64,000 bases of DNA from Ewingella sp. CoE-038-23. GTDB lineage: Bacteria > Pseudomonadota > Gammaproteobacteria > Enterobacterales > Enterobacteriaceae. The notes beneath the pieces were generated by a model, which was given only the letters and a program-made list of their open reading frames with translations, did no database searches and was not told the DNA's origin. Where the stretch lies: NCBI RefSeq assembly GCF_040419245.1, contig NZ_JAZHOH010000001.1:372001-436000 (forward strand), read 5' to 3'. Each line of letters opens with the position of its first letter. Within the stretch, counting starts at the first letter, position 1. Below are positions 1 to 64,000 of this stretch, one piece after another. The translations under genes were made by a program, and so were the position numbers.

Positions 1-404
1 ACGGCGGGTAAAGCCACTAGCGCGTCTAACCCGCCAAACAGGCCGGTTTGCGCTGGCGAACAGCGTAGGGTTTGACGCAATGTTTGCGTGATCACCAGCC
101 CCGGCTGGCCTAAAGTTAAGCCGCGCTGCGGGCCGATATTTTTCACCCGCAGGCCATCAATCAATAAGCCTTCGGCATCAAAATGGAGCTGTTCGGCCCC
201 TTGCAGCTGGTCGGCAATCAGGTCGAAATCCGTTTCATCCACCACCCATCCCATCGGGCTGAGGCCGTGCCCGCTGCGGTGCAGCGTCAGCAATTGATGG
301 CGCGGAGTAAGAAAGTTCATCGCGTTGTTAAACAAGCCCGCACGGCGCAACGGACCATAGTCGCAGGTGGCGTGAGCGCTGGAGGAGAGAACAATGCAAA
401 CCAT
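1..404 (-). CDS. allH: Oxamate carbamoyltransferase subunit AllH (DUF2877), 3' end outside the window
   Basis: The first 134 codons of a DUF2877 protein, the family of E. coli YlbF/AllH, run off the left edge. The start ATG (402-404) follows AGGAG at five bases. The gene follows allG by 50 bases and is the third gene of fdrA-allG-allH. In E. coli these three products are reported to form oxamate carbamoyltransferase, which splits oxalurate into oxamate and carbamoyl phosphate in anaerobic allantoin use. The E. coli protein is about 270 residues, so half is visible here. An inverted repeat (417-440, arms TTGCCCG/CGGGCAA) lies in the gap to allG. A carbamate kinase gene would be expected further left but cannot be seen. 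Confidence 0.75.
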   Translation of the reverse strand, partial: MVCIVLSSSAHATCDYGPLRRAGLFNNAMNFLTPRHQLLTLHRSGHGLSPMGWVVDETDFDLIADQLQGAEQLHFDAEGLLIDGLRVKNIGPQRGLTLGQPGLVITQTLRQTLRCSPAQTGLFGGLDALVALPA

Positions 405-454
405 GGTGGCTCCTGATTGCCCGACGGTTCCGCCGGGCAAAGTGGCGTGAAGGG

Positions 455-1720
455 TTACGCGCTGATACCAAGCTTCTCGGCTAAGGCTTCAATGGCTTTT
501 TCGAAGCAGGCGAGCGGTGGGCGAACTGTCCCCGCGCCAATCTGACCGACGCCCGGCGAGCGGTGTGCTATCCCGGTGTTGATCAGCGGCGTAATGCCGG
601 TTTCCACCACGCGGCGAGCGTCCAGACCTAAACAAGCGCCTTGGAAGTCCCACGTCGGGATTTGCAGCATCATGTTGCGTTCGAGGAAGATCTCCGCCAT
701 CTCTTCGGAGACGTCCAGCGCCGCGCCCATGCCGCCCGCCGCGCCAACAAAGCGCGTCACGCCCGGCGCTGCGACCATGGCCGCACCGCCGATACCAAAG
801 GTTTCAGTGATAGCGCTGTCGCCGATGTCAGGGTTGGCGTCGGCTTGGCTGTAGCCTGAGAAGAACAGGCCTTCCGGCGTGTTAACCGGCGCAGTGAACC
901 ACTGGTCGCCCATGCCACTGATTTTGATACCAAAATCTTTGCCGTTGCGGGTCATGGCGGTGACGATGGTGCCTTGTTTGATTTCGGCCCCGGCATCCAT
1001 GGCGGCTTTGCAGTAGGCCATCGCCAGGTTGAGGAAGAACTGATCGGTAATGGCAAGGAAGGAGAGCACGCTGGTCAGCTCGCTTTGCGGGCGATCCAAC
1101 TGGGCGATTTTTGGAGCCAGCTGGCGCATTAACAGCGCGGAGGCGGCGATATTACGCTGGTGGAATTCATCCCCCATGGTGATAGCCTGCGCCATCACGG
1201 CGGTCAGGTCGATGCCGCCATCAATGTGGCTTAGAACCTCTTTCAGCACCGGAGCCAAGGTGTCGCGCATCCAGCGCAGGCGCTCCTGCACGTCAGGGCC
1301 GTACGCGCCGAAACGCATCACTTTACCAATCCCTTCATTCATATTGCAGAACGCCAGATTGCCGTGAGTGTGGTTTTCCACTACCAGCATCGGCATATGG
1401 GCTGAAGTGATGCCGCCCATCGGGCCAACGGCGCGCACGCTGTGGCACGGAATAAATTCAATTTCGCCGTTTTCCAGCAGGGCCAGCGCCTGCTGTTCAT
1501 TTTCGGCCCAGCCTTCAAACAGGCAGCAACCAATACAGGCGCCGCGCACCGGGCCGCTCATGTCTTGCCAGACCACCGGCGGACCGGCGTGCAGTAGCTT
1601 GCGACCTTGCTGTAATACCGGCACCACTTCCTGCGCCGGTTTGACGTCACACCAGTGTGGACGGGCTTCGCGGATCCGCGCAATTACGGCTGCATTGGCT
1701 TCATTAATAGTTGTAGTCAT
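455..1720 (-). CDS. allG: Oxamate carbamoyltransferase subunit AllG (DUF1116, YlbE)
   Basis: A 421-residue DUF1116 protein, close to the roughly 420 residues of E. coli YlbE/AllG. The reading frame is open further upstream, to 1789. The start at 1720 is preferred because GAGGG sits five bases before it and the gene then begins eight bases after the fdrA stop at 1729. Its place between fdrA and allH is the conserved order of the oxamate carbamoyltransferase genes. It should act in the cytoplasm, on the oxalurate formed by AllD. The family assignment is firm. The enzymatic role rests on E. coli work and on gene order. Confidence 0.85.
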   Translation of the reverse strand: MTTTINEANAAVIARIREARPHWCDVKPAQEVVPVLQQGRKLLHAGPPVVWQDMSGPVRGACIGCCLFEGWAENEQQALALLENGEIEFIPCHSVRAVGPMGGITSAHMPMLVVENHTHGNLAFCNMNEGIGKVMRFGAYGPDVQERLRWMRDTLAPVLKEVLSHIDGGIDLTAVMAQAITMGDEFHQRNIAASALLMRQLAPKIAQLDRPQSELTSVLSFLAITDQFFLNLAMAYCKAAMDAGAEIKQGTIVTAMTRNGKDFGIKISGMGDQWFTAPVNTPEGLFFSGYSQADANPDIGDSAITETFGIGGAAMVAAPGVTRFVGAAGGMGAALDVSEEMAEIFLERNMMLQIPTWDFQGACLGLDARRVVETGITPLINTGIAHRSPGVGQIGAGTVRPPLACFEKAIEALAEKLGISA

Positions 1721-1728
1721 GTGATCCC

Positions 1729-3396
1729 TCAGTGCAATTTTTTCAGAATGGCGGCTAAACGCTGATTTCCACCCGCGACCGGTGCCCATTGGTAATGCAC
1801 CACGGGAACCTGATTGGTTTGTAAATCAGTGGCGAAACTGCGCAGACCGGCGTTGATAACAGAGACGCCATCCAGCAAGTGGTAAGGCGTCAATGGCCCG
1901 GTTTCGGTCGGCGGACTGATTAGTTGATGAGCCAGCAGTACGGCTTCCGGCAGGGTGTTCATCACCACGATGCCCGCGGCGGTGAGCGTGTCGATTTGCC
2001 GACTGCGCTGTTGTGGGTCCTGCTCGGTGCCGGTGACGGTAGCGATCACCACCAGCGGGTGAGCCGGGTCGCGATGCTGTTTGAGTGCGTGAACCGTGTC
2101 GGCCAGCGAGGTTGCCGGGTCAGCCTGCGCGCCAAAGCCAATCACCACGTCAATCAGCAGCACGCCGGTTTCAAGCTGATTAGCTAACTGGGCGATGGTC
2201 TGGTTGCGGGTCGACGGGTCAATCATCGGGTGGGGTTTGCCTTGGGTGTAGAAGTCATCACCCATATCAATGATTCGATGGCCCTCGGCGTCGAGCATGC
2301 TGCCGTGGTGGTGCTGGCTGTCCGGCGCGACCTGCAAATGCTCGGCCAGCAGCATGGCAACTTCAGCGGCCAAGGTGCCTCCGGCGTAATATCCGGCGAT
2401 TTTCTTGCCATGCACGGCGGGCAGGGAAGCTATCTGCTGCTGGACATTCGCCAATGTGGCGGCGAGGCGGGCGGCTTCGTCCAGCGTGCTGGCGAGCCAC
2501 ACGTTGCCCACACGCGGGCTGGCCGGTTTGGTGCCGAGGAACAGCGCCACAATCGGCTTATTGATGCCCTGCATTTCATCCATTACGCGCTGGCGCACGG
2601 CTTCTGCCGGAGGCTTAGAGACGAAGGCGATGACCTGCGTTTTGCTGTCATTAGCCAGCATCGCCAGCGCCGTCAGGGCGCTGATGCCGCCGACTTCAGC
2701 CGAGAGGTCGCGCCCGCCGAGGCCAATGGCGTGGGAGACGCCCTGGCCCGCCAGCGTAATTTGCGATGTCAGCTCCTGAATGCCGGTGCCTGACGCGCCG
2801 ATAATGCCGATGACGCCTTTGGGCGCAACGTTGGCAAAGGCCAAAGGACCTCCGGCGATATTGGCGGTGCCGCAGTCCGGCCCCATCACAATCAGCTTTT
2901 TGCTGCTGGCTTTCTTCTTCAGCGCAATCTCCTGTTCCAGCGAGACGTTGTCGGAAAACATCATCACGTTGCAGTCGTTGTCGAGCGCCTGATCTGCCAG
3001 ACCGGCGGCGTATTCACCGGCAATAGAGATCAGCAGCAGATTGGCGTCCGGCGCTTTTTGGCGAGCCGTCTGCCAGCTGCGGGCGACTGGCAGGCGTTTG
3101 CCCCCTTGCTGCCCTTGCGCAATGGCTTTGAGCGCCTCTTCCAGCGCGTCGCTGATGAACTGGGTGATCTCTGGGTCTTGGCTGTCGGCCTTAATAGCGA
3201 CACAAATATCGTTTGGCGTGGCGTCGTTGAACTGGGCGTGCCAAAAGCCGGTGGCTTCCAGCAGAGATTTGTTGGCAGGGGTGCCCATCATCACCGAAAT
3301 TTCGTCTACCTGTGGAAATTCGCTGAGCTTTCGGGAGATCAACATCAGGCTTACCGAGTCCTGAAAACTCCCTTTCTTAATAAAAGCGTGGACCAT
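1729..3396 (-). CDS. fdrA: FdrA, acyl-CoA synthetase-like subunit of oxamate carbamoyltransferase
   Basis: 555 residues, the same length as E. coli FdrA. The protein resembles the CoA-binding and ligase parts of succinyl-CoA synthetase. A Rossmann-like N-terminal part is followed by a glycine-rich stretch containing VMGPDCGTANIAGG near residue 170 and GIIGASGTGIQE near 200. It is the first gene of the minus-strand group fdrA-allG-allH and diverges from allD across 368 bases. In E. coli the gene was first named for suppression of dominant-negative FtsH and later assigned to the oxamate carbamoyltransferase complex (AllF). Co-expression with the ureide pathway is expected. Confidence 0.88.
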   Translation of the reverse strand: MVHAFIKKGSFQDSVSLMLISRKLSEFPQVDEISVMMGTPANKSLLEATGFWHAQFNDATPNDICVAIKADSQDPEITQFISDALEEALKAIAQGQQGGKRLPVARSWQTARQKAPDANLLLISIAGEYAAGLADQALDNDCNVMMFSDNVSLEQEIALKKKASSKKLIVMGPDCGTANIAGGPLAFANVAPKGVIGIIGASGTGIQELTSQITLAGQGVSHAIGLGGRDLSAEVGGISALTALAMLANDSKTQVIAFVSKPPAEAVRQRVMDEMQGINKPIVALFLGTKPASPRVGNVWLASTLDEAARLAATLANVQQQIASLPAVHGKKIAGYYAGGTLAAEVAMLLAEHLQVAPDSQHHHGSMLDAEGHRIIDMGDDFYTQGKPHPMIDPSTRNQTIAQLANQLETGVLLIDVVIGFGAQADPATSLADTVHALKQHRDPAHPLVVIATVTGTEQDPQQRSRQIDTLTAAGIVVMNTLPEAVLLAHQLISPPTETGPLTPYHLLDGVSVINAGLRSFATDLQTNQVPVVHYQWAPVAGGNQRLAAILKKLH

Positions 3397-3764
3397 GACT
3401 GTTTCCTTTTGCTTTTTTTCTCATGCTTAGTGAGAAGCGGTTCGTGAAAAGCCTGATAAAGAATTTCAATTTAAAATTTCCCTTAATGGCTGGCTGGAAA
3501 TTACAAATATCTGGGGTGTCACAAGGAGAGGTGAGTCACACTTCGCGGATTGTTAGAAATATTCATGGCAAAGAGAAGACTTTATTAAAATCGCTCAATC
3601 AATGCCGACAGGCTTTATCAAAATAATTTTTATAATTCGACGGTGAGTGAATGAAATTTTAATTTAATAGTTTAAAAACGTCGCCGATCACATTTTTAAA
3701 GTCTGAGGGTTATAGATTGTGACCATAAATAAGTTCTATCAGTGGTTAGCAAAAAGGATTATCT
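3397..3764. promoter_or_regulatory. Divergent fdrA/allD intergenic control region
   Basis: 368 bases, AT-rich in the half near allD, must hold both divergent promoters. A short inverted repeat AATTTCC (3475-3481) with GGAAATT (3496-3502) and a 14-base spacer is the only palindrome I found. It does not match the AllR-type site TGGAA-N5-TTCCA seen at two other places in this window. This would be the natural place for AllS binding, but I cannot identify a site. An AAAAAGGATT stretch ahead of allD gives its ribosome binding site. Confidence 0.45.
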
Positions 3765-4814
3765 ATGAAAGTCACCCGGGAACAGCTCCACACTTTAATT
3801 AGCAATAAGATCAACAAGGCGGGACTGCCAAGAGAACAGGCCAATATCGTGGCGGATGTTCTGGTCCATGCCGATGCAAGGGGCGTACATTCTCACGGTG
3901 CCGTTCGGGTGGAATACTACTCGGAACGTATCAGCAAAGGCGGGACTAACAACAACCCGGATTTTAGATTTGAGAAAACCGGACCTTGCAGCGGCGTGTT
4001 TGACGGCGATAACGGCGCGGGGCACGTGGCGGCCAAAATTGCCATGGAGCACGCGATAGACATCGCCAAAGACAACGGCGTGGCGGTGGTGGGCATCCGC
4101 CGCATTGGCCACAGCGGCGCGCTCTCTTATTTCGTACAACAGGCGGCTAAACAAGGGCTTATCGGGATTTCACTCTGCCAATCCGACCCAATGGTCGTGC
4201 CCTACGGCGGCGCGGAAGTCTATTACGGTACCAACCCAATAGCCTTTGCCGCACCGGGCGAAGATGGCCATATGATCACCTTCGACATGGCAACCACGGT
4301 GCAGGCGTGGGGCAAAGTGCTGGATGCCCGCTCGCGCAATGCCAAAATCCCTGACACCTGGGCCGTGGATTCCAACGGCGAACACACCACCGATCCTTTC
4401 GCCGTCAGCGGTCTGCTGCCGATTGCCGGGCCGAAAGGCTATGGCCTGATGCTGATGGTGGACGTGCTGGCGGGCATCCTGCTTGGTCTGCCGTTTGGCC
4501 GCAACGTCAGTTCCATGTATCACGACCTGACCGAAGGCCGTAACCTCGGCCAGCTACATATCGTTATCGATCCTGCCGCTTTTACTAATATCGACAGCTT
4601 CCGCAAAAATATTAATCAGGTGATGAGTGACCTCAATGGCATTAAACCTGCGCCGGGCGTGAGTCAGGTAATGTATCCGGGGCAAAATAGCGAAAACAAT
4701 GAGCGTAATAGTGAAATCAATGGCATCGAAATTGTTGATGAAATTTACGATTACCTCATCTCCGATGAAATCTATTTGCGTTCTTACGACCACAAAGATC
4801 CGTTCGCCAGTTAA
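3765..4814 (+). CDS. allD: Ureidoglycolate dehydrogenase AllD
   Basis: 349 residues, the length of E. coli AllD, and similar throughout. It belongs to the malate/L-lactate dehydrogenase (Ldh_2) family of NAD(P)-dependent oxidoreductases. Conserved stretches include DARGVHSHGAVRVEYY near residue 35, RIGHSGALSYFVQQAAKQG near 115 and GPKGYGLMLMVDVLAGILLG near 225. It oxidises ureidoglycolate to oxalurate, the substrate of the divergent FdrA/AllG/AllH enzyme. Start chosen with AAAAAGGA upstream. It is the first gene of the plus-strand group allD-allC-MFS-allE, with 164 bases before allC. Confidence 0.93.
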   Translation: MKVTREQLHTLISNKINKAGLPREQANIVADVLVHADARGVHSHGAVRVEYYSERISKGGTNNNPDFRFEKTGPCSGVFDGDNGAGHVAAKIAMEHAIDIAKDNGVAVVGIRRIGHSGALSYFVQQAAKQGLIGISLCQSDPMVVPYGGAEVYYGTNPIAFAAPGEDGHMITFDMATTVQAWGKVLDARSRNAKIPDTWAVDSNGEHTTDPFAVSGLLPIAGPKGYGLMLMVDVLAGILLGLPFGRNVSSMYHDLTEGRNLGQLHIVIDPAAFTNIDSFRKNINQVMSDLNGIKPAPGVSQVMYPGQNSENNERNSEINGIEIVDEIYDYLISDEIYLRSYDHKDPFAS

Positions 4815-4978
4815 TTAATGGATTTTTTATATTAATAAGACAGTGAAATAACTCACTTGAATCAATAAGTGCTTTTTGCGCGGATTATTGGCCAATAACC
4901 TGCCAGTAATTCGCGGTTCTATTTCTACCTCCTCGTGATTAATGACCTTCAATATGGAAATTAAATAAGGACCGGAAT

Positions 4979-6226
4979 ATGCAAAACTTCCCTCGCCAGA
5001 TACAAGAAATCTCCGCATGGCTTTCGCAGATCGGCGCAGACCCGACCGGAGGTATGACGCGTCTTCTCTATACTCCCGAGTGGTGTGCCGCGCAGCGCGC
5101 ACTACAGGAAAAATTTGAAAGTGCCGGGCTGAAGACCCAGTTCGACCACGTCGGCAACCTATCGGCGCGCCTCGAAGGTAGCCGCTACCCCGAGCAGACC
5201 ATCATGTCGGGCTCACACATCGACACCGTGGTGAACGGCGGCAACCTCGACGGCCAGTTTGGTATCGAAGCCGCTTTTTTGGCAATCAACTACCTGAAAG
5301 AGACTTACGGCCAGCCACTGCGCACTTTAGAAGTGCTATCGATGGCGGAAGAAGAGGGCAGCCGCTTCCCGTTTGTCTTCTGGGGCAGCAAAAACATCTT
5401 TGGCTTGGCGAATAACGCCGACATGCATCAGGTCCAAGACGCCAAGGGCGTGGGCTTTGTGGATGCCATGCATCAGGCCGGTTTTGACTTTCGCCCTGAA
5501 AACACGCCGGTGCGTCAGGACCTGCGCGCCTTTGTCGAGTTGCACATTGAACAGGGCAAAGTGCTGGAAACCGAGGGCAAAACCGTCGGCGTCGTCACCA
5601 GCATTGTTGGCCAGCGCCGCTACGACATTCGCTTGACCGGCGAGTCCAACCACGCGGGTACCACGCCGATGGGCTACCGCCGTGACACCGTGCACGCTTT
5701 TAGCCGCATCTGCTATGAGTCCATTGAAAAGGCGCGCAAAGAGGGCGATCCGCTGGTGCTGACCTTCGGCAAAGTTGAACCGAAACCCAACACCGTCAAC
5801 GTGGTGCCGGGCTTTACCCACTTCACCATGGACTGCCGCCACACCGACCAACAGGCGCTGCTGCGTTTCACTCAAGAGATTGAGGCTGACATGAAACGCA
5901 TCTGTGACGAGATGGGCATCGGCATCGAAATCAACCTGTGGATGGACGAAGCGCCAATTCCGATGGACCCGCAGCTGGTGAAACAGGTCGCGGCGGTGTG
6001 TGAAACCGAGAAAATGAACTATCGCCTGATGCATAGCGGGGCGCGGCATGACTCGCAAATCTTCGCGCCACGGGTGCCGACCGTCATGCTGTTTGTGCCG
6101 AGCATCGCCGGTATCAGCCACAACCCTGCGGAGAAAACTGAACTGAGCGACTTAGCCGAAGGCGTTCGCGCCCTGGCCCACGTGCTGTATCAGCTGGCTT
6201 ACCAAGAAAACGGGGGCGCAGTATGA
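4979..6226 (+). CDS. allC: Allantoate amidohydrolase AllC
   Basis: 415 residues, M20 family metallo-amidohydrolase. It hydrolyses allantoate to ureidoglycine, ammonia and CO2. Metal-ligand regions are visible: SGSHIDTVVNGGNLDG near residue 77, the acidic EEEGSRFPF near 122, and the late HSGARHDSQIFA near 355. AAGGA lies eight bases before the ATG. The stop overlaps the start of the next gene by four bases (ATGA), so allC and the transporter should be translationally coupled. Ureidoglycine made here is the substrate of AllE, encoded downstream. Confidence 0.93.
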   Translation: MQNFPRQIQEISAWLSQIGADPTGGMTRLLYTPEWCAAQRALQEKFESAGLKTQFDHVGNLSARLEGSRYPEQTIMSGSHIDTVVNGGNLDGQFGIEAAFLAINYLKETYGQPLRTLEVLSMAEEEGSRFPFVFWGSKNIFGLANNADMHQVQDAKGVGFVDAMHQAGFDFRPENTPVRQDLRAFVELHIEQGKVLETEGKTVGVVTSIVGQRRYDIRLTGESNHAGTTPMGYRRDTVHAFSRICYESIEKARKEGDPLVLTFGKVEPKPNTVNVVPGFTHFTMDCRHTDQQALLRFTQEIEADMKRICDEMGIGIEINLWMDEAPIPMDPQLVKQVAAVCETEKMNYRLMHSGARHDSQIFAPRVPTVMLFVPSIAGISHNPAEKTELSDLAEGVRALAHVLYQLAYQENGGAV

Positions 6227-7503
6227 CCACTCGCACTACCTCATCGCCAGCCAGCGGCGGCATTGATCCGCTGTACTGGAAGAAAATCGTTGTCGTGCTG
6301 TGCCTCGGCTGGGCGGTTATCTGGATCTACCGCACCGTCCTGACGCCGATCTTCCCTGAAATTCAGGCCACCATTGGCGCGCAGTCCGACACCGAAATGG
6401 GGCTGATCGCCAGCTTCTACTTCTTTGCCTACACCGGCATGCAGATCCCCGCCGGGATCTTGGTGGATAAGTTCGGCAAGAAGATTGTGCTGATCCCCGG
6501 TTTCTGCCTGTTCATCATCGCCACGCTGCTAATTGGTAACGCCACCAGCTTGCACATGATCTACGCCGGTAGCCTGCTCGCCGGGGCGGGCTGTGGTTCC
6601 TACTATGGTTCGGCTTACTCGCTCTCCTCTGAAAGCATTCCGTTAGAAAAACGCGGCTTATCCACCGCCATCATTAACAGCGGCTCGGCGCTGGGGATGG
6701 GGATTGGCCTGATTGCCTCCAGCCTGCTGGTAAAAAGCGTCGGCATGAACTGGCAACTGTTGCTGTTCATGATCACCTTCTTGCTGGTTATCATGACGCT
6801 GGTGTTCTTCTTCGTTATCAAAAGTGCCCCGAAACAGCAGGCAGCGGCGCAAGCCGTGACCGCCGCGCCGGTGGTCGAAGAGGTAAATCAGAACCCCGGC
6901 GGCTTGTTCAGCCTGAAGATGATTTCAGCCTACGTGATGTATTTCGCCACCTGTTACGGCTACTACATGATTGTCACCTGGCTGCCGTCATTCTTGCAGC
7001 AGGAGCGCGGTTTTGAGGGCGTGGCCATTGGCTTCTCCTCGGCGCTGGTGGCCTTTGCCTCGGTGCCGGGTGCGCTGTTCTTCAGCCGCATGTCCGACCG
7101 TTTCCGCAATAAGAAAGTCAGCCTGATCATCTTCCTTGAGATCTGCGCGGCGGTGATGCTGACCTGCACCGTGCTGTCTCCTGACTCCACTATGTTGCTG
7201 ATAAGCCTGATCCTCTACGGCCTGCTCGGCAAGCTGGCGGTTGACCCGATCATGATCTCTTTCGTCGCCGACAACGCGCCGAAAAAGGGCTACGGCACCA
7301 GCTTCGGCGTCTTCAACTTCTTCGGCATGTCTTCTTCGGTGATTGCGCCGCTGGTGACCGGGATGATCTCCGACCATACCGGCTCGAAGGTCATGGGCTT
7401 CTATATCTCGGCGGCCATTCTGGTTATCGGTACGCTGATGTTCTTCACCGTAAACGTATTAATGAAAAAACATCAAACCGCTAAACCGGCTTTATCTCAA
7501 TAA
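6223..7503 (+). CDS. MFS transporter inside the allD-allC-allE operon
   Basis: 426-residue major facilitator with about twelve hydrophobic segments and a charged central loop near residues 200-225. A typical MFS loop motif is visible (GILVDKFGKK, near residue 80). It overlaps allC by four bases and precedes allE by 54. E. coli does not have an MFS gene at this position; its allantoin permease YbbW is of the unrelated NCS1 family. By context the substrate is probably a ureide such as allantoin, allantoate or ureidoglycolate. That is inference, since the sequence does not show substrate specificity. Confidence 0.8.
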   Translation: MTTRTTSSPASGGIDPLYWKKIVVVLCLGWAVIWIYRTVLTPIFPEIQATIGAQSDTEMGLIASFYFFAYTGMQIPAGILVDKFGKKIVLIPGFCLFIIATLLIGNATSLHMIYAGSLLAGAGCGSYYGSAYSLSSESIPLEKRGLSTAIINSGSALGMGIGLIASSLLVKSVGMNWQLLLFMITFLLVIMTLVFFFVIKSAPKQQAAAQAVTAAPVVEEVNQNPGGLFSLKMISAYVMYFATCYGYYMIVTWLPSFLQQERGFEGVAIGFSSALVAFASVPGALFFSRMSDRFRNKKVSLIIFLEICAAVMLTCTVLSPDSTMLLISLILYGLLGKLAVDPIMISFVADNAPKKGYGTSFGVFNFFGMSSSVIAPLVTGMISDHTGSKVMGFYISAAILVIGTLMFFTVNVLMKKHQTAKPALSQ

Positions 7504-7557
7504 TCTTTATATAGGCCGATATCTCTTATCGGCCTATGGAATAAATAAGGAAAAATC

Positions 7558-8346
7558 ATGGGTTATATTAATCAGCAGACCGGTTATCGTGCCGACGTAT
7601 TATCTTCACGTTCTATTATTAAACGCCATAACTATGCCTTAATTGAGCCGGACGGTTTAGTTAAAAACGTCATTCCTGGTTTTGAGAATTGCGATATTAC
7701 CATTCTGTCCACGCCGAAATTAGGCGCGACCTTTGTGGATTATCTGGTGACTTTATTAGACGGCGGTCGTAATCATCAAGGTTTTGGCGGTGGCGATATA
7801 GAAACTTTCGTTTATGTCATTGATGGCGAAATTATGGCGGCGGCGGATGATAAATCTTACGCACTTAAAACCGGCGGATATTTATATTGCCCGGCGGGCG
7901 TAAAGCTTTATCTCGATAATAATAGCGAAGGTAAACCAAGCAAACTGTTCCTCTACAAACGCAAATATCAGCCATTGGCGGGCCATCAGGCCTATGTGGT
8001 CAGCGGCAACGTCAGCCAGCTTGAGCGTATCGAGTATGAAGGGATGAGTGACGTTATCTTGCAAGACTTCCTGCCGAAAGAGCTGGGTTTTGACATGAAC
8101 ATACACATCTTGTCCTTTAATCCGGGTGCCAGCCACGGTTACATTGAGACCCACGTGCAGGAGCACGGCGCTTATATCTTGAGTGGCGCGGGCATGTACA
8201 ACCTCGACAACGAATGGGTACCGGTGAAGAAAGGCGACTACATCTTTATGGGCGCGTACTGCCCGCAGGCGGGCTATGCGGTGGGCAAAGACGAGGTGTT
8301 CAGCTACATCTACTCTAAAGATTGCCATCGCGACGCCGAGCTTTAA
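7558..8346 (+). CDS. allE: (S)-ureidoglycine aminohydrolase AllE
   Basis: 262 residues against 261 in E. coli AllE (YlbA), with long identical stretches such as ENCDITILSTPKLGATFVDY and DFLPKELGFDMNIHILSF. It is a bicupin, and the second cupin carries the metal-binding region HGYIETHVQEHGAYILSG. The enzyme converts ureidoglycine to (S)-ureidoglycolate and ammonia, the step between AllC and AllD. AAGGAAAA precedes the ATG. It is the last gene of the plus-strand group and is followed by a strong terminator. Confidence 0.95.
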   Translation: MGYINQQTGYRADVLSSRSIIKRHNYALIEPDGLVKNVIPGFENCDITILSTPKLGATFVDYLVTLLDGGRNHQGFGGGDIETFVYVIDGEIMAAADDKSYALKTGGYLYCPAGVKLYLDNNSEGKPSKLFLYKRKYQPLAGHQAYVVSGNVSQLERIEYEGMSDVILQDFLPKELGFDMNIHILSFNPGASHGYIETHVQEHGAYILSGAGMYNLDNEWVPVKKGDYIFMGAYCPQAGYAVGKDEVFSYIYSKDCHRDAEL

Positions 8347-8374
8347 TCACGCATTTCGTCTTAACTAAATAGCC

Positions 8375-8410
8375 AAAAGCGCCTGAAGATCTCTCCTCAG
8401 GCGCTTTTTT
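8375..8410 (+). terminator. Rho-independent terminator after allE, probably bidirectional
   Basis: A 12-bp stem (AAAAGCGCCTGA with TCAGGCGCTTTT), ten-base loop and a run of Ts. The As on the other arm give a T-run on the opposite strand, so it can also end the minus-strand MFS transcript that finishes at 8447. Confidence 0.9.
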
Positions 8411-8446
8411 AATACTTCTCACTTTCTCTTCTAAGACAATCAGTTA

Positions 8447-9802
8447 CTACTTATTCACCATCTTGGCGGGCACCGTTAGCGTGAGTATCGCGCCGAGGAT
8501 CATCATTGAGGCCAGCACGCACATCGCCACCAGATTACTGTTCGTCGTATTCTTAAAGTAGCCGATGATATAGGGCGAGATAAAGCCGCCGATATTGGCG
8601 ATGGAGTTAATCAGCGCAATGCCCGCCGCCGCGCAGGTGCCGGTAAAGATGGCATTCGGCAGGCTCCAGAACAGCGGCGAAGGCACCAGACTGGCGGCCA
8701 CGGCGATGCACAGTGAGAACATCACGATGCTTTTGTTATCCTGAAATACGCCAATGCTGACCATGGCGACGGCGGCAATGCAGAAGGGAACCACAATGTG
8801 CCAACGGCGCTCGCGGTGCTTATCGGAGCTGCGCGCCGCCAGTAGCATCGCCACCACCGCCAGCATATAAGGCACCATGCTGAGCAGGCCGACGTCGAAA
8901 ACGGACTTCACCCCGGTGTCTTTGATAATGGTCGGCACCCAGAACGCCAGCCCGCCTTGGCCCATCACGGTACAGAAGCAGATCAGCCACATTTTGGTGA
9001 ACGCCGAGGATTTCAGCATGGTTTTCATCGTCCATTCGTGGGCGACAATACCGTTTTTGGCGTTTAACAATCGCTGTTGATTGGCCTGATCCATATCCTC
9101 GTGGATCATGGCTTTCTCCTCATCTGTCAGCCACTTGGCGTTTTGATAGGTGTTGTCGAGGAAGAAGAAGATCACCAGCGCAATCAGCAACGCGCGCGGG
9201 CCGCTGATGAAAAACAGCCACTGCCAGCCGGACATCTGCATCAGGCCATTCATGTGCTCAATGATCCAGCCGCACAGCGGGCCGCCGATGATATTACTGA
9301 TGGGAATGCCGCAGACGAACAGGGCGGTCATTTTGGCGCGCTGGCCAGAGGGGAACCATAAAGTGAGGTAGAGAATGACGCCGGGGTAGAAGCCCGCTTC
9401 GGCAATCCCGAGGAAAAATCGGGCGATGTAGAACTGCATGGGAGAGGTGATAAACACGCTGAGCATCGAGATGCCGCCCCAAATCACCATCAGTAGCGCA
9501 ATGATTTTTCGCGCGCCGTACTTACTCAACACCATATTGCTCGGCACGCCGGCAATAATATAGCCGATGAAAAACACTCCGGCGCCCAGCCCATATACTG
9601 ATTCCGCTAAGGCCATGTTGCCATTTAAAATGTCCGGCATCATTTGGAATTTAGAGAAGGAGATGCCGACGCGATCTAAATAACCCACAATATAACTGAT
9701 TAATAAAATGGGCATGATTCGCCATGCAACTTTTCGATACAATTTTGATTTATTAATTTGTTGTGAAATTGATGATCCATTGATTGTTTCTGAAACAGCC
9801 AT
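8447..9802 (-). CDS. MFS transporter, anion:cation symporter (ACS) type
   Basis: 451 residues, about twelve membrane segments. The N-terminal RIMPILLISYIVGYLDRVGIS and the later AEAGFYPGVILYLTLWFP are hallmarks of the ACS family, which carries sugar acids, tartrate, phthalate and other small anions. The yeast allantoate permease Dal5 belongs to the same family, so an ureide or glyoxylate-derived anion is a reasonable substrate here, by context only. AAGGAGA precedes the start. The gene lies 181 bases after hyi in the same direction, with a 10-bp-stem hairpin between, and may be read through from the gcl-hyi transcript. Confidence 0.82.
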   Translation of the reverse strand: MAVSETINGSSISQQINKSKLYRKVAWRIMPILLISYIVGYLDRVGISFSKFQMMPDILNGNMALAESVYGLGAGVFFIGYIIAGVPSNMVLSKYGARKIIALLMVIWGGISMLSVFITSPMQFYIARFFLGIAEAGFYPGVILYLTLWFPSGQRAKMTALFVCGIPISNIIGGPLCGWIIEHMNGLMQMSGWQWLFFISGPRALLIALVIFFFLDNTYQNAKWLTDEEKAMIHEDMDQANQQRLLNAKNGIVAHEWTMKTMLKSSAFTKMWLICFCTVMGQGGLAFWVPTIIKDTGVKSVFDVGLLSMVPYMLAVVAMLLAARSSDKHRERRWHIVVPFCIAAVAMVSIGVFQDNKSIVMFSLCIAVAASLVPSPLFWSLPNAIFTGTCAAAGIALINSIANIGGFISPYIIGYFKNTTNSNLVAMCVLASMMILGAILTLTVPAKMVNK

Positions 9803-9866
9803 ACCTATCTCCTTGGATTAAGATCCTGATAATTTTTTATGAAGGCTGGTCTTATTTGTAGAGTTC

Positions 9867-9896
9867 CCGCTCAGGGTAATGAATAACCCTGAGCGG
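9867..9896. other. Intercistronic hairpin between hyi and the ACS-type MFS gene
   Basis: Perfect 10-bp inverted repeat CCGCTCAGGG/CCCTGAGCGG around a ten-base loop. There is no T-run on either strand, so it looks more like an RNA-processing or stability hairpin than a classic terminator. Confidence 0.5.
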
Positions 9897-9983
9897 AGAG
9901 AGGTAATTCTCATTCCCGGTCCCGATTAAAAGTCTATCAGAACGCCATATTATATTTTTCCCGTGACTCCCTTTGTGAGTTGA

Positions 9984-10763
9984 TTAACGTTGTCGATGAT
10001 TTAGCCAAGATAATCCGGCCGCCGTGTCGCCCTGCGGGTTATATTCACAGCCGATCCAGCCGCTATAGCCCATCTGATCCAGCGCGCTAAAAATATTGTC
10101 GAAATTGATCTCGCCGGTTCCCGGTTCGTGCCGCCCTGGGTTGTCCGCCACCTGAATATGCGCGATCTGCGACAGGTGGTTGCGTAGGGTCTGGATCAGC
10201 TCGCCTTCCATTCTTTGCATATGGTAAATGTCATACTGCAACCAGAGATTCTTGCTGCCGACCTGCTCAATCAGCGCCAGCGCCTGACGGCTGGTGTTGA
10301 GATAAAACCCCGGCATATCAAGGTTGTTGATAGGCTCAATCAGTAACCGAATGTTCTCTTTTGCCAGCGCGTCGGCGGCAAAACGCAGGTTAGTCACCAG
10401 CGTTTTTTCTATCAACTGCGGATCACTGCCCGCCGAGACTTTACCTGCCAGACAGTTCACCTGCGGGCAGTTCAGGGCTTTGGCATAGCGAATCGCCTGA
10501 CTCACCCCTTGGCGGAACTCGTCCACTCTGCCCGGCAAGCAGGCAATGCCGCGCTCGCCGTCGGCCCAGTTTCCCACTGGCAAATTGAACAGCACCTGAG
10601 ATAAACCCTGCTGGGCAAGCTCGGCCTGTATTACCTCGGGTGGATACTCATAAGGAGAGATATACTCCACGGCGCTGAACCCGCAGGCCTTGGCCTGAGC
10701 GAATCGAGCCAAAAAATCGACGTCGGTGAACAGCATGGAAAGGTTGGCGGCAAAGCGACTCAT
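9984..10763 (-). CDS. hyi: Hydroxypyruvate isomerase Hyi
   Basis: 259 residues against 258 in E. coli Hyi, a xylose-isomerase-like TIM barrel. Expected conserved pieces are present: [18 protein letters not shown] at the N terminus, [16 protein letters not shown] near residue 140 and [18 protein letters not shown] near 200. It interconverts hydroxypyruvate and tartronate semialdehyde, the product of Gcl. The start overlaps the gcl stop by four bases (ATGA), and AAGGAGAG lies just upstream inside gcl. No tartronate semialdehyde reductase or glycerate kinase gene is visible in this window. Confidence 0.92.
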
Positions 10764-12556
10764 GAGTTCTCTCCTTGGCGGTAATCGTAAAACGCCACGG
10801 CGGTCGGGGCTTCAGCCGCGAGCGACGTGGTCGGCTCAAATTCAGTGACATTATCCAGCTCGGTACCCATCGCAATATTGGTCACGCGCTCGAGGATAAT
10901 TTCTACCACAACCGGCACCTGATGTTCTTTCATTAGCTTTTCAGCCTGCCTAAATGCCGGGGCAATCTCTTCCGGTTTGAATACGCGAATGGCCTTACAG
11001 CCCAGCCCTTCGACCACCTTCACATGGTCCACGCCGTATTCACCCAGCTCGCTACTATTGATATTTTCGAAAGAAAGCTGGACGCAATAGTCCATGTCGA
11101 AGCCGCGCTGCGACTGACGAATCAGCCCCAGATAGGCGTTATTGACCAGCACGTGAATGTAGGGGAGTTTGAACTGTGCGCCGACCGCCAGCTCCTCAAT
11201 CAAGAACTGAAAATCGTAATCGCCGGACAGCGCCACCACCTTGCGAGCGGGGTCTGCGGCGCGAACGCCCAGCGCCGCAGGCAGGGTCCAGCCCAGCGGG
11301 CCTGCCTGTCCGCAGTTAATCCAGTGCCGTGGTTTGAACACGTGCAGGGTCTGCGCCGCCGCGATTTGCGACAGGCCGATGGTGGTCACGTAGCAGGCGT
11401 CGGCACCAAACGCGCGGTTCATCTCTTCATACACCCGGTGCGGTTTGACCGGCACTTGATCGAAATGGGTTTTGCGCAGCAGGGTAGTTTTGCGCTGGTT
11501 GCACTCTGCGACCCAGTCGTCACGGTTTGGCAGGTCACCCTTGGCGAACAGGCGTTTGGCTGATTCAACCAGCATCAGCAGGGCTTCGCGGGCGTCCGAC
11601 ACTATGCCCAGATCGGGGCAGATCACCCGACCAATCTGCGTCGCTTCAATGTCGATGTGCACCACTTTGCGATCTGCGACGTATTTCTCCACCGATCCGG
11701 TATGACGATTGGCCCAGCGATTGCCAATGCCGAACAGCAGATCCGACGCCAGCAGGGTGGCATTGCCGTAGCGGTGGGAGGTTTGCAGCCCGACCATGCC
11801 CGCCATCAGCAGGTGATCGTCGGGGATCGACCCCCAGCCCATCAGGGTTGGGATCACCGGAATATTGCAGATCTCCGCCAGCTCTTTCAGCAGATCCGCC
11901 GCGTCGGCGTTTATAACCCCACCCCCGGCAATAATCAGCGGGCGCTCGGCCTGACACAGCATCGCCAGCGCCTTGTCGATCTGCGCCTGCGTGGCGCAAG
12001 GCTTGTAAGGCACCAGCGGCGAATAAGTCTCGGGATCAAATTCAATTTCCGCCATCTGCACATCAAACGGCAAGTCGATCAGCACCGGGCCGGGGCGACC
12101 AGAACGCATCAGATGAAAGGCTTTTTGCAGCATGCGCGGCACCAACGCGGGTTCCAGCACGGTCACCGCCATCTTGGTCACCGGCTTGGCAATCGACTCA
12201 ATATCCACTGCCTGAAAATCCTCTTTGTGCAGGCGGGCGCGCGGGGCCTGCCCGGTAATGCACAGGATTGGAATCGAGTCCGCCGAGGCCGAGTAGAGCG
12301 CGGTGATCATGTCCGTGCCCGCCGGTCCCGAGGTGCCCAGACAGACGCCGATATTGCCCGCAGTGGCGCGGGTATAGCCCTCGGCCATGTGCGACGCACC
12401 TTCCACATGGCGTGCAAGGATATGCCGAATACCGCCGTGCCTGCGCATTGCATCGTAAAACGGGTTAATTGCCGCGCCGGGCACGCCAAAGGCGGTGGTC
12501 ACCCCCTCTTTCTCCAGCACCCACATTGCTGCATCAACTGCTCTCATCTTAGCCAT
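10760..12556 (-). CDS. gcl: Glyoxylate carboligase Gcl
   Basis: 598 residues, ThDP-dependent enzyme of the acetolactate synthase family, slightly longer than E. coli Gcl (593). It condenses two glyoxylates into tartronate semialdehyde and CO2. The N-terminal [15 protein letters not shown] has valine where other ThDP enzymes have the catalytic glutamate, the known peculiarity of Gcl. The ThDP/Mg site GDYDFQF with the later NNAYLGLI lies near residues 445-475. TAAGGA precedes the ATG. A TGGAA-N5-TTCCA palindrome 35 bases upstream of the start is the likely AllR operator. Confidence 0.95.
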
Positions 12557-12590
12557 GGTTTACATTCCTTATCGTCGATAAATCCATTTA

Positions 12591-12607
12591 TTGGAAAGTT
12601 TTTCCAA
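12591..12607. promoter_or_regulatory. Probable AllR operator in front of gcl
   Basis: The 17-base near-perfect palindrome TTGGAAAGTTTTTCCAA lies 35 bases upstream of the gcl start. It shares the pattern TGGAA-N5-TTCCA with a second palindrome between allR and allS. AllR is known to repress the gcl promoter in E. coli and to be released by glyoxylate. The sequence match between these two places supports the assignment. Confidence 0.7.
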
Positions 12608-12693
12608 CTTGGTTTTATGCCAAAAAAAAGCACGGAGCTTTGTGATTGGCAGACCGTGCGACCAGACGCCATCTCTGGCGTCAGGCCTAGATT

Positions 12694-13506
12694 CTAGCTG
12701 TGCGGGTCGCCCAGTGCGGTACTGATGTCGCGCGCGGCGTCGCGCACCAGTTCGCCGAGTTCGGCAAAGCGCGCCGGTTCCATCCGCGAGCTTGGCCCCG
12801 AGATGGAGATGGCAGCAATCGGCTGATTGTTCTTATCAAAAATCGCCGACGCGAGGCAGTTCAGCCCCAGCGCGTGCTCCTCGTGGTCCACCGCGTAGCC
12901 GCGCTGGGCCGAGGTCGCCAGATCCTTCTTCAGTGGGATCAGACTATTTAGCGTGTGCGGAGTAAAAGTCTGCAAACCGGATCGCACAATCAGATCCAGC
13001 ATCTCTTCTTCATCCAGCGCGTAGAGCAGCGCCTTGCCCGCGCCGGAGGCGTGCAGCGGCAGGCGACTGCCGAGCGGGGCGCACATGCGCACCATCGCCT
13101 GACACTCGCACTGGCGGATCAGCACGGCGTCCATATTGTTGCGGATCGCCAGATTGGCGGTCTCGCCGGAGAGCAGCATCAGGCGGCGCATAAAGGGCCC
13201 GGCGACCGACACCACGTCGCGATCGTTCATATACGTCGACCCGACGGTGAACGACTGAATACCAATGTGCCACCAACCCAGCTGCGGGTCTTGGAACACA
13301 AACTCTGATTTCTCAAGCACTTTCAGCAGACGGAAGGTGGTGGAAAGCGGCAGATCTAACTTTTCCGACAGCACCGACACGGAAGAACTCCCTCCCGACT
13401 GTGCCAAAAACTGCAAAATCTCCAGCCCACGATCCAGCGCCTGCGCGCCCTTGGTCGCAGAGGTGCCTTCCTGAGCAGGCCGACCTCTTCTCCGTAATTC
13501 AGTCAT
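12694..13506 (-). CDS. allR: IclR-family repressor AllR
   Basis: 270 residues against 271 in E. coli AllR. An N-terminal winged helix ([21 protein letters not shown], about residues 50-70) is followed by an IclR effector domain containing [17 protein letters not shown] and [21 protein letters not shown]. In E. coli it represses gcl and the allS/allA region and is released by glyoxylate. It diverges from allS. A palindrome of the same pattern as the gcl operator lies between them, so autoregulation or control of allS is likely. Confidence 0.93.
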
Positions 13507-13576
13507 TCAATCCTTTCTCTTATCGCGTCGATTCGATCCCTACTGTAGCAAGGGAATTTTCAATTAAAAGTGATAA

Positions 13577-13593
13577 ATGGAATATATTTCCAT
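13577..13593. promoter_or_regulatory. Probable AllR operator between allR and allS
   Basis: ATGGAATATATTTCCAT has two six-base arms and a five-base centre, the same spacing and core (TGGAA-N5-TTCCA) as the palindrome before gcl. It lies 71 bases from allR and 134 from allS, where it could serve both divergent promoters. Confidence 0.65.
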
Positions 13594-13726
13594 AATTGTA
13601 TTTCGCGCACGATTTCCCTATCTCTGCAATTAAAACCATTTTTGTGATGAAGGTCAGGGGAGATGGGGAGGATTTTAGGCTCAATAGGCGGCATAGTGAA
13701 GTGAGACAAACCTGCAAGGAGCGCCA

Positions 13727-14653
13727 ATGCTGGACCACGAGACAATCCGTTCATTTGTAAAAGTTGCCGAGTGCTGTAGCTTTTCCCGCGCCGCCGAGTC
13801 GCTGCATAAGACCTCGGCCACCATCAGTTATCGCATCAAAGTGCTCGAAGAGGGGATTGGCACCCAGCTATTCCTGCGCACCACCCGCAGCGTGACGTTA
13901 ACTCCGGCGGGCAGCTATTTGCTCGAACGCTGCCGCCAGTGGCTGAGTTGGCTGGACTCTATGCCCGGCGAACTCAAGCAGATCAATCAGGGCGTTGAGC
14001 CACGGGTTGATATTGTTATCAATAACTTGCTGTATAACGGCGACAGCGTTGCCGACCTGCTGGCGCATTTAAATGTGCATTATCCCTTCACCACTTTCCA
14101 CATCACCCGACAGGTGTATATGGGCGTGTGGGATACCTTGCTCAATGGCGATTGCCATCTGGCGATTGGCGTGGCGGGCAGGGAGTCGCTGGAGAACAGC
14201 ATCAGCATTCTGCCGCTCGGCAAGGTCGAGTGGGTGTTTGTGGTTGCGCCGCAGCACCCGCTGGCGCAGGGCGGGGAGACGCTGAGCGAAGAGCAACTGC
14301 GCTGGTATCCGGCGGTCAATATCGAGGACACGGCGGTGCATCTCGCCAAACGCGTCGCCTGGCTGCTGCCGGGCCAGCAGGAGATTAAAGTGGCGGACAT
14401 GAACACCAAGCTGCAATGTCACCTGCGCGGCGTCGGCATTGGATTTCTGCCCCGCACGCTATGCCAGCCCTATCTCGACAGCGGCGAACTGGTCGCCAGA
14501 ACGCTGGTTAACCACCGCCAAAGCTCGCCATTGTCACTGGCGTGGTCACATGAACGCGGCGGCGAAGTGGTCAAAGAGTTGGTGGCGATGTTCGAGCGAC
14601 GCGACCCACTGATTCAAGGCTTTTATTCACCCCTTCAGACCCTCGATTTGTAG
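13727..14653 (+). CDS. allS: LysR-type activator AllS
   Basis: 308 residues, identical in length to E. coli AllS and similar over the whole protein. The N-terminal HTH is FSRAAESLHKTSATISYRIKV (residues 19-39, given here as its outer parts), followed by an effector domain with NNLLYNGDSVADLLAHLN and MGVWDTLLNGDC. AllS activates allD, allC and allE in E. coli in anaerobic allantoin use. CAAGGAG precedes the ATG. It is divergent from allR, with a shared operator candidate between. Confidence 0.93.
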   Translation: MLDHETIRSFVKVAECCSFSRAAESLHKTSATISYRIKVLEEGIGTQLFLRTTRSVTLTPAGSYLLERCRQWLSWLDSMPGELKQINQGVEPRVDIVINNLLYNGDSVADLLAHLNVHYPFTTFHITRQVYMGVWDTLLNGDCHLAIGVAGRESLENSISILPLGKVEWVFVVAPQHPLAQGGETLSEEQLRWYPAVNIEDTAVHLAKRVAWLLPGQQEIKVADMNTKLQCHLRGVGIGFLPRTLCQPYLDSGELVARTLVNHRQSSPLSLAWSHERGGEVVKELVAMFERRDPLIQGFYSPLQTLDL

Positions 14654-14723
14654 TAAAAACAGCCAGAAAGACGCGGTTTTGCCGTTTTTTTCGGCACTCA
14701 GTCAAAACCCGTCAGGATAAGTA

Positions 14724-14751
14724 TTGCGTGAGGTCTTCGGAAAGGTATAAT
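14724..14751 (+). promoter_or_regulatory. Promoter of the tRNA-Leu gene
   Basis: TTGCGT (14724-14729), 16 bases, then a consensus TATAAT (14746-14751) and a GC-rich discriminator GCACCCG. That combination is typical of stringently controlled stable-RNA promoters. Confidence 0.75.
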
Positions 14752-14780
14752 GCACCCGTTTTCCGCATACTACTTTCAGT

Positions 14781-14865
14781 GCCGAAGTGGCGAAATCGGT
14801 AGACGCAGTTGATTCAAAATCAACCGCCGCAAGGTGTGCCGGTTCGAGTCCGGCCTTCGGCACCA
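14781..14865 (+). tRNA. leuX: tRNA-Leu(CAA), leuX type
   Basis: An 85-base class II tRNA with encoded CCA. The acceptor arms GCCGAAG and CTTCGGC pair. The anticodon stem GTTGATT/AATCAAC holds the loop with CAA. A long variable arm and GGTTCGAGTCC complete it. It is close to E. coli leuX, which is a classic integration site for genomic islands and P4-like elements. The AT-rich accessory DNA that follows fits this, though I found no integrase and no second copy of the tRNA 3' end. Confidence 0.95.
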
Positions 14866-14884
14866 TTAGTCAGTATGAAAATTA

Positions 14885-14908
14885 AGTCACCCTCGGGTGG
14901 CTTTTTTT
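14885..14908 (+). terminator. Terminator after tRNA-Leu
   Basis: Short stem GTCACCC/GGGTGGC with one wobble pair and a tight loop, followed by seven Ts. Confidence 0.85.
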
Positions 14909-14950
14909 ATGTCTGCGATTTGGCTTAATCCAAAAGGTTAAGTCTCAAAT

Positions 14951-15271
14951 TCAGACAGTTAATGGTCCGTTTCTTCGACTTCCCAGTCTGTCACTCGCAC
15001 ACTCATTCAACTCAAACAGTAGTGGTACGAGATGCGCCACGGCTTTTAGATAAGCACTGATTTGAGGCACCCCCTCTGGCGGCACAATCTCACTGTTCTC
15101 CAGCCCTTCGCTAAGACACAGCAAGCCATGACAAAGCCCTTCGGCAGACTCGGAGGCTAATGCACTCAGGTCATAAAGCTGGGTGTCTTCTAAGTGGCTG
15201 AAATCCAGCCCGGCAATCAGTGAACGGAAGACGGTGATAGAGTTTTCAGTGGTTTCGGTGTGAGTCATCAT
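14951..15271 (-). CDS. Small acidic protein of unknown function, island-associated
   Basis: 106 codons starting MMTHTETTENSITVFRSLIA. It is acidic and leucine-rich with no membrane segment and no domain I recognise. It ends between leuX and the methyltransferase operon. The small frame at 15273-15404 stops two bases before its start, so the two are likely one transcript. The neighbourhood resembles the leader region of P4-like satellites, where short proteins of this kind occur. That comparison is from memory and is tentative. Confidence 0.5.
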   Translation of the reverse strand: MMTHTETTENSITVFRSLIAGLDFSHLEDTQLYDLSALASESAEGLCHGLLCLSEGLENSEIVPPEGVPQISAYLKAVAHLVPLLFELNECASDRLGSRRNGPLTV

Positions 15272-15272
15272 T

Positions 15273-15404
15273 TTAATCCCATATTTTAAAATTTAGATGA
15301 CCGCCCAAGACGCTAACCTTGGGTGGCAGCTCAGACAGAGTTAGCGTTACCGGAACATATGGGAAAACCGGCGCTTCTTGCGAAGCCTCTGCCTGAGCCA
15401 CCAT
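15273..15404 (-). CDS. Short leader ORF, possible P4-satellite relic
   Basis: 43 codons beginning MVAQAEASQEAPVFPYVPVT. In an overlapping frame the same DNA reads MPHAFAHPNYGGSGRGF. Both readings remind me of the short overlapping products annotated in P4-like satellite immunity regions (Ash/Icd-like). No integrase, primase or other P4 gene is present, so at best this is a remnant next to leuX. Confidence 0.35.
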   Translation of the reverse strand: MVAQAEASQEAPVFPYVPVTLTLSELPPKVSVLGGHLNFKIWD

Positions 15405-15619
15405 AATTTGGGTGAGCAAAAGCGTGAGGCATTATTACACAGTGCCACATCATATGTTTAGGCAGAACGCTAATTCCGGCTGCGGATTTTGCCGCAGCGA
15501 AGAGAGTGTATTCTCCCCATCAACACAATGAAATGTGCTGGATACATTTACAGGGATTTGTATGTGGTTTTGGAATGGGGATCGCAGGGAATGGGGGATA
15601 ATACAGGATCAAAATTAAC

Positions 15620-15646
15620 AAAGCCCCCTTCTTGGGGGCCATTTTT
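15620..15646. terminator. Terminator at the end of the methyltransferase/ATPase/receiver operon
   Basis: Stem GCCCCC/GGGGGC with a five-base loop. A T-run follows on the plus strand (ATTTTT) and TTTGTT on the minus strand. A second stem (CCACCT/AGGTGG) lies just to the right, so the operon ending at 15678 is closed by two adjacent hairpins. Confidence 0.75.
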
Positions 15647-15677
15647 CAGACCACCTTTTCAAGAGGTGGCTTTTTCT

Positions 15678-17492
15678 TTACCAAATGCTTTTTTTATTCT
15701 GGAAATCCAACCCAACGCGAGTTTGAGAAGAGCCGAATTTATGGAGTAAATTAAGAGCATATTCATAGCGCAATTCTGCAATTGCCGATGCTTGAATATT
15801 TATCATTGTTAAAGTCTTTCCATTAATCGATTCTTCCTCTCGTACGCACCTCAATGATAATTGGTTATCCTCGAAGTAACGACCTTGATTTTCTGCATAA
15901 AATGTATCCCAGTGAGGATTGTCCTTACCTATCCAATATGCCTCAGGAATTCCATTAATATTTAGGTAAATATAATCATTTTTATTTGCATGTTCATTTG
16001 CCGTGCTCAAAACAGCTAGTTCAAATTTTATAGCTTTAAATACTAAATGGGTCTGGCCTATACGTGATTCCCACATGCTAGATTTTTGTCCAGGGATTAG
16101 ATCGCATGCCGGAGTAATACAGACCCACTTTTCACCATTTATATCTAAAACTGTTCCGGTTATTAAATGATTATTGCATACTGGCATTGAACACGAAAAA
16201 GCATTTAGCTGTCCTAGGGCTAGATCATTTCTGTTAATGCAATCTTTGAAAAATTGCTTGACAAATTCCTTACTATTTCCAGGGTTTAAATTCTTAGCAA
16301 CTGCCATGATTTTTTTAGAAAAGTCTCTCAGCTCTATACGAGATGCTGTAGCTAACTGTTCCCAGTGTAGATTAATGGCCTTATCGTGAGCATAGTCGCT
16401 TTCCGAATTTTGTAGAAGGCTATAGAGCCAACCTGCTTGAGCATATCGGTTACTGATAATTTTAGATGCTTGTTCAATACCTCTCTCGTCAAGCTCATAA
16501 CGCATTTTTGCCATAAGAAGATGCATTGGAGAAGCATTCTGTTTAGTTAATGCCAAATTCAGCGAACCAATCAACTCATCCTCAGGATTATCATTGCTTT
16601 TCCTAATTATAGAAATGAAAGTTTTACCAGTGCTAATATAGTTTGTATTATCACACCAGTGCCACTTCAAATCTGTACGAATGTTTTCTGCGAATTTTAT
16701 ATTATTTTTTTTTAGAATGTCATATAAGCGCCATTTAACAACATCTATGCCATTTATACCGATTTCCTTAGCTACTTCTAATATCTCGTCAGAATAATGA
16801 TTCAACGGATTATCAGGATTTTGAGGTTTAATGCATTCTTCAGGAATCATTGAAGCATAGACAGAAAGTGCATCGAGCAAGTGTAAGTCTTCTCTGATCC
16901 AGTTGTATTTGTCACCATCATTATTAACGTCTAACCAATCGTTGATTTTTTCATCAATATCATCAGTTGGAATAAGGATATTATCGTTACTAATCCTTAT
17001 GAAATCAGTTAGTATATCCTTAAAAACAGACTTAATATCACCTGCAAGCCCTTTCGTATGAACGAGAGTAATATTGTAGTGATTGTTGTTATCTAAGGAT
17101 TGGATAATGCTTCGTGCTCTTTTACCTTCATCGGCAGAGGTATCACCATCTAAATGATAATCGAGTATTATTAAATCACTATGATGTATGTATCCAGGGA
17201 TAGACTCATGACCTCCAAAGTTAGGAGACTTTCCGTCAAAAACATCTATGCTCCACTTGCGAGATGATTGGCACATTGTTATTATTTTTTTTAGCCGTTC
17301 AATATTTGCTCCAGTGTAAGTAGTGGCTGATTTACTCTCTCTACTTTGTCCACTCGTATCTGGATTAACAGTCTTCATATCAATCAATGACAAAAGTGTA
17401 GGGTATTCATCATCTATAACAGTTACATTACGAATAGGGGTTATAAATGCTTCCGTAATTAAGTCACTGTAAGTTGCGACAGTTTCAGTCAT
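15678..17492 (-). CDS. Receiver-domain protein of the methyltransferase/ATPase operon
   Basis: 604 residues from the ATG at 17492, which has AAAGGAA seven bases upstream. The frame is open to 17531. The N-terminal 170 residues look like a two-component receiver domain: the acidic pocket NVTVIDDEYP near residue 25, the likely phospho-acceptor in SDLIILDYHLDGD near 120, and a following ITLVHTKG strand. A large insertion separates the first two. The remaining 430 or so residues match nothing I know and contain no DNA-binding motif I recognise. The start overlaps the stop of the split ATPase gene (ATGACTGA), so the receiver and the kinase-like C terminus of the ATPase probably act as a pair. The DNA is clearly AT-rich compared with flanking genes. 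Confidence 0.7.
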   Translation of the reverse strand: MTETVATYSDLITEAFITPIRNVTVIDDEYPTLLSLIDMKTVNPDTSGQSRESKSATTYTGANIERLKKIITMCQSSRKWSIDVFDGKSPNFGGHESIPGYIHHSDLIILDYHLDGDTSADEGKRARSIIQSLDNNNHYNITLVHTKGLAGDIKSVFKDILTDFIRISNDNILIPTDDIDEKINDWLDVNNDGDKYNWIREDLHLLDALSVYASMIPEECIKPQNPDNPLNHYSDEILEVAKEIGINGIDVVKWRLYDILKKNNIKFAENIRTDLKWHWCDNTNYISTGKTFISIIRKSNDNPEDELIGSLNLALTKQNASPMHLLMAKMRYELDERGIEQASKIISNRYAQAGWLYSLLQNSESDYAHDKAINLHWEQLATASRIELRDFSKKIMAVAKNLNPGNSKEFVKQFFKDCINRNDLALGQLNAFSCSMPVCNNHLITGTVLDINGEKWVCITPACDLIPGQKSSMWESRIGQTHLVFKAIKFELAVLSTANEHANKNDYIYLNINGIPEAYWIGKDNPHWDTFYAENQGRYFEDNQLSLRCVREEESINGKTLTMINIQASAIAELRYEYALNLLHKFGSSQTRVGLDFQNKKSIW

Positions 17493-18332
17493 GATTAATT
17501 CCTTTGAAATTAATTGCAAAATTTGCACCACTTAGAACTTTAAAACTATCTCGAGTTTCATATCTAATACTATGTCCACCTGCCATAAGGTTTTGTTTGC
17601 ATAGATAAAGGCCAACACCTCTCCCCCCTTTTTGTTTACGGGTAAAGAATAATGTGAATAAATTTTCGTAATCATCACTGTCAACGCCGGGACCGTTATC
17701 ACTGACGAATACTTCTTCGTTAACATAGCTTATGAGAATTTTTTTTGACTTTTCCTGATCTCTTTGTACCCAGTAAATAGAGTTATTTATAATATTTATA
17801 AATACTGGGTAAATTCTTGATGGTAGATCCAATAAAGATAATTTTGTGAACTCTTTACTACATGATAATTCTATGTTTGCAATTGAAAGCTGCTTTGAGA
17901 AATAGGATTTAATATATTTTTCTATTTCAAGCCCTGTTATTTTTTGTACTTCTTTTTTTCCAGATAATTTCAATGGTGATAAGAATTTAAGTTTTTCAAC
18001 TAATGAATTGTGACATTTTAGAGCCATGTCAATATTTTCATGTTGAGAAGATGTCAGATTTCCATCATCAATATTTTTTAAGGCATGAGTCAACTCTTGA
18101 TCTAAACTATCAAGTTCATGACCAATAATTTCAACTGTAATACCAAGCTGAGCTAGTGAATGTAGGCGCAAAACTTCTTCACGATGTCTGGTTGTTTCGT
18201 TCATACTATGAATAGCTAAACTTTCCAAGTCTATTTCTTCGTTTATTCTCTCTAAAGCTGTAATATATGGGGAAAGTTTTTGTGTGTTTTCAATTTCAAC
18301 CCGTTCTTGTTCTTCGTCTAACTTATTTAGTA

Positions 18333-18341
18333 AAAGAGGCA
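18333..18341. repeat. Target-site duplication of IS1, left copy
   Basis: AAAGAGGCA directly left of IS1, repeated at 19110-19118 on the right. Nine bases is the usual length for IS1, and exact identity suggests a recent insertion. Confidence 0.95.
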
Positions 18342-18396
18342 GGTAATGGTGCCAACTTACTGATTTAGTGTATGATGGTGTTTTTGAGGTGCTCCA

Positions 18397-18672
18397 GTGG
18401 CTTCTGTTTCTATCAGCTGTCCCTCCTGTTCAGCTACTGAAGGCGTGGTGCGTAACGGTAAAAGTACTGCCGGACATCAGCGCTATCTCTGCTCTCACTG
18501 CCGTAAAACATGGCAGCTACAGTTCACTTACACCGCTTCTCAACCCGGTACGCATCAGAAAATCATTGATATGGCCATGAATGGCGTCGGATGTCGCGCC
18601 AGTGCACGCATTATGGGCGTTGGCCTCAACACGGTTTTACGACACTTAAAAAACTCAGGCCGCAGTCGGTAA
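18397..18672 (+). CDS. insA: IS1 protein InsA
   Basis: 91 residues, almost identical to E. coli IS1 InsA. A zinc-finger-like N terminus (CPSC, CSHC) is followed by a helix-turn-helix. InsA binds the IS ends and represses transposition. The A6C stretch at 18648-18654 inside this gene is where ribosomes shift to produce the InsAB' transposase. Confidence 0.97.
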
Positions 18673-19094
18673 CCTCGCGCATACAACCGGGCAGTGATGT
18701 GATTGTCTGCGCGGAAATGGACGAACAGTGGGGTTACGTCGGCGCTAAATCACGCCAGCGCTGGTTGTTTTACGCGTATGACAGGATACGGAGGACGGTT
18801 GTGGCGCACGTATTCGGTGAACGCACGTTGGCCACGCTGGAGCGTCTTCTGAGCCTGCTGTCGGCCTTTGAGGTCGTGGTATGGATGACGGATGGCTGGC
18901 CGCTGTATGAATCACGCCTGAAGGGAGAACTGCACGTTATCAGCAAGCGATATACGCAGCGCATTGAGCGGCATAACCTGAATCTGAGGCAGCATCTGTC
19001 AAGGCTGGGCAGGAAGTCACTGTCGTTCTCAAAATCGGTGGAGCTGCATGACAAAGTCATCGGGCATTATCTGAACATAAAACACTATCAGTAA
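18591..19094 (+). CDS. insB: IS1 transposase part InsB
   Basis: 167-codon frame nearly identical to IS1 InsB, holding the DDE-type catalytic part ([37 protein letters not shown]). It is normally expressed as the C-terminal part of InsAB' by frameshifting. All visible features are intact, so the element may still be active. Confidence 0.96.
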
Positions 19095-19109
19095 GTTGGA
19101 GTCATTACC

Positions 19110-19118
19110 AAAGAGGCA
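19110..19118. repeat. Target-site duplication of IS1, right copy
   Basis: AAAGAGGCA, identical to 18333-18341. Together they mark the empty site within codon 707 of the dual ATPase gene. Confidence 0.95.
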
Positions 19119-21227
19119 AGGGGATTTTATCAAGTTTTATATCTTCAAGATCCGACTCCATTACAAGTTTATATTGCTCACGGCAAGTTTTTATCAATTC
19201 CTCAAATTCAAAATGTTGTTTAGAGAGAACTTCTTTTCCGCGAGCTGCATATTTTGTAATTGTATTATTAATGCTAGAAAGTTTACTTCTGTATACTTCA
19301 TATGCTTTTTCGTAATCACTTTTTTGAGTGGAATCAGAAATTGCTTTATTAATTAAAAAAGTAAGATCTTTTACTATTTCCCTGCATTTAAGTTCTTCTT
19401 TTCTATAGGATCGATAATCATCCTCTAAGCGGCCTAAATTAGTAGGTAGTGGACTCAGTGAATACCCTTGTACTATTTCAAGGTAAGTATCAGTTGACTG
19501 TTTTAGAGCGTGGAGCTCCTCAATAGAGCCAAGACTCAGTCTACCATCAATACTTTCTCGAAACTCTGTAAGGGTAGACACGAGACTAGTTAATGGAATT
19601 ATATTGCGCTTGATGGAGGATCGTATGCGTTTACGTTCCTTATTCAATAGCTTTAGTCTATCTTCTTCTGCTTTCAAAAGTGCTTTTTTTTCTTTTATAT
19701 CTTCAAGTGTAGTTTTTCTCCCTTTTGAGTTACGACCAAAGTGTTGATCTGCAGAATCTAATAATATCTTTTCGACAATTTCTCTAAAAAGTTTTGAGGC
19801 CCTATTTTCAATAAAACCCTCTCGGCCAGCTTTATCTTTTAAATTTGGATTATTTTCTCGAGAAATTGCAATTCTTCCGAACATACGTCGGCCTGACCAA
19901 AAATAACGACCAGCATTCTTTGAACGTCTTTCTTCTATCGAGAAGTAATCACTATCGGCTCGGCCATAAGGCATTACACGCAAACCATCACGGTATATTC
20001 TAAACCCGCCATACATATCGGATTGCTCAAGAAAATGAGAGTGTTGGATATCATTTAGTGAGGTACTTCCAGATAAAACTTCAAAAGTACCAATCCGTAA
20101 ATGAAATGAACCAAATGCACTATCTTTTCTTGTTTTATAAACTTGCTTAGGCTTTATAATATATTCTTCGATCCATTTTCCAAATACTTTAACTCTACCT
20201 TTAAAGTATCCATCACTATCAACGACTCCTTCTATAATATGCTCTAATTCCTCGAGATTACGCAGGTCAAACTCGCGTTCTTCTCCAATTATTATTCGAG
20301 GAGCATTATTTACCCAACCTGTAACATTATATTTAAAGTCGTCAATTAAAGGCTCATTGTCCCGAGAAAATGGGTCGGTAAAATTAGATAAAGTTTGGAA
20401 GAAGCGATCACGAGTACTCTTCTCTGTGTCATCTGCTTGATTTATTGGAGTATTTGATAGTTGTATGTAAATGTCATATTGCACATCTGCGATAAACATT
20501 GCAGTACCATGTGAAGAATCACCGGACCACACTGACCATTTATTGAAATGTTTTTCCTTGAAAATTTCTCGAATTAATGTTTGTTCAATTTTTTGTTGAG
20601 TGGTTTTTTCTAACCCATCTTCAATTTCTTGTTTGCTAAATGTATTCCAAGCATCAGCTATTCTTTGAGTGCGTGCTGCATCGTCTGAATCGCCCCATAT
20701 ATTGCCCATCATTTGGTCAAATAAAGAAGGAAGTATTTCTTCTAACTCATTTTTATGACTAAATTCTCTAACGGGGATTCTTATATCATTGAGATATAAG
20801 AATGGATTTTCAAATAAACGCCAGTCTATAAGTGCGACAACATAGTCACTATCATGTCGTTTTGAAATAACTAATAAGAGAGGCCCAAGAGCCGCAGATG
20901 ATAAACGGCCAATACCTTTCTGACCTTGTTTCGGCCTTGCTGGAAGACCATTGCGGTCTGCTGGAGTAATAGAGAAGCCATTCGTTTTTGATTCCGTACC
21001 TACAATGAGCCATTTAGATTCGAATTCACTTCTATTCATACCATGACCATCATCTAAAATGGCGGAGATATTCATATCATCATCAAAGATATGGAGGTCA
21101 ACTTTACGAGCATAAGCATCGTAAGCATTTTTCCATAATTCAGATATAGCTGTAGGGCAGTCAGCTATCTGCTCTCTTCCTAGATGGTCTATTGTTCTTG
21201 CTCTTGTCTGAAAGGTGACATGCCGCG

Positions 21228-22442
21228 TCATAATGAATATTCCTTATTAGTTTCTTCTTGGTTTTTGTTAGCAATTATATCTACTTGGGCGGATAATAAA
21301 TTTATTATTGCTTGTAGTAATACTTCCCCTAATTTTACAGGGACTGCATTGCCGATCTGTTTAGATACAGCCATAGATCCACCCTTGAAGACAAAGTCAT
21401 CAGGAAACGTTTGCAAGCGAGCAGCATGTCGTAATGATATGCCTCTGGGCAACCATGGGTGGACAAACCGGCCTTTGGAAGGGTTATTACATCCGGTCGT
21501 GATTGTATTCGATGGCATATGTGGATAGATTCTTCCATATACATCTAAATGGCCCGCATATTCTTTATGGCAATTTAACTGTCTTCCTGATTCAATTCTG
21601 TCCCCAATTAAAGGTGTATTCTCAAAAAGATTCGTTATTTCCGCTGAGTGTATCATATGTACATTACAAGGGTCATCCTCTGAAAGTGGGGCGCCCCAAA
21701 CTAATTTTTTGATGAGATCTTCAGCAATATTTTCCTCATACTTAAATTTCTCGATTAAACGCTCTTTGAATTCAATTAAAATAGATTGCTTTGGACATTC
21801 GAAAACAGTTGATGCAGTTGTTAGCGGAAGTGTATTATTCTTTCCATGCGTAGCTTTTGGTGGCCACGAGAAGCTAGAAGTACAAATATCTTCTCTGACA
21901 GCTAGTATAAATGCTCTTTTACGATTTTGTGGAACACCGTAATCTTTAGCATTTAATATATATGGTTTATTACCAATGATTTTATAGTTATGCTCTTTTG
22001 TCAGTCGTATAAATTCATCTAGATAATCGGCATGCCGAGCCCAAAGTAATCCAGGAACGTTCTCCACTAAAAAAACTTTAGGTCTCAATTCTTTAACAAA
22101 ATCAAAATAGCGTAATAATAAAGCATTTCTTGGGTCATCTTTACCAGCATTATTAATGCGATGAGATGAAAAACCTTGGCAGGGCGGACCCCCTAGTAAT
22201 ATATCAAGATCGCCTTGTTTTAAGTTCTGAAAATTCATCAAAGAACTAATATCTACTTTGTTGATATCCTCAGAAAATACTTGCGTTAATGCGCCATATT
22301 TAACAACAAGATTGTTGTAATATGTTTCTGATGCTAGTTCGTCAAGCTCTATCGCAGCTTGTACATCAATATCTGCTTTAAGGGCCGCAAGAGAGAATCC
22401 ACCGGCGCCAGCAAATAGGTCAATAGCTTTTAACTTGTGCAT
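21228..22442 (-). CDS. DNA (cytosine-5) methyltransferase
   Basis: 404 residues from the ATG at 22442; the frame is open to 22502. All main m5C-methyltransferase motifs are visible in order: motif I DLFAGAGGFS (residue 8), catalytic motif IV GGPPCQGFSSHR, motif VI FLVENVPGL, motif VIII QNRKRAFIL, then the variable recognition region, and QTFPDDFVFKG with QIGNAVPVKL as IX-X. The order is canonical. No very-short-patch repair or recognisable restriction endonuclease gene lies beside it. Instead the stop overlaps the start of the dual ATPase gene (ATGA). The ribosome binding site is poor. It is AT-rich like the rest of the operon and probably acquired. Confidence 0.92.
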   Translation of the reverse strand: MHKLKAIDLFAGAGGFSLAALKADIDVQAAIELDELASETYYNNLVVKYGALTQVFSEDINKVDISSLMNFQNLKQGDLDILLGGPPCQGFSSHRINNAGKDDPRNALLLRYFDFVKELRPKVFLVENVPGLLWARHADYLDEFIRLTKEHNYKIIGNKPYILNAKDYGVPQNRKRAFILAVREDICTSSFSWPPKATHGKNNTLPLTTASTVFECPKQSILIEFKERLIEKFKYEENIAEDLIKKLVWGAPLSEDDPCNVHMIHSAEITNLFENTPLIGDRIESGRQLNCHKEYAGHLDVYGRIYPHMPSNTITTGCNNPSKGRFVHPWLPRGISLRHAARLQTFPDDFVFKGGSMAVSKQIGNAVPVKLGEVLLQAIINLLSAQVDIIANKNQEETNKEYSL

Positions 22443-22502
22443 AATAAGGTTTTTTTTGTTGTTAATCACACTAGTATACGTAACATTTAGAGCATATCCC
22501 AC

Positions 22503-23088
22503 TTTTGAACATTAATGTATATAATGACAGTACAAGCTCAACTACCTGTGATATCAGTAACTTACTGATAATAAAGTGTTTTATTCGGTTCGTGGAAAGA
22601 AATGAATTGCCTTAAGTACTCTAATTTAGCACTGTGTCAGCATAAAACTATTTAGCTAAAGATCCATATAGACATAATGCCTTATTTATGCCTGAAATAT
22701 TTCGAAAAATGAAGAGTTGTGAAAAAATATTTTTTTCTATCTTACGAGCCTATAAATTTTATCTATCTGATTTTTTTTCCCTCTTCGACTATCCTCTGTG
22801 CTGGCTACACATCCAATTCAACTAATCTTAGGCCACGATACTTACTTCTAAGTACGATTTATCGGTGAATGACCTACAGCACTCGATTTTCAAGGGGGCT
22901 CAGAGGCCTAGGAACGCTGCATTGGAGATGCTATTAGCTATCGAAAGCGGCAGTGCAGCGCAAGAGCTATTGTTAAAATTTTTCTCATATTGGGAGGGAA
23001 ATAGAGGTCTCCTTTGAGTAGGCTTCATCAACCACAAACCCAGATAGCCCACATCAACCCCCCAAAATGCCCACAAACTCTCTTTTCT
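22503..23088. other. Gene-poor stretch upstream of the methyltransferase gene
   Basis: AT-rich DNA that must include the operon promoter near the left end. Besides a degraded chbG piece (22807-22895) I see no convincing gene. A 64-codon minus-strand frame at 22900-23094 has no features that make me believe it. Confidence 0.5.
22807..22895 (-). pseudogene. Relic of the 3' end of chbG
   Basis: About 90 bases align with bases 24451-24540 of the intact chbG 1.6 kb to the right, in the same direction. On the minus strand it reads with scattered matches (SKY, RL-ELDV) and two stops against the ChbG C terminus ([14 protein letters not shown]). It is too diverged to be a fresh duplication. A second chbG 3' end on the far side of the fic gene could mark an old integration event. 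Confidence 0.7.
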
Positions 23089-23105
23089 AAACATATCCCC
23101 CAGAT

Positions 23106-23234
23106 ATGTTTATACCATCGACACGTTTTAGCTATATGTCGATAAAACGCGATTTTATAAACATGAGGGCGTGACATGTTTATGGCATCGACATATTATG
23201 GCTATATGTCGATTAAAACGGTTTTTATAAACAT
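23106..23234. repeat. Two 59-bp repeats, 70 bp apart, directly upstream of fic
   Basis: Copies at 23106-23164 and 23176-23234. Each runs ATGTTTAT, three bases, ATCGACA, then TGTCGAT and ATAAACAT. Thus each copy is itself built of two nested inverted repeats, with all four blocks displaced by exactly 70 bases. A further palindrome of the same outer motif (AAACATAT/ATATGTTT) lies at 23089-23111. The second copy ends on the base before the fic start codon, so this is probably the fic promoter and operator region. Confidence 0.75.
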
Positions 23235-24311
23235 ATGAGTTGGGATCCTGAAACGCCTTACAACGCGTTGCCCATACTGCCGCCTGACTTGGAGCAGATT
23301 GAAACGCGCAGCGTACTCAAAGCTTGCATCAGTGCGCGCTCTGCAATCGCTGAGTTGAAAACTTCTGGTGAGTTGATCCCCGACCAAGGGTTGCTGATCA
23401 ATATCCTGCCGATGCTCGAAGCGAAGGACTCATCGCGCATTGAGAACATCGTAACGACCAGCGATCAGCTCTTTCAGTATGTTGACCGTACAGAGGGTGC
23501 CGATCCGGCGACGAAAGAAGCGTTGCGCTATCGCACCGCGCTTTTTGATGGCTACACCCACCTTGAAGACTATCCACTCTGCACAAACACAGCGATAGCT
23601 ATCTGTACCAAATTACGCGCCGTTCAAACTGATATCAGGAAAACGCCGGGCACGATGTTGCGTGACCAGAATAATAACGTGGTTTATACGCCGCCGGTGG
23701 GTGAAGAGGCCATTCGTAACTTAATGGCGAACTGGGAACGGTTTATCCATGGTGATGATGATTTAGATCCCTTGGTAAAAATGGCTATTGCGCACTATCA
23801 GTTTGAGTGCATCCACCCCTTCCCAGATGGGAATGGGAGAACGGGCCGTATCCTGAATATTCTCTACCTGATCCAGAGCGAACTGCTTTCGCTACCCATC
23901 CTGTATCTGTCTCGTTTTATCTTGGAGAGGCGTGACGATTACTACAGGCTCCTACGCGGAGTGACAGAGGAGGGGGATTGGGAGTCGTGGATATTATTTA
24001 TGCTGGAGGCGGTGGAAAGCACCTCCCGATGGACTACTGAGAAAATCTCGATTGTGCGGGCCTTGATGGCTGAAACCTCGGCGTATGTTCGCGACAAACT
24101 ACCGAAAATTTACACCCATGAACTGGTCCAAGCGCTTTTTGCACAGCCTTATTGTCGGATCGAGAATCTGGTTGAACGCGGCGTGGCTAAGCGCCAGACG
24201 GCATCACTCTACCTCAAGCAGTTGGTTGAAATTGGTGTGTTGGAGGAGATGAGCGTTGGTCGTGAAAAGCTGTATATAAACACCAGATTGCTACGGGAAT
24301 TGAATCAGTAA
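23235..24311 (+). CDS. Fic-domain AMPylase, class II type
   Basis: 358 residues. An N-terminal inhibitory helix carries SSRIEN (about residue 61), matching the (S/T)xxxE(G/N) pattern of class II Fic enzymes. The Fic core follows with [12 protein letters not shown] near residue 195, including the catalytic histidine and the phosphate-binding glycines. The C-terminal 90 residues look like a winged helix ([22 protein letters not shown]). Such enzymes transfer AMP to protein hydroxyls. With the palindromic repeats touching the start codon, self-repression through the C-terminal domain is plausible. No Shine-Dalgarno is visible. A toxin, defence or regulatory role cannot be told apart from sequence. 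Confidence 0.88.
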
Positions 24312-24332
24312 GTGGTAGTCGCTAAGCAAACT

Positions 24333-24360
24333 GATGCCTTCTCCGAGAGGAGAGGGCATC
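24333..24360. terminator. Hairpin between the convergent fic and chbG genes
   Basis: 12-bp stem GATGCCTTCTCC/GGAGAGGGCATC with a GAGA loop. T-runs are weak on both strands, so its efficiency as a terminator is uncertain, but its place between two converging genes suits that role. Confidence 0.5.
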
Positions 24361-24385
24361 AAAACCACAAAACGCCTACTCACTC

Positions 24386-25147
24386 CTACAACTCTCCAAA
24401 TCCACCTAGTTTAAAACCACGCTCCCCAACCCCAGCCTTCACTCCAACCGACGTCAACACATCCAACTCCGCCAATCTTGGGTAGCAATACTTGCTGCCG
24501 AGGATGGTGTTGTCGATGAATGACGGGTGGCACATGATTTCCAGGGAGTGGTCGCCGCGCTGGTTGGCGTGGTCGAGGATGCTGAGAAACAGCTCCTCTG
24601 TGATGCTGTCGCCGTAGAAGGTGCTGTCGAAAGCGGCCGTGCTGCGCGCGCCGCACAGGGGGATGTTGTGCTGCTGGATAGCATCCCGGTCGATGCGCAT
24701 CGCGACGTCTTGCTGTTGGGCGAAGGCTTCGACGATAGGGAAAATCTGCGGGATCATATGCACGTGATGGTGGCTGTCGATGTGCGTCGGTTTGCGGCCA
24801 AACAGTTCAATAAAGCGGGTGAGCTGGGCGGCAAGCTCTTGTTTAATTTGGTCGAGGGGCAGGGTGTCGGCTTCGGCCATCTCCCAGATCCATTTACCCA
24901 GAACGCCGTTGTCGCGCACTAAGCCCGGCATCTCGGTGAGAGGTTTACCAAGGGTGAGCACGAAGTGCATGCCGACCGGCAGCAGTGGGTTGGCGGCGCT
25001 GAGTTGGGCGGCGTGCTCGGCACCCGGCTGGTTGACCATAGCCGTGGTGGAGCTGACAACGCCGTGGGTGAAGGCGTCGATAATGCCGTAGTTCTGTGCT
25101 TTGCAAAGCCCGAAGTCGTCGGCATTGACTATCAGTAATTTATCCAT
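24386..25147 (-). CDS. chbG: Chitooligosaccharide deacetylase ChbG
   Basis: 253 residues (E. coli ChbG 249), YdjC family. Metal-binding features: [13 protein letters not shown] at the N terminus and [14 protein letters not shown] near residue 122. It removes one acetyl group from chitobiose- and chitotriose-phosphates so that they can induce through ChbR and be cut by ChbF. Last gene of chbBCARFG, 43 bases after chbF, with a stem-loop (25164-25183, arms GCCCTCC/GGAGGGC) in the gap. AAGGG precedes the ATG. Confidence 0.94.
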
Positions 25148-25190
25148 AAATTGCCCTTTGGCAGCCCTCCCGCGAAGGAGGGCGCATAGG

Positions 25191-26534
25191 TTATTTTAGT
25201 TCTGCGATGGCTTTCGCAAAGTTCGGCAGCAGCGCTTCGTGCGCCAGCAGCATGTCGCGGGCCAGCTTCTCGGCGTCTTTGTCGGAATGAATCAGCGGGC
25301 TAAGGTTCAGCGCCAGCAGCACATCATTCAGTTTGCCGCTCAGGGCTGCTTCGCTCGCCGCAATCTCAAAGCCTTTGATGGTGTAAATCAGACCCAGCAC
25401 TTTCTCATCGAAATGGGTAATGCGCGGAGTTGGCGTCGCACCGTTGCGCCCGATGGTGCAGGTCATCTCGACCGCCCAGTCAGCCGGAATATTATCAATA
25501 TGCCCGTGGTGGGCGAAGTTGACGTATTGCTCGGTCTGTTTGTCATTGTAGATGGCGCTGATCACTTCGCACGCCGCGTCGGAGTAATAGGCCCCGCCGC
25601 GCAGCTCCAGCTCTTTCGGTTTTACGTTCAGCTCTGGGTCTTTATAAAGTTCGAACAGCTGTTTCTCGACCTTTTGTACCACGGTGGCACGCGCGCCGCC
25701 TTTGTAGAACTCGCCCATCTCGATGGCCAGCATCTCTTTGGGTTTGAAGTAGTAGAGCAAGTAGGAGCACGGCAGCAGGTTGAGCGAGCGGATCAGCCCT
25801 TCGCTGAATGGCAGGTCGAAGATGTTTTTTACCGAACCGGCGGTCAGGGTGCCGGAGGCCACGCCGTCCAGCAGCTCGGCGAAGCGCGACTCGCCGTTGA
25901 CGATGACGTCTTTGATAAACACCAGATGGTTGAGGCCGAACAGGTCAATCGACAGCTCATCCTGCGGGCTAATCTTCAGCACGTCCTGAATGAACATCTT
26001 CATGCCGACCGGAATGTTGCACACGCCGATAAACTTCTTGAAGTTGGTGTGGCGAACCACGGCTTCGGTGACCATACCGGCCGGGTTGGTGAAGTTGATA
26101 ACCCAGGCGTCTGGGCAGATCTCTTCCACATCTTTGATGATGTCGAAAATCACCGGAATGGTGCGCAGGCCTTTGAACAGGCCGCCCGCGCCGTTGGTCT
26201 CCTGACCCAAATAGCCGTGGCTCAGCGGGATGCGTTCATCCAGCTCGCGGGCTTTTAACTGGCCGACGCGCAGCTGGGTAGTGACGAAGTCGGCGTCTTT
26301 TAATGCTTCACGGCGATTTAATGTTTTATGCAAACTGATTGGCACGCCCGCGCGCTTTATCATGCGCTGGCAGAGATCAAAAATAATATCCTGCTTCTCT
26401 TTACCGGCTTCGACATCCACCAGCCATAATTCACTGATCGGCAACTCTTCATAACGTTTAATAAAGCCTTCGAGTAGTTCCGGGGTATAGCTGCTGCCAC
26501 CGCCAATGGTGACTACTTTAAGTTTTTTAGACAT
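25191..26534 (-). CDS. chbF: 6-phospho-beta-glucosidase/chitobiase ChbF (GH4)
   Basis: 447 residues from [19 protein letters not shown]. The frame is open 36 bases further upstream, but GGGAG and the family start favour 26534. It is an NAD- and Mn-dependent GH4 glycosidase: N-terminal nucleotide-binding GGGSSY, catalytic region [10 protein letters not shown] with the Mn-binding cysteine near residue 170, and LFGLNHLVF near 200. It hydrolyses the phosphorylated, mono-deacetylated chitobiose made by the PTS and ChbG. It lies 93 bases after chbR. Confidence 0.95.
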
Positions 26535-26627
26535 AGGGGCTCCCGTGCAATATGAATGCACTTTAAACAAAGGTAAATATAGGAATGAGTGAAGACTATT
26601 ATTGAGTCCGCATTAATTCATATACAG

Positions 26628-27464
26628 TCAGCTATTATTAAATAACTCCTTGCGATAATGCTTAGGCGTAAAGGTAGTTATTTTTTTAAAGTTCTTAATG
26701 AACATGCTAGGACTGCTATATCCCGAATCGTATGCAATATCAGTAATAGAGTAATTGGTTATCTCTAATTGCTTTTTGGCGAAATCAACGCGGATCTCAT
26801 TAATAATCTGCATTGGCGTTTTGCCATAATGGCGCTGAGTGGCGCGCGTTAAATACTCCTGCGATTTTCCCGAAAGTTGCACCATGGTCGACAAAGCTTT
26901 ATCGCCGAACTGGGTTTTATCGTGCATTTTCTCAATGGTCTCTTTGAGCCAAACCGGCACGTCAGGCGCGATATCAGACTCGCGATGATGACGAATACGG
27001 TTGATGGCGTAGAAGGTCACCATCTCAAGAAACTCGTTAAACTCGCCATTTTTGAAGTTGAGAGACGCCACCATCGACTCGATAAAGTTAAGAAACTCAC
27101 TCTTAATTTTATACACCTGCGAGGCCACGAAGCAGGTCGGCAGCAAGGCCAGATAGTGCTGTTCGAAGAAGGCTTTACTGATGCCGACGTTTAATATCCG
27201 GGTTGGGCCAAACTCATAGAAACTCTGATGGTTGGAGCCCAGCGGGATAAAGGCGAAATCGCCACGCTCGAGCAGCACTTGCTTGCCGTTGATCTGCTGG
27301 TAGTAGCGGCCAGTGAGCACGATGGTGAACTCGTAGTAGTCGTGTTCGTGCAGCCCTGAGATGCTCTCTACCTTGTTGTAGATAAACATGTGGAAATTTT
27401 GACCGTCGAATAGTTGATCTTCGCGTGCTGTCTTAATGTCCATACTCAGTAACTGTGGCTGCAT
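26628..27464 (-). CDS. chbR: AraC-type dual regulator ChbR
   Basis: 278 residues starting [15 protein letters not shown], with GGGAG five bases upstream. The frame is open 12 bases further. An N-terminal cupin sensor ([20 protein letters not shown] near residue 42) is followed by a C-terminal AraC-type pair of HTHs ([41 protein letters not shown], each shown in part). In E. coli it represses the operon without chitobiose and activates it with deacetylated chitobiose-phosphate, together with NagC and CRP. Confidence 0.94.
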
Positions 27465-27478
27465 GATGACTCCCAACG

Positions 27479-27826
27479 CTATTTTATTTTCTCGTGAAGC
27501 TCAATGATCTCTGTCACTAACTCGCGTGCCAACATGGAGGTCATCAGGTGGTCTTGGGCGTGAACCAGCACCAGGCTGACCTTGGTTTTGCCTTCACCGG
27601 CGTCACCTTCAATCAGTTTGGTCTGCACCAGATGGGCTTCATGCAGCGACTCGCGTGACTTGGCCATCAGCTCCCAGGCCTTGGTGAAATCGCCTTGTTT
27701 AGCGACTTTCAGTGCTTCATACGCCAGGCTGCGCGCCTGCCCGGAGTTAATGATGAGGCCCATCACCACTTCTTCCAGACTGTCTAACTCTTCTTCACTG
27801 TCTTCAATGTTGTCTAAATCAAACAT
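27479..27826 (-). CDS. chbA: Chitobiose PTS component IIA, ChbA
   Basis: 115 residues, PTS lactose/cellobiose IIA family. The phosphorylated histidine lies in [15 protein letters not shown] near residue 90. The protein forms a trimeric helical bundle and passes phosphate from HPr to ChbB. CAGGGAG precedes the start. chbR follows 14 bases after its stop. Confidence 0.95.
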
Positions 27827-27891
27827 GGTTATCTCCCTGAGTTAACTCGTTGGATACTGGGGAGAATCTCCTCTCCCCAGCTTGCCTTAGA

Positions 27892-29250
27892 TTAGAATTT
27901 TAGTGATGCAGCAATGTCTTCTTCGCTCTCTTCTTCTTCGATAATCGCCTGCGCTTTGTTCGACAAGATGACGAATGGCATGTAGACCAGCGTGGCAATA
28001 CCGAGGTTGAACAGGGCGACTAACAGCGCCGCAATGCTGCCGTTACTGTTGAAGAAGGCCCCCAGCCCGGTAGGCATGGTCCACGGCGCGAGGTTGGTCA
28101 CCGGCGGGATAATCCCCATGGTGTATGCCGTCAGCGTGATAATGGCCAGAATCGGTTGTACCAGAACAAACGGGATAAACATCACCGGGTTCATGATAAT
28201 CGGCAGGCCGAACAGGATAGGTTCGTTAATCTGGAAGATGCCGGATGGCAGTGCCAGTTTGGCGACCTGACGGTGGTCCGCACGACGTGATGCGATAAAG
28301 ATGGCGATGATCAGGCCCAGCGTTGCCCCAGAACCACCCAACAGGATGTAGGAGTCGAGCATTGGTTTAGCCCAGAAGTGGAAGGTCTGGCCCGCATCCA
28401 GCGCGGCTTGTACTGAACCATACTGGTTGTAAATGGCGATGTTCTCCAGCGCCCACGGGGTCATGATGCCGCTGTCCAGCGCGGTTAACGCGAGGGAGCC
28501 GTGAACACCAAAGAACCACAACAGGGAGTTGAAAATCACGTATGCCCAGCCCACCACGCTTCCCATTGATGCCAGAGGTTTGGAGATGGAATCCATAATA
28601 ATCTGGTGGAAGTTGTGGCCGTATAGCCCCAGCAGCCAAGAGATAACCCCAAAGATACACAGGATGATGAAGCCTGGGATCAGTGCGGAGAAGGAGCGGG
28701 AGACGGAGGCCGGTACGCTGTCTGGCAGGGTGATAACCCAGTTGCGGCGGATAACAAAGGTAAACATCTCGGCGACGACTAAGCCGATCACCATGCCGGA
28801 AATAATGTTCGCGCCACCTAGCCAGTTGGCCCCGACGGCGTAAGCTTCGCCCACGCTATAAGGGGTGACGGTCATAAAGGCGGCCACGGAGAGCAGGCCT
28901 GCGGCCAGAGGATCCACTTTACGCTCTTCGGCTAAGGCCATCCCGATAAAGAACGGCGCCATGAGCGACATAATCCCTAATGTGCCGTTATACACATTGA
29001 CGCCGATGGTTTTTAAACCGGCTAATGTCTCAATAGTGGAAGCGTCTAAACGAATGCCGAGAGAATAAAAGAAAGAACCCTCGCCGAAACTCAGAAATAC
29101 GTTATTAATTAAAACGAACATCGCCCCTGCGAGGGTCAGCGGCATTAATCGGATGAAACCATTTTTAATAGCGTTAATATGGGGCTGTCTACCTATTTTT
29201 ACAGCAAAAGGTAGAAGCACCTTTTCAAGTGAATCAATGGCTTTACTCAT
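27892..29250 (-). CDS. chbC: Chitobiose PTS permease component IIC, ChbC
   Basis: 452 residues, membrane permease of the lactose/cellobiose IIC family, with about ten hydrophobic segments and the characteristic [17 protein letters not shown] near residue 340. It carries N,N'-diacetylchitobiose inward coupled to phosphorylation. AAAGGA precedes the start. The 102-base leader from chbB contains a doubled ChiX-like pairing site. Confidence 0.95.
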
Positions 29251-29290
29251 TTTTATTTTCCTTTAATGCCGCCTTTTAGACGGCCAGGGT

Positions 29291-29325
29291 ATGAAATTCG
29301 CTCTTTGACTGCTGACTCTTTGACT
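29291..29325 (-). promoter_or_regulatory. Doubled ChiX small-RNA pairing site in the chbB-chbC spacer
   Basis: On the plus strand, 29291-29309 reads ATGAAATTCGCTCTTTGAC. This is the ChiX pairing segment of E. coli as I remember it (ATGAAATTCCTCTTTGAC) plus one extra base. The chbB-chbC mRNA is therefore complementary to ChiX. CTCTTTGACT occurs at 29301-29310 and again at 29316-29325, giving two seed targets. In E. coli and Salmonella this spacer acts as a trap that titrates ChiX when the operon is induced. Confidence 0.75.
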
Positions 29326-29352
29326 TTTAAGTAATGCAAAATAAAAAATTAA

Positions 29353-29685
29353 TTAATGACTCACAGATTGCTGACTTGATGCTTTAATTAAAGCGACTGC
29401 TGATTGAAGAACTTTTAACCCATCAACCTTGCCGTAGTGGATTGAATCAATCACTTCGACAGTTTTACCCGGTAGTAATCTTCTTATCTCATCCAACTTG
29501 TAAGCGATTTGCGGGCCGAGCAAGACTAAATCCGCTTCACCGCCTTTTTCTGCCGCCAGTGACTCGGAGAAGGCTTGGATGATGACTGGTACTTGGTGTT
29601 TTTCAGCGACGTCGTTCATTTTTTTAACCAGCAATGAAGTGGACATACCCGCCGAACAGAACAAATAAATGACTTTCTTTTCCAT
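29353..29685 (-). CDS. chbB: Chitobiose PTS component IIB, ChbB
   Basis: 110 residues, lactose/cellobiose IIB family. The phospho-cysteine is Cys10 in [13 protein letters not shown], and the P-loop-like region matches E. coli ChbB. First gene of chbBCARFG. GAGGA precedes the start. It receives phosphate from ChbA and hands it to the sugar carried by ChbC. Confidence 0.95.
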
Positions 29686-30419
29686 AACGTAATCCTCGTT
29701 TTTCTGAGAAATAACAGGGCAGAATGATTCGTCCTGATTGTCTCTGCTTGCAGTGAGTATAATCCAGCAAGCTCGATGGACGATAATTCATCTCTTGCTA
29801 AAATTGTCTCTCCTTGACCAATAGTTATGACTCCCTTCACATTTTGGGGAATTAAACAGCAAGATGGTATTTGAAGCGGCAATGAATCGCCGATGCGGCC
29901 ATTCGTTATACCTATAGAATTAAAGACTATTTTGCTGTTTTCGCCAGAAAATAAGGCTCAAAGAAAATTAGCTCTTAACCTAGGAAATTCGCCTGATGCC
30001 TAGCGTGCTCTGCTTTCCCCCGTAACGAGAATCACTATCAAGCGCAAGATAACTAATCTGCCCGACGCCTCGGCAAAAATGTGCGGTTCCGCGCTGCCGA
30101 TGATCGGCCCGCCAATCAGTACGTCTGACCCAAAGCGAGCATTAAATACTTCGATATTGATTGAGTCAGCCGCGCCAGCCTCCTCTGGCAATGACTGGGG
30201 TAGGTTTGAATCTAAACCGTCCCGTAGCCGTTTTCTCCATCTTCTCTTAACAATTTCCTCTGCGTTACAGTTTACATATCTTGACACAACTACCTTTTCA
30301 GAACCCCTAAAGTTAAATTTCTGCCCGCCGATAGCTGCTGGATGCACATTTATCAATCGGACCTGTTTAAAAGCCGGACAACCGTCTGCGAGCTATAGGG
30401 TCTGGAAAACGGCCAGGAT
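29686..30419. promoter_or_regulatory. chb promoter region and 5' flank of cdiB
   Basis: 734 bases between divergent chbB and cdiB. Candidate sites for chb: TATGA-CTCCCT-TCACA (29826-29841), nine of ten positions of the CRP consensus, and an AT-rich inverted repeat TATTTT-N14-AAAATA (29928-29953) that could be a NagC site. Both are by eye only. From about 30000 to 30419 overlapping frames exist on both strands but none shows a recognisable domain or good start. I find no gene there and no clear cdiB promoter. Confidence 0.5.
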
Positions 30420-32147
30420 ATGGAAATCATCAGATCTCTTTCTGCGTTACCCCTTCGTGAATTGACTTACCGGATCACTGGCCGCAAAAATCTCGTTGGG
30501 TTCGGGGGGGCGGTAGCTTTGCTTTTCAGCCTCTCTGCCTTGGCTTCGCCATTAAGCCCGGCCGATCGCGACAGCATTGAGCAGCAACAGCGCCAATTGC
30601 TGGAGCAAAACCAGCAGCAGCGACAGGAACTGCAACGCAGCACCAGCCTGAGCGAAAAGCCTGCGCCGCAGTCCACTCGCCCCGGCGGGCCTTGTTTCGA
30701 CATTCATACTATTAGGCTGACGGGTGCCGAGAAGATGTCGGCGGGCGTGCAGCAGGAGATAACCCGGCCCTACCTCAATCGCTGTCTGGATATTGGCCAA
30801 ATCAACGCGCTGGTGAAACAGGTTTCTGACTGGTACATCGGCAAGGGGTATATCACCAGCCGAGCATTTTTGACTGAGCAAGATCTCTCCACCGGCACCC
30901 TGAATCTGCTGGTGATGGAAGGCAAACTCGAGCAGATAAAGATGGAGAACCAGCGCGGTGCGATGCTGGCGATGGCCTTTCCCGGCTTGGTCGGCAAGGT
31001 GCTCAACCTGCGCGATATTGAACAAGGTATGGAGCAAATTAATCGCCTACGCAAAACGCCGGTGCAGATTGAGATCCAGCCGGGCACTCAGCCGGGTTAC
31101 TCCATCGTTAACCTGACCTCTAAGCCGGAATTCCCTCTTCAGGTCGGCGTGGGCTTCGATAATAGCGGGCAAAAAAGCACCGGTGTCGGGCAAATCAATG
31201 GCTCGCTGACCGCCAACAACCTGCTGGGGCTGGCGGACCAGTGGTTTGTCAGCGCGGCGCGCAGCAGCGCCTTTGCCAATGACCACGATGCGCAGAGCGT
31301 GCAGGCCGGATTCAGCCTGCCTTACGGCTATTGGACCGCCGATTATAACTACAGCTACAGCGATTACCTGACCACCCTCGAGTCACAGGGTTTTGAGTGG
31401 CGTTCGCGCGGCGACAGTCAGGCACATCGGGTAAACCTGAGCCGGGTGCTGTTCCGCAATGGCGACATGAAAACCGCGCTAGCGCTCGGCCTTACCCATC
31501 GCCTCAACCGCAACTATCTCAACGACGCGCCGCTAAAAAGCAGCAGTCGCAGCCTAACCAGTGTTAACACCGGCATCAACCACAGCCAAAAACTGTGGGG
31601 CGGCTATGCCACGTTAAACCCTAATTTTAGCCGTGGCGTGAGTTGGTTTGGTGGTGAAGATGACCAGCATAAAGCCAGCGATGGACCGCGCGCCGAGTTC
31701 AGCAAATGGACGCTGGCGACCAGCTACTACCTGCCATTGACCAAGCACGTGACTTGGCTCACCAGCGCCTACGGCCAGCAAACCGACGACCGCCTGTACG
31801 GCAGCGAACGCCTGAGCATCGGCGGCGAAAGCTCGGTGCGCGGCTATAAAGAGCAGTATTTGTCTGGCGATAACGGCGTTTACTGGCGAAACGAACTCGA
31901 CGGCCAGCTTGGCACGCTGCCACTGCTCGGCCAGATCACGGCGATTGGCGCCATCGACGGCGGCGTGCTGCGCCACAACAACGACGACGTCAACGCCTCC
32001 GGCACCCTGTGGGGCGGCGCTATCGGGCTGGCTAACAGCAACCGTTATTTCTCCAGCCAGTTCACCGTCGGCTGGCCGCTGAAATACCCAGACTCGCTCT
32101 CCCCTGACCGCGTTACGGTTTATTACCGCATCGGCTTTGTGTTGTAA
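30420..32147 (+). CDS. cdiB: Two-partner secretion transporter CdiB/ShlB family
   Basis: 575 residues, outer-membrane TpsB protein of the Omp85 superfamily. A signal-like hydrophobic stretch (residues 24-42) is followed by a Gln-rich linker and a POTRA domain. That domain carries the paired cysteines CFDI/CLDI (about 93 and 119) and DWYIGKGYITSRAFL near 139. The beta-barrel has the conserved loop motif VRGY near residue 480 and ends in an aromatic-rich strand (VYYRIGFVL). It exports the CdiA protein encoded 21 bases downstream. Confidence 0.92.
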   Translation: MEIIRSLSALPLRELTYRITGRKNLVGFGGAVALLFSLSALASPLSPADRDSIEQQQRQLLEQNQQQRQELQRSTSLSEKPAPQSTRPGGPCFDIHTIRLTGAEKMSAGVQQEITRPYLNRCLDIGQINALVKQVSDWYIGKGYITSRAFLTEQDLSTGTLNLLVMEGKLEQIKMENQRGAMLAMAFPGLVGKVLNLRDIEQGMEQINRLRKTPVQIEIQPGTQPGYSIVNLTSKPEFPLQVGVGFDNSGQKSTGVGQINGSLTANNLLGLADQWFVSAARSSAFANDHDAQSVQAGFSLPYGYWTADYNYSYSDYLTTLESQGFEWRSRGDSQAHRVNLSRVLFRNGDMKTALALGLTHRLNRNYLNDAPLKSSSRSLTSVNTGINHSQKLWGGYATLNPNFSRGVSWFGGEDDQHKASDGPRAEFSKWTLATSYYLPLTKHVTWLTSAYGQQTDDRLYGSERLSIGGESSVRGYKEQYLSGDNGVYWRNELDGQLGTLPLLGQITAIGAIDGGVLRHNNDDVNASGTLWGGAIGLANSNRYFSSQFTVGWPLKYPDSLSPDRVTVYYRIGFVL

Positions 32148-32168
32148 CTTTTCATGAGGAATTCACGG

Positions 32169-35100
32169 ATGGACGATTTAACAACACAGCCTGTTGCAAC
32201 CTGGCGCAAATTGCTGACCTACACGCTGGTCACGCTTCTGGCCGCGCAGCCGTTGTTACCGGCCTTTGCCGCGGGCGTGACCGTCGCCAATGGCAATACG
32301 CAGGTGGATCAGGCGGGCAATGGCGTGCCGGTGGTCAATATCGCCACGCCAAATCAGGCGGGGATTTCTCATAACCAGTACAACGATTTTAACGTCGATC
32401 AGGAAGGGCTGATCCTTAATAACGCTACGGGAAAATTAACTCAGACCCAGCTCGGTGGATTGATTCAAAACAACCCAAACCTGCAACCGGGCAAAGAGGC
32501 GCAGGGCATTATTAACGAAGTGGTGTCCGCCAACCGCTCGCAGCTCAACGGCTATATGGAAGTGGCGGGGAAAGCCGCCAACGTAATGGTTGCCAACCCT
32601 TATGGCATCACCTGTAACGGCTGCGGATTCCTCAACACGCCAAATGCCACGCTCACCACCGGCAAGCCGGTTCTGGGTGCCGACGGCTCGCTGCAATCTT
32701 TGGAAGTGACGCAGGGCGCTATCACCATTGAAGGCAAAGGGCTGGACGCCACGCAGAGTGATGCCTTCTCTCTGGTTTCCCGCGCCGCGCAGATTAACGC
32801 CGGGCTTCACGCTAAGGATCTTAATGTCACCGTGGGGGCCAACAGTGTGGACGCGCAGGGGCACGCCACGCCGCTGGCGGCGGGCAATGCGCCGCAGCTG
32901 GCAATTGATACCGGCGCGCTCGGCGGCATGTACGCCAACCGCATTCATCTGGTGTCGAGCGATAAAGGCGTCGGCGTTAACCTCGGCAACCTCAATAGCG
33001 CGGTTGGCGACATGCAGATTGACGCCAACGGCAAGCTGGCGCTGGGCAATACCACCTCCAATGGCAAGCTAACGGCCAACGCGCAGGAGATTGCGCTACA
33101 GGGCACTCAGCAGGCGAGCGGCGATATAGCGCTGAACAGTCAGGGGCAGTTGGCGGTGCAGAACAGCCGCGTGACCAGCGGCGGCAATCTGGCACTTAAC
33201 GGCGGGCAACTCAGCGCCGACGGGCAGGCGCAGGTTTCTGCGGCGGGCAATATCAACGCCAATGCTGCAAACGGCGGGCAGTGGCAGGGCAGCCTGACGG
33301 CTGGCAAAGATTTGCAACTGAGCGGCGGTGATTTCAGCAACGGCGGCACGCTGGCGGCGGCGGGCAATAGCCAATTAACCGCACGCAACCTGACTAACAA
33401 CGGCGTAATCAGCGCGGGTGGCAGCTTACAGCTCAAGGCTGAACAGGAGCTGACGCAGGGCGCGAATGGCTCGGTGGCGGTAAATTCCTCCCTGAATATT
33501 GCTGCCGGGAATGCCAACTTGGGCGGCAAAATCAGCGGCAAGCGCGATAGCCAGATGAACTTTGGCTCACTCAACACCACGGCGGGTTCTGCTATCAGCA
33601 GCGACGGGGATCTGACGGTGAATGCCGACAGTGCCCAGCTCGGCGGCCTGCTTTCTGGCGACCAGCAATTGACCGGGCGCTTTGGTCAATTGACCACGTC
33701 GGCGGGCTCACAAATTCAGTCCGGCAGTGATGCGGATATCGCCGCCACCGGCAGCGCCGCGCTGTGGGGCAACCTGCGCGCCGGGCGCAACCTCCAGCTG
33801 AATAGCGGTTCACTCAGCGCCGACAAAGGGGCGCAGGTTTACGCCGTCGGCAACGTGCTGGCGAATGGCGGCAACAATGGCGTATGGAACGGCAATCTGA
33901 CGGCGGGAGGCGATTTAGCGCTGAATGCCGCCGACTTCACCACCAACGGCACGCTGGCGGCAGGCGGCAACAGCCAGATCACAGCCCAAAAACTCACTAA
34001 CGGCGGGATGATTCAGGCGCAGGGCCAACAGAGCCTCAACGCCACGGATCTCAGTAACAGCGGCAAGTTACAGTCCGGCGGCGGGCAGCAGATCCACGCC
34101 AACAATCTCGACAGTCAGGGCAGCATTGCGTCTCAGCAAGGGCTGGATCTGCAAATCGCCAAACAGCTTAACGTCGGCGAGGCGGGATCGCTGTTCGCGG
34201 GCGATAAATTGAATGCGCACGCGGGCGACATGGCCTTAGACGGCGTATTGATAGGGAAAAATGGTCTGACGCTGGGCGGCGATAGCCTCACCAGCGGCCA
34301 GAACTCATTACTTAACAGCCAAGGGGATATCGCGCTTAACAGCACGGATTTCACTCACGGCGGCCTGCTGGACGCGGGCGGTAGTAGCAACATCACCACC
34401 CAGAAGCTGACCAACACCGGGGTCTTACAGGCGCAGGGTGAGCAGAAAATCCAGACTGCCGAACTTAATAACGGCGGCAAGATCCAGTCAAAAGCAGCAC
34501 AAAATATTCAGGCTGACAGCCTGCAAAACGATGGCGCAATCAGCGCCGATGGCAATTTACAGCTCAACGTCAAAAAAGAGCTGACGCAGGGCGACAATGG
34601 CAGCCTCGCGACCAATTCCGCGCTGGGTATTGCCACCGCGCAGGCCGTCCTTGGGGGCAAAATCACCGGCCAGCGAGGAACCCAGCTTGATGCCGGTTCG
34701 CTCAGCACCAGCGGGAATTCGTCCATTACCAGCGGCGGGGATTTGGCGATAAATGCCGACACCGCGCAGCTTGGCGGGCTGATTTCTGGCGACGGCTTAT
34801 TAACCGGGCGTTTCGGCCAACTGACCGCGGCGGCCGGATCTCAGCTGCAATCAGGCGCGGATGCCAATATTGCCGCCACCGACAGCGCCGCGCTGTGGGG
34901 CAATCTGCGCGCCGGGCGCAATCTTCAGCTCAACAGCGGCTCACTCAGCTCTGGCAAAGGCGCACAGGTTTACGCCGTCGGCGGTGTGAACGCCAACGCT
35001 GGCAACAACGGCGTGTGGAACGGCAGCTTAACCAGCGGCGGCGATCTCGACTTCAACGCGGCTGATTTTACCAACGGCGGCACGCTGGCGGCGGGCGGCA

Positions 35101-38100
35101 ACGCGCAACTCATCACCCAAAAACTCACTAACGGCGGGCTGATTCAGGCGCTGGGCCAGCAAAACCTCACTGCCAGCGATCTCAGCAACGGCGGCAAGTT
35201 GCAGTCTGGCAGCGCGCAGCAGATCCACGCCAACAATCTCGATAATCAGGGGCTGATGGGTTCCCAGCAGGGGCTGGATTTACAGGTCGCACGGCAGGCG
35301 ACGATAGGGGATCAAGGCTCGGTTTTTGCCGGTGACCGGCTGGGGTTCACCAGCGGGCAGGCGCAGATTGACGGCGTGCTGACCGGCAAAAATGGCCTGA
35401 CGCTAAACGCTGATGCGGTTAACGCCGGGCAGAACTCGGTGATCAACAGCCTTGGGGATATTCAGCTCAACGCGGCTCAGCAGGCGCTTAACGGCCAGCT
35501 TTCCACCACCGGCAATGTGGGCCTGAACGCCACGGATCTCGCCGTCGGCGCGCAGGGCAAGATCCACAGTGACAAAGACTTGTCGGTCGCCGCCAGCAAT
35601 GGTGCGACGGTGTCCGGCGCGCTCGACGCCAACACGTTGCAAGCCAGCGGCGGCAAGCTACAGCTTAACGCGGGCGGCTCGCTGGCGGCTCTCGGCGATA
35701 TGAACTTATCTGCCGCGCAGCAGCAACTCGACGGCACCAGCAGCGCGGGAAATAATCTGACGATCGCCGCTGATACTCTTAATAGCGCGAGCAGCGGCAA
35801 AACCTCGGCCAAAAACGATCTGCAGGCAAAAATAGCCAGCGGCGGGCAGTGGCTCGGCAGCTTAATTGCCGGGCGCGACCTGGGTTTCACCTCGGGCGAC
35901 TTCAATAACGGCGGCACGCTGGCGGCCAACCGTAACGGGCAGTTCGGCTTTAAAACGCTGACCAACGGCGGCCTGCTGCAGTCTCTCGGTAGCCAGACCC
36001 TCTCCGGCGATATCTTCAATAACAACGGCACGGCGCAGTCCGGCGGCGACCAGACGCTAACCCTCAATAGTTTTGATAACCAAGGGCTGACCGGGGCGCA
36101 GGGCGATCTCGGCCTTAACGTGCGCGACAGTTTAACCACCGGCGACGGCAGCACCTTGCTGTCCGACGGCTTGCTCACCCTGCGTGCCGCGCAGGCCGAT
36201 TTAGGCGGCACCCTGACCGGCGCGCGCGGGGCAAATCTTACCGCCAGCTCGCTGAGCAGCCACGCGGGTTCGGTGCAGAGCAGTAAAGGAGATGTGGCGC
36301 TCAACGCCGACACCGCCAAGCTAAACGGCTTCCTTTCCGCCGATGGCAGCATGGCGCTGACCACCCAGCAGCTGACGACCGGCAATGGTTCGCAGACGCA
36401 GGGCAAAAACGCGCTGGGGATCAGTGCGTCCAAACAGGCTGATTTAGCGGGCAAGCTGGTCACGCCGGGGACCCTCACCCTGCAAGCCGGAACGCTGAAC
36501 AACAGCGCTGCGCTTGGCGCCAATAACGTGGAATTGAACGCGGGCACGCTGAATAACCAAGGGGCGCTGACCGCCGATAATAACCTGCACGTGAAAGCCG
36601 ACGCTCTGCAACAGCAGGGCAGCCTCGCGGCGCAAAACCAGATGAACCTTGAAGGTAAAACGCTGGTCAACCAAGGCAATATTGCGGCGGGCGATCTGAC
36701 AGTTAATGCCAGTGGGAGTTTGGATAATCAGCAGTCGGGCACCCTTTCCGCCTCGCGCGGCGCAACGCTCACCACGCCGACGCTGACCAACCAAGGCACG
36801 CTGGCGGCGAAAACGCTGGGCGTCAATGCGGGCAGCATCAGCAATAACGGGCTGGTGCAGGGCAATGGCGATACCACGCTGACCGCCAATTCTCTGGCGA
36901 ACGGCACTCAGGGGCGGGTGCTGTCTGGCGGCACCCTCGACCTGCATCTTGGCGACACCCAGAATCAGGGGCGTCTACAGGGTAATCAGCTCAACCTGAC
37001 CGGCAATGGCCTGAACAACGGCGGCACGCTGCTCGGCAGCAATGGGCTGAACACGCAACTTCAGGGTGACCTGAATAACGCGGGCAGCCTGCTGACCTCG
37101 GGCAAGGCGATCATCAATGCCGCCACGCTGGAGAACGGCGGGCAGCTGCTGAGTGATAAAGACGCGACAATCAGCGCGGGCCGCATCACCAACCAAGGGC
37201 AGATGCAGGGCGACACGCTGACGCTGAATGCCACTAACGCTGACAACAGCGGCAATATCATCGGCCTGAAGGGGCTGACGGCCCAGCTTCAGCAAGATCT
37301 CAATAACGCCACTTCCGGCAAAATGCTCACCCAAGGGGCGCTGGCGATCACTGCCGCCCACGCCACCAATAACGGCAGTTGGCAGGCCGATAGCGCGGAT
37401 CTTCACGCCAACCAGTTGGATCTGAATGGCGCGATCCAGACCGCTTCTCGCGCCAATCTTATTCTGACCGGCGCGCTTAATACCCAGTCGCAGGGCAAAG
37501 TCGTCTCTTCCGGCTTGGCAGTATTACAGGCTTCAAGCCTCAACAATCTGGGGAACTGGTCGGCCAATAACTTGCAGTTGCAGGGCGGCACTCTGAGCAA
37601 CGGCGGCACCGCCAGCGGCGTGAGCTCTCTGGCCACCAGCCTCAGCGGGCAGCTGCAAAACCAGCAGGGCGGAGCCTTGCTCAGCGGCGGCACCAGCACC
37701 CTGAATGCGGGCAATATTGCCAACAGTGGCAATTTGCAGGCCAACAACTTGGTGTTCAACACCAACAGCTTGTCGAATAACGGCCAGCTACAGGGTCAAC
37801 AGAGCCTGAGCGGCACGGTAAAAAATGATATCAATAATCTTGGCGGCGGCACGCTGCGCAGCCAAGGGACGCTGGATCTCGGCGCACAGTCACTGCTCAA
37901 TCAGGGGCAGTTGCAGGGCGACGGCGTCAGCCATATCACCCTCAGCAATAACCTGAACAATCAGGGCACGCTGCTCAGCGGCGGCGCGTTAACCCTCTCC
38001 GCTCCGACCTTAAACAACAGCGGCGTGCTGCAAAGTCAGGGCCTAACACTCAGCGGCAATACGCTCAATAACGGCGGCACCTTGACCGGGCAGGGCGGCA

Positions 38101-41100
38101 GTACGCTCACCTTCGGCCAGACCTACAATCAGGGGCAGCTGCAAGGGGATTGGCTGCAACTGAACGGCGGCGAGTTGCACAACAGCGGCACGCTGTTCGC
38201 CAGCCAAGCGCTGGGAATTAATGTCCAGAACGCCGACAACCAGTCCAGCGGCAAGCTTTACAGCGCGGGGAACCTGACGCTGGTCGCGCCGACCCTCAAC
38301 CCGGCGGGCAGCCTGCTGGCGCGGGGTGATTTGACCTTACAACTGGGATCGGGCTTCAACCAGAGCGGAACGCTGGCGGCGGGGCAGAACCTTAGCCTGA
38401 GCACGCAGGGCGACCTGAATATCTATGGGACGCTGCAAGGCAACGGCATTCAGCTCAGCTCCACGGGCAATTTCAGCAACAGCGGCGTGCTGCGCGGCGG
38501 TGGCGGCACGGTTGGCGTTGATGCCAACAACATTACGCTCAACGGCAATGGCAGCCTGAACTCCGGCGGCGATATTCGCCTCGCCAGCCGCGGCCAGCTC
38601 AATAACAGCGGCTTTGTCGGCGCAGCGGGCAACCTGCTGATGTCCGCCGCCGGGCAACTGGGCAACACCGCGCTGCTCTACGCGGGTAATAACCTGCAAC
38701 TGCTGGCTGACAGCATCAATAACTACCGTGGCGATATTCTGGCGGGCAACAGCCTGTGGATGATGCGCGACGGCAGCGGCGCGGCCAACACTCAGGTGGT
38801 CAATACCTCCGGCAATATCGAAACCACCAATGGCGATATCACCATTAACACCGGCCATCTGCTGAACCAGCGTGATGGGCTGAGCAGTTCGAGTAGTTAT
38901 CAGGCGGGCAGTAATGCCGGGGTGAATCAGGGGCAGAGTTCGATACAGATCCAGCTAGGTGACCTGAATGATGATGAGATTGGTGTCTACTTGGAAACGC
39001 GGACGCGTCATACAGGCGGGAGTAATGGTAAAGGCAACGGTGGCGAAGAGTCCTATACCGTTGTCGGTTTGGCTCCGACCAAAGCCGCGGCGAATAGGCA
39101 GTTCTTGGTGGGTTCTTCGACGGTAACTGCTACCGCGACAGGTGGTGCGGGCCGCATTGCCGCAAACCGCAATTTAGCTGTTTCGACCGGCGTGCTTGAT
39201 AACCTCGGCAGTAATATCTTGGCTGGAGGGAATATTGCGCTTTCGGGTTCTAACCTGAATAACCAATCATATGAGAACAGCGTCCAGAATGAATATCTAA
39301 CTTATCAATACATTGGAACGATAGGTACCCTGCAAAAAGATACAACTCTTATTCCTGATATCCGCAAAGGTAATACCAGAGCAACCCACTATGAAACGGG
39401 TTTGGGAGATAAGATCACTTATAAACTCACTGGTGCCCCAACTTACGAGACGACCAGCACCGGCGAAGGTCTGCGTTCGGTCATTCAGGCGGGGGGCGCG
39501 GTTAATGCCAGCTTCAGCAATAACATCAGCAATACCACCACCAGTGCCAACGCGGGCGGGATTTCCCATGAGATTGGCGCGCCGACGCTAAACGGTGCTT
39601 CCGGCGTGCAGCAGGTCAGCGGGACGCAGGCCCAGCAGTTGGCTGCGGGGAAAAACCTGACGCTAGGCTCGGTGCAGTGGACCAATTCAGTCCAAGATGC
39701 GCTGAAGCAGATCGGTAATCAGGGCGCGGCTTTGACTGATTATCCGTTGCCGACCAGCAATAACGGCCTGTTCGTCGCCAATAAAGATCCGTCCAGTCCT
39801 TACCTGATCACCACCAACCCGCAGCTTGGCCAAATCGGTAAAACTGATCCTAATCTTTTTAACGGCTTAAACGATTACCTTTCACGCCCGACCTCGTCGG
39901 TCTCGGGAGTGAACCAGCAGGCGACGCAGAACAATGGCGGCCCTGAGTTTGCGACGGTGAATCATTCAGGTGGGATGCCAAGCCTGTCTTCAGTATCGGC
40001 TGTGGCCTCGGCGCAGACGCCAGTCGCGGGTTCGACCGCTATCGCTACGCCCGCAATGGGTTCCGTGAGTGCGCAAGGCAAGGTGATTAACCCGGTCGTT
40101 ACTCCCGGCCAGACCACCAATCCGCTGATTGAGACGCGCCCGCAGTATACCGACGAGACGCAGTTCCTCGGCTCTTCCTACTTTATGGATAGGCTAAAAC
40201 TGCGCCCGGACTATGACTATAAATTCCTCGGCGACGCGGCTTTTGATACTCGCTATGTCAGCAATGCGGTGCTCAGTCAGACCGGCCAGCGCTACGTGGG
40301 CGGCACGGGGTCTGACCTGCAACAGATGCAGTATCTGATTGATAATGCTGCCGAACAGCAGGCAGGTTTAGGGCTGAAACTGGGCGTTAGCCTGTCGCCA
40401 GATCAGGTCGCGGCATTGACCAAAAGTATCGTTTGGTGGGAGAAGACCACCATCGATGGCCAGACCGTGCTTGCGCCAAAACTCTATCTCTCCGCCAATG
40501 ACACCCACGCGGTAACGGGCAGCGTGATTTCGGGAGATACCGTCAACCTTGACGCCGGACACATCGTTAACGCCGGGAGCACGATTCAGGCCGACACCCA
40601 GCTCGCCGCCAAAAGCAGTGGTTCGCTGGATAACCTTAACGCCGGTTTAATCAAATCCAACGGCGATCTACAGCTCAGCGCGATTGGCGATATCAACAAC
40701 ATTGGCTCCTCCATCAGCGGCAAGACGGTTGATCTCGAGTCTTTAAGTGGTGATATCAATAACATCACGCAGGCCCAGCAGTGGAACGCCGCGCCAGCGA
40801 CCGGCAAAAATAAAGGGCTTACTTTCAGTGACACTCTGACCGGCAGCCTCGCCAGCATTAGCGCTACCGATGGCCTGTCGCTCAGCGCGGGCAACAACAT
40901 CAACAACACCGGCGCAAAACTCAGTGCAGGAACGGGCTTGCAGCTCGACGCCCTGAACGACGTCAATATCACCGCCAACGCCATCAATAGTGACAAAACC
41001 GCGTTCAGTGGCTGGTATGGCAACAACGGCACGCGCACCATCAGCAGCGACAGTCAGGGGAGTGATATCAGCTCGGGCGGCATGGTGGATATCAGCGCCG

Positions 41101-44100
41101 GACATGACCTCAACCTCACCGCCAGCGCAGTCAACGCCAAGGGCGACGCCAGCCTGAGCGCGGGGAATGACGTTAATCTGACGACGATGGACAAGAGCAG
41201 CCATCAGACCACCAAAAACAGTCAGAACGATGTCAACAATGCGACGCGCAGCAGCGTCAGCAGCGGCGGCGATCTGGATATCTCTGCCGGTCGTGACCTC
41301 AACTCGCGGGCTGCCCAGCTCGCCGCTGACCTCAATACTTCGCTCAGCGCCGGGCGCGACGTCAACCTCGCCGCGCAGCAGACCAGCAGCTACAGCGAAC
41401 ATCACGGCAGCAAAGACCAACACATCACCGAGACGGTTCGCCAGCAGGGAACCGACATCACCAGCGGCGGCGGCACTTCAATCGCTGCCGGTCGTGATAT
41501 CAACACCCAAGCCGCCGAAGTCAAAGCGGTCGGCGATCTGGCGCTCAACGCCGGGCGTGACGTCAATATCACCACCGCCAAAGAGAGCGACTACCAGTAC
41601 GACGAAGAGACCAAAACCAAAAAAGGCCTGTTCTCCAGCACCACCACGCACACCGTAAAAGAGGACTCTTCCACCACCGAGAAGGGGACGCTGCTGAGTG
41701 GGGATAATGTTTCTGTTGTGGCTGGGCAAGATCTGAACGTGACGGGTTCGGCGATTGCGGGAGATGGTCAGGTTGGGCTGAAGGCGGGTAATGACGTCAA
41801 CATTGTGGCGGCAACCGAAGAACAATCGAGCTACCGACTAGATGAGAAGAAAAAGAGCGGCTTATATAGCGGCGGCGGTATTGGGATCACCGTCGGCAGT
41901 GTTTCATCCAAACATGAATTAAACTCTGCAGACACCACTCAGAGTCAGAGTGTCAGCACCGTGGGCAGCACTGGCGGCAACCTGAGTGTGGAAGCTGGTG
42001 GTAAGGCGTTGATCAGCGGCGCGGATCTGATTGCAGGCAAAAACATGTCTGTCACAGGCGACTCGGTGCAAATCGATCCGGGTAAAGATACTCACCGCAG
42101 TGATGAAAAAACCGAGCAGAAGAGCAGTGGTATTACGCTGGCACTCTCAGGAACCGTCGGCAGCAATATCAACGCGGCGGTAACCACGGCGCAGCAAGCT
42201 AAACAGGAGAGTGATGGCCGACTGGCTGCGCTGCAAGGGGCAAAAGCCGCACTTTCGGGTGTTCAGGCTTCACAAGCGAGCCAACTGGCCGAAGCGAAGA
42301 ATGATACTGGCAATATGATCGGCATTAGCATTTCAGCCGGAATGCAAAAGTCCTCGTCTTCCCAGCATCAAGAGCAAGTCGCGGTTAATGGCTCGACCTT
42401 AAACGCGGGTAATAACCTGACGGTGACGGCAACCGGTAAAGGCTCAAGTACCAATAGCGGCGACATCGCCATCGCGGGTAGCCAACTTAAAGCCGGGGGT
42501 GACACCACGCTTGACGCTTCCCGAGACATTTTGTTGGGCGGTGCTGCTAATACTCAACTCACGGAAGGCAGCAATAAGAGCAGCGGCGGCAATATTGGCG
42601 TCAGTTTGGGCGTGTCCAATGGTGGGCAGGGCGGCGGTTTAAGTGTCTTCGCCAACGCCAATGCCAGCAAAGGCAATGATAAAGGCAACGGCACGACGTG
42701 GACCGAGACCACCCTCGACAGTGGTAAAACGCTGAACCTGCTCAGCGGGCGCGATACCTCGCTCGTGGGGGCTCAGGCCAATGCCGACACCATCAATGCT
42801 GATGTCGGTCGCAACCTGACGTTGCAAAGCCAGCAGGATACCGATCGTTACGACTCTAAACAGCAGAGTGTCAGCGGCGGCTTAAGCGTGGCGATTATCG
42901 GCGCAGGCGGCTCGGCCAGTCTGAGTGTCAGCAGCGATAAGATGCACAGCAACTTTGATTCGGTGAATGAGCAGACGGGACTATATGCAGGTAAGGGCGG
43001 GTTTGACATTCATGTCGGTGACCACACGCAGTTAGACGGCGCGGTGATCTCAAGTACCGCAAATGCAGACAAAAATAGTCTGGATACGGGGACTTTGGGC
43101 TTTAGCGATATCCATAACGAAGCCGATTATAAAGTCGATCATCAAGGCGGCGGCTACAGCTCTGGTGGCCCGGTCGGCGCACAAATCGTCGGCAACATGG
43201 CAAGTGCGCTACTGTCCGGCATTAATAATTCTGGGCATGCGGAAGGCAGCACGCAGGCCGCCGTCTCGGCGGGCACTATCACGGTTCGTGACCAAGCAAA
43301 TCAGCAACAGAATGTCGCTGACCTTAGCCGCAATACTGAACATGCCAACGGCAGCATCACGCCAATCTTCGACAAAGAAAAGGAGCAGAAACGTCTTGAG
43401 CAGACACAGCTGATTAGTGAGGTATCGAGCCAAGTAGCAGACGTAGTTCGGACGCAGGGACAACTTAAAGCCATTGATGCCGGTAAAGCTGAACTGGCGA
43501 AAAGCAATATTTATGAGCCTGCGAAAGATGCACCGACACAAGTATGGAAAGATTATAACGATAAAGTAGAAGCCACCAAAAGTTACCAAGAGACCCAGAA
43601 AAATTACGGGACGGGAAGTTCGCTTCAGCGTGGTATTCAGGCGGCGACGGCAGCAATTCAGGGCTTGGCCGGTGGTGATATTCAGTCAGCGATTGCCGGT
43701 GCGAGTGCGCCATATATGGCGTCACTGATCCACAAATTAACCGAAGAGCCTAATCCTACCGACCCGAATGGTGAGCCGGTAGTCAATCGTGAAGCCAATC
43801 TGATTGCCCACGCGGTTCTCGGCGCCGTGGTGGCTCAGATGCAAGGTAACAGTGGATTGTCAGGCGCATCGGGTGCCGCCATCGGCGAGTTCATTGCGCA
43901 AGAAATGTATCCGGGCGTTAAGCGAGCAGATCTCAGCGAAGAGCAGAGACAAACTATCTCTTCACTTTCAACTCTCGCTGCTGGCCTTGCTGGTGGCTTA
44001 ACCGGAGATAGCTCGGCCAATGTCGTTGCGGGTGCGCAGGCAGGGAAGAACTCTGCCGAAAACAATAATCTTTCATTGCCCTCAGGGATGGTTGATTACG

Positions 44101-44705
44101 GTCAAGCAGCAACTTCATGGAATCAATACGCTGTAGACAACAATCTATCTCCTGAACAGACGCAGGCGGGGTTGGATAGGTTAGCAAAAGGTGATTTACC
44201 GGAAGGTGCTAATATAGCGAAAGTCGTTGTTGATGGTTATGTGGATGGTGTAATGATTGCGGGAGCCTGGTATCTGGGGCCAGCGGCATCGATAGGAAAA
44301 GTTGTTGCGAGTTCTGCAATAAGCGAAATCGCCAATGGCTCTTATCAGTGGTATGACCTGAGTCAATCGGGTAATGAAAATAAGAGTTGGGATTACTGGG
44401 GAAGTGTCTCGGCAGGCATCACCGGGGCGCTGGCTCCGGGGCGGGGCGTCTGGCAGAACGCAGGGATTGCAGCAGGTGGGACATTGTTTACAGATGGCCC
44501 AGATAAAGGCGCTTTAGCTGGAACTGGGGCTGGTTGGGCATTTGGTGCAATAGTTGGAGTAGTTGCACCGCCTATATTGAATCCAGTTTTAGGCCCTGGC
44601 TCTGGCTTTGTTAGTGATGTCATTAGTTCTGTTGGTGGTGAATTTATTGGTAATAAAATCGAAGATAAAATAAATAAGAAGGATTTCAATAATGCTGATA
44701 AATAA
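32169..44705 (+). CDS. cdiA: CdiA contact-dependent inhibition effector, 4178 residues
   Basis: The frame is open from 32154, but GAGGA before 32169 favours that start. Signal peptide to about residue 35. The TPS export domain carries NPNL (about 102) and NPYG (about 144). Long FHA-1 beta-helix repeats rich in N/G/S reach about 2200. A less repetitive receptor-binding-like segment follows, then FHA-2 repeats (SAGRDVN, AGNDVN) to about 3700. A pretoxin domain (about 3824-3962) ends in AENN (3963-3966) instead of VENN. The last 212 residues are the toxin. They are rich in Gly/Ala with two long hydrophobic stretches ([39 protein letters not shown]), suggesting a membrane-acting toxin. The next gene, overlapping by 14 bases, encodes a membrane protein, as expected for immunity to such a toxin. 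Confidence 0.93.
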
Positions 44706-44961
44706 AAAAAAGAATATAAACTTGAAGATTTTATTTTTAAGTGTTGTTTATCTTATTTTCTGTTGTTTCATTTTTTTCTTTATGGCTAGTGTTGTTATTG
44801 ACTTGATTTTTGATAGTAAGGTTAATTTAACACGAAAAGTAATTATAGATATCCTCGTTGTAAGTACTATCTCAGGAACTGCGGGGGGGCTGGGTTCATG
44901 GATTTTTGCCAAGATAGACGAACGTAAAGCCCGAAAATCTCCCCCATCAGATCCTGAGTAA
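44692..44961 (+). CDS. cdiI: Probable CdiI immunity protein, membrane-located
   Basis: 89 residues overlapping the end of cdiA by 14 bases, with AAGGA upstream inside cdiA. Two transmembrane segments ([40 protein letters not shown]) are followed by a basic, then acidic, cytoplasmic tail. Position directly after a toxin end, tiny size and very low GC compared with cdiA are typical of immunity genes. A membrane location matches the hydrophobic toxin end. No family name is assigned. Confidence 0.78.
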
Positions 44962-44966
44962 AGCAC

Positions 44967-44996
44967 AGATCCCGGCCACAGAGCCGGGATCCTTTT
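44967..44996 (+). terminator. Terminator after cdiI
   Basis: GATCCCGGC/GCCGGGATC stem with a six-base loop and TTTT. The same stem recurs after other immunity genes of this array (48364-48389 and 49982-50013, and degenerate at 46877-46903). Confidence 0.88.
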
Positions 44997-45020
44997 ATCA
45001 GCCGTTACCAGCACTACCCG

Positions 45021-45233
45021 TCACGGCGCTTGAACATCGCCGGCATCTTTAAGCTCTCCCGGAAAATCCTTGATCCACTGGTTCATCTTCTTCTCGTTGA
45101 AGTTAAGGATGCTTAAGCCTTCGGCGCAGCCCCACAGCTCGCGGGTGTTCTGGGTGGTGATGACGATGTAGTTCGGCAATACTACTATCTCCAACTGCAG
45201 CCAGTCGTCCAAGTCGGAGTAGACGCAGACCAA
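45021..45233 (-). pseudogene. SymE-like C-terminal fragment
   Basis: 70 codons (LQLEIVVLPNYIVITTQNT, then EKKMNQWIKDFPG). The first part matches the SymE AbrB-like strand (compare VMPGCLVLTAEE in the intact symE at 50031). The N-terminal half of SymE is missing. It points against the toxin genes, like all other symE pieces of the array. Confidence 0.5.
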
Positions 45234-45305
45234 TAATCAGAGTCAGGACAGCAACCACTAAGACTCGAAACAGCAAAGTGCGGAGGTGTCGTCCGCGCGG
45301 CGATT
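45228..45305 (+). pseudogene. Relic of a cdiA FHA-2 repeat
   Basis: About 75 bases align with cdiA at 42833-42902 ([14 protein letters not shown] becomes SQDSNH, stop, DSKQQS). The sequence then jumps straight to a pretoxin segment (MSQALAGG). It shows that this orphan cassette came from a whole cdiA gene by internal deletion. Confidence 0.65.
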
Positions 45306-46426
45306 ATGAGCCAAGCACTGGCTGGTGGGTTAGTACCCTATCTTTCACTGGCGGTGAAAAAAGCTACCGAAGGTGATCCGACGGCCAATATTGCGGGCCA
45401 TGCGTTAGCTGGGGCCGTTATCGCCTATCTACAAGGCCGTTCAGTGTCAGGCGGCGCAGCGGGTGCTGCGGGTGGCGAACTTGCTGCTCGTGCCATTATG
45501 GCAGAGATCTATCCGGGCAGAAGTGTTGAAAGCCTGAGTAACGATGAGAAGAGTAACATTCGTGCACTCAGTCTCTTGGCCGCGGGCTTAGCGGGTGGTA
45601 TAGCAGATAGCTCTTTAAATGCCGCAGGAACGGGAGCTGTTGGCGGTAAGGTGACGGTTGAGAATAATAATCTTGCTTTAATTCGTGCCGGGGGTGCCGT
45701 TTGTGCGGAGGTATCCGTATGCCGAGATAGTATTGTTAAACTGGGGCTTGGTGCTCTGCTAGGGGGGGGGCTGCAACATCTGCCATAGAAAACCTTTCTG
45801 AGTCGCAAAAAACTAATATTATGTTGGCGGCAATGTCTGGTGATCAGAAACTAATAGACAATTTGTCCCCGACAGAACGTGCAGCTTATGATGAACTGAA
45901 GACAAGCCAAGGAATTATCACTGTCTTCCCTTCTGAAGGAAAAGACCTCACAGGTGGAAAACTTGAGAATCCGATTGCTGATAACAGCAAAGGAACCTCT
46001 CTAGTAACTCCGGACCAAAGTGGTGGGCAAGGTGCGAGTAATACAGGGAATAGCGACGGCGCGCCGAATGTAGGTGGGAATACGATCACGACACCTGTTG
46101 CGGAGCAGAATCCGGATGATTTGGCTTATACATCAGAGAATAGTAAATATGTTCCCAGTCCCAAACATGCCGCTGGAGGCTGGGGAACCCCAATGGATTT
46201 AAGTGATTCGAAGGCCCAAGAGGTATTAAATAACTCTATTCAAGGCGGTAAGCAAAAATATGGAATTAGTGACGGTAAAATCTATGAATTCCAACCAGAT
46301 AATGTTGGTGGATGGCATGGTTATCCGGTACCAGGGACAGAAGCTCCACCTAAAGTATTACGTGAGTTCCTTACTAGAGGTGATATTAGCAAAGCTGAAT
46401 ACAATAAAATGATTAAAGGTAAATAA
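45306..46426 (+). pseudogene. Orphan cassette 1: pretoxin-VENN plus unknown toxin end, frameshifted in G9
   Basis: Frame one (45306-45788) encodes the pretoxin domain up to VENN (45657-45668) and a linker. It ends just after a run of nine Gs (45762-45770). The homologous linker at 53080-53100 has one more base there. Restoring one G joins it to the downstream frame, which continues through AATSAIENLSESQKTNIMLAA to 46426. The C-terminal 85 residues (KHAAGGWGTPMDLSDSKAQ ... YEFQPDNVGGWHGYPVPG) form a compact toxin-like domain that I cannot name. An immunity-like gene follows two bases later. The 5' end of the parental cdiA is missing. Confidence 0.75.
45762..45770 (+). repeat. G9 homopolymer at the frameshift point
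   Basis: Nine Gs where the sister copy reads a mixed ten-base sequence. Gain of one G would rejoin the two frames. It could be a slipped-strand switch or just a scar. Confidence 0.7.
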
Positions 46427-46428
46427 TA

Positions 46429-46872
46429 ATGAATAAGCTGAGTATCAGGTTGATTGAATCTGCGTCACTGAAATATCCACAATCAATTGAAATATCAATA
46501 GAAAGTAGTGGCGAACTGCACCTTCTGTTTACTGGGCGAGTCGATTTACCAGCATTCACTGAGTGGTTTATAGAAAATGAGGATGCAATCCGAAAATCGG
46601 ACTTTCCAGTAGATAATTTAACTCAAGATTCTTTAGCGAAAAAAGTACATTGTTTTTACGAAAACGCGAACGTAGATGACGATGATCTTATTGATGCAAT
46701 GTTTGATTATCGTGCATCTCATTGTCTTAGATTTGCTTGTCGTGGTGTTAATTTTCCTGAGATTTATATTGGGAAATTAGGTAGTGGGCATGAGGTTTCT
46801 TTATTTACTCAGAATGAAAATTGGCAGTATTTTTTTGATGTTGATGATTTTTTTTGCAAATTGAAATGCTGA
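46429..46872 (+). CDS. Probable immunity protein of orphan cassette 1
   Basis: 147 residues, acidic, no membrane segment, no family recognised. It starts two bases after the toxin frame, with AAAGG upstream, and is AT-rich like other immunity genes. It ends before a degenerate copy of the array terminator. Function is inferred from position only. Confidence 0.6.
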   Translation: MNKLSIRLIESASLKYPQSIEISIESSGELHLLFTGRVDLPAFTEWFIENEDAIRKSDFPVDNLTQDSLAKKVHCFYENANVDDDDLIDAMFDYRASHCLRFACRGVNFPEIYIGKLGSGHEVSLFTQNENWQYFFDVDDFFCKLKC

Positions 46873-46876
46873 ACAA

Positions 46877-46903
46877 GTCCCGGCCCAGTCGCCGAGATTT
46901 TAC
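46877..46903 (+). terminator. Degenerate array terminator after cassette 1
   Basis: TCCCGGC/GCCGAGA arms with a six-base loop and TTTT, a mutated version of the GATCCCGGC/GCCGGGATC stem found after the other immunity genes. Confidence 0.55.
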
Positions 46904-46924
46904 TTTGTAGCCTTAGCTGCCAAA

Positions 46925-47056
46925 CTAAGCCCTGATAACTAAACCCCCGTTCTCAGCCGTAATGCTCACCGGCTGGCCGGTGGTAATTCCCAGCTGTTCC
47001 AGCCATTTACCCTTAGTCGTCATTTGCGGGCTGGGGTTGGGTCTGCCGCCGTTGGG
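46925..47056 (-). pseudogene. symE 3' fragment
   Basis: Reads KGKWLEQLGITTGQPVSITAEN and ends VIRA-stop, the C-terminal AbrB-like part of a SymE protein. The start and N-terminal half are missing. Nearly the same fragment recurs at 48398-48545. Confidence 0.7.
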
Positions 47057-47390
47057 TCTTCGCCGTCCGGACATCAAAGTACATAGATGAAAATGGTTGT
47101 AAGTCGCTAATTGTAATGGAAAAAGAGGGTTTAGTGCAGTGATTCACGTAAGAGTGAGTTGTTGTTTAGAATAATGCGCTGATTGATGCGGGTGATAAGC
47201 AACGTCAGGATACGAAATGGGCGCTGCCTTATCTGGAAGGTGATAAGAAGGTACAAGCCGAAAAACTGATCAGTGACCTGAATGCGAAGGATAAAGCCTT
47301 TGATGCCGCCATAGATGCAGCATGTAAGAATCTGTCATCAGAAGACTGTCGGGGTATGCGTCAGGAGCTGGCGGCAATGGGTAAAAGCTA
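47057..47390 (+). repeat. Direct repeat, copy 1
   Basis: Together with the symE fragment to its left this block is repeated at 48546-48873 with few changes. It includes a shared non-coding lead-in, the stop-containing VENN relic (GTT TAG AAT AAT in place of GTT GAG AAT AAT) and the first 70 codons after it. Homologous recombination between the copies would delete the Ntox50 cassette. Confidence 0.85.
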
Positions 47391-48033
47391 TGATGCCCAG
47401 CTTGATGGTCAGTACATCGGCACAATGGCCAGCGTTTACAAAGAGGGAGCAGATCAGGTTGATGGTCTGCTGTGGAAGTATGCGACGGCGGATGCCCAAG
47501 CTGAAAAAGAAAGAAATATTCAGATCCTGGTCAGTAAGGGGATCCCAGAGAATGTAGCAGCCGGACTCGTTACGGGAATGGCTGCAGTCCATACGGCTGC
47601 GGCGATTGGTGGTGCGGTGTATGGAATGAAGGGGCTAGATGTTCCTGCGATAAATAAACCAAGTACGTTGGCACCAGAAACGGTAACAACTAAAGGGGCG
47701 ACGGCAAGCTCGGGTTCTGTAAAAAATGTGTCAATTAACCAAGGTCAACAGAATAAACACATACCAGGTACAAACGAATACAAAATAGCTTCTGATGCGG
47801 GTTTAAATAAAAGTACTATCACAGTGTCTTCGGAAGTGTTGTTACAGAAAGTCGGGAGTGGTCAACAGGTTGGGAATGTTGCCATCGGAATTCCAGGTTC
47901 AAAAGAGAGAATTAATTACGGTCAAGTGATCGGGAATTATATCGACCCACAAACTGGTATCTCTACGCCGACAACCAATGGTATTGTTCACTATGGTAAG
48001 AATGGTGTTCATATTGTTCCAGCAAGGCCATAA
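47170..48033 (+). pseudogene. Orphan cassette 2: CdiA C-terminal part with Ntox50 domain, 5'-truncated at VENN
   Basis: The open frame begins exactly at the NN of VENN, where a TAG replaces the E codon, and runs to 48033. The first ATG is at 47356, without a good ribosome binding site. The region after VENN is the usual CdiA linker (ALPYLEGDKK, CRGMRQELAAMGKSYDA). The last 95 residues are a polymorphic toxin type 50 domain: GQQNKHIPGTNEY, ERINYGQVIGNYIDPQTG, TTNGIVHYGKNGVHIVPARP. The catalytic part is complete, but the 5' part of the parental gene is lost, so the toxin can act only after recombination or from internal starts. Confidence 0.82.
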
Positions 48034-48059
48034 AAAGCATAAGTAAGGAGCTATTTTTA

Positions 48060-48359
48060 ATGATTGATACTGATTTTTCGAACTATTTAAAGTTATCCCT
48101 GCAAAGGGCGTTGCTTGGTAATGTAACCCCTAATATTAGAAGTGTGGCTGTTATTTTAGACGCCAAGAATATCCGGCTATTTTTTTATTATGATGGTGAG
48201 TTTACAGATTGTGATGAAGAATTAGCATCAGAAGTTGAGACTGAAATCATGGCTGATTTTGATGACGACTTTATTATTAGCACTCATCTTGAACGGCTTG
48301 ACTATCCTAAGCCAATCAAAATCAACAATGGTTATTGTGTTTATTTAAGAAAAGAATAA
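48060..48359 (+). CDS. Probable immunity protein for the Ntox50 cassette
   Basis: 99 residues, acidic (pattern FFYYDGEFTDCDEELASEVE near residue 40), 26 bases after the toxin end, with AAGGAG upstream of the ATG. It is followed by the strongest terminator of the array. I recognise the general pattern from proteins adjacent to polymorphic toxins but cannot name the family with confidence. Confidence 0.68.
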   Translation: MIDTDFSNYLKLSLQRALLGNVTPNIRSVAVILDAKNIRLFFYYDGEFTDCDEELASEVETEIMADFDDDFIISTHLERLDYPKPIKINNGYCVYLRKE

Positions 48360-48363
48360 TGTT

Positions 48364-48393
48364 GTAAGATCCCGGGCCCGGGATCTTACTTTT
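48364..48393 (+). terminator. Terminator after cassette 2, perfect 26-bp palindrome
   Basis: Arms GTAAGATCCCGGG and CCCGGGATCTTAC directly abut without a loop (48364-48389) and TTTT follows. It is the array terminator stem extended and made perfect. Confidence 0.8.
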
Positions 48394-48397
48394 AAAC

Positions 48398-48545
48398 TTA
48401 TGCTCTGATCACCAAATACCCGTTCTCAATCGTAATACTCACCGGCTGGCCGGTACTTAATCCCAGCTGTTCCAGCCACTTCACTTTAATCGTTAGCTGC
48501 GGGCTGGGGTTCGGTCTGCCGCCGTTGAGCCTGCCGTCGTTGGGG
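48398..48545 (-). pseudogene. symE 3' fragment, second copy of the small type
   Basis: Reads KVKWLEQLGLSTGQPVSI and ends VIRA-stop; homologous to the fragment at 46925-47056. N-terminal half absent. Confidence 0.7.
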
Positions 48546-48873
48546 GGTCGCCGTACGGACATCAAAGTGTATAGGTGAAAATGGTTGTAAGTCGCTAATT
48601 GTAATGTGAGAAGTGGGTTTAGTGCAGGGATTCACGTAAGAGTGAGTTGTTGTTTAGAATAATGCGCTGATTGCTGCGGCTGATAAGCAACGTCAGGATG
48701 CGAAATGGGCGCTGCCTTATCTGGAAGGTTATAAGAAGGTACAAGCTGTAAAACTGATCAGAGACCTGAATGCGAAGGATAAAGCCTTTGATGCCGCCAT
48801 AGATGCAGCATGTAAGAATCTGTCATCAGAAGGCTGTCGGGGTATGCGTCAGGAGCTGGCGACAATGGGTAAT
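48546..48873 (+). repeat. Direct repeat, copy 2
   Basis: Counterpart of 47057-47390. At about 48875 the sequence leaves the repeat and switches into a pretoxin segment (CGCCTGAGTAACGATGAG), so this copy is a recombination joint. Confidence 0.85.
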
Positions 48874-49599
48874 CGCCTGAGTAACGATGAGAAGAGTAAC
48901 ATCAGTGCACTCTGTACTTTGGCCGCAGGCCTAGCGGGTGGCGTAGCAGGCAACTCCTTAAATGCCGCAGGAACGGGAGCTGTTGGCGGTAAGGTGGCGG
49001 TTGAGAATAATGCGCTGGGTGGATCTACTCCGACAACTTGTGCCAACGGGGTAGATATCCTCCATGGCGGTGGGAGTGTTATTGGTAACTCTGGAAGTGC
49101 AGCAGGTGGGGTTGCGGGAGCGGGTATGGGTGCAATAATTGCAGAGATGTTCGGCGATGATGACAAAGAAACGCAAAGTCAGCCCAATGCAGGGAAAGAT
49201 CTGACAGATGCAGATAAGGCTGAACTGGGTGGAACGGGGTCTGGAACTGGAGCGCCTCCACCACCAGAAAATGATCCTAAATAGCAGAATGAAAAACCTG
49301 TAGAAAAACTTAATCAGAAGCAAGAAAGTTCTATCAAGAAGATTGATAACACTATAAAAAATGCACTGAAGGATCATGATATAACAGGAACTCTCAAAGA
49401 TATGGATGGTAATCCGGTACCCAAAGGGAATGGCGGGTATTGGGATCATATGCAGGAAATGCAGAATACTCTCAGAGGATTAAGAAATAATGCGGATACG
49501 TTGAAAAACGTGAATAACCCTGAAGCTCAAGCTGCATACGGTAGGGCAACCGACGCCATTAATAAAATAGAATCAGCTTTGAAAGGGCATGGGATATGA
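48658..49599 (+). pseudogene. Orphan cassette 3: chimeric CdiA end with Ntox28 (EC536-type) domain and amber stop
   Basis: Begins as a copy of the cassette-2 linker, then switches at about 48875 to the end of a pretoxin domain and a second, intact VENN (49000-49011). The frame is broken by a single TAG at 49282-49284 and continues in the same frame to 49599. The C-terminal part is a polymorphic toxin type 28 domain: NALKDHDITGTLKDMDGNPV, GGYWDHMQEMQNTLRGLRN, ending GHGI. The family member CdiA-CT of E. coli 536 is a tRNase that needs host CysK, bound by its C-terminal GYGI. The GHGI end here should bind likewise. The toxin is inactive unless the amber codon is suppressed. Confidence 0.85.
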
Positions 49600-49982
49600 G
49601 TACTTTTCGTAAATTGATAGGAAATATCAACGTAGCAAAGGAATCAAGTCAACAATCTCCGCTTGAACTATGGTTCGAACGCATCATCGATATACCAATC
49701 GAAGAGTTGGCTGTCGAAGATGTTTGCCGTGCTCTTCGACAGGAACTGTGTGTGGATCATTTGATGCCGAGAGTGTTGGATATTCTGACTGAGGACCCGC
49801 TGGCTGGAGAGTATTATGATGGTGAACTTATAGCTGCTTTATCGACAATAAAAAGAGAGGATCTAAAAGATTACATAAGTATCTTTATCCAAATAAAGCA
49901 GCTTATAAATCAGCTAGCCCCTTCAGATACTAACGATGATATAAAGAAAGATATATTAAAAATCAATGAAATAGTAATATAA
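49596..49982 (+). CDS. cdiI: CdiI-like immunity protein for the Ntox28 toxin
   Basis: 128 residues, overlapping the toxin stop by four bases (ATGA). Helical, acidic, with [20 protein letters not shown] near residue 24 and [19 protein letters not shown] near 62, which I associate with the CdiI family cognate to EC536-type toxins. It appears complete, so protection may be kept although the toxin frame has an amber codon. Confidence 0.78.
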
Positions 49983-50013
49983 AAAGATCCCGGCTAGGTC
50001 GCCGGGATCTTTT
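49982..50013. terminator. Terminator between cassette 3 and symE
   Basis: AAAAGATCCCGGC/GCCGGGATCTTTT stem with a six-base loop. It can serve both the plus-strand immunity gene and the minus-strand symE that ends at 50031. Confidence 0.88.
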
Positions 50014-50030
50014 GAGCTGTCAGCCAGCCG

Positions 50031-50393
50031 TCAAATCCACTTCCCGGCAGGTAGCCGCTTCGCCGTGATCACCTCGATAAACTCAAGGATCTGCTGCTGC
50101 TTGCGCCCTGAAAGCTTCGTGACTTTACGCAGCGTCTGCATAATCTCCGGCTTTGGCGGCGGTGGGGGTAACGGTTCTTCGGCGGTCAGTACCAGGCAAC
50201 CGGGCATTACCCGTATCTTCAGCGGTGTACCCGTCTCAAACCCCGCATCATCCAGCCAGCTTCCTTTAAGCGTGATGGAGGTTGCTTTGTTATGCGTCTT
50301 CCAGTCTCGAATGTAATCCACGGTATAACAGCGGGTTTTTAACTCCGGTGCATCTGTTGTAACCACTTCTGAAATAGAATTGAGCTCAGCCAT
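50031..50393 (-). CDS. symE: SymE-type toxin, complete
   Basis: 120 residues from the ATG at 50393, with AAGGAG seven bases upstream. The AbrB/SpoVT-like SymE fold is recognisable from TSITLKGSWLDDAGFETGT and LKIRVMPGCLVLTAEE (about residues 40-75). A proline run (PLPPPPPKPE) and a C-terminal helix follow. E. coli SymE is an SOS-induced protein made toxic by overproduction and held down by antisense SymR. I see no LexA box and cannot identify a SymR promoter. The upstream 180 bases are part of a large direct repeat. Confidence 0.82.
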   Translation of the reverse strand: MAELNSISEVVTTDAPELKTRCYTVDYIRDWKTHNKATSITLKGSWLDDAGFETGTPLKIRVMPGCLVLTAEEPLPPPPPKPEIMQTLRKVTKLSGRKQQQILEFIEVITAKRLPAGKWI

Positions 50394-50990
50394 ACTCAAC
50401 TCCTTGCGTTGGTTGTGGTTAGCGGGCTGGTCAGCGAAACGCCGCGGGACACTCAGAAGCCGGACGCGGCGCCGGATAGCCTGCAAAGCTAGCTCGTTCC
50501 CTGTGAGTGAGCTGACGAGTGCCCCCAGCAGCAGGCGCGCTGTTGGGTTTCTTCCCTTCCTTAGTGCTGGCACGGCTATCTCCAGTGCACTAGCAGGATT
50601 GGCTGGTGGGGATATGAACCAGGCACTGGCTGGTGGCTTAGCACCCTATCTTTCACTGGCAGTGAAAAAAGCTACCGAAGGTGATCCGACGGCCAATATT
50701 GCGGGCCATGCGTTAGCTGGGGCCGTTATCGCCTATCTACAAGGCGGTTCAGTGTCAGGCGGCGCAGCGGGTGCTGCGGGTGGCGAACTTGCTGCTCGTG
50801 CTATTATGGCAGAGATCTATCCGGGCCGAAGTGTTGAAAGCCTGAGTAACGATGAGAAGAGTAACATCAGTGCACTCAGTACTTTGGCCGCAGGCCTAGC
50901 GGGTGGCGTAGCAGGCAACTCCTTAAATGCCGCAGGAACGGGAGCTGTTGGCGGTAAGGTGGCGGTGGAGAATAACTTCCTGAGTCAGGG
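50200..50990. repeat. Direct repeat of symE 5' part plus pretoxin segment, copy 1
   Basis: About 800 bases (symE first 60 codons, its upstream region and the pretoxin segment to VENN) recur at 52205-52995, offset by about 2.0 kb, with few differences. One of these is a one-base change in length near 50520 that alters the reading frame. Recombination would remove the TreTu-like cassette. Confidence 0.85.
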
Positions 50991-51792
50991 AAGTCCGCGG
51001 AAATACGCTGAGAAGTATAAAAAATGTAACGGAGAGGCTGACTGTGAGCAGAACATCCGTAAGGATATGGCGCGGGAATCAGCGGAGAATGTTCAGAAGC
51101 TGAAATCATGCTGGGATGCTGGTGATGCAACTTGTGTGGCAGATACTCGTTCGAAAATCGAACTTGATGAGAAAGCGTATACTGAACTACGACAGCAAGA
51201 CAATATGGCCGGGCGTGCTTATGAAGACTCAGCGAAATGGTATGCTGATATTATCGATCAGTGTGCTGGTAAGTGTGATTGGCTAGAAGCTGCGCTGCTG
51301 AAGACCGGAGCCGATGGGTTAGGTAACCTAGTTTATGGTGCACTGGGTGCGGGGAGCCTAACGGGAGGGAAGCCGGGTTCTGCCACGATAGCTGAAAGCA
51401 GTGGAGAGAGAGGGGCAATACCAAATACCAGCCCTGTATTAAAGCTAGGTGAAACGGCGATTATCAATGAAGTCAAAGTTACTCGTGTTGGCAGATGGAT
51501 GTCTCCTGATGAATTAGCCCAAATGCAAAATGGAGGCAAAGTGGTTCAGGGAGGTGGTGGGCAGACATTTATTTCTACTAATGGTATTACAGACTTTAAG
51601 GCTACAGCACCAGCGGGATCGGTCTACGTTGAGTTTGATGTCCCTACAAATAGTTTGTTACAAGGCGGGAAAGATGGATGGTTCAAGCTAATTGGCCCAG
51701 ACGCAAGTAAATCACAGAAGTTTATGTTGAATAAACAAGGTGGTAGTCAACTGCCTGATGCTAAAAATATCACAGTCTTAGGTAAGAAATAG
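50614..51792 (+). CDS. Orphan cassette 4: pretoxin-VENN with TreTu-like toxin end
   Basis: The frame is open from 50380, but the first part is antisense to symE. The recognisable protein begins near SSALAGLAGGDMNQALAGG, and the first fitting ATG is 50614. The pretoxin domain ends in VENN (50965-50976). A cysteine-containing linker follows. The last 105 residues (VTRVGRWMSPDELAQMQNGG, GSVYVEFDVPTNSLLQGGKD, MLNKQGGSQLPDAKNI, shown in parts) resemble the TreTu toxin family, which I believe is related to ADP-ribosyltransferase-like Tse2/TreT folds. Of the five displaced cassettes this is the only one whose toxin frame is unbroken, but it has no signal or TPS domain. Confidence 0.75.
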   Translation: MNQALAGGLAPYLSLAVKKATEGDPTANIAGHALAGAVIAYLQGGSVSGGAAGAAGGELAARAIMAEIYPGRSVESLSNDEKSNISALSTLAAGLAGGVAGNSLNAAGTGAVGGKVAVENNFLSQGSPRKYAEKYKKCNGEADCEQNIRKDMARESAENVQKLKSCWDAGDATCVADTRSKIELDEKAYTELRQQDNMAGRAYEDSAKWYADIIDQCAGKCDWLEAALLKTGADGLGNLVYGALGAGSLTGGKPGSATIAESSGERGAIPNTSPVLKLGETAIINEVKVTRVGRWMSPDELAQMQNGGKVVQGGGGQTFISTNGITDFKATAPAGSVYVEFDVPTNSLLQGGKDGWFKLIGPDASKSQKFMLNKQGGSQLPDAKNITVLGKK

Positions 51793-51806
51793 AAGGGGTA
51801 TTAATC

Positions 51807-52094
51807 ATGGATATAAATTTTTTTAAAGCCGAGATTGCCCCTCGTTTAGCAGGGTATGAGCTTCAATATAGTTCTTTTAGGAATGGTGATTTTGGTGACT
51901 TAGAGCGTGTTGAGTTTGAGAAGGGAGATAAGCTCGGAACAGTTGACCTGTGGTCTAAAGGCTGGATGAGCATTGATGTCTACGACACTGCTTTAGATGC
52001 TCAGTTAATTAACCTATTGTTAAGTCCAGACGAGTTAGAACAGCAAAAAAAATCTATAGAAACTCTTGTACGGATTTTAGAAGTTGATGAATAG
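51807..52094 (+). CDS. Probable immunity protein of the TreTu-like cassette
   Basis: 95 residues, 14 bases after the toxin stop, with a plausible GAAGGGG upstream. Acidic, soluble, containing GDLERVEFEKGDKLGTVDLW near residue 30. Position and size indicate immunity. Its last eight bases overlap the start of a truncated macrodomain frame, suggesting that the two were co-translated. Confidence 0.7.
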   Translation: MDINFFKAEIAPRLAGYELQYSSFRNGDFGDLERVEFEKGDKLGTVDLWSKGWMSIDVYDTALDAQLINLLLSPDELEQQKKSIETLVRILEVDE

Positions 52095-52200
52095 AGTTCG
52101 GTTATTACATGGTGATATAACGAAAGTAGCTGCAGGACCTATTGTGAATGCGGCTAACTCGTCTTTACTTGGTGGTGGTGGGACAACGACAGGCTCCTGA
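52087..52200 (+). pseudogene. Truncated macrodomain (ADP-ribose-binding) gene, 5' end only
   Basis: 37 codons starting at an ATG that overlaps the immunity stop. They read HGDITKVAAGPIVNAANSSL followed by LGGGG, the diagnostic first part of a macrodomain (GDIT, then IVNAANSSLLGGGG). The frame then passes into inverted symE DNA and stops. Macrodomains remove or bind ADP-ribose. If the upstream toxin is an ADP-ribosyltransferase, this gene may once have been a second, enzymatic immunity factor. Confidence 0.8.
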
Positions 52201-52412
52201 GCCGTAAGCACCAGGCAACCGGGCATCACGCGCAACTTCAGCGGTGTACCCGTCTCAAACCCCGCATCATCCAGCCAGTTCCCCTTAAGCGCGATGGACG
52301 TGGCCCTGTTTTGCGTCTTCCAGTCACGAATGTAACCCACGGTATAACAGCGGGTTTTTAACTCCGGTGCATCTGTTGTAACCACTTCTGAAATAGAATT
52401 GAGCTCAGCCAT
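52183..52412 (-). pseudogene. symE copy 2, 3'-truncated
   Basis: Starts at 52412 with AAGGAG upstream and matches the complete symE through VMPGCLVLTAQEP. It then enters the proline run, which is antisense to the macrodomain GGGG. The joint falls in GGTGGTGGTGGG (52171-52182), common to both genes. The frame continues into foreign sequence to 52077. The C-terminal helix is lost. Confidence 0.8.
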
Positions 52413-52995
52413 ACTCAACTCCTTGCGTTGGTTGTGGTTAGCGGGCTGGTCAGCGAAACGCCGCGGGACACTCAGAAGCCGGACGCGGCGCCGGATAGCC
52501 TACAAAGCTAGCTCGTTCCCTGTGAGTGAGCTGACGAGTGCCACGGCAGCAGGCGCGCTGTTGGGTTTCTTCCCTTTCTCAGTGCTGGCACGGCTATCTC
52601 CAGTGCACTAGCAGGATTGGCTGGTGGGGATATGAGCCAAGCACTGGCTGGTGGCTTGGCACCCTATCTTTCACTGGCAGTGAAAAAAGCTACCGAAGGT
52701 GATCCGACGGCCAATATTGCGGGCCATGCGCTTGCTGGGGCCGTTATCGCGTATCTACAAGGCGGTTCAGTCTCAGGCGGCGCAGCAGGTGCTGCGGGTG
52801 GCGAACTTGCTGCTCGTGCTATTATGGCAGAGATCTATCCGGGCCGAAGTGTTGAAAGCCTGAGTAACGATGAGAAGAGTAACATCAGTGCACTCAGTCT
52901 CTTGTCCGCGGGCCTAGCGGGTGGCGTAGCAGGCAACTCCTTAAATGCCGCAGGAACGGGAGCTGTTTGCGGTAAGGTGACGGTTGAGAATAATA
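52205..52995. repeat. Direct repeat of symE 5' part plus pretoxin segment, copy 2
   Basis: Counterpart of 50200-50990. In this copy the frame upstream of the pretoxin domain is broken, so no fusion into the symE antisense strand is open. Confidence 0.85.
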
Positions 52996-53252
52996 ATCTT
53001 GCTTTAATTCGTGCCGGGGGTGCCGTTTGTGCGGACGTATCCGTATGCCGAGATAATATTGTTAAACTGGGGATTGGTGCACTGCTAAGAGTAGGCGCTG
53101 CAACATCTGCTATAGCAAACCTTTCTGAGTCGCAAAAAACTAATATTATGTTGGCGGCAATGTCTGGTAAGCAGAGTTTGGTCGACGATTTGTCATCGAC
53201 GATATTAATTTGGCGATTGGCAATAACCAAACTATTTGGAGTAAAAAGGCTT
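52632..53252 (+). pseudogene. Orphan cassette 5: pretoxin-VENN with toxin deleted
   Basis: The pretoxin domain ends in VENN (52983-52994) and the same linker as cassette 1 follows (ALIRAGGAVCADVSVCRDNI ... SESQKTNIMLAA). After DDLS at about 53194 the homology stops. In another frame the next bases read INLAIGNNQTIWSKKAYEGE and end RKPKL-stop (TGA at 53279), probably the last residues of a lost toxin. An eight-base repeat TCGACGAT at 53182 and 53196 flanks the joint. Confidence 0.7.
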
Positions 53253-53491
53253 ATGAAGGAGAGAGGAAGCCCAAGTTATGATTTTGTTATTGGCAGCGAT
53301 ATCGCCCGTGATTGCATGTATGTAGAAGTACGGCTCAAGGATACAAATCCGTTACTAGTACTCGCAGAAATCTTCTTCTCCGACCAAACCCACACTTTAC
53401 CCTTAACTGCTACGAACAAAACATCCCTCTGGACGTGATACTCGAACTGATCGACATTGCACAAAAGAAATTGCCTCCCAACCATCAATGA
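53253..53491 (+). pseudogene. Frameshifted immunity-like gene of cassette 5
   Basis: From ATG 53253 the protein reads YDFVIGSDIARDCMYVEVRL and LLVLAEIFFSDQTHT, then loses frame. In the adjacent frame it continues TLNCYEQNIPLDVILELIDI to a stop at 53489-53491. One base has been lost near 53395. Family unknown; identified as immunity by place and size. Confidence 0.6.
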
Positions 53492-53912
53492 CGTTCTGTC
53501 ATATTTCTCTGCTAATATCCTTCTATATAAGCCCAATTTCTATTAATCACACGAAGAAATAATAAATAGCGTCATTAATTTTTCCTCCACAATGTCAAAA
53601 ACTGTTTTGTTCAGACGTGCTCTGTTACAGAGTGATTTGTTATCAAATATGTCGACACAGTCTAAAAAGCCTGCCCGTATTGAGTGTATATCCAACAGTT
53701 TGAAATCAAAGTGAGCAGTAAAGTATTCAATGTTTCATAAGCTAACAACTGTATACATTGCTGCTTAATTAATGATCTGATTTTAAAAAAATCACTCTGG
53801 GAACTTTCTCATTTTCTTCTTTGTGACCCTCATCACCTATGTTAATTATTTGTTCGTGGCGCAACACCACTGCAAACACATAACAATAGAAATTGATCAG
53901 ACAGGGTAATTT
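53492..53912. promoter_or_regulatory. Upstream region of the porin gene with a CRP-like site
   Basis: 421 bases, AT-rich, without a gene. TGTGA-CCCTCA-TCACC (53822-53837) matches nine of ten consensus CRP positions and lies 76-91 bases before the porin start, a usual distance for CRP activation. GACAGGG precedes the ATG. No terminator for the CDI array is obvious. Confidence 0.6.
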
Positions 53913-55052
53913 ATGAGCAAATTTATTAAGCCAATGATTATTGGCGGCGTCGTTCTGTCGGTATTATCTGCCAGCGCACAGGCTGAGATCACCGTTTTAG
54001 AAAAGAATAAGCAAAGCGATGCTTTGCTCGCGCCATTAAGCGTTAAAGTTGGCGGTAGTATTCGTCCAGAGTGGATTTTTAATAACGGCCCAGAGCCAGG
54101 TTATTATAAAAATGGTCACGACGGCGGTACGCGCTTTCGTTTCAGCACTGATTATGCTCTGAGCCAAGATACCTCAATCATTGGTTATTACGAGTTAGGT
54201 GTAGACCTGGCGCACGCGCTGAGCTGGGATGACCACTACAACGAAGATGGCCGTCGCGACAAGCAACGCCAGTTATACGCCGGTATTAAAGATGATCGTT
54301 ACGGTACTTTCACTTACGGTCACCAGTACGGCATTTATTATTCCGTCGTCGGTATTAAAAGTGACGTATGGGATAACGATGGTCACGCAGGCGCAACCGG
54401 TATTGGTGTAAATGGTGATTACGACGGTGCAAATAAACCGAAGAACAGCCTGAAATATACTAATGATTTTGGCCCAGTCACTTTATATGCCAACTACTTA
54501 TTACCTGAAGATCAAACAACCGCCGGTGGCAATTTAGATTACCGTCGTAATAACGGCGCAGGTATTGGTGCAGATTATAAAATCACTAAAGATTTAGTCT
54601 TCAGCGCCGCATATAGTGCCAACAACGCCACTATTAAAGAAACGCCGGAAAACGAAAAAGATTACCATCAGGAAATCTCAGGTACTGCTTTAACCTGGCA
54701 GCCGAACAACTGGTATATCGTCGGTACTGCGAGCTACTACAAAAACTTTGTGCCAAGCACGCATGAACAGTCTGTTGACCGTTACTTTGCGGGCAGTGGT
54801 TACGGCGTAGAAGGCTTTGTTGGTTACACCTTCAACATCGACCAGCCGTTCCTGAAATCTATCCAGCCATACGTTGCAGCCGATTCCCTGCAATTGAAAG
54901 GCGACGAAGATTACCATCAGAACAATGTGTACTTCGGTGCGGGCACCGTTATTGGCCACGGCCTGTCTGTGTATGTTGAACGTACTCTGGCAACCTCAAC
55001 CAACAACGAAGTGCCAGACTCTACTTGGGTCACCGTGTTCTACGACTTCTAA
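53913..55052 (+). CDS. Outer-membrane porin
   Basis: 379 residues. Signal peptide with a likely cleavage after SASAQA (about residue 24). Alternating strands with many Tyr/Asp/Gly and a C-terminal phenylalanine (WVTVFYDF), the signature of a beta-barrel assembled by Bam. The repeated pattern (RQLYAGIKDDRYGTFTYGHQ near residue 128, SLKYTNDFGPVTLYANY near 180) is of the general Gram-negative porin kind. Substrate cannot be told. The CRP-like site upstream suggests catabolite control. The terminator at 55090-55120 closes the transcript. Confidence 0.85.
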   Translation: MSKFIKPMIIGGVVLSVLSASAQAEITVLEKNKQSDALLAPLSVKVGGSIRPEWIFNNGPEPGYYKNGHDGGTRFRFSTDYALSQDTSIIGYYELGVDLAHALSWDDHYNEDGRRDKQRQLYAGIKDDRYGTFTYGHQYGIYYSVVGIKSDVWDNDGHAGATGIGVNGDYDGANKPKNSLKYTNDFGPVTLYANYLLPEDQTTAGGNLDYRRNNGAGIGADYKITKDLVFSAAYSANNATIKETPENEKDYHQEISGTALTWQPNNWYIVGTASYYKNFVPSTHEQSVDRYFAGSGYGVEGFVGYTFNIDQPFLKSIQPYVAADSLQLKGDEDYHQNNVYFGAGTVIGHGLSVYVERTLATSTNNEVPDSTWVTVFYDF

Positions 55053-55089
55053 TCCCTGTCCTGCGCGGCAACACGCCGCGTAAACAGGC

Positions 55090-55120
55090 AAAGCCAGTGC
55101 CGAGAGGTGCTGGCTTTTTT
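55090..55120 (+). terminator. Terminator after the porin gene
   Basis: Stem AAAGCCAGTGCC/GGTGCTGGCTTT with a GAGA loop, followed by TTTTTT. Confidence 0.9.
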
Positions 55121-55280
55121 GTTGCTTAAAATGGGTGACATGAATGCGTGAAGCCTCGCAGCGATGAATGTAATTTATGTAAATGGTAGCTAATTAGTGA
55201 GGTCGATATTTTAACTCCATCCTTACAGCGTAAAGTGACTGACTTAGTGATACACTTTTAGCTGACAGGATGTCCAAAAG

Positions 55281-55634
55281 ATGAGAGTTTTTAGAACAAA
55301 ATGGTTCACCAAAGCCGCGAGGTCACATGGGATTAAGGATGTTGCTTTATGTGACGCTCTTAAAAAGGTACTTGAAGGTAAAGCGGAGGACTTAGGCGGA
55401 GGTGTTTACAAGAAGCGCCTTAATAAGAATAGAGATCGTTCAATTATTCTCGCTAAAGGTGGTCAAAATTGGTTCTATGCTTTTCTTTTTTCTAAACAAG
55501 ACAAGTCTAATATTGATGATGCCGAACTCGCTGCGTTCAAGGTTCTAGCTAAGCAATATGCAGCACTGCAAGAAGTAAAACTCACAGAAATGATAATACA
55601 GAATGAATTAGTGGAGATTTGCCATGACTACTAA
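55281..55634 (+). CDS. RelE-type toxin of a type II toxin-antitoxin pair
   Basis: 117 residues of the RelE/HigB-like group: MRVFRTKWFTKAARSHGI at the N terminus, KKRLNKNRDRSIILAKGG near residue 44 with basic residues typical of the mRNA-cleaving site, and NWFYAFLFSKQDKSNI. The last 11 bases overlap the antitoxin gene. Toxin-first order with an HTH antitoxin is typical of HigBA/NadS-like pairs. Confidence 0.85.
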   Translation: MRVFRTKWFTKAARSHGIKDVALCDALKKVLEGKAEDLGGGVYKKRLNKNRDRSIILAKGGQNWFYAFLFSKQDKSNIDDAELAAFKVLAKQYAALQEVKLTEMIIQNELVEICHDY

Positions 55635-55947
55635 AAGTAAGTTCAAAAGCCCTGCGTTTGAAGCTATTCACAGCGCGGCGTCAGGCTTAAGAAGTGTTGA
55701 TGCTATTAGTCAGGAAACCATGCGTCAGTTTGATGCAACCTGTTTATCGGTTGTTGACGACTTGCAGCCAGACGAGATCAAATCCCTTAGAAATGGCCTG
55801 AACATCAGTCAGCCAGTTTTTGCCAAGTACCTTAACACCAGCGTTTCGACTATCCAGAAGTGGGAAACCGGGTTAAAAAGGCCGAGTGGTTTAGCCTTGA
55901 AGTTACTCTCTGTTGTGCAAAAACATGGATTGAAAGTGTTGCTCTAA
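55624..55947 (+). CDS. HTH (XRE) antitoxin
   Basis: 107 residues. The C-terminal half is a Cro/C1-type helix-turn-helix: GLNISQPVFAKYLNTSVSTI followed by QKWETGLKRPSG. The N-terminal half binds and blocks the toxin in related pairs. It starts inside the toxin gene, so it is translationally coupled. It is likely to repress its own promoter upstream of 55281. Confidence 0.87.
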   Translation: MTTKSKFKSPAFEAIHSAASGLRSVDAISQETMRQFDATCLSVVDDLQPDEIKSLRNGLNISQPVFAKYLNTSVSTIQKWETGLKRPSGLALKLLSVVQKHGLKVLL

Positions 55948-56450
55948 AGGTTGTGATGAGATTTTGGATTTGGCTTTAACACTGGCATAGTGACAGGAAT
56001 CGATAACTCAACCCTCATGCCAGAAATACTCCACACAATAAATCACCCACCGCAACTATTAACATCCTCTAAATCACCCTAATAACAAAAACGCCAAAAT
56101 TATCGTCAATTGGTTTTATTTTTGTGCGATCTGAACAAATAACGCGCAGATATAAGTAGGTGGCTACAAATATAATTTGTTACTGAATGTCCTAAGTTGG
56201 GATCATCTACAGGGCAATTATGTTAATAAAAGGTGTTTTCTAAGGCTTATTATCGAGCATTAGCTATTAATCGTGACTTTGATCTCAAAGCAGAGCGAAA
56301 TGACAGCTTTTTATGCTGCCGATAGGTATCATCCCGCCATTAATGATATGTTTTAAACGATTCATTGGTTTTTTAACGGCGCGCTTGTGGCATTACAACG
56401 TAGTTAAAAATCAATTATAAATAACAGATTGTTTTTTATACCGAGGGATT
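55948..56450. promoter_or_regulatory. Upstream region of sdaC with a CRP-like site
   Basis: 503 bases, AT-rich, without a gene. CGTGA-CTTTGA-TCTCA (56272-56287) matches eight of ten CRP consensus positions with fitting flanks. sdaC-sdaB is CRP-activated in E. coli. GAGGGATT precedes the sdaC ATG. Confidence 0.55.
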
Positions 56451-57734
56451 ATGGACAATACACATATTGATACGCAGGTAAATGTCTCAACCAGTACCTG
56501 GCGTAAAACCGATACCATGTGGATGCTGGGTCTGTATGGTACAGCAATTGGTGCAGGCGTTCTGTTCTTACCTATTAATGCCGGGATTGGTGGTTTAATT
56601 CCGCTACTTATTATGGTCGTACTCGCTTTCCCAATGACCTTTTTTGCTCACCGAGGTCTGACGCGTTTTGTATTGTCAGGTAAAAATGCGGGCGAAGATA
56701 TTACCGAAGTTGTTGAAGAGCACTTTGGAATTTCAGCCGGTAAGTTAATTACTCTATTATATTTCTTTGCTATTTATCCTATCTTGTTGGTTTATAGCGT
56801 CGCGATAACCAATACGGTCGAAAGCTTTATTACTCATCAGATGCACTGGACGGCGCCGCCGCGCGCGCTGTTGTCTCTGGTCTTGATCCTTGGCCTAATG
56901 GCGATCGTCCATTTTGGGCAGGACTTAATCGTGAAAGCGATGAGCATTCTGGTGTTCCCTTTTGTTGCCGTGCTGATGGCGCTGGCGTTTTATCTCATCC
57001 CGAACTGGAATACCTCGGTATTTGAAAACGTCTCAATGTCTGGCAATGGCGTGGGCAGCGGCATGCTGATGACGCTGTGGCTGGTCATTCCGGTGATGGT
57101 GTTCTCCTTCAACCACTCGCCAATCATCTCTTCTTTCGCGGTGGCCAAGCGTAAAGAGTATGGCGAAGGCGCTGAGAAGAAATGTTCACGCATCCTGGCT
57201 TATAGCCACATCATGATGGTGCTGACCGTGATGTTCTTCGTGTTCAGCTGCGTGCTGAGCCTCTCTCCGACTGACCTGATGGAAGCGAAAACGCAGAACA
57301 TCTCTATCTTGTCTTATCTCGCCAATCACTTCTCTAACCCACTGATTGAATATATCGCGCCATTTATTGCCTTTATCGCGATCACTAAATCTTTCCTCGG
57401 CCATTATTTAGGTGCTCGCGAAGGCTTTAACGGTATGGTGATTAAGTCATTGCGCAGCAAAGGTAAAAATATCGCGCTGCCAACACTGAATCGCTACACC
57501 GCTATTTTCATGTTGCTGACGACCTGGGCCGTGGCGACATTAAACCCAAGCATTTTGGGGATGATTGAAAATATCGGCGGGCCTATTATTGCAATGCTGT
57601 TATTCCTCATGCCGATGTATGCGATTCGCAAAGTGCCGGCAATGAGAAAATACAGCGGTCATATTAGTAACGTGTTCGTGGTTATTATGGGTTTAATTGC
57701 CATGTCTGCGATTGTTTATACTCTTCTGGGTTAA
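56451..57734 (+). CDS. sdaC: Serine transporter SdaC
   Basis: 427 residues (E. coli SdaC 429), HAAAP family amino acid:proton symporter with about eleven membrane segments. Family stretches include GLYGTAIGAGVLFLPINAGI near residue 27 and FSFNHSPIISSFAVAKR near 222. It imports L-serine for SdaB, encoded next. A stem-loop (57757-57779, AGGGGCAG/CTGCCCCT) without a T-run lies between the two genes and may tune the ratio of their products. Confidence 0.95.
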   Translation: MDNTHIDTQVNVSTSTWRKTDTMWMLGLYGTAIGAGVLFLPINAGIGGLIPLLIMVVLAFPMTFFAHRGLTRFVLSGKNAGEDITEVVEEHFGISAGKLITLLYFFAIYPILLVYSVAITNTVESFITHQMHWTAPPRALLSLVLILGLMAIVHFGQDLIVKAMSILVFPFVAVLMALAFYLIPNWNTSVFENVSMSGNGVGSGMLMTLWLVIPVMVFSFNHSPIISSFAVAKRKEYGEGAEKKCSRILAYSHIMMVLTVMFFVFSCVLSLSPTDLMEAKTQNISILSYLANHFSNPLIEYIAPFIAFIAITKSFLGHYLGAREGFNGMVIKSLRSKGKNIALPTLNRYTAIFMLLTTWAVATLNPSILGMIENIGGPIIAMLLFLMPMYAIRKVPAMRKYSGHISNVFVVIMGLIAMSAIVYTLLG

Positions 57735-57835
57735 TCTTCACCTTTAATAATAAAGAAGGGGCAGGGATGTTCTGCCCCTCTATCCAAAACTTTCCTTCCT
57801 GATTTTTCTGACATTTTATTGCCATGGAGTCTAAC

Positions 57836-59203
57836 GTGATTAGCATCTTCGATATTTTCAAAATTGGTATTGGGCCTTCGAGTTCACACACCGTCGGGCC
57901 AATGAAAGCCGGGAAAATATTTAGCGATGAGCTTATCGCCCTCGGCCATATTAATAATACTTCTCGTGTCGTGGTGGATGTTTATGGTTCTTTATCTCTG
58001 ACCGGTAAAGGCCACCACACGGATTTAGCCATTATTATGGGGCTTGCCGGTAATTTACCCGATACAGTAAATATCGATGCGATCCCTGGTTTTATTCGTG
58101 ATGTGGAAAGCACGGGCAAGCTGATGCTGGCCAATGGTGCCAAAGAGGTGGAGTTCCCAATGCAGGGCAGCATGAACTTCCATTCCACCAACCTTCCTCT
58201 GCATGAAAATGGCATGACCCTGAGCGCCTTCGACGGCGAGCAGCTGCTTTATAGCCAAACTTATTACTCGATTGGCGGCGGGTTTATCGTCGAAGCCAGC
58301 CGTTTTGGTATGCAGGAAGAGAGCGCGGTCACCATGCCATTCCCATTCAAATCCGCCCATGACTTGCAGCAGCACTGCAATAATACCGGCTTATCGCTAT
58401 CCGGCGTGATGATGCAAAACGAACTCGCGGGTCACTCGAAAACTGAGATTGCCGAACATTTTGCGGCTATCTGGGATGTGATGAGCGAGGGCATTACTCG
58501 CGGTATTCACACCGAAGGCCTGCTGCCGGGCCCTATGAAAATTAACCGCCGCGCCGCTGCTTTGCGCCGGATACTGGTAACGCAGGATAAGAATAATGTT
58601 GACCCGATGGGCGTCGTCGACTGGATAAACATGTACGCCATGGCGGTCAATGAAGAGAACGCCGGCGGTGGCCGCGTGGTGACTGCGCCAACCAACGGCG
58701 CCTGTGGCATCATCCCCGCGGTGCTGACTTACTACGATCAGTTTATTCGGCCGGTCAGCCCGGACTCTTACAGCCGCTTTTTCTTAGCCGCTGGCGCGGT
58801 GGGCGTTCTGTTCAAAATGAACGCCTCTATCTCGGGTGCCGAAGTCGGGTGCCAGGGGGAGGTCGGCGTGGCCTGTTCAATGGCGGCGGCGGGGCTTACC
58901 GAACTGCTGGGCGGCAGCACGGCGCAGGTGTTTATGGCGGCAGAAATCGCTATGGAGCATCACCTCGGTTTAACCTGTGATCCACTGGCCGGGCAGGTTC
59001 AGGTGCCTTGCATCGAGCGAAATGCCATCTCAGCCGTGAAGGCGGTGAATGCTTCGCGTATGGCGCTACGCCGCACCAGCGAGCCACGCGTCTGTCTCGA
59101 TAAAGTCATTGAAACCATGTATGAAACCGGCAAAGACATGAATTCTAAATACCGCGAAACCTCGCGCGGCGGATTGGCCATCGCCGTTGTGGCGTGCGAT
59201 TAG
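57836..59203 (+). CDS. sdaB: L-serine dehydratase SdaB
   Basis: 455 residues, the length of E. coli SdaB, if started at the GTG at 57836. GGAG lies six bases before it, and the in-frame ATG at 57824 has none, so GTG is preferred. It is a [4Fe-4S] enzyme that deaminates L-serine to pyruvate and ammonia. Iron-sulfur cysteines lie in SGAEVGCQGEVGVACSMA and LTCDPLAGQVQVPCIERN. The N-terminal SSSHTVGPMKAGK is also conserved. It forms an operon with sdaC. Confidence 0.95.
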   Translation: MISIFDIFKIGIGPSSSHTVGPMKAGKIFSDELIALGHINNTSRVVVDVYGSLSLTGKGHHTDLAIIMGLAGNLPDTVNIDAIPGFIRDVESTGKLMLANGAKEVEFPMQGSMNFHSTNLPLHENGMTLSAFDGEQLLYSQTYYSIGGGFIVEASRFGMQEESAVTMPFPFKSAHDLQQHCNNTGLSLSGVMMQNELAGHSKTEIAEHFAAIWDVMSEGITRGIHTEGLLPGPMKINRRAAALRRILVTQDKNNVDPMGVVDWINMYAMAVNEENAGGGRVVTAPTNGACGIIPAVLTYYDQFIRPVSPDSYSRFFLAAGAVGVLFKMNASISGAEVGCQGEVGVACSMAAAGLTELLGGSTAQVFMAAEIAMEHHLGLTCDPLAGQVQVPCIERNAISAVKAVNASRMALRRTSEPRVCLDKVIETMYETGKDMNSKYRETSRGGLAIAVVACD

Positions 59204-59335
59204 TCAAAAAATCTGTTTTCTCTAAGGCGGGAAACCGCCTTTCCGCCCCAAATCTCCTGCTGCTCTGTGCTATGTTGGTTTAGAGGTATTCACAAATCTG
59301 ACCATACTCAATAACAGTTAAAGGGACGAATCGGC

Positions 59336-60988
59336 ATGTCGACATTTTTCATGAATGACCGCAAGAATCTGATTAACGACGTAATTGAAGGCGCAATTCT
59401 TACTTCCCCCTACAAAAATCTCGCCAAGCTGGACATCGATCCGGCCATTCGCGTTGTGGTTCGCAGCGACTGGGACAAAAAGAAAGTCGCGCTGATCTCC
59501 GGCGGCGGCTCCGGCCATGAACCGGCGCACGTCGGATTTATCGGCAAAGGCATGTTAACCGCCGCCGTCTGTGGCGACGTTTTTGCTTCTCCCAGCGTCG
59601 ACGCGGTGCTTAGCGCCATTATTGCCGTCACGGGCGAGGCTGGCTGCTTGTTGATTGTGAAAAACTACACCGGCGACCGTCTCAACTTTGGGCTGGCGGC
59701 TGAAAAAGCCAAAAACCTGGGTTACAAAGTCGATTTAGTGATGGTGTCCGACGACATCTCCCTGCCGGATAACAAGCAGCCTCGCGGCATTGCCGGCACC
59801 GCGCTGGTGCACAAAATCGCGGGCTATGTGGCTGAAAAAGGTAAGTCACTCAAGGCGGTAACCGCCGCGGCGCAAAAGGCTATTGATGCCACCTCGAGCA
59901 TTGGCGTGGCGATGAGCGGCTGTAGTTTGCCGGGAGACAGCGGCAAAGAAGAGGAAGAGAGCCGTATCCCTGCCGGGCAGGTTGAGCTAGGTTTGGGTAT
60001 CCACGGCGAGCCGGGCGTGTCGAAAATCAAAACTCAGAACAGTGAAAAAGTCGTTGCCACCCTGGTCGAGAAGCTACAGGCGCAGGTGAAGAAAAGCGAC
60101 AAACTGGCGGTATTGATTAATAACCTCGGCGGCGTTTCTCCTCTGGAGATGAATCAGCTGACCAAAGAGCTGGTGCATTCGGCGCTCGGCAAGTCGATTC
60201 GCTATCTGATTGGCCCTGCGGCGCTGGTCAGCGCGTTAGATATGAAAGGCTTCTCGCTTTCCACCATCGTGCTCGACGATGAAACAGAAAAAGCGCTGTT
60301 GGCGGATGTCGAAGCCGCAGGCTGGCAGCCCCTGGTGAAATTGGAAAAACTGCCGACGTTGAAAGCCAAAAAGCTGGGGCAGAAATCAAAAGTTAAGGCC
60401 TCAACCAATGCCGAAGTGGGCAAGATTGTCGAGGTAGTCACCGAGACGTTATCCGGGCTGGAAGATGAGCTGAATAAGCTGGACGCCAAAGTCGGCGATG
60501 GCGATACCGGTTCAACCTTCGCCTCCGGCGCGCGTGATATCCAAGAGCAAAACAAAGGCAAAAAGCTGCCGCTTAACGACCTTTCTGCGCTGTTAGCCGT
60601 GGTCGGCGATCGCCTGGCAACTGTCATGGGCGGCTCGAGTGGCGTACTGATGTCGATTTTCTTCACCGCCGCCGGGCAAAAAGTGGCAGAAGGGAAAAAG
60701 ATCAACGAGGCGCTGTTGTTTGGTTTGGAACGCATGAAGCACTACGGCGGGGCTGACTTGGGCGACCGCACCATGATTGATGCCTTGCAGCCCGCTCTGG
60801 AAGCTTTGGGTAAAAAAGGCGACCTGAAAGCCGCCGCCAAGGCCGCCGCAAAAGGCGCCAAGGACACTTCCACCATGAAGAAAGCCAACGCGGGGCGCTC
60901 CTCTTACCTCAGCAGTAATAGTCTGAAAGGGGTGAAAGATCCGGGCGCAGTGGCAGTGGAAAAAGTGTTTGAGGCGCTCGCCAAATAA
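59336..60988 (+). CDS. dhaK: ATP-dependent dihydroxyacetone kinase (fused DhaK-DhaL)
   Basis: 550 residues, the single-chain type known from Citrobacter freundii, not the PTS-dependent three-subunit type of E. coli. The DhaK part (1-330) has SGGGSGHEPAHVGFIGKGM near residue 52 and GLGIHGEPG near 220, with the histidine that binds the substrate covalently. The DhaL part (about 355-550) has the ATP/Mg loop LDAKVGDGDTGSTFASGA. It phosphorylates dihydroxyacetone or glyceraldehyde. Monocistronic, with AAAGGGA upstream. Confidence 0.93.
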   Translation: MSTFFMNDRKNLINDVIEGAILTSPYKNLAKLDIDPAIRVVVRSDWDKKKVALISGGGSGHEPAHVGFIGKGMLTAAVCGDVFASPSVDAVLSAIIAVTGEAGCLLIVKNYTGDRLNFGLAAEKAKNLGYKVDLVMVSDDISLPDNKQPRGIAGTALVHKIAGYVAEKGKSLKAVTAAAQKAIDATSSIGVAMSGCSLPGDSGKEEEESRIPAGQVELGLGIHGEPGVSKIKTQNSEKVVATLVEKLQAQVKKSDKLAVLINNLGGVSPLEMNQLTKELVHSALGKSIRYLIGPAALVSALDMKGFSLSTIVLDDETEKALLADVEAAGWQPLVKLEKLPTLKAKKLGQKSKVKASTNAEVGKIVEVVTETLSGLEDELNKLDAKVGDGDTGSTFASGARDIQEQNKGKKLPLNDLSALLAVVGDRLATVMGGSSGVLMSIFFTAAGQKVAEGKKINEALLFGLERMKHYGGADLGDRTMIDALQPALEALGKKGDLKAAAKAAAKGAKDTSTMKKANAGRSSYLSSNSLKGVKDPGAVAVEKVFEALAK

Positions 60989-61025
60989 CCTTCTTTATAT
61001 GCTGTATATGCGCTGAAATAAAAAC

Positions 61026-61058
61026 GGCCTGTGTGGTTTTCCATGCGGGCCATTTTTT
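61026..61058 (+). terminator. Terminator after the dihydroxyacetone kinase gene
   Basis: About 11-bp stem (GGCCTGTGTGG with CCATGCGGGCC, some wobble pairs), TTTT loop, followed by six Ts. Confidence 0.8.
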
Positions 61059-61227
61059 ATGGGCGCTATTTATTTCTGCATGAAGCCTTATTGCGAAGCT
61101 CCAGCAGTTCGGCCAAAAGGTTGATCTAAAGCAGGCAAAGTCGCTTCTTCCCCACGCTCTGTGTGGCTTATCCGTATAATTCCTCGCCAAAATATTCATA
61201 ATGTCACTCCGCTAACGAAGAGCTTCT

Positions 61228-63390
61228 ATGTCTGCCAGCCTGATCCAGCCCGAGCGCCATCTGTTTTCCTATCCCCTTTATTGGGCCGAGTGCTATGGCA
61301 CCGCCCCATTTTTACCCATGTCCCGCGAGGAGATGGACCAGCTTGGCTGGGATAGCTGCGATGTGATTGTGGTGACGGGCGATGCCTATGTGGATCACCC
61401 CAGCTTTGGTATGGCAATCATTGGCCGCATGCTCGAAGCGCAGGGGTTCCGCGTGGGGATCATCTCCCAGCCTGACTGGACGTCCAAAGATGACTTCATG
61501 AAGTTGGGCAAGCCGAACCTGTTTTTTGGCGTGACGGCGGGCAACATGGACTCGATGATCAACCGTTATACGGCAGATAGAAAATTGCGCCATGACGATG
61601 CATACACCCCGGATAACGTCGGGGGCAAACGGCCAGACCGCGCCACGGTGGCGTATTCCCAGCGCTGCAAAGAAGCCTTTAATGATGTGCCAGTGGTGCT
61701 CGGCGGAATAGAAGCCAGCCTGCGTCGTATCGCCCATTACGACTATTGGTCTGACACGGTGCGTCGTTCGGTGCTGGTTGACTCCAAGGCCGATATGTTG
61801 ATTTACGGCAACGGTGAGCGACCGCTGGTTGAAGTGGCGCACCGGCTGGCAGCAGGGGAGCACATCAGCGAGATCGTTGATGTGCGCAATACGGCGGTGA
61901 TGCGCAAAATGGCATTGACGGGCTGGAGCGGGGTGGACTCAACGCGCCTTGATAAACCAGGCCGCATCGAGCCAATAATGAACCCCTATGGTGAAGACCT
62001 GCCTTGCGCTGAAGGAATACTGCCCGAAGCCGATGGCCCGCAGCCCATCACCGTTCGCGCACCTAAGCCGAAACCTTGGGAAAAAACCTACGTTCTGTTG
62101 CCCTCGTTTGAGAAAGTTAAAAATGACAAAGTGATGTATGCCCATGCTTCTCGGATCTTGCATCACGAAACTAACCCCGGCTGCGCGCGGGCGCTGATGC
62201 AAAAACATGGCGACCGTTACGTGTGGATCAATCCGCCTGCGATCCCCCTCGCCACCGATGAGATGGACTCAGTTTTCGCCCTGCCTTTCCAACGAGTGCC
62301 GCATCCTTCTTATGGTCAGATGCGTATCCCCGCGTATGAGATGATCCGTTTTTCCGTGAATATCATGCGCGGTTGCTATGGCGGCTGCTCTTTCTGCTCG
62401 ATCACCGAACATGAAGGGCGAATTATTCAGAGCCGTTCTGCCGATTCTATTGTCAGAGAAATTGAAGAGATCCGCGATCGCGTGCCGGGATTCACCGGCG
62501 TGATTTCGGACTTGGGTGGGCCTACTGCGAACATGTATATGTTGCGCTGTCAGTCGCCACGTGCAGAACAAACCTGCCGTCGCGCCTCCTGCGTCTACCC
62601 TGATATTTGCCAGCATATGGACACTAATCATGAGCCGACCATCAAGTTATATCGGCGTACTCGTGCTTTGAAAGGTATCAAGAAAATCCTGATTGCATCG
62701 GGTGTGCGTTATGACCTCGCTGTACAAGACCCGCTTTATATTAAGGAGCTAGCGGAGCATCACGTTGGGGGATATTTGAAGATTGCTCCTGAGCATACCG
62801 AAACGGGACCTTTATCTAAGATGATGAAACCTGGCATGGGCAGCTATCATCGCTTTAAGAAGCTCTTTGACCAATATTCGAAAGCTGCCGGGAAAAAGCA
62901 GTATCTGATCCCCTATTTTATTTCGGCACATCCGGGGACGCGGGACGAAGATATGGTTAATTTAGCCCTGTGGTTGAAAGAGAATCGCTTCCGACTGGAT
63001 CAGGTACAAAACTTCTACCCATCACCCCTCGCCAGTGCGACCACCATGTATTACAGCGGCAAAAATCCGTTGAATAAAGTGGATTACAAAAGCGAAGACG
63101 TGGTGATACCTAAAGGAGATCGCCAGCGGCGTTTGCACAAAGCCTTACTACGCTATCACGATCAGGCGAACTGGCCAGTGATCCGCGAAGGGCTAGTGAC
63201 GCTGGGGCTCAAGCATCTTATCGGCGAACGTTCGGAGTGTCTGGTTCCCGCCGAAAATGGCAGGGGCTATAACGCCAATCGACCAAAATTCAGCGCCCGT
63301 CCGGCAGCTACACGCTTTACAGAGGGGCCGAAGCCCCTCCAATCTGGCGTGAGAAAGAGCACCGCTAGTCGAGGTAAAAAACCGGCTTAA
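61228..63390 (+). CDS. ygiQ: YgiQ-family radical SAM protein
   Basis: 720 residues. An N-terminal B12-binding-like Rossmann part ([20 protein letters not shown] near residue 42) is followed by a radical SAM core with CYGGCSFCS near 385, whose three cysteines bind the [4Fe-4S] cluster. The family-specific C-terminal segment is Lys/Arg-rich. The reaction is unknown. CGAAGAGC precedes the ATG. Its last 26 bases overlap the 3' end of rhaM on the other strand. Confidence 0.93.
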
Positions 63391-63679
63391 GACTATGACT
63401 CACTGGGCTATTATCGGCATTCGCGGGCATAATGTCCGCCATATGTCGCCACCATTTTTGGCAAATTTGGGTGTCTGCTACTGCATTCCAGCGCGCTTCA
63501 GATTCAATCTCTACGGTGGCAAACAGCAAGCTGCGCTGCTCATCCAAGAAAATGCTGTAGTGATGCGCTCCGTGGGCCTTCAGCGTTTCTTCTAACTCCA
63601 GCCAGATAGGGGTGTGCCGCCGCTGATATTCGGCGTGCGCGTCAGGATTCACCTGCATCACAAAAGCTTTACGAATCAT
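63365..63679 (-). CDS. rhaM: L-rhamnose mutarotase RhaM
   Basis: 104 residues, the length of E. coli RhaM, when started at 63679 with GAGGGG upstream; the frame is open to 63901. Family features: [20 protein letters not shown] with the active-site histidine, HHYSIFLDE near residue 38, [10 protein letters not shown] near 75. It interconverts alpha- and beta-L-rhamnose. It lies 13 bases after fucO in the same direction, as in rhamnose operons of several enterobacteria. Confidence 0.94.
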
Positions 63680-63692
63680 TTGTGTCCCCTCA

Positions 63693-64000
63693 TTACATCG
63701 CGTTGAGATAGAGTTCACGGACCTGTTCCCGAGAAGCTTCTCTTGGGTTGCAGGGCGCGCAAGGGTCTGCCAGTGCTTTATCCAGCCAGCCTTCGATATC
63801 GTCTTTCGTGATGCCCAACTCGGCAAAACCTGAAGGAATACCCACGCGTTGAGAGAGTGCGCGGATAGCGTCGAGCGCAGCGTGGCTGGCGCTTTCTTCA
63901 TCCATCCCGCTGATATCTACCCCCATAGCACGAGCAATCTCTGCAAACCTCTGCGGACAGGATGGCCGATTAAAGGCTTCAACGATCGGCAGTAATATGG
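63693..64000 (-). CDS. fucO: Lactaldehyde reductase FucO, C-terminal part
   Basis: The last 102 or so codons of an iron-dependent group III alcohol dehydrogenase, cut by the window edge. The end, [20 protein letters not shown], matches E. coli FucO in its NPREA region. FucO reduces L-lactaldehyde to 1,2-propanediol in anaerobic rhamnose or fucose use. Coupled with rhaM, this should be the tail of a rhamnose operon whose other genes are to the right of the window. Confidence 0.88.

What the first reader, a model, noticed from the sequence alone, without database searches (positions are those of the whole stretch)
15678..22442. Three-gene operon: cytosine methyltransferase, dual GHKL ATPase, receiver-domain protein
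All three genes overlap their neighbour and are AT-rich next to leuX. One protein fuses a MORC/MutL-like ATPase to a histidine-kinase-like ATPase. Its partner has a receiver domain plus 430 unknown residues. MORC-like ATPases are known beside methyltransferases in restriction-like systems. The added phosphorelay pair, and the lack of a visible nuclease, suggest a defence or epigenetic switch that uses two-component logic. I do not know a named system with exactly this make-up.
Basis: partly seen in the sequence, partly recalled or inferred. Interest (0 to 1): 0.85.

Follow-up and report, generated by a model that had tools for sequence, protein, structure and literature searches.

The report
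Methylase, dual-ATPase kinase, receiver defence cassette
Three bacterial genes that travel together, already described in 2021 as a predicted two-component-like set of unknown function, sit here in a slot where a close relative keeps restriction enzymes, which points to a phage-defence system, although this copy is broken by a jumping gene.

Summary
Three overlapping minus-strand genes encode a C5-cytosine methyltransferase, a MORC-like plus histidine-kinase-like ATPase (split by IS1, 9-bp target duplication) and a receiver protein. The make-up is not new: Bellieny-Rabelo et al. 2021 (PMC8011034) described this set (Pfam HEF_HK, Response_reg_2, upstream C5-methylase), without functional test.

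New here: the trio keeps its order in 32 of 37 loci from named genomes. Kinase His and receiver Asp are invariant. ATPase and receiver co-diverge tightly (r=0.95); the methylase is exchanged (r about 0.5; one pair 93-94% versus 59%). A congener carries type I plus type IV restriction genes in the same slot. One of two viral-contig copies lies in the P2-phage gpA-gpQ defence hotspot. Flanking genes match many defence profiles. The receiver fold probably runs to residue 330; the last 150 residues weakly resemble MazF/CcdB toxins (unproven).

Best reading: a methylation-marked, restriction-like defence system in which a MORC/kinase ATPase senses unmarked DNA and switches on a receiver-linked effector by phosphotransfer. 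Trigger, phosphotransfer and output are inferred. This copy is probably inactive.

The parts
21228..22442 (-). C5-cytosine DNA methyltransferase, 404 aa
   Evidence: PF00145 E=4.6e-62; homologue 5' of the ATPase gene in 32 of 37 loci
19110..21231 (-). ATPase gene, host part 5' of IS1: MORC/MutL-like GHKL ATPase (HATPase_c_3 at residues 27-137) and following region
   Evidence: PF13589 49.8 bits; GHKL motif residues 35 of 36 in relatives. The mechanical ORF ends at a stop inside IS1 (19105)
18342..19109 (.). IS1 insertion that splits the ATPase gene
   Evidence: inverted repeats 18342-18364 and 19087-19109; best match 99.4% to annotated IS1
18333..18341 (.). 9-bp target duplication, left copy (right copy 19110-19118)
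   Evidence: identical 9-mers
17485..18341 (-). ATPase gene, host part 3' of IS1: HEF_HK (dimerisation/His) and HATPase_c; mechanical ORF 17485-18228
   Evidence: PF19191 29.0 bits, PF02518 45.4 bits; His37-Glu38 of the ORF 36 of 36 in relatives
15678..17492 (-). Receiver protein, 604 aa (Response_reg_2 plus long C-terminal part)
   Evidence: PF19192 43.5 bits; start from homologues
16542..17435 (-). Extent of the receiver fold in the model (residues 33-330, 617-aa numbering), with Asp124 and Lys311
15717..16178 (-). C-terminal output domain (residues 452-605), weak MazF/CcdB-like fold
   Evidence: no sequence support
15622..15640 (-). Terminator-like hairpin after the receiver gene
   Evidence: 5 such sites in the region, shuffles give 4.6 on average, so weak
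15599..23047 (.). Variable slot; replaced by type I and type IV restriction genes in same-genus genome G005

Best explanation
A restriction-like system against foreign DNA, most likely phages. (1) The methyltransferase marks self DNA. (2) The ATPase couples a MORC/MutL-type clamp module to a cytoplasmic histidine kinase and acts as sensor: contact with unmarked DNA closes the clamp and starts autophosphorylation on the HEF_HK histidine. (3) The phosphoryl group passes to Asp124 of the receiver protein. (4) This releases its C-terminal domain as effector, acting on nucleic acid or as a growth-arrest output. ATPase and receiver are the fixed core; the methyltransferase is an exchangeable address module. 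Shown by sequence comparison: linkage, conserved catalytic residues, methylase exchange, defence-type locations. Inferred: trigger, phosphotransfer, effector activity, phage resistance itself. In this window the sensor gene is split by IS1, so this copy is probably inactive.
For: Order and strand kept in 32 of 37 loci. Kinase His 36 of 36, receiver Asp124 and Lys311 37 of 37, GHKL motif residues of both ATPases 35-36 of 36. ATPase and receiver distances correlate at 0.946 while methylase correlates at 0.49-0.56; methylase exchange between near-identical cores. Slot holds type I and type IV restriction genes in a congener. Phage copy L100 in the P2 gpA-gpQ hotspot (PMC9122126 passages). Flank ORFs match 126 PADLOC families against 5 for control ORFs. 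Vsr genes, expected beside C5-methylases, in 13 of 37 loci by similarity clustering, 8 of 8 tested confirmed.
Confidence: 0.5

Rival explanations
1. A regulatory two-component pair that controls the methyltransferase or neighbouring restriction systems (the speculation in PMC8011034).
For: Receiver and kinase-like domains with intact catalytic residues; methylase next door in most loci; Bellieny-Rabelo et al. propose it.
Against: No DNA-binding output domain was recognised in the receiver protein; the methylase is exchanged without change of the core, odd for a dedicated regulator; a clamp-type ATPase is not needed for such a role.
Confidence: 0.2
2. A composite type II restriction-modification system in which ATPase and receiver protein together form a sequence-matched restriction enzyme.
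For: The ATPase N-terminus matches BbrUII/HgiDII restriction enzymes (NF050001, E=5.8e-17, residues 12-128) and a PADLOC type II enzyme model (E=6.3e-11); C5-methylase and Vsr neighbours.
Against: 61.5 bits against a cut-off of 550, N-terminal ATPase only. No recognised nuclease domain and few invariant residues between the MORC part and HEF_HK. A matched nuclease should be exchanged together with the methylase, but the core stays 93-94% identical while the methylase is 59%.
Confidence: 0.15
3. A non-cutting block: the MORC-like clamp compacts or occupies unmarked DNA and stops its replication, with the receiver protein only tuning the ATPase; the methylase would be the specificity factor as in BREX.
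For: Eukaryotic MORCs act in silencing by chromatin condensation (PMC8011034 discussion). No nuclease is seen. In BREX the methyltransferase recognises the site (abstract starts of PMC11842806 and PMC11341690 in a search listing), which fits an exchangeable methylase.
Against: Gives no role to the conserved C-terminal domain of the receiver protein.
Confidence: 0.1

Closest known systems
HEF_HK / Response_reg_2 two-component-like set with C5-methylase (Bellieny-Rabelo et al. 2021, PMC8011034)
   Same: Same three proteins, same domain order, same neighbourhood: this is a member
   Different: This copy is split by IS1. The paper reports linkage; methylase exchange, the restriction slot, the prophage hotspot, the longer receiver fold and the fold hint are added here
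paraMORC ATPases of R-M operons (Iyer et al. 2008, PMC2292703, passages)
   Same: N-terminal GHKL ATPase beside DNA methylase genes
   Different: Added HEF_HK and HATPase_c, partner receiver; the passages seen name no kinase or receiver partner
BbrUII/HgiDII restriction enzymes (NF050001)
   Same: N-terminal GHKL ATPase
   Different: Only residues 12-128 match, far under the cut-off
Detocs (recalled, from no call)
   Same: Works like it in outline: kinase-like sensor and receiver-linked effector
   Different: As recalled, different sensor and effector and no methylase; membership not tested
BREX (recalled; abstract starts)
   Same: Methylation marks self; methylase as specificity factor is the analogy for an exchangeable methylase
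   Different: Different proteins; no BREX profile matched the ATPase pieces or receiver protein in PADLOC 2.0.0

Membership tests
HEF_HK/Response_reg_2 set (PMC8011034) | Receiver protein with Response_reg_2 over the cut-off | tested here: met
   43.5 bits against 27
HEF_HK/Response_reg_2 set (PMC8011034) | HATPase_c_3 + HEF_HK + HATPase_c in one protein | tested here: met
   All three over the cut-offs, but on two ORFs here because of IS1; one ORF with similarity to both parts and over 800 aa in 36 of 37 relatives
HEF_HK/Response_reg_2 set (PMC8011034) | Adjacent genes, C5-methylase upstream | tested here: met
HEF_HK/Response_reg_2 set (PMC8011034) | Conserved His and Asp of the phosphorelay | tested here: met
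   36 of 36 and 37 of 37 relatives, both present in the window pieces
paraMORC | N-terminal GHKL domain with ATP-binding motifs | tested here: met
paraMORC | S5 domain after the GHKL domain | tested here: inconclusive
   An invariant DKAGREG block is present; no S5 profile was reported by Pfam
BbrUII/HgiDII restriction enzymes | Full-length match to NF050001 over its cut-off | tested here: not met
   61.5 bits against 550, residues 12-128 only
Type II R-M system | Restriction nuclease partnered with the methylase | tested here: inconclusive
   No nuclease domain by Pfam or recognised by fold; a divergent one is not excluded
MazF/CcdB toxin fold (receiver C-terminus) | Fold | tested here: inconclusive
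MazF/CcdB toxin fold (receiver C-terminus) | Sequence match to PemK or CcdB families | tested here: inconclusive
   Not among the families listed for 38 members at E 0.5; hhalign against 4 MazF and 3 CcdB sequences gave probability under 1%, with shallow alignments
Detocs | Homologues of its three proteins | not tested
   Recalled resemblance only

The most novel reading that the evidence does not exclude
A restriction-like immune system with an exchangeable methyltransferase as address module, a MORC-type DNA clamp wired to a histidine kinase as sensor, and a receiver-gated MazF/CcdB-fold domain as growth-arrest effector: two-component signalling that triggers abortive infection on unmarked DNA.
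Probability: 0.15. Interest if true: 0.85.

Novelty: new member of a known kind. Interest (0 to 1): 0.5.

Why it matters
The family is widespread across phyla, yet I found no functional test in the held library. If it is defence, histidine-aspartate signalling would join a MORC-type clamp and DNA methylation in one immune circuit. The methylase exchange gives a concrete test that separates a sequence-matched restriction enzyme from an address-module design. MORC proteins matter in eukaryotic gene silencing, and a bacterial relative with a defined trigger could show what the clamp senses.

Tried and rejected

A profile search with the C-terminal domain found 28 proteins at E<=0.01. From their lengths and lack of Pfam calls I take most for fragments of the same receiver proteins; I did not open them. 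PDB sequence search gave nothing convincing.

A small neighbour ORF in 5 of 37 loci I first labelled HNH-like by eye; Pfam gave nothing at 1e-5 for the two tested (L013, L014), so the label is withdrawn.

Megablast of the whole region in E. coli genomes: the 40 listed rows of 9,559 records were all IS1 matches, and no place covered 80% of the query. Phage records: no match. PADLOC 2.0.0 has no matching model for the receiver protein at E<=1. NCBIfam likewise.

An epigenetic-switch reading was considered: no DNA-binding output, no phase-variation feature looked for; no positive support. Promoter-like sites are at the shuffle level (28 found, 27.7 expected), so no promoter is claimed.

Full report
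WHAT IS THERE. Three minus-strand genes occupy 22442-15678. The methyltransferase (404 aa; PF00145, E=4.6e-62) overlaps the ATPase gene by 4 nt, and the ATPase gene overlaps the receiver gene by 8 nt. The ATPase gene is interrupted by IS1 at 18342-19109: 23-nt imperfect inverted repeats, a 9-bp direct duplication, best match 99.4% to annotated IS1. Its N-part carries HATPase_c_3, its C-part HEF_HK and HATPase_c, all over the Pfam cut-offs. The receiver protein (604 aa from the Met used by homologues) carries PF19192, 43.5 bits against 27.

IT HAS BEEN DESCRIBED BEFORE. PMC8011034 (Bellieny-Rabelo, Pretorius and Moleleki 2021; I read parts 1-5 of 7) defined both Pfam families from this gene pair. 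It found 91.6% linkage in 644 regions, C5-methylase genes frequently upstream, Vsr genes most often directly downstream of the receiver gene where present, and 174 of 222 kinase-like proteins with the same three-domain order. It proposed a paraMORC-related two-component-like system of unknown role. In the parts read there is no functional test; expression data drew attention to the genes. A search for the two family names found two papers in the held library: this one and one on biosynthetic gene clusters (listing only). Other searches showed no functional test in the rows listed. The legend of Fig. 6F of PMC13092281 (passages and the legend section) lists HATPase and REC among domain abbreviations for predicted defence systems with domains not yet validated; it does not say whether this is the same set.

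CO-OCCURRENCE. A scan of 84,980 species genomes with the receiver-family alignment (limited by its short patterns, so a lower bound) gave 37 loci, in Proteobacteria of several classes, Acidobacteriota, Verrucomicrobia, Planctomycetes, Gemmatimonadetes and Myxococcota (from record titles and recalled taxonomy). The ATPase gene lies beside the receiver gene in 37 of 37. Methylase, ATPase and receiver are in the same order and strand in 32 of 37 (in one of these, L010, the ATPase gene is in three ORFs). In four (L018, L039, L042, L046) a methylase lies elsewhere in the locus, and in one (L043) none was seen. The family is rare in any one group: 4 of 369 genomes of the class pass the PF19192 cut-off and 5 of 369 reach E<=0.001, the window's own genome included; 3 of 60 relatives match the protein, again counting its own.

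CATALYTIC RESIDUES. Across 36 relatives with a long ATPase ORF the kinase His and following Glu are 36 of 36, the Asn, Asp and Gly motif residues of the C-terminal ATPase 35-36 of 36, and the corresponding residues of the N-terminal GHKL module 35 of 36. Across 37 receiver proteins D40, D124 and K311 are 37 of 37, D41 and T159 35 of 37 (617-aa numbering). The window's separate pieces carry the same residues. What is needed for ATP binding and phosphotransfer is thus kept.

MODULES. Over 31 loci with an unsplit trio in the usual order, pairwise distances of ATPase and receiver correlate at r=0.946, methylase with receiver at 0.486 and with ATPase at 0.562. None of 2,000 permutations reached any of these; the highest permuted values were 0.30, 0.24 and 0.26. 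Two Photobacterium loci (L014, L015) show the exchange: receiver 93%, ATPase 94%, methylase 59%, with DNA identity of 61-68% over the methylase (46% in one block) rising to 86-99% from the methylase-ATPase boundary to near the end of the receiver gene. L014 has a methylase 81% identical to that of L029, whose receiver is only 29% and ATPase 46% identical. The putative target-recognition region, whose bounds I set by motifs, differs most: 43% in L014/L015 against 64 and 73% outside it, and 41% in L016/L027 against 84 and 83%. All these methylases are still one subfamily and their targets are unknown; that specificity is exchanged is an inference.

LOCATION. In same-genus genome G005 the flanks match the window at 97.6% up to 15598 and at 96.4% from 23048. 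Between them G005 has a different segment of about 10.7 kb with ORFs matching type I restriction, specificity and methylation subunits and a type IV methyl-directed enzyme (two further small ORFs had no hit). The trio therefore occupies a restriction slot between leuX and a Fic-family gene. One of the two viral-contig copies (L100) lies between a gpA-like replication gene and the portal gene, the P2 hotspot documented in PMC9122126 (passages). The other (L099) lies beside tail-fibre genes. Of 140 chosen flank ORFs in the 37 loci (the nearest two of 150 aa or more on each side), 138 were scanned and matched 126 PADLOC families at 1e-10, against 5 families for 140 ORFs sampled from 175 in 19 arbitrary regions. 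The tool counts families, not ORFs with hits, one protein can match many models, and the controls are not matched for taxonomy, so this is a strong trend and not a rate. A Vsr-like ORF occurs in 13 of 37 loci by similarity clustering; 8 of the 13 were tested and all 8 are PF03852; 6 of these sit directly after the receiver gene. The window's genome has no Vsr match. Against the trend, the two E. coli islands opened hold mainly transposase and surface-protein genes around the trio.

MECHANISM. The most likely account: the methylase marks self; the MORC-type clamp and kinase sense unmarked DNA; phosphotransfer to Asp124 frees the C-terminal effector. The exchangeable methylase argues against a sequence-matched nuclease and for an address module or a generic reading of marks. 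I put defence with phosphotransfer gating at 0.5. Regulation of methylase or R-M genes (0.2), a composite type II enzyme (0.15) and a non-cutting block (0.1) remain. In this genome the sensor is split, so methylase and receiver are probably left without a working middle component.

VERDICT. A confirmed, well-conserved and, as far as I could find, untested system that is already in print as a predicted set. The points added here are the methylase exchange, the restriction slot, the prophage hotspot, and the extended receiver fold with a possible toxin-like output domain.

Noticed in passing
window 15599-23047: Variable slot between leuX and a Fic gene; same-genus genome G005 has type I restriction genes and a type IV methyl-directed enzyme there.
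   Followed up: yes
window 23235-24311: ORF of 358 aa that looks like a Fic-family protein (HPFPDGNGR motif read by eye, recalled) next to the slot; 3 of 138 flank ORFs of relatives match PF02661 Fic, and a Fic gene is annotated near the trio on plasmid record L049.
   Followed up: no
L100:834-6827 and L099:555-6525: Intact trios inside phage contigs: L100 between gpA-like and portal genes, L099 beside tail-fibre genes.
   Followed up: partly
L016 and L027, methylase genes: Methylases 83-84% identical outside and 41% inside the putative target-recognition region, as if that region alone had been exchanged.
   Followed up: partly
flanks of L010-L046: Two flank ORFs match methyl-directed type II restriction enzyme models (mREase_II) and two match RE_AspBHI_N, odd company for a cytosine methylase; loci not identified.
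   Followed up: no
L013, L014, L015, L020, L027: Recurrent small neighbour ORF (183-205 aa) shared by five loci; no Pfam hit in the two tested.
   Followed up: partly
L039:5843-9979: In Nannocystis the ATPase ORF is 1,379 aa, nearly 400 aa longer than most relatives; extra part not examined.
   Followed up: no
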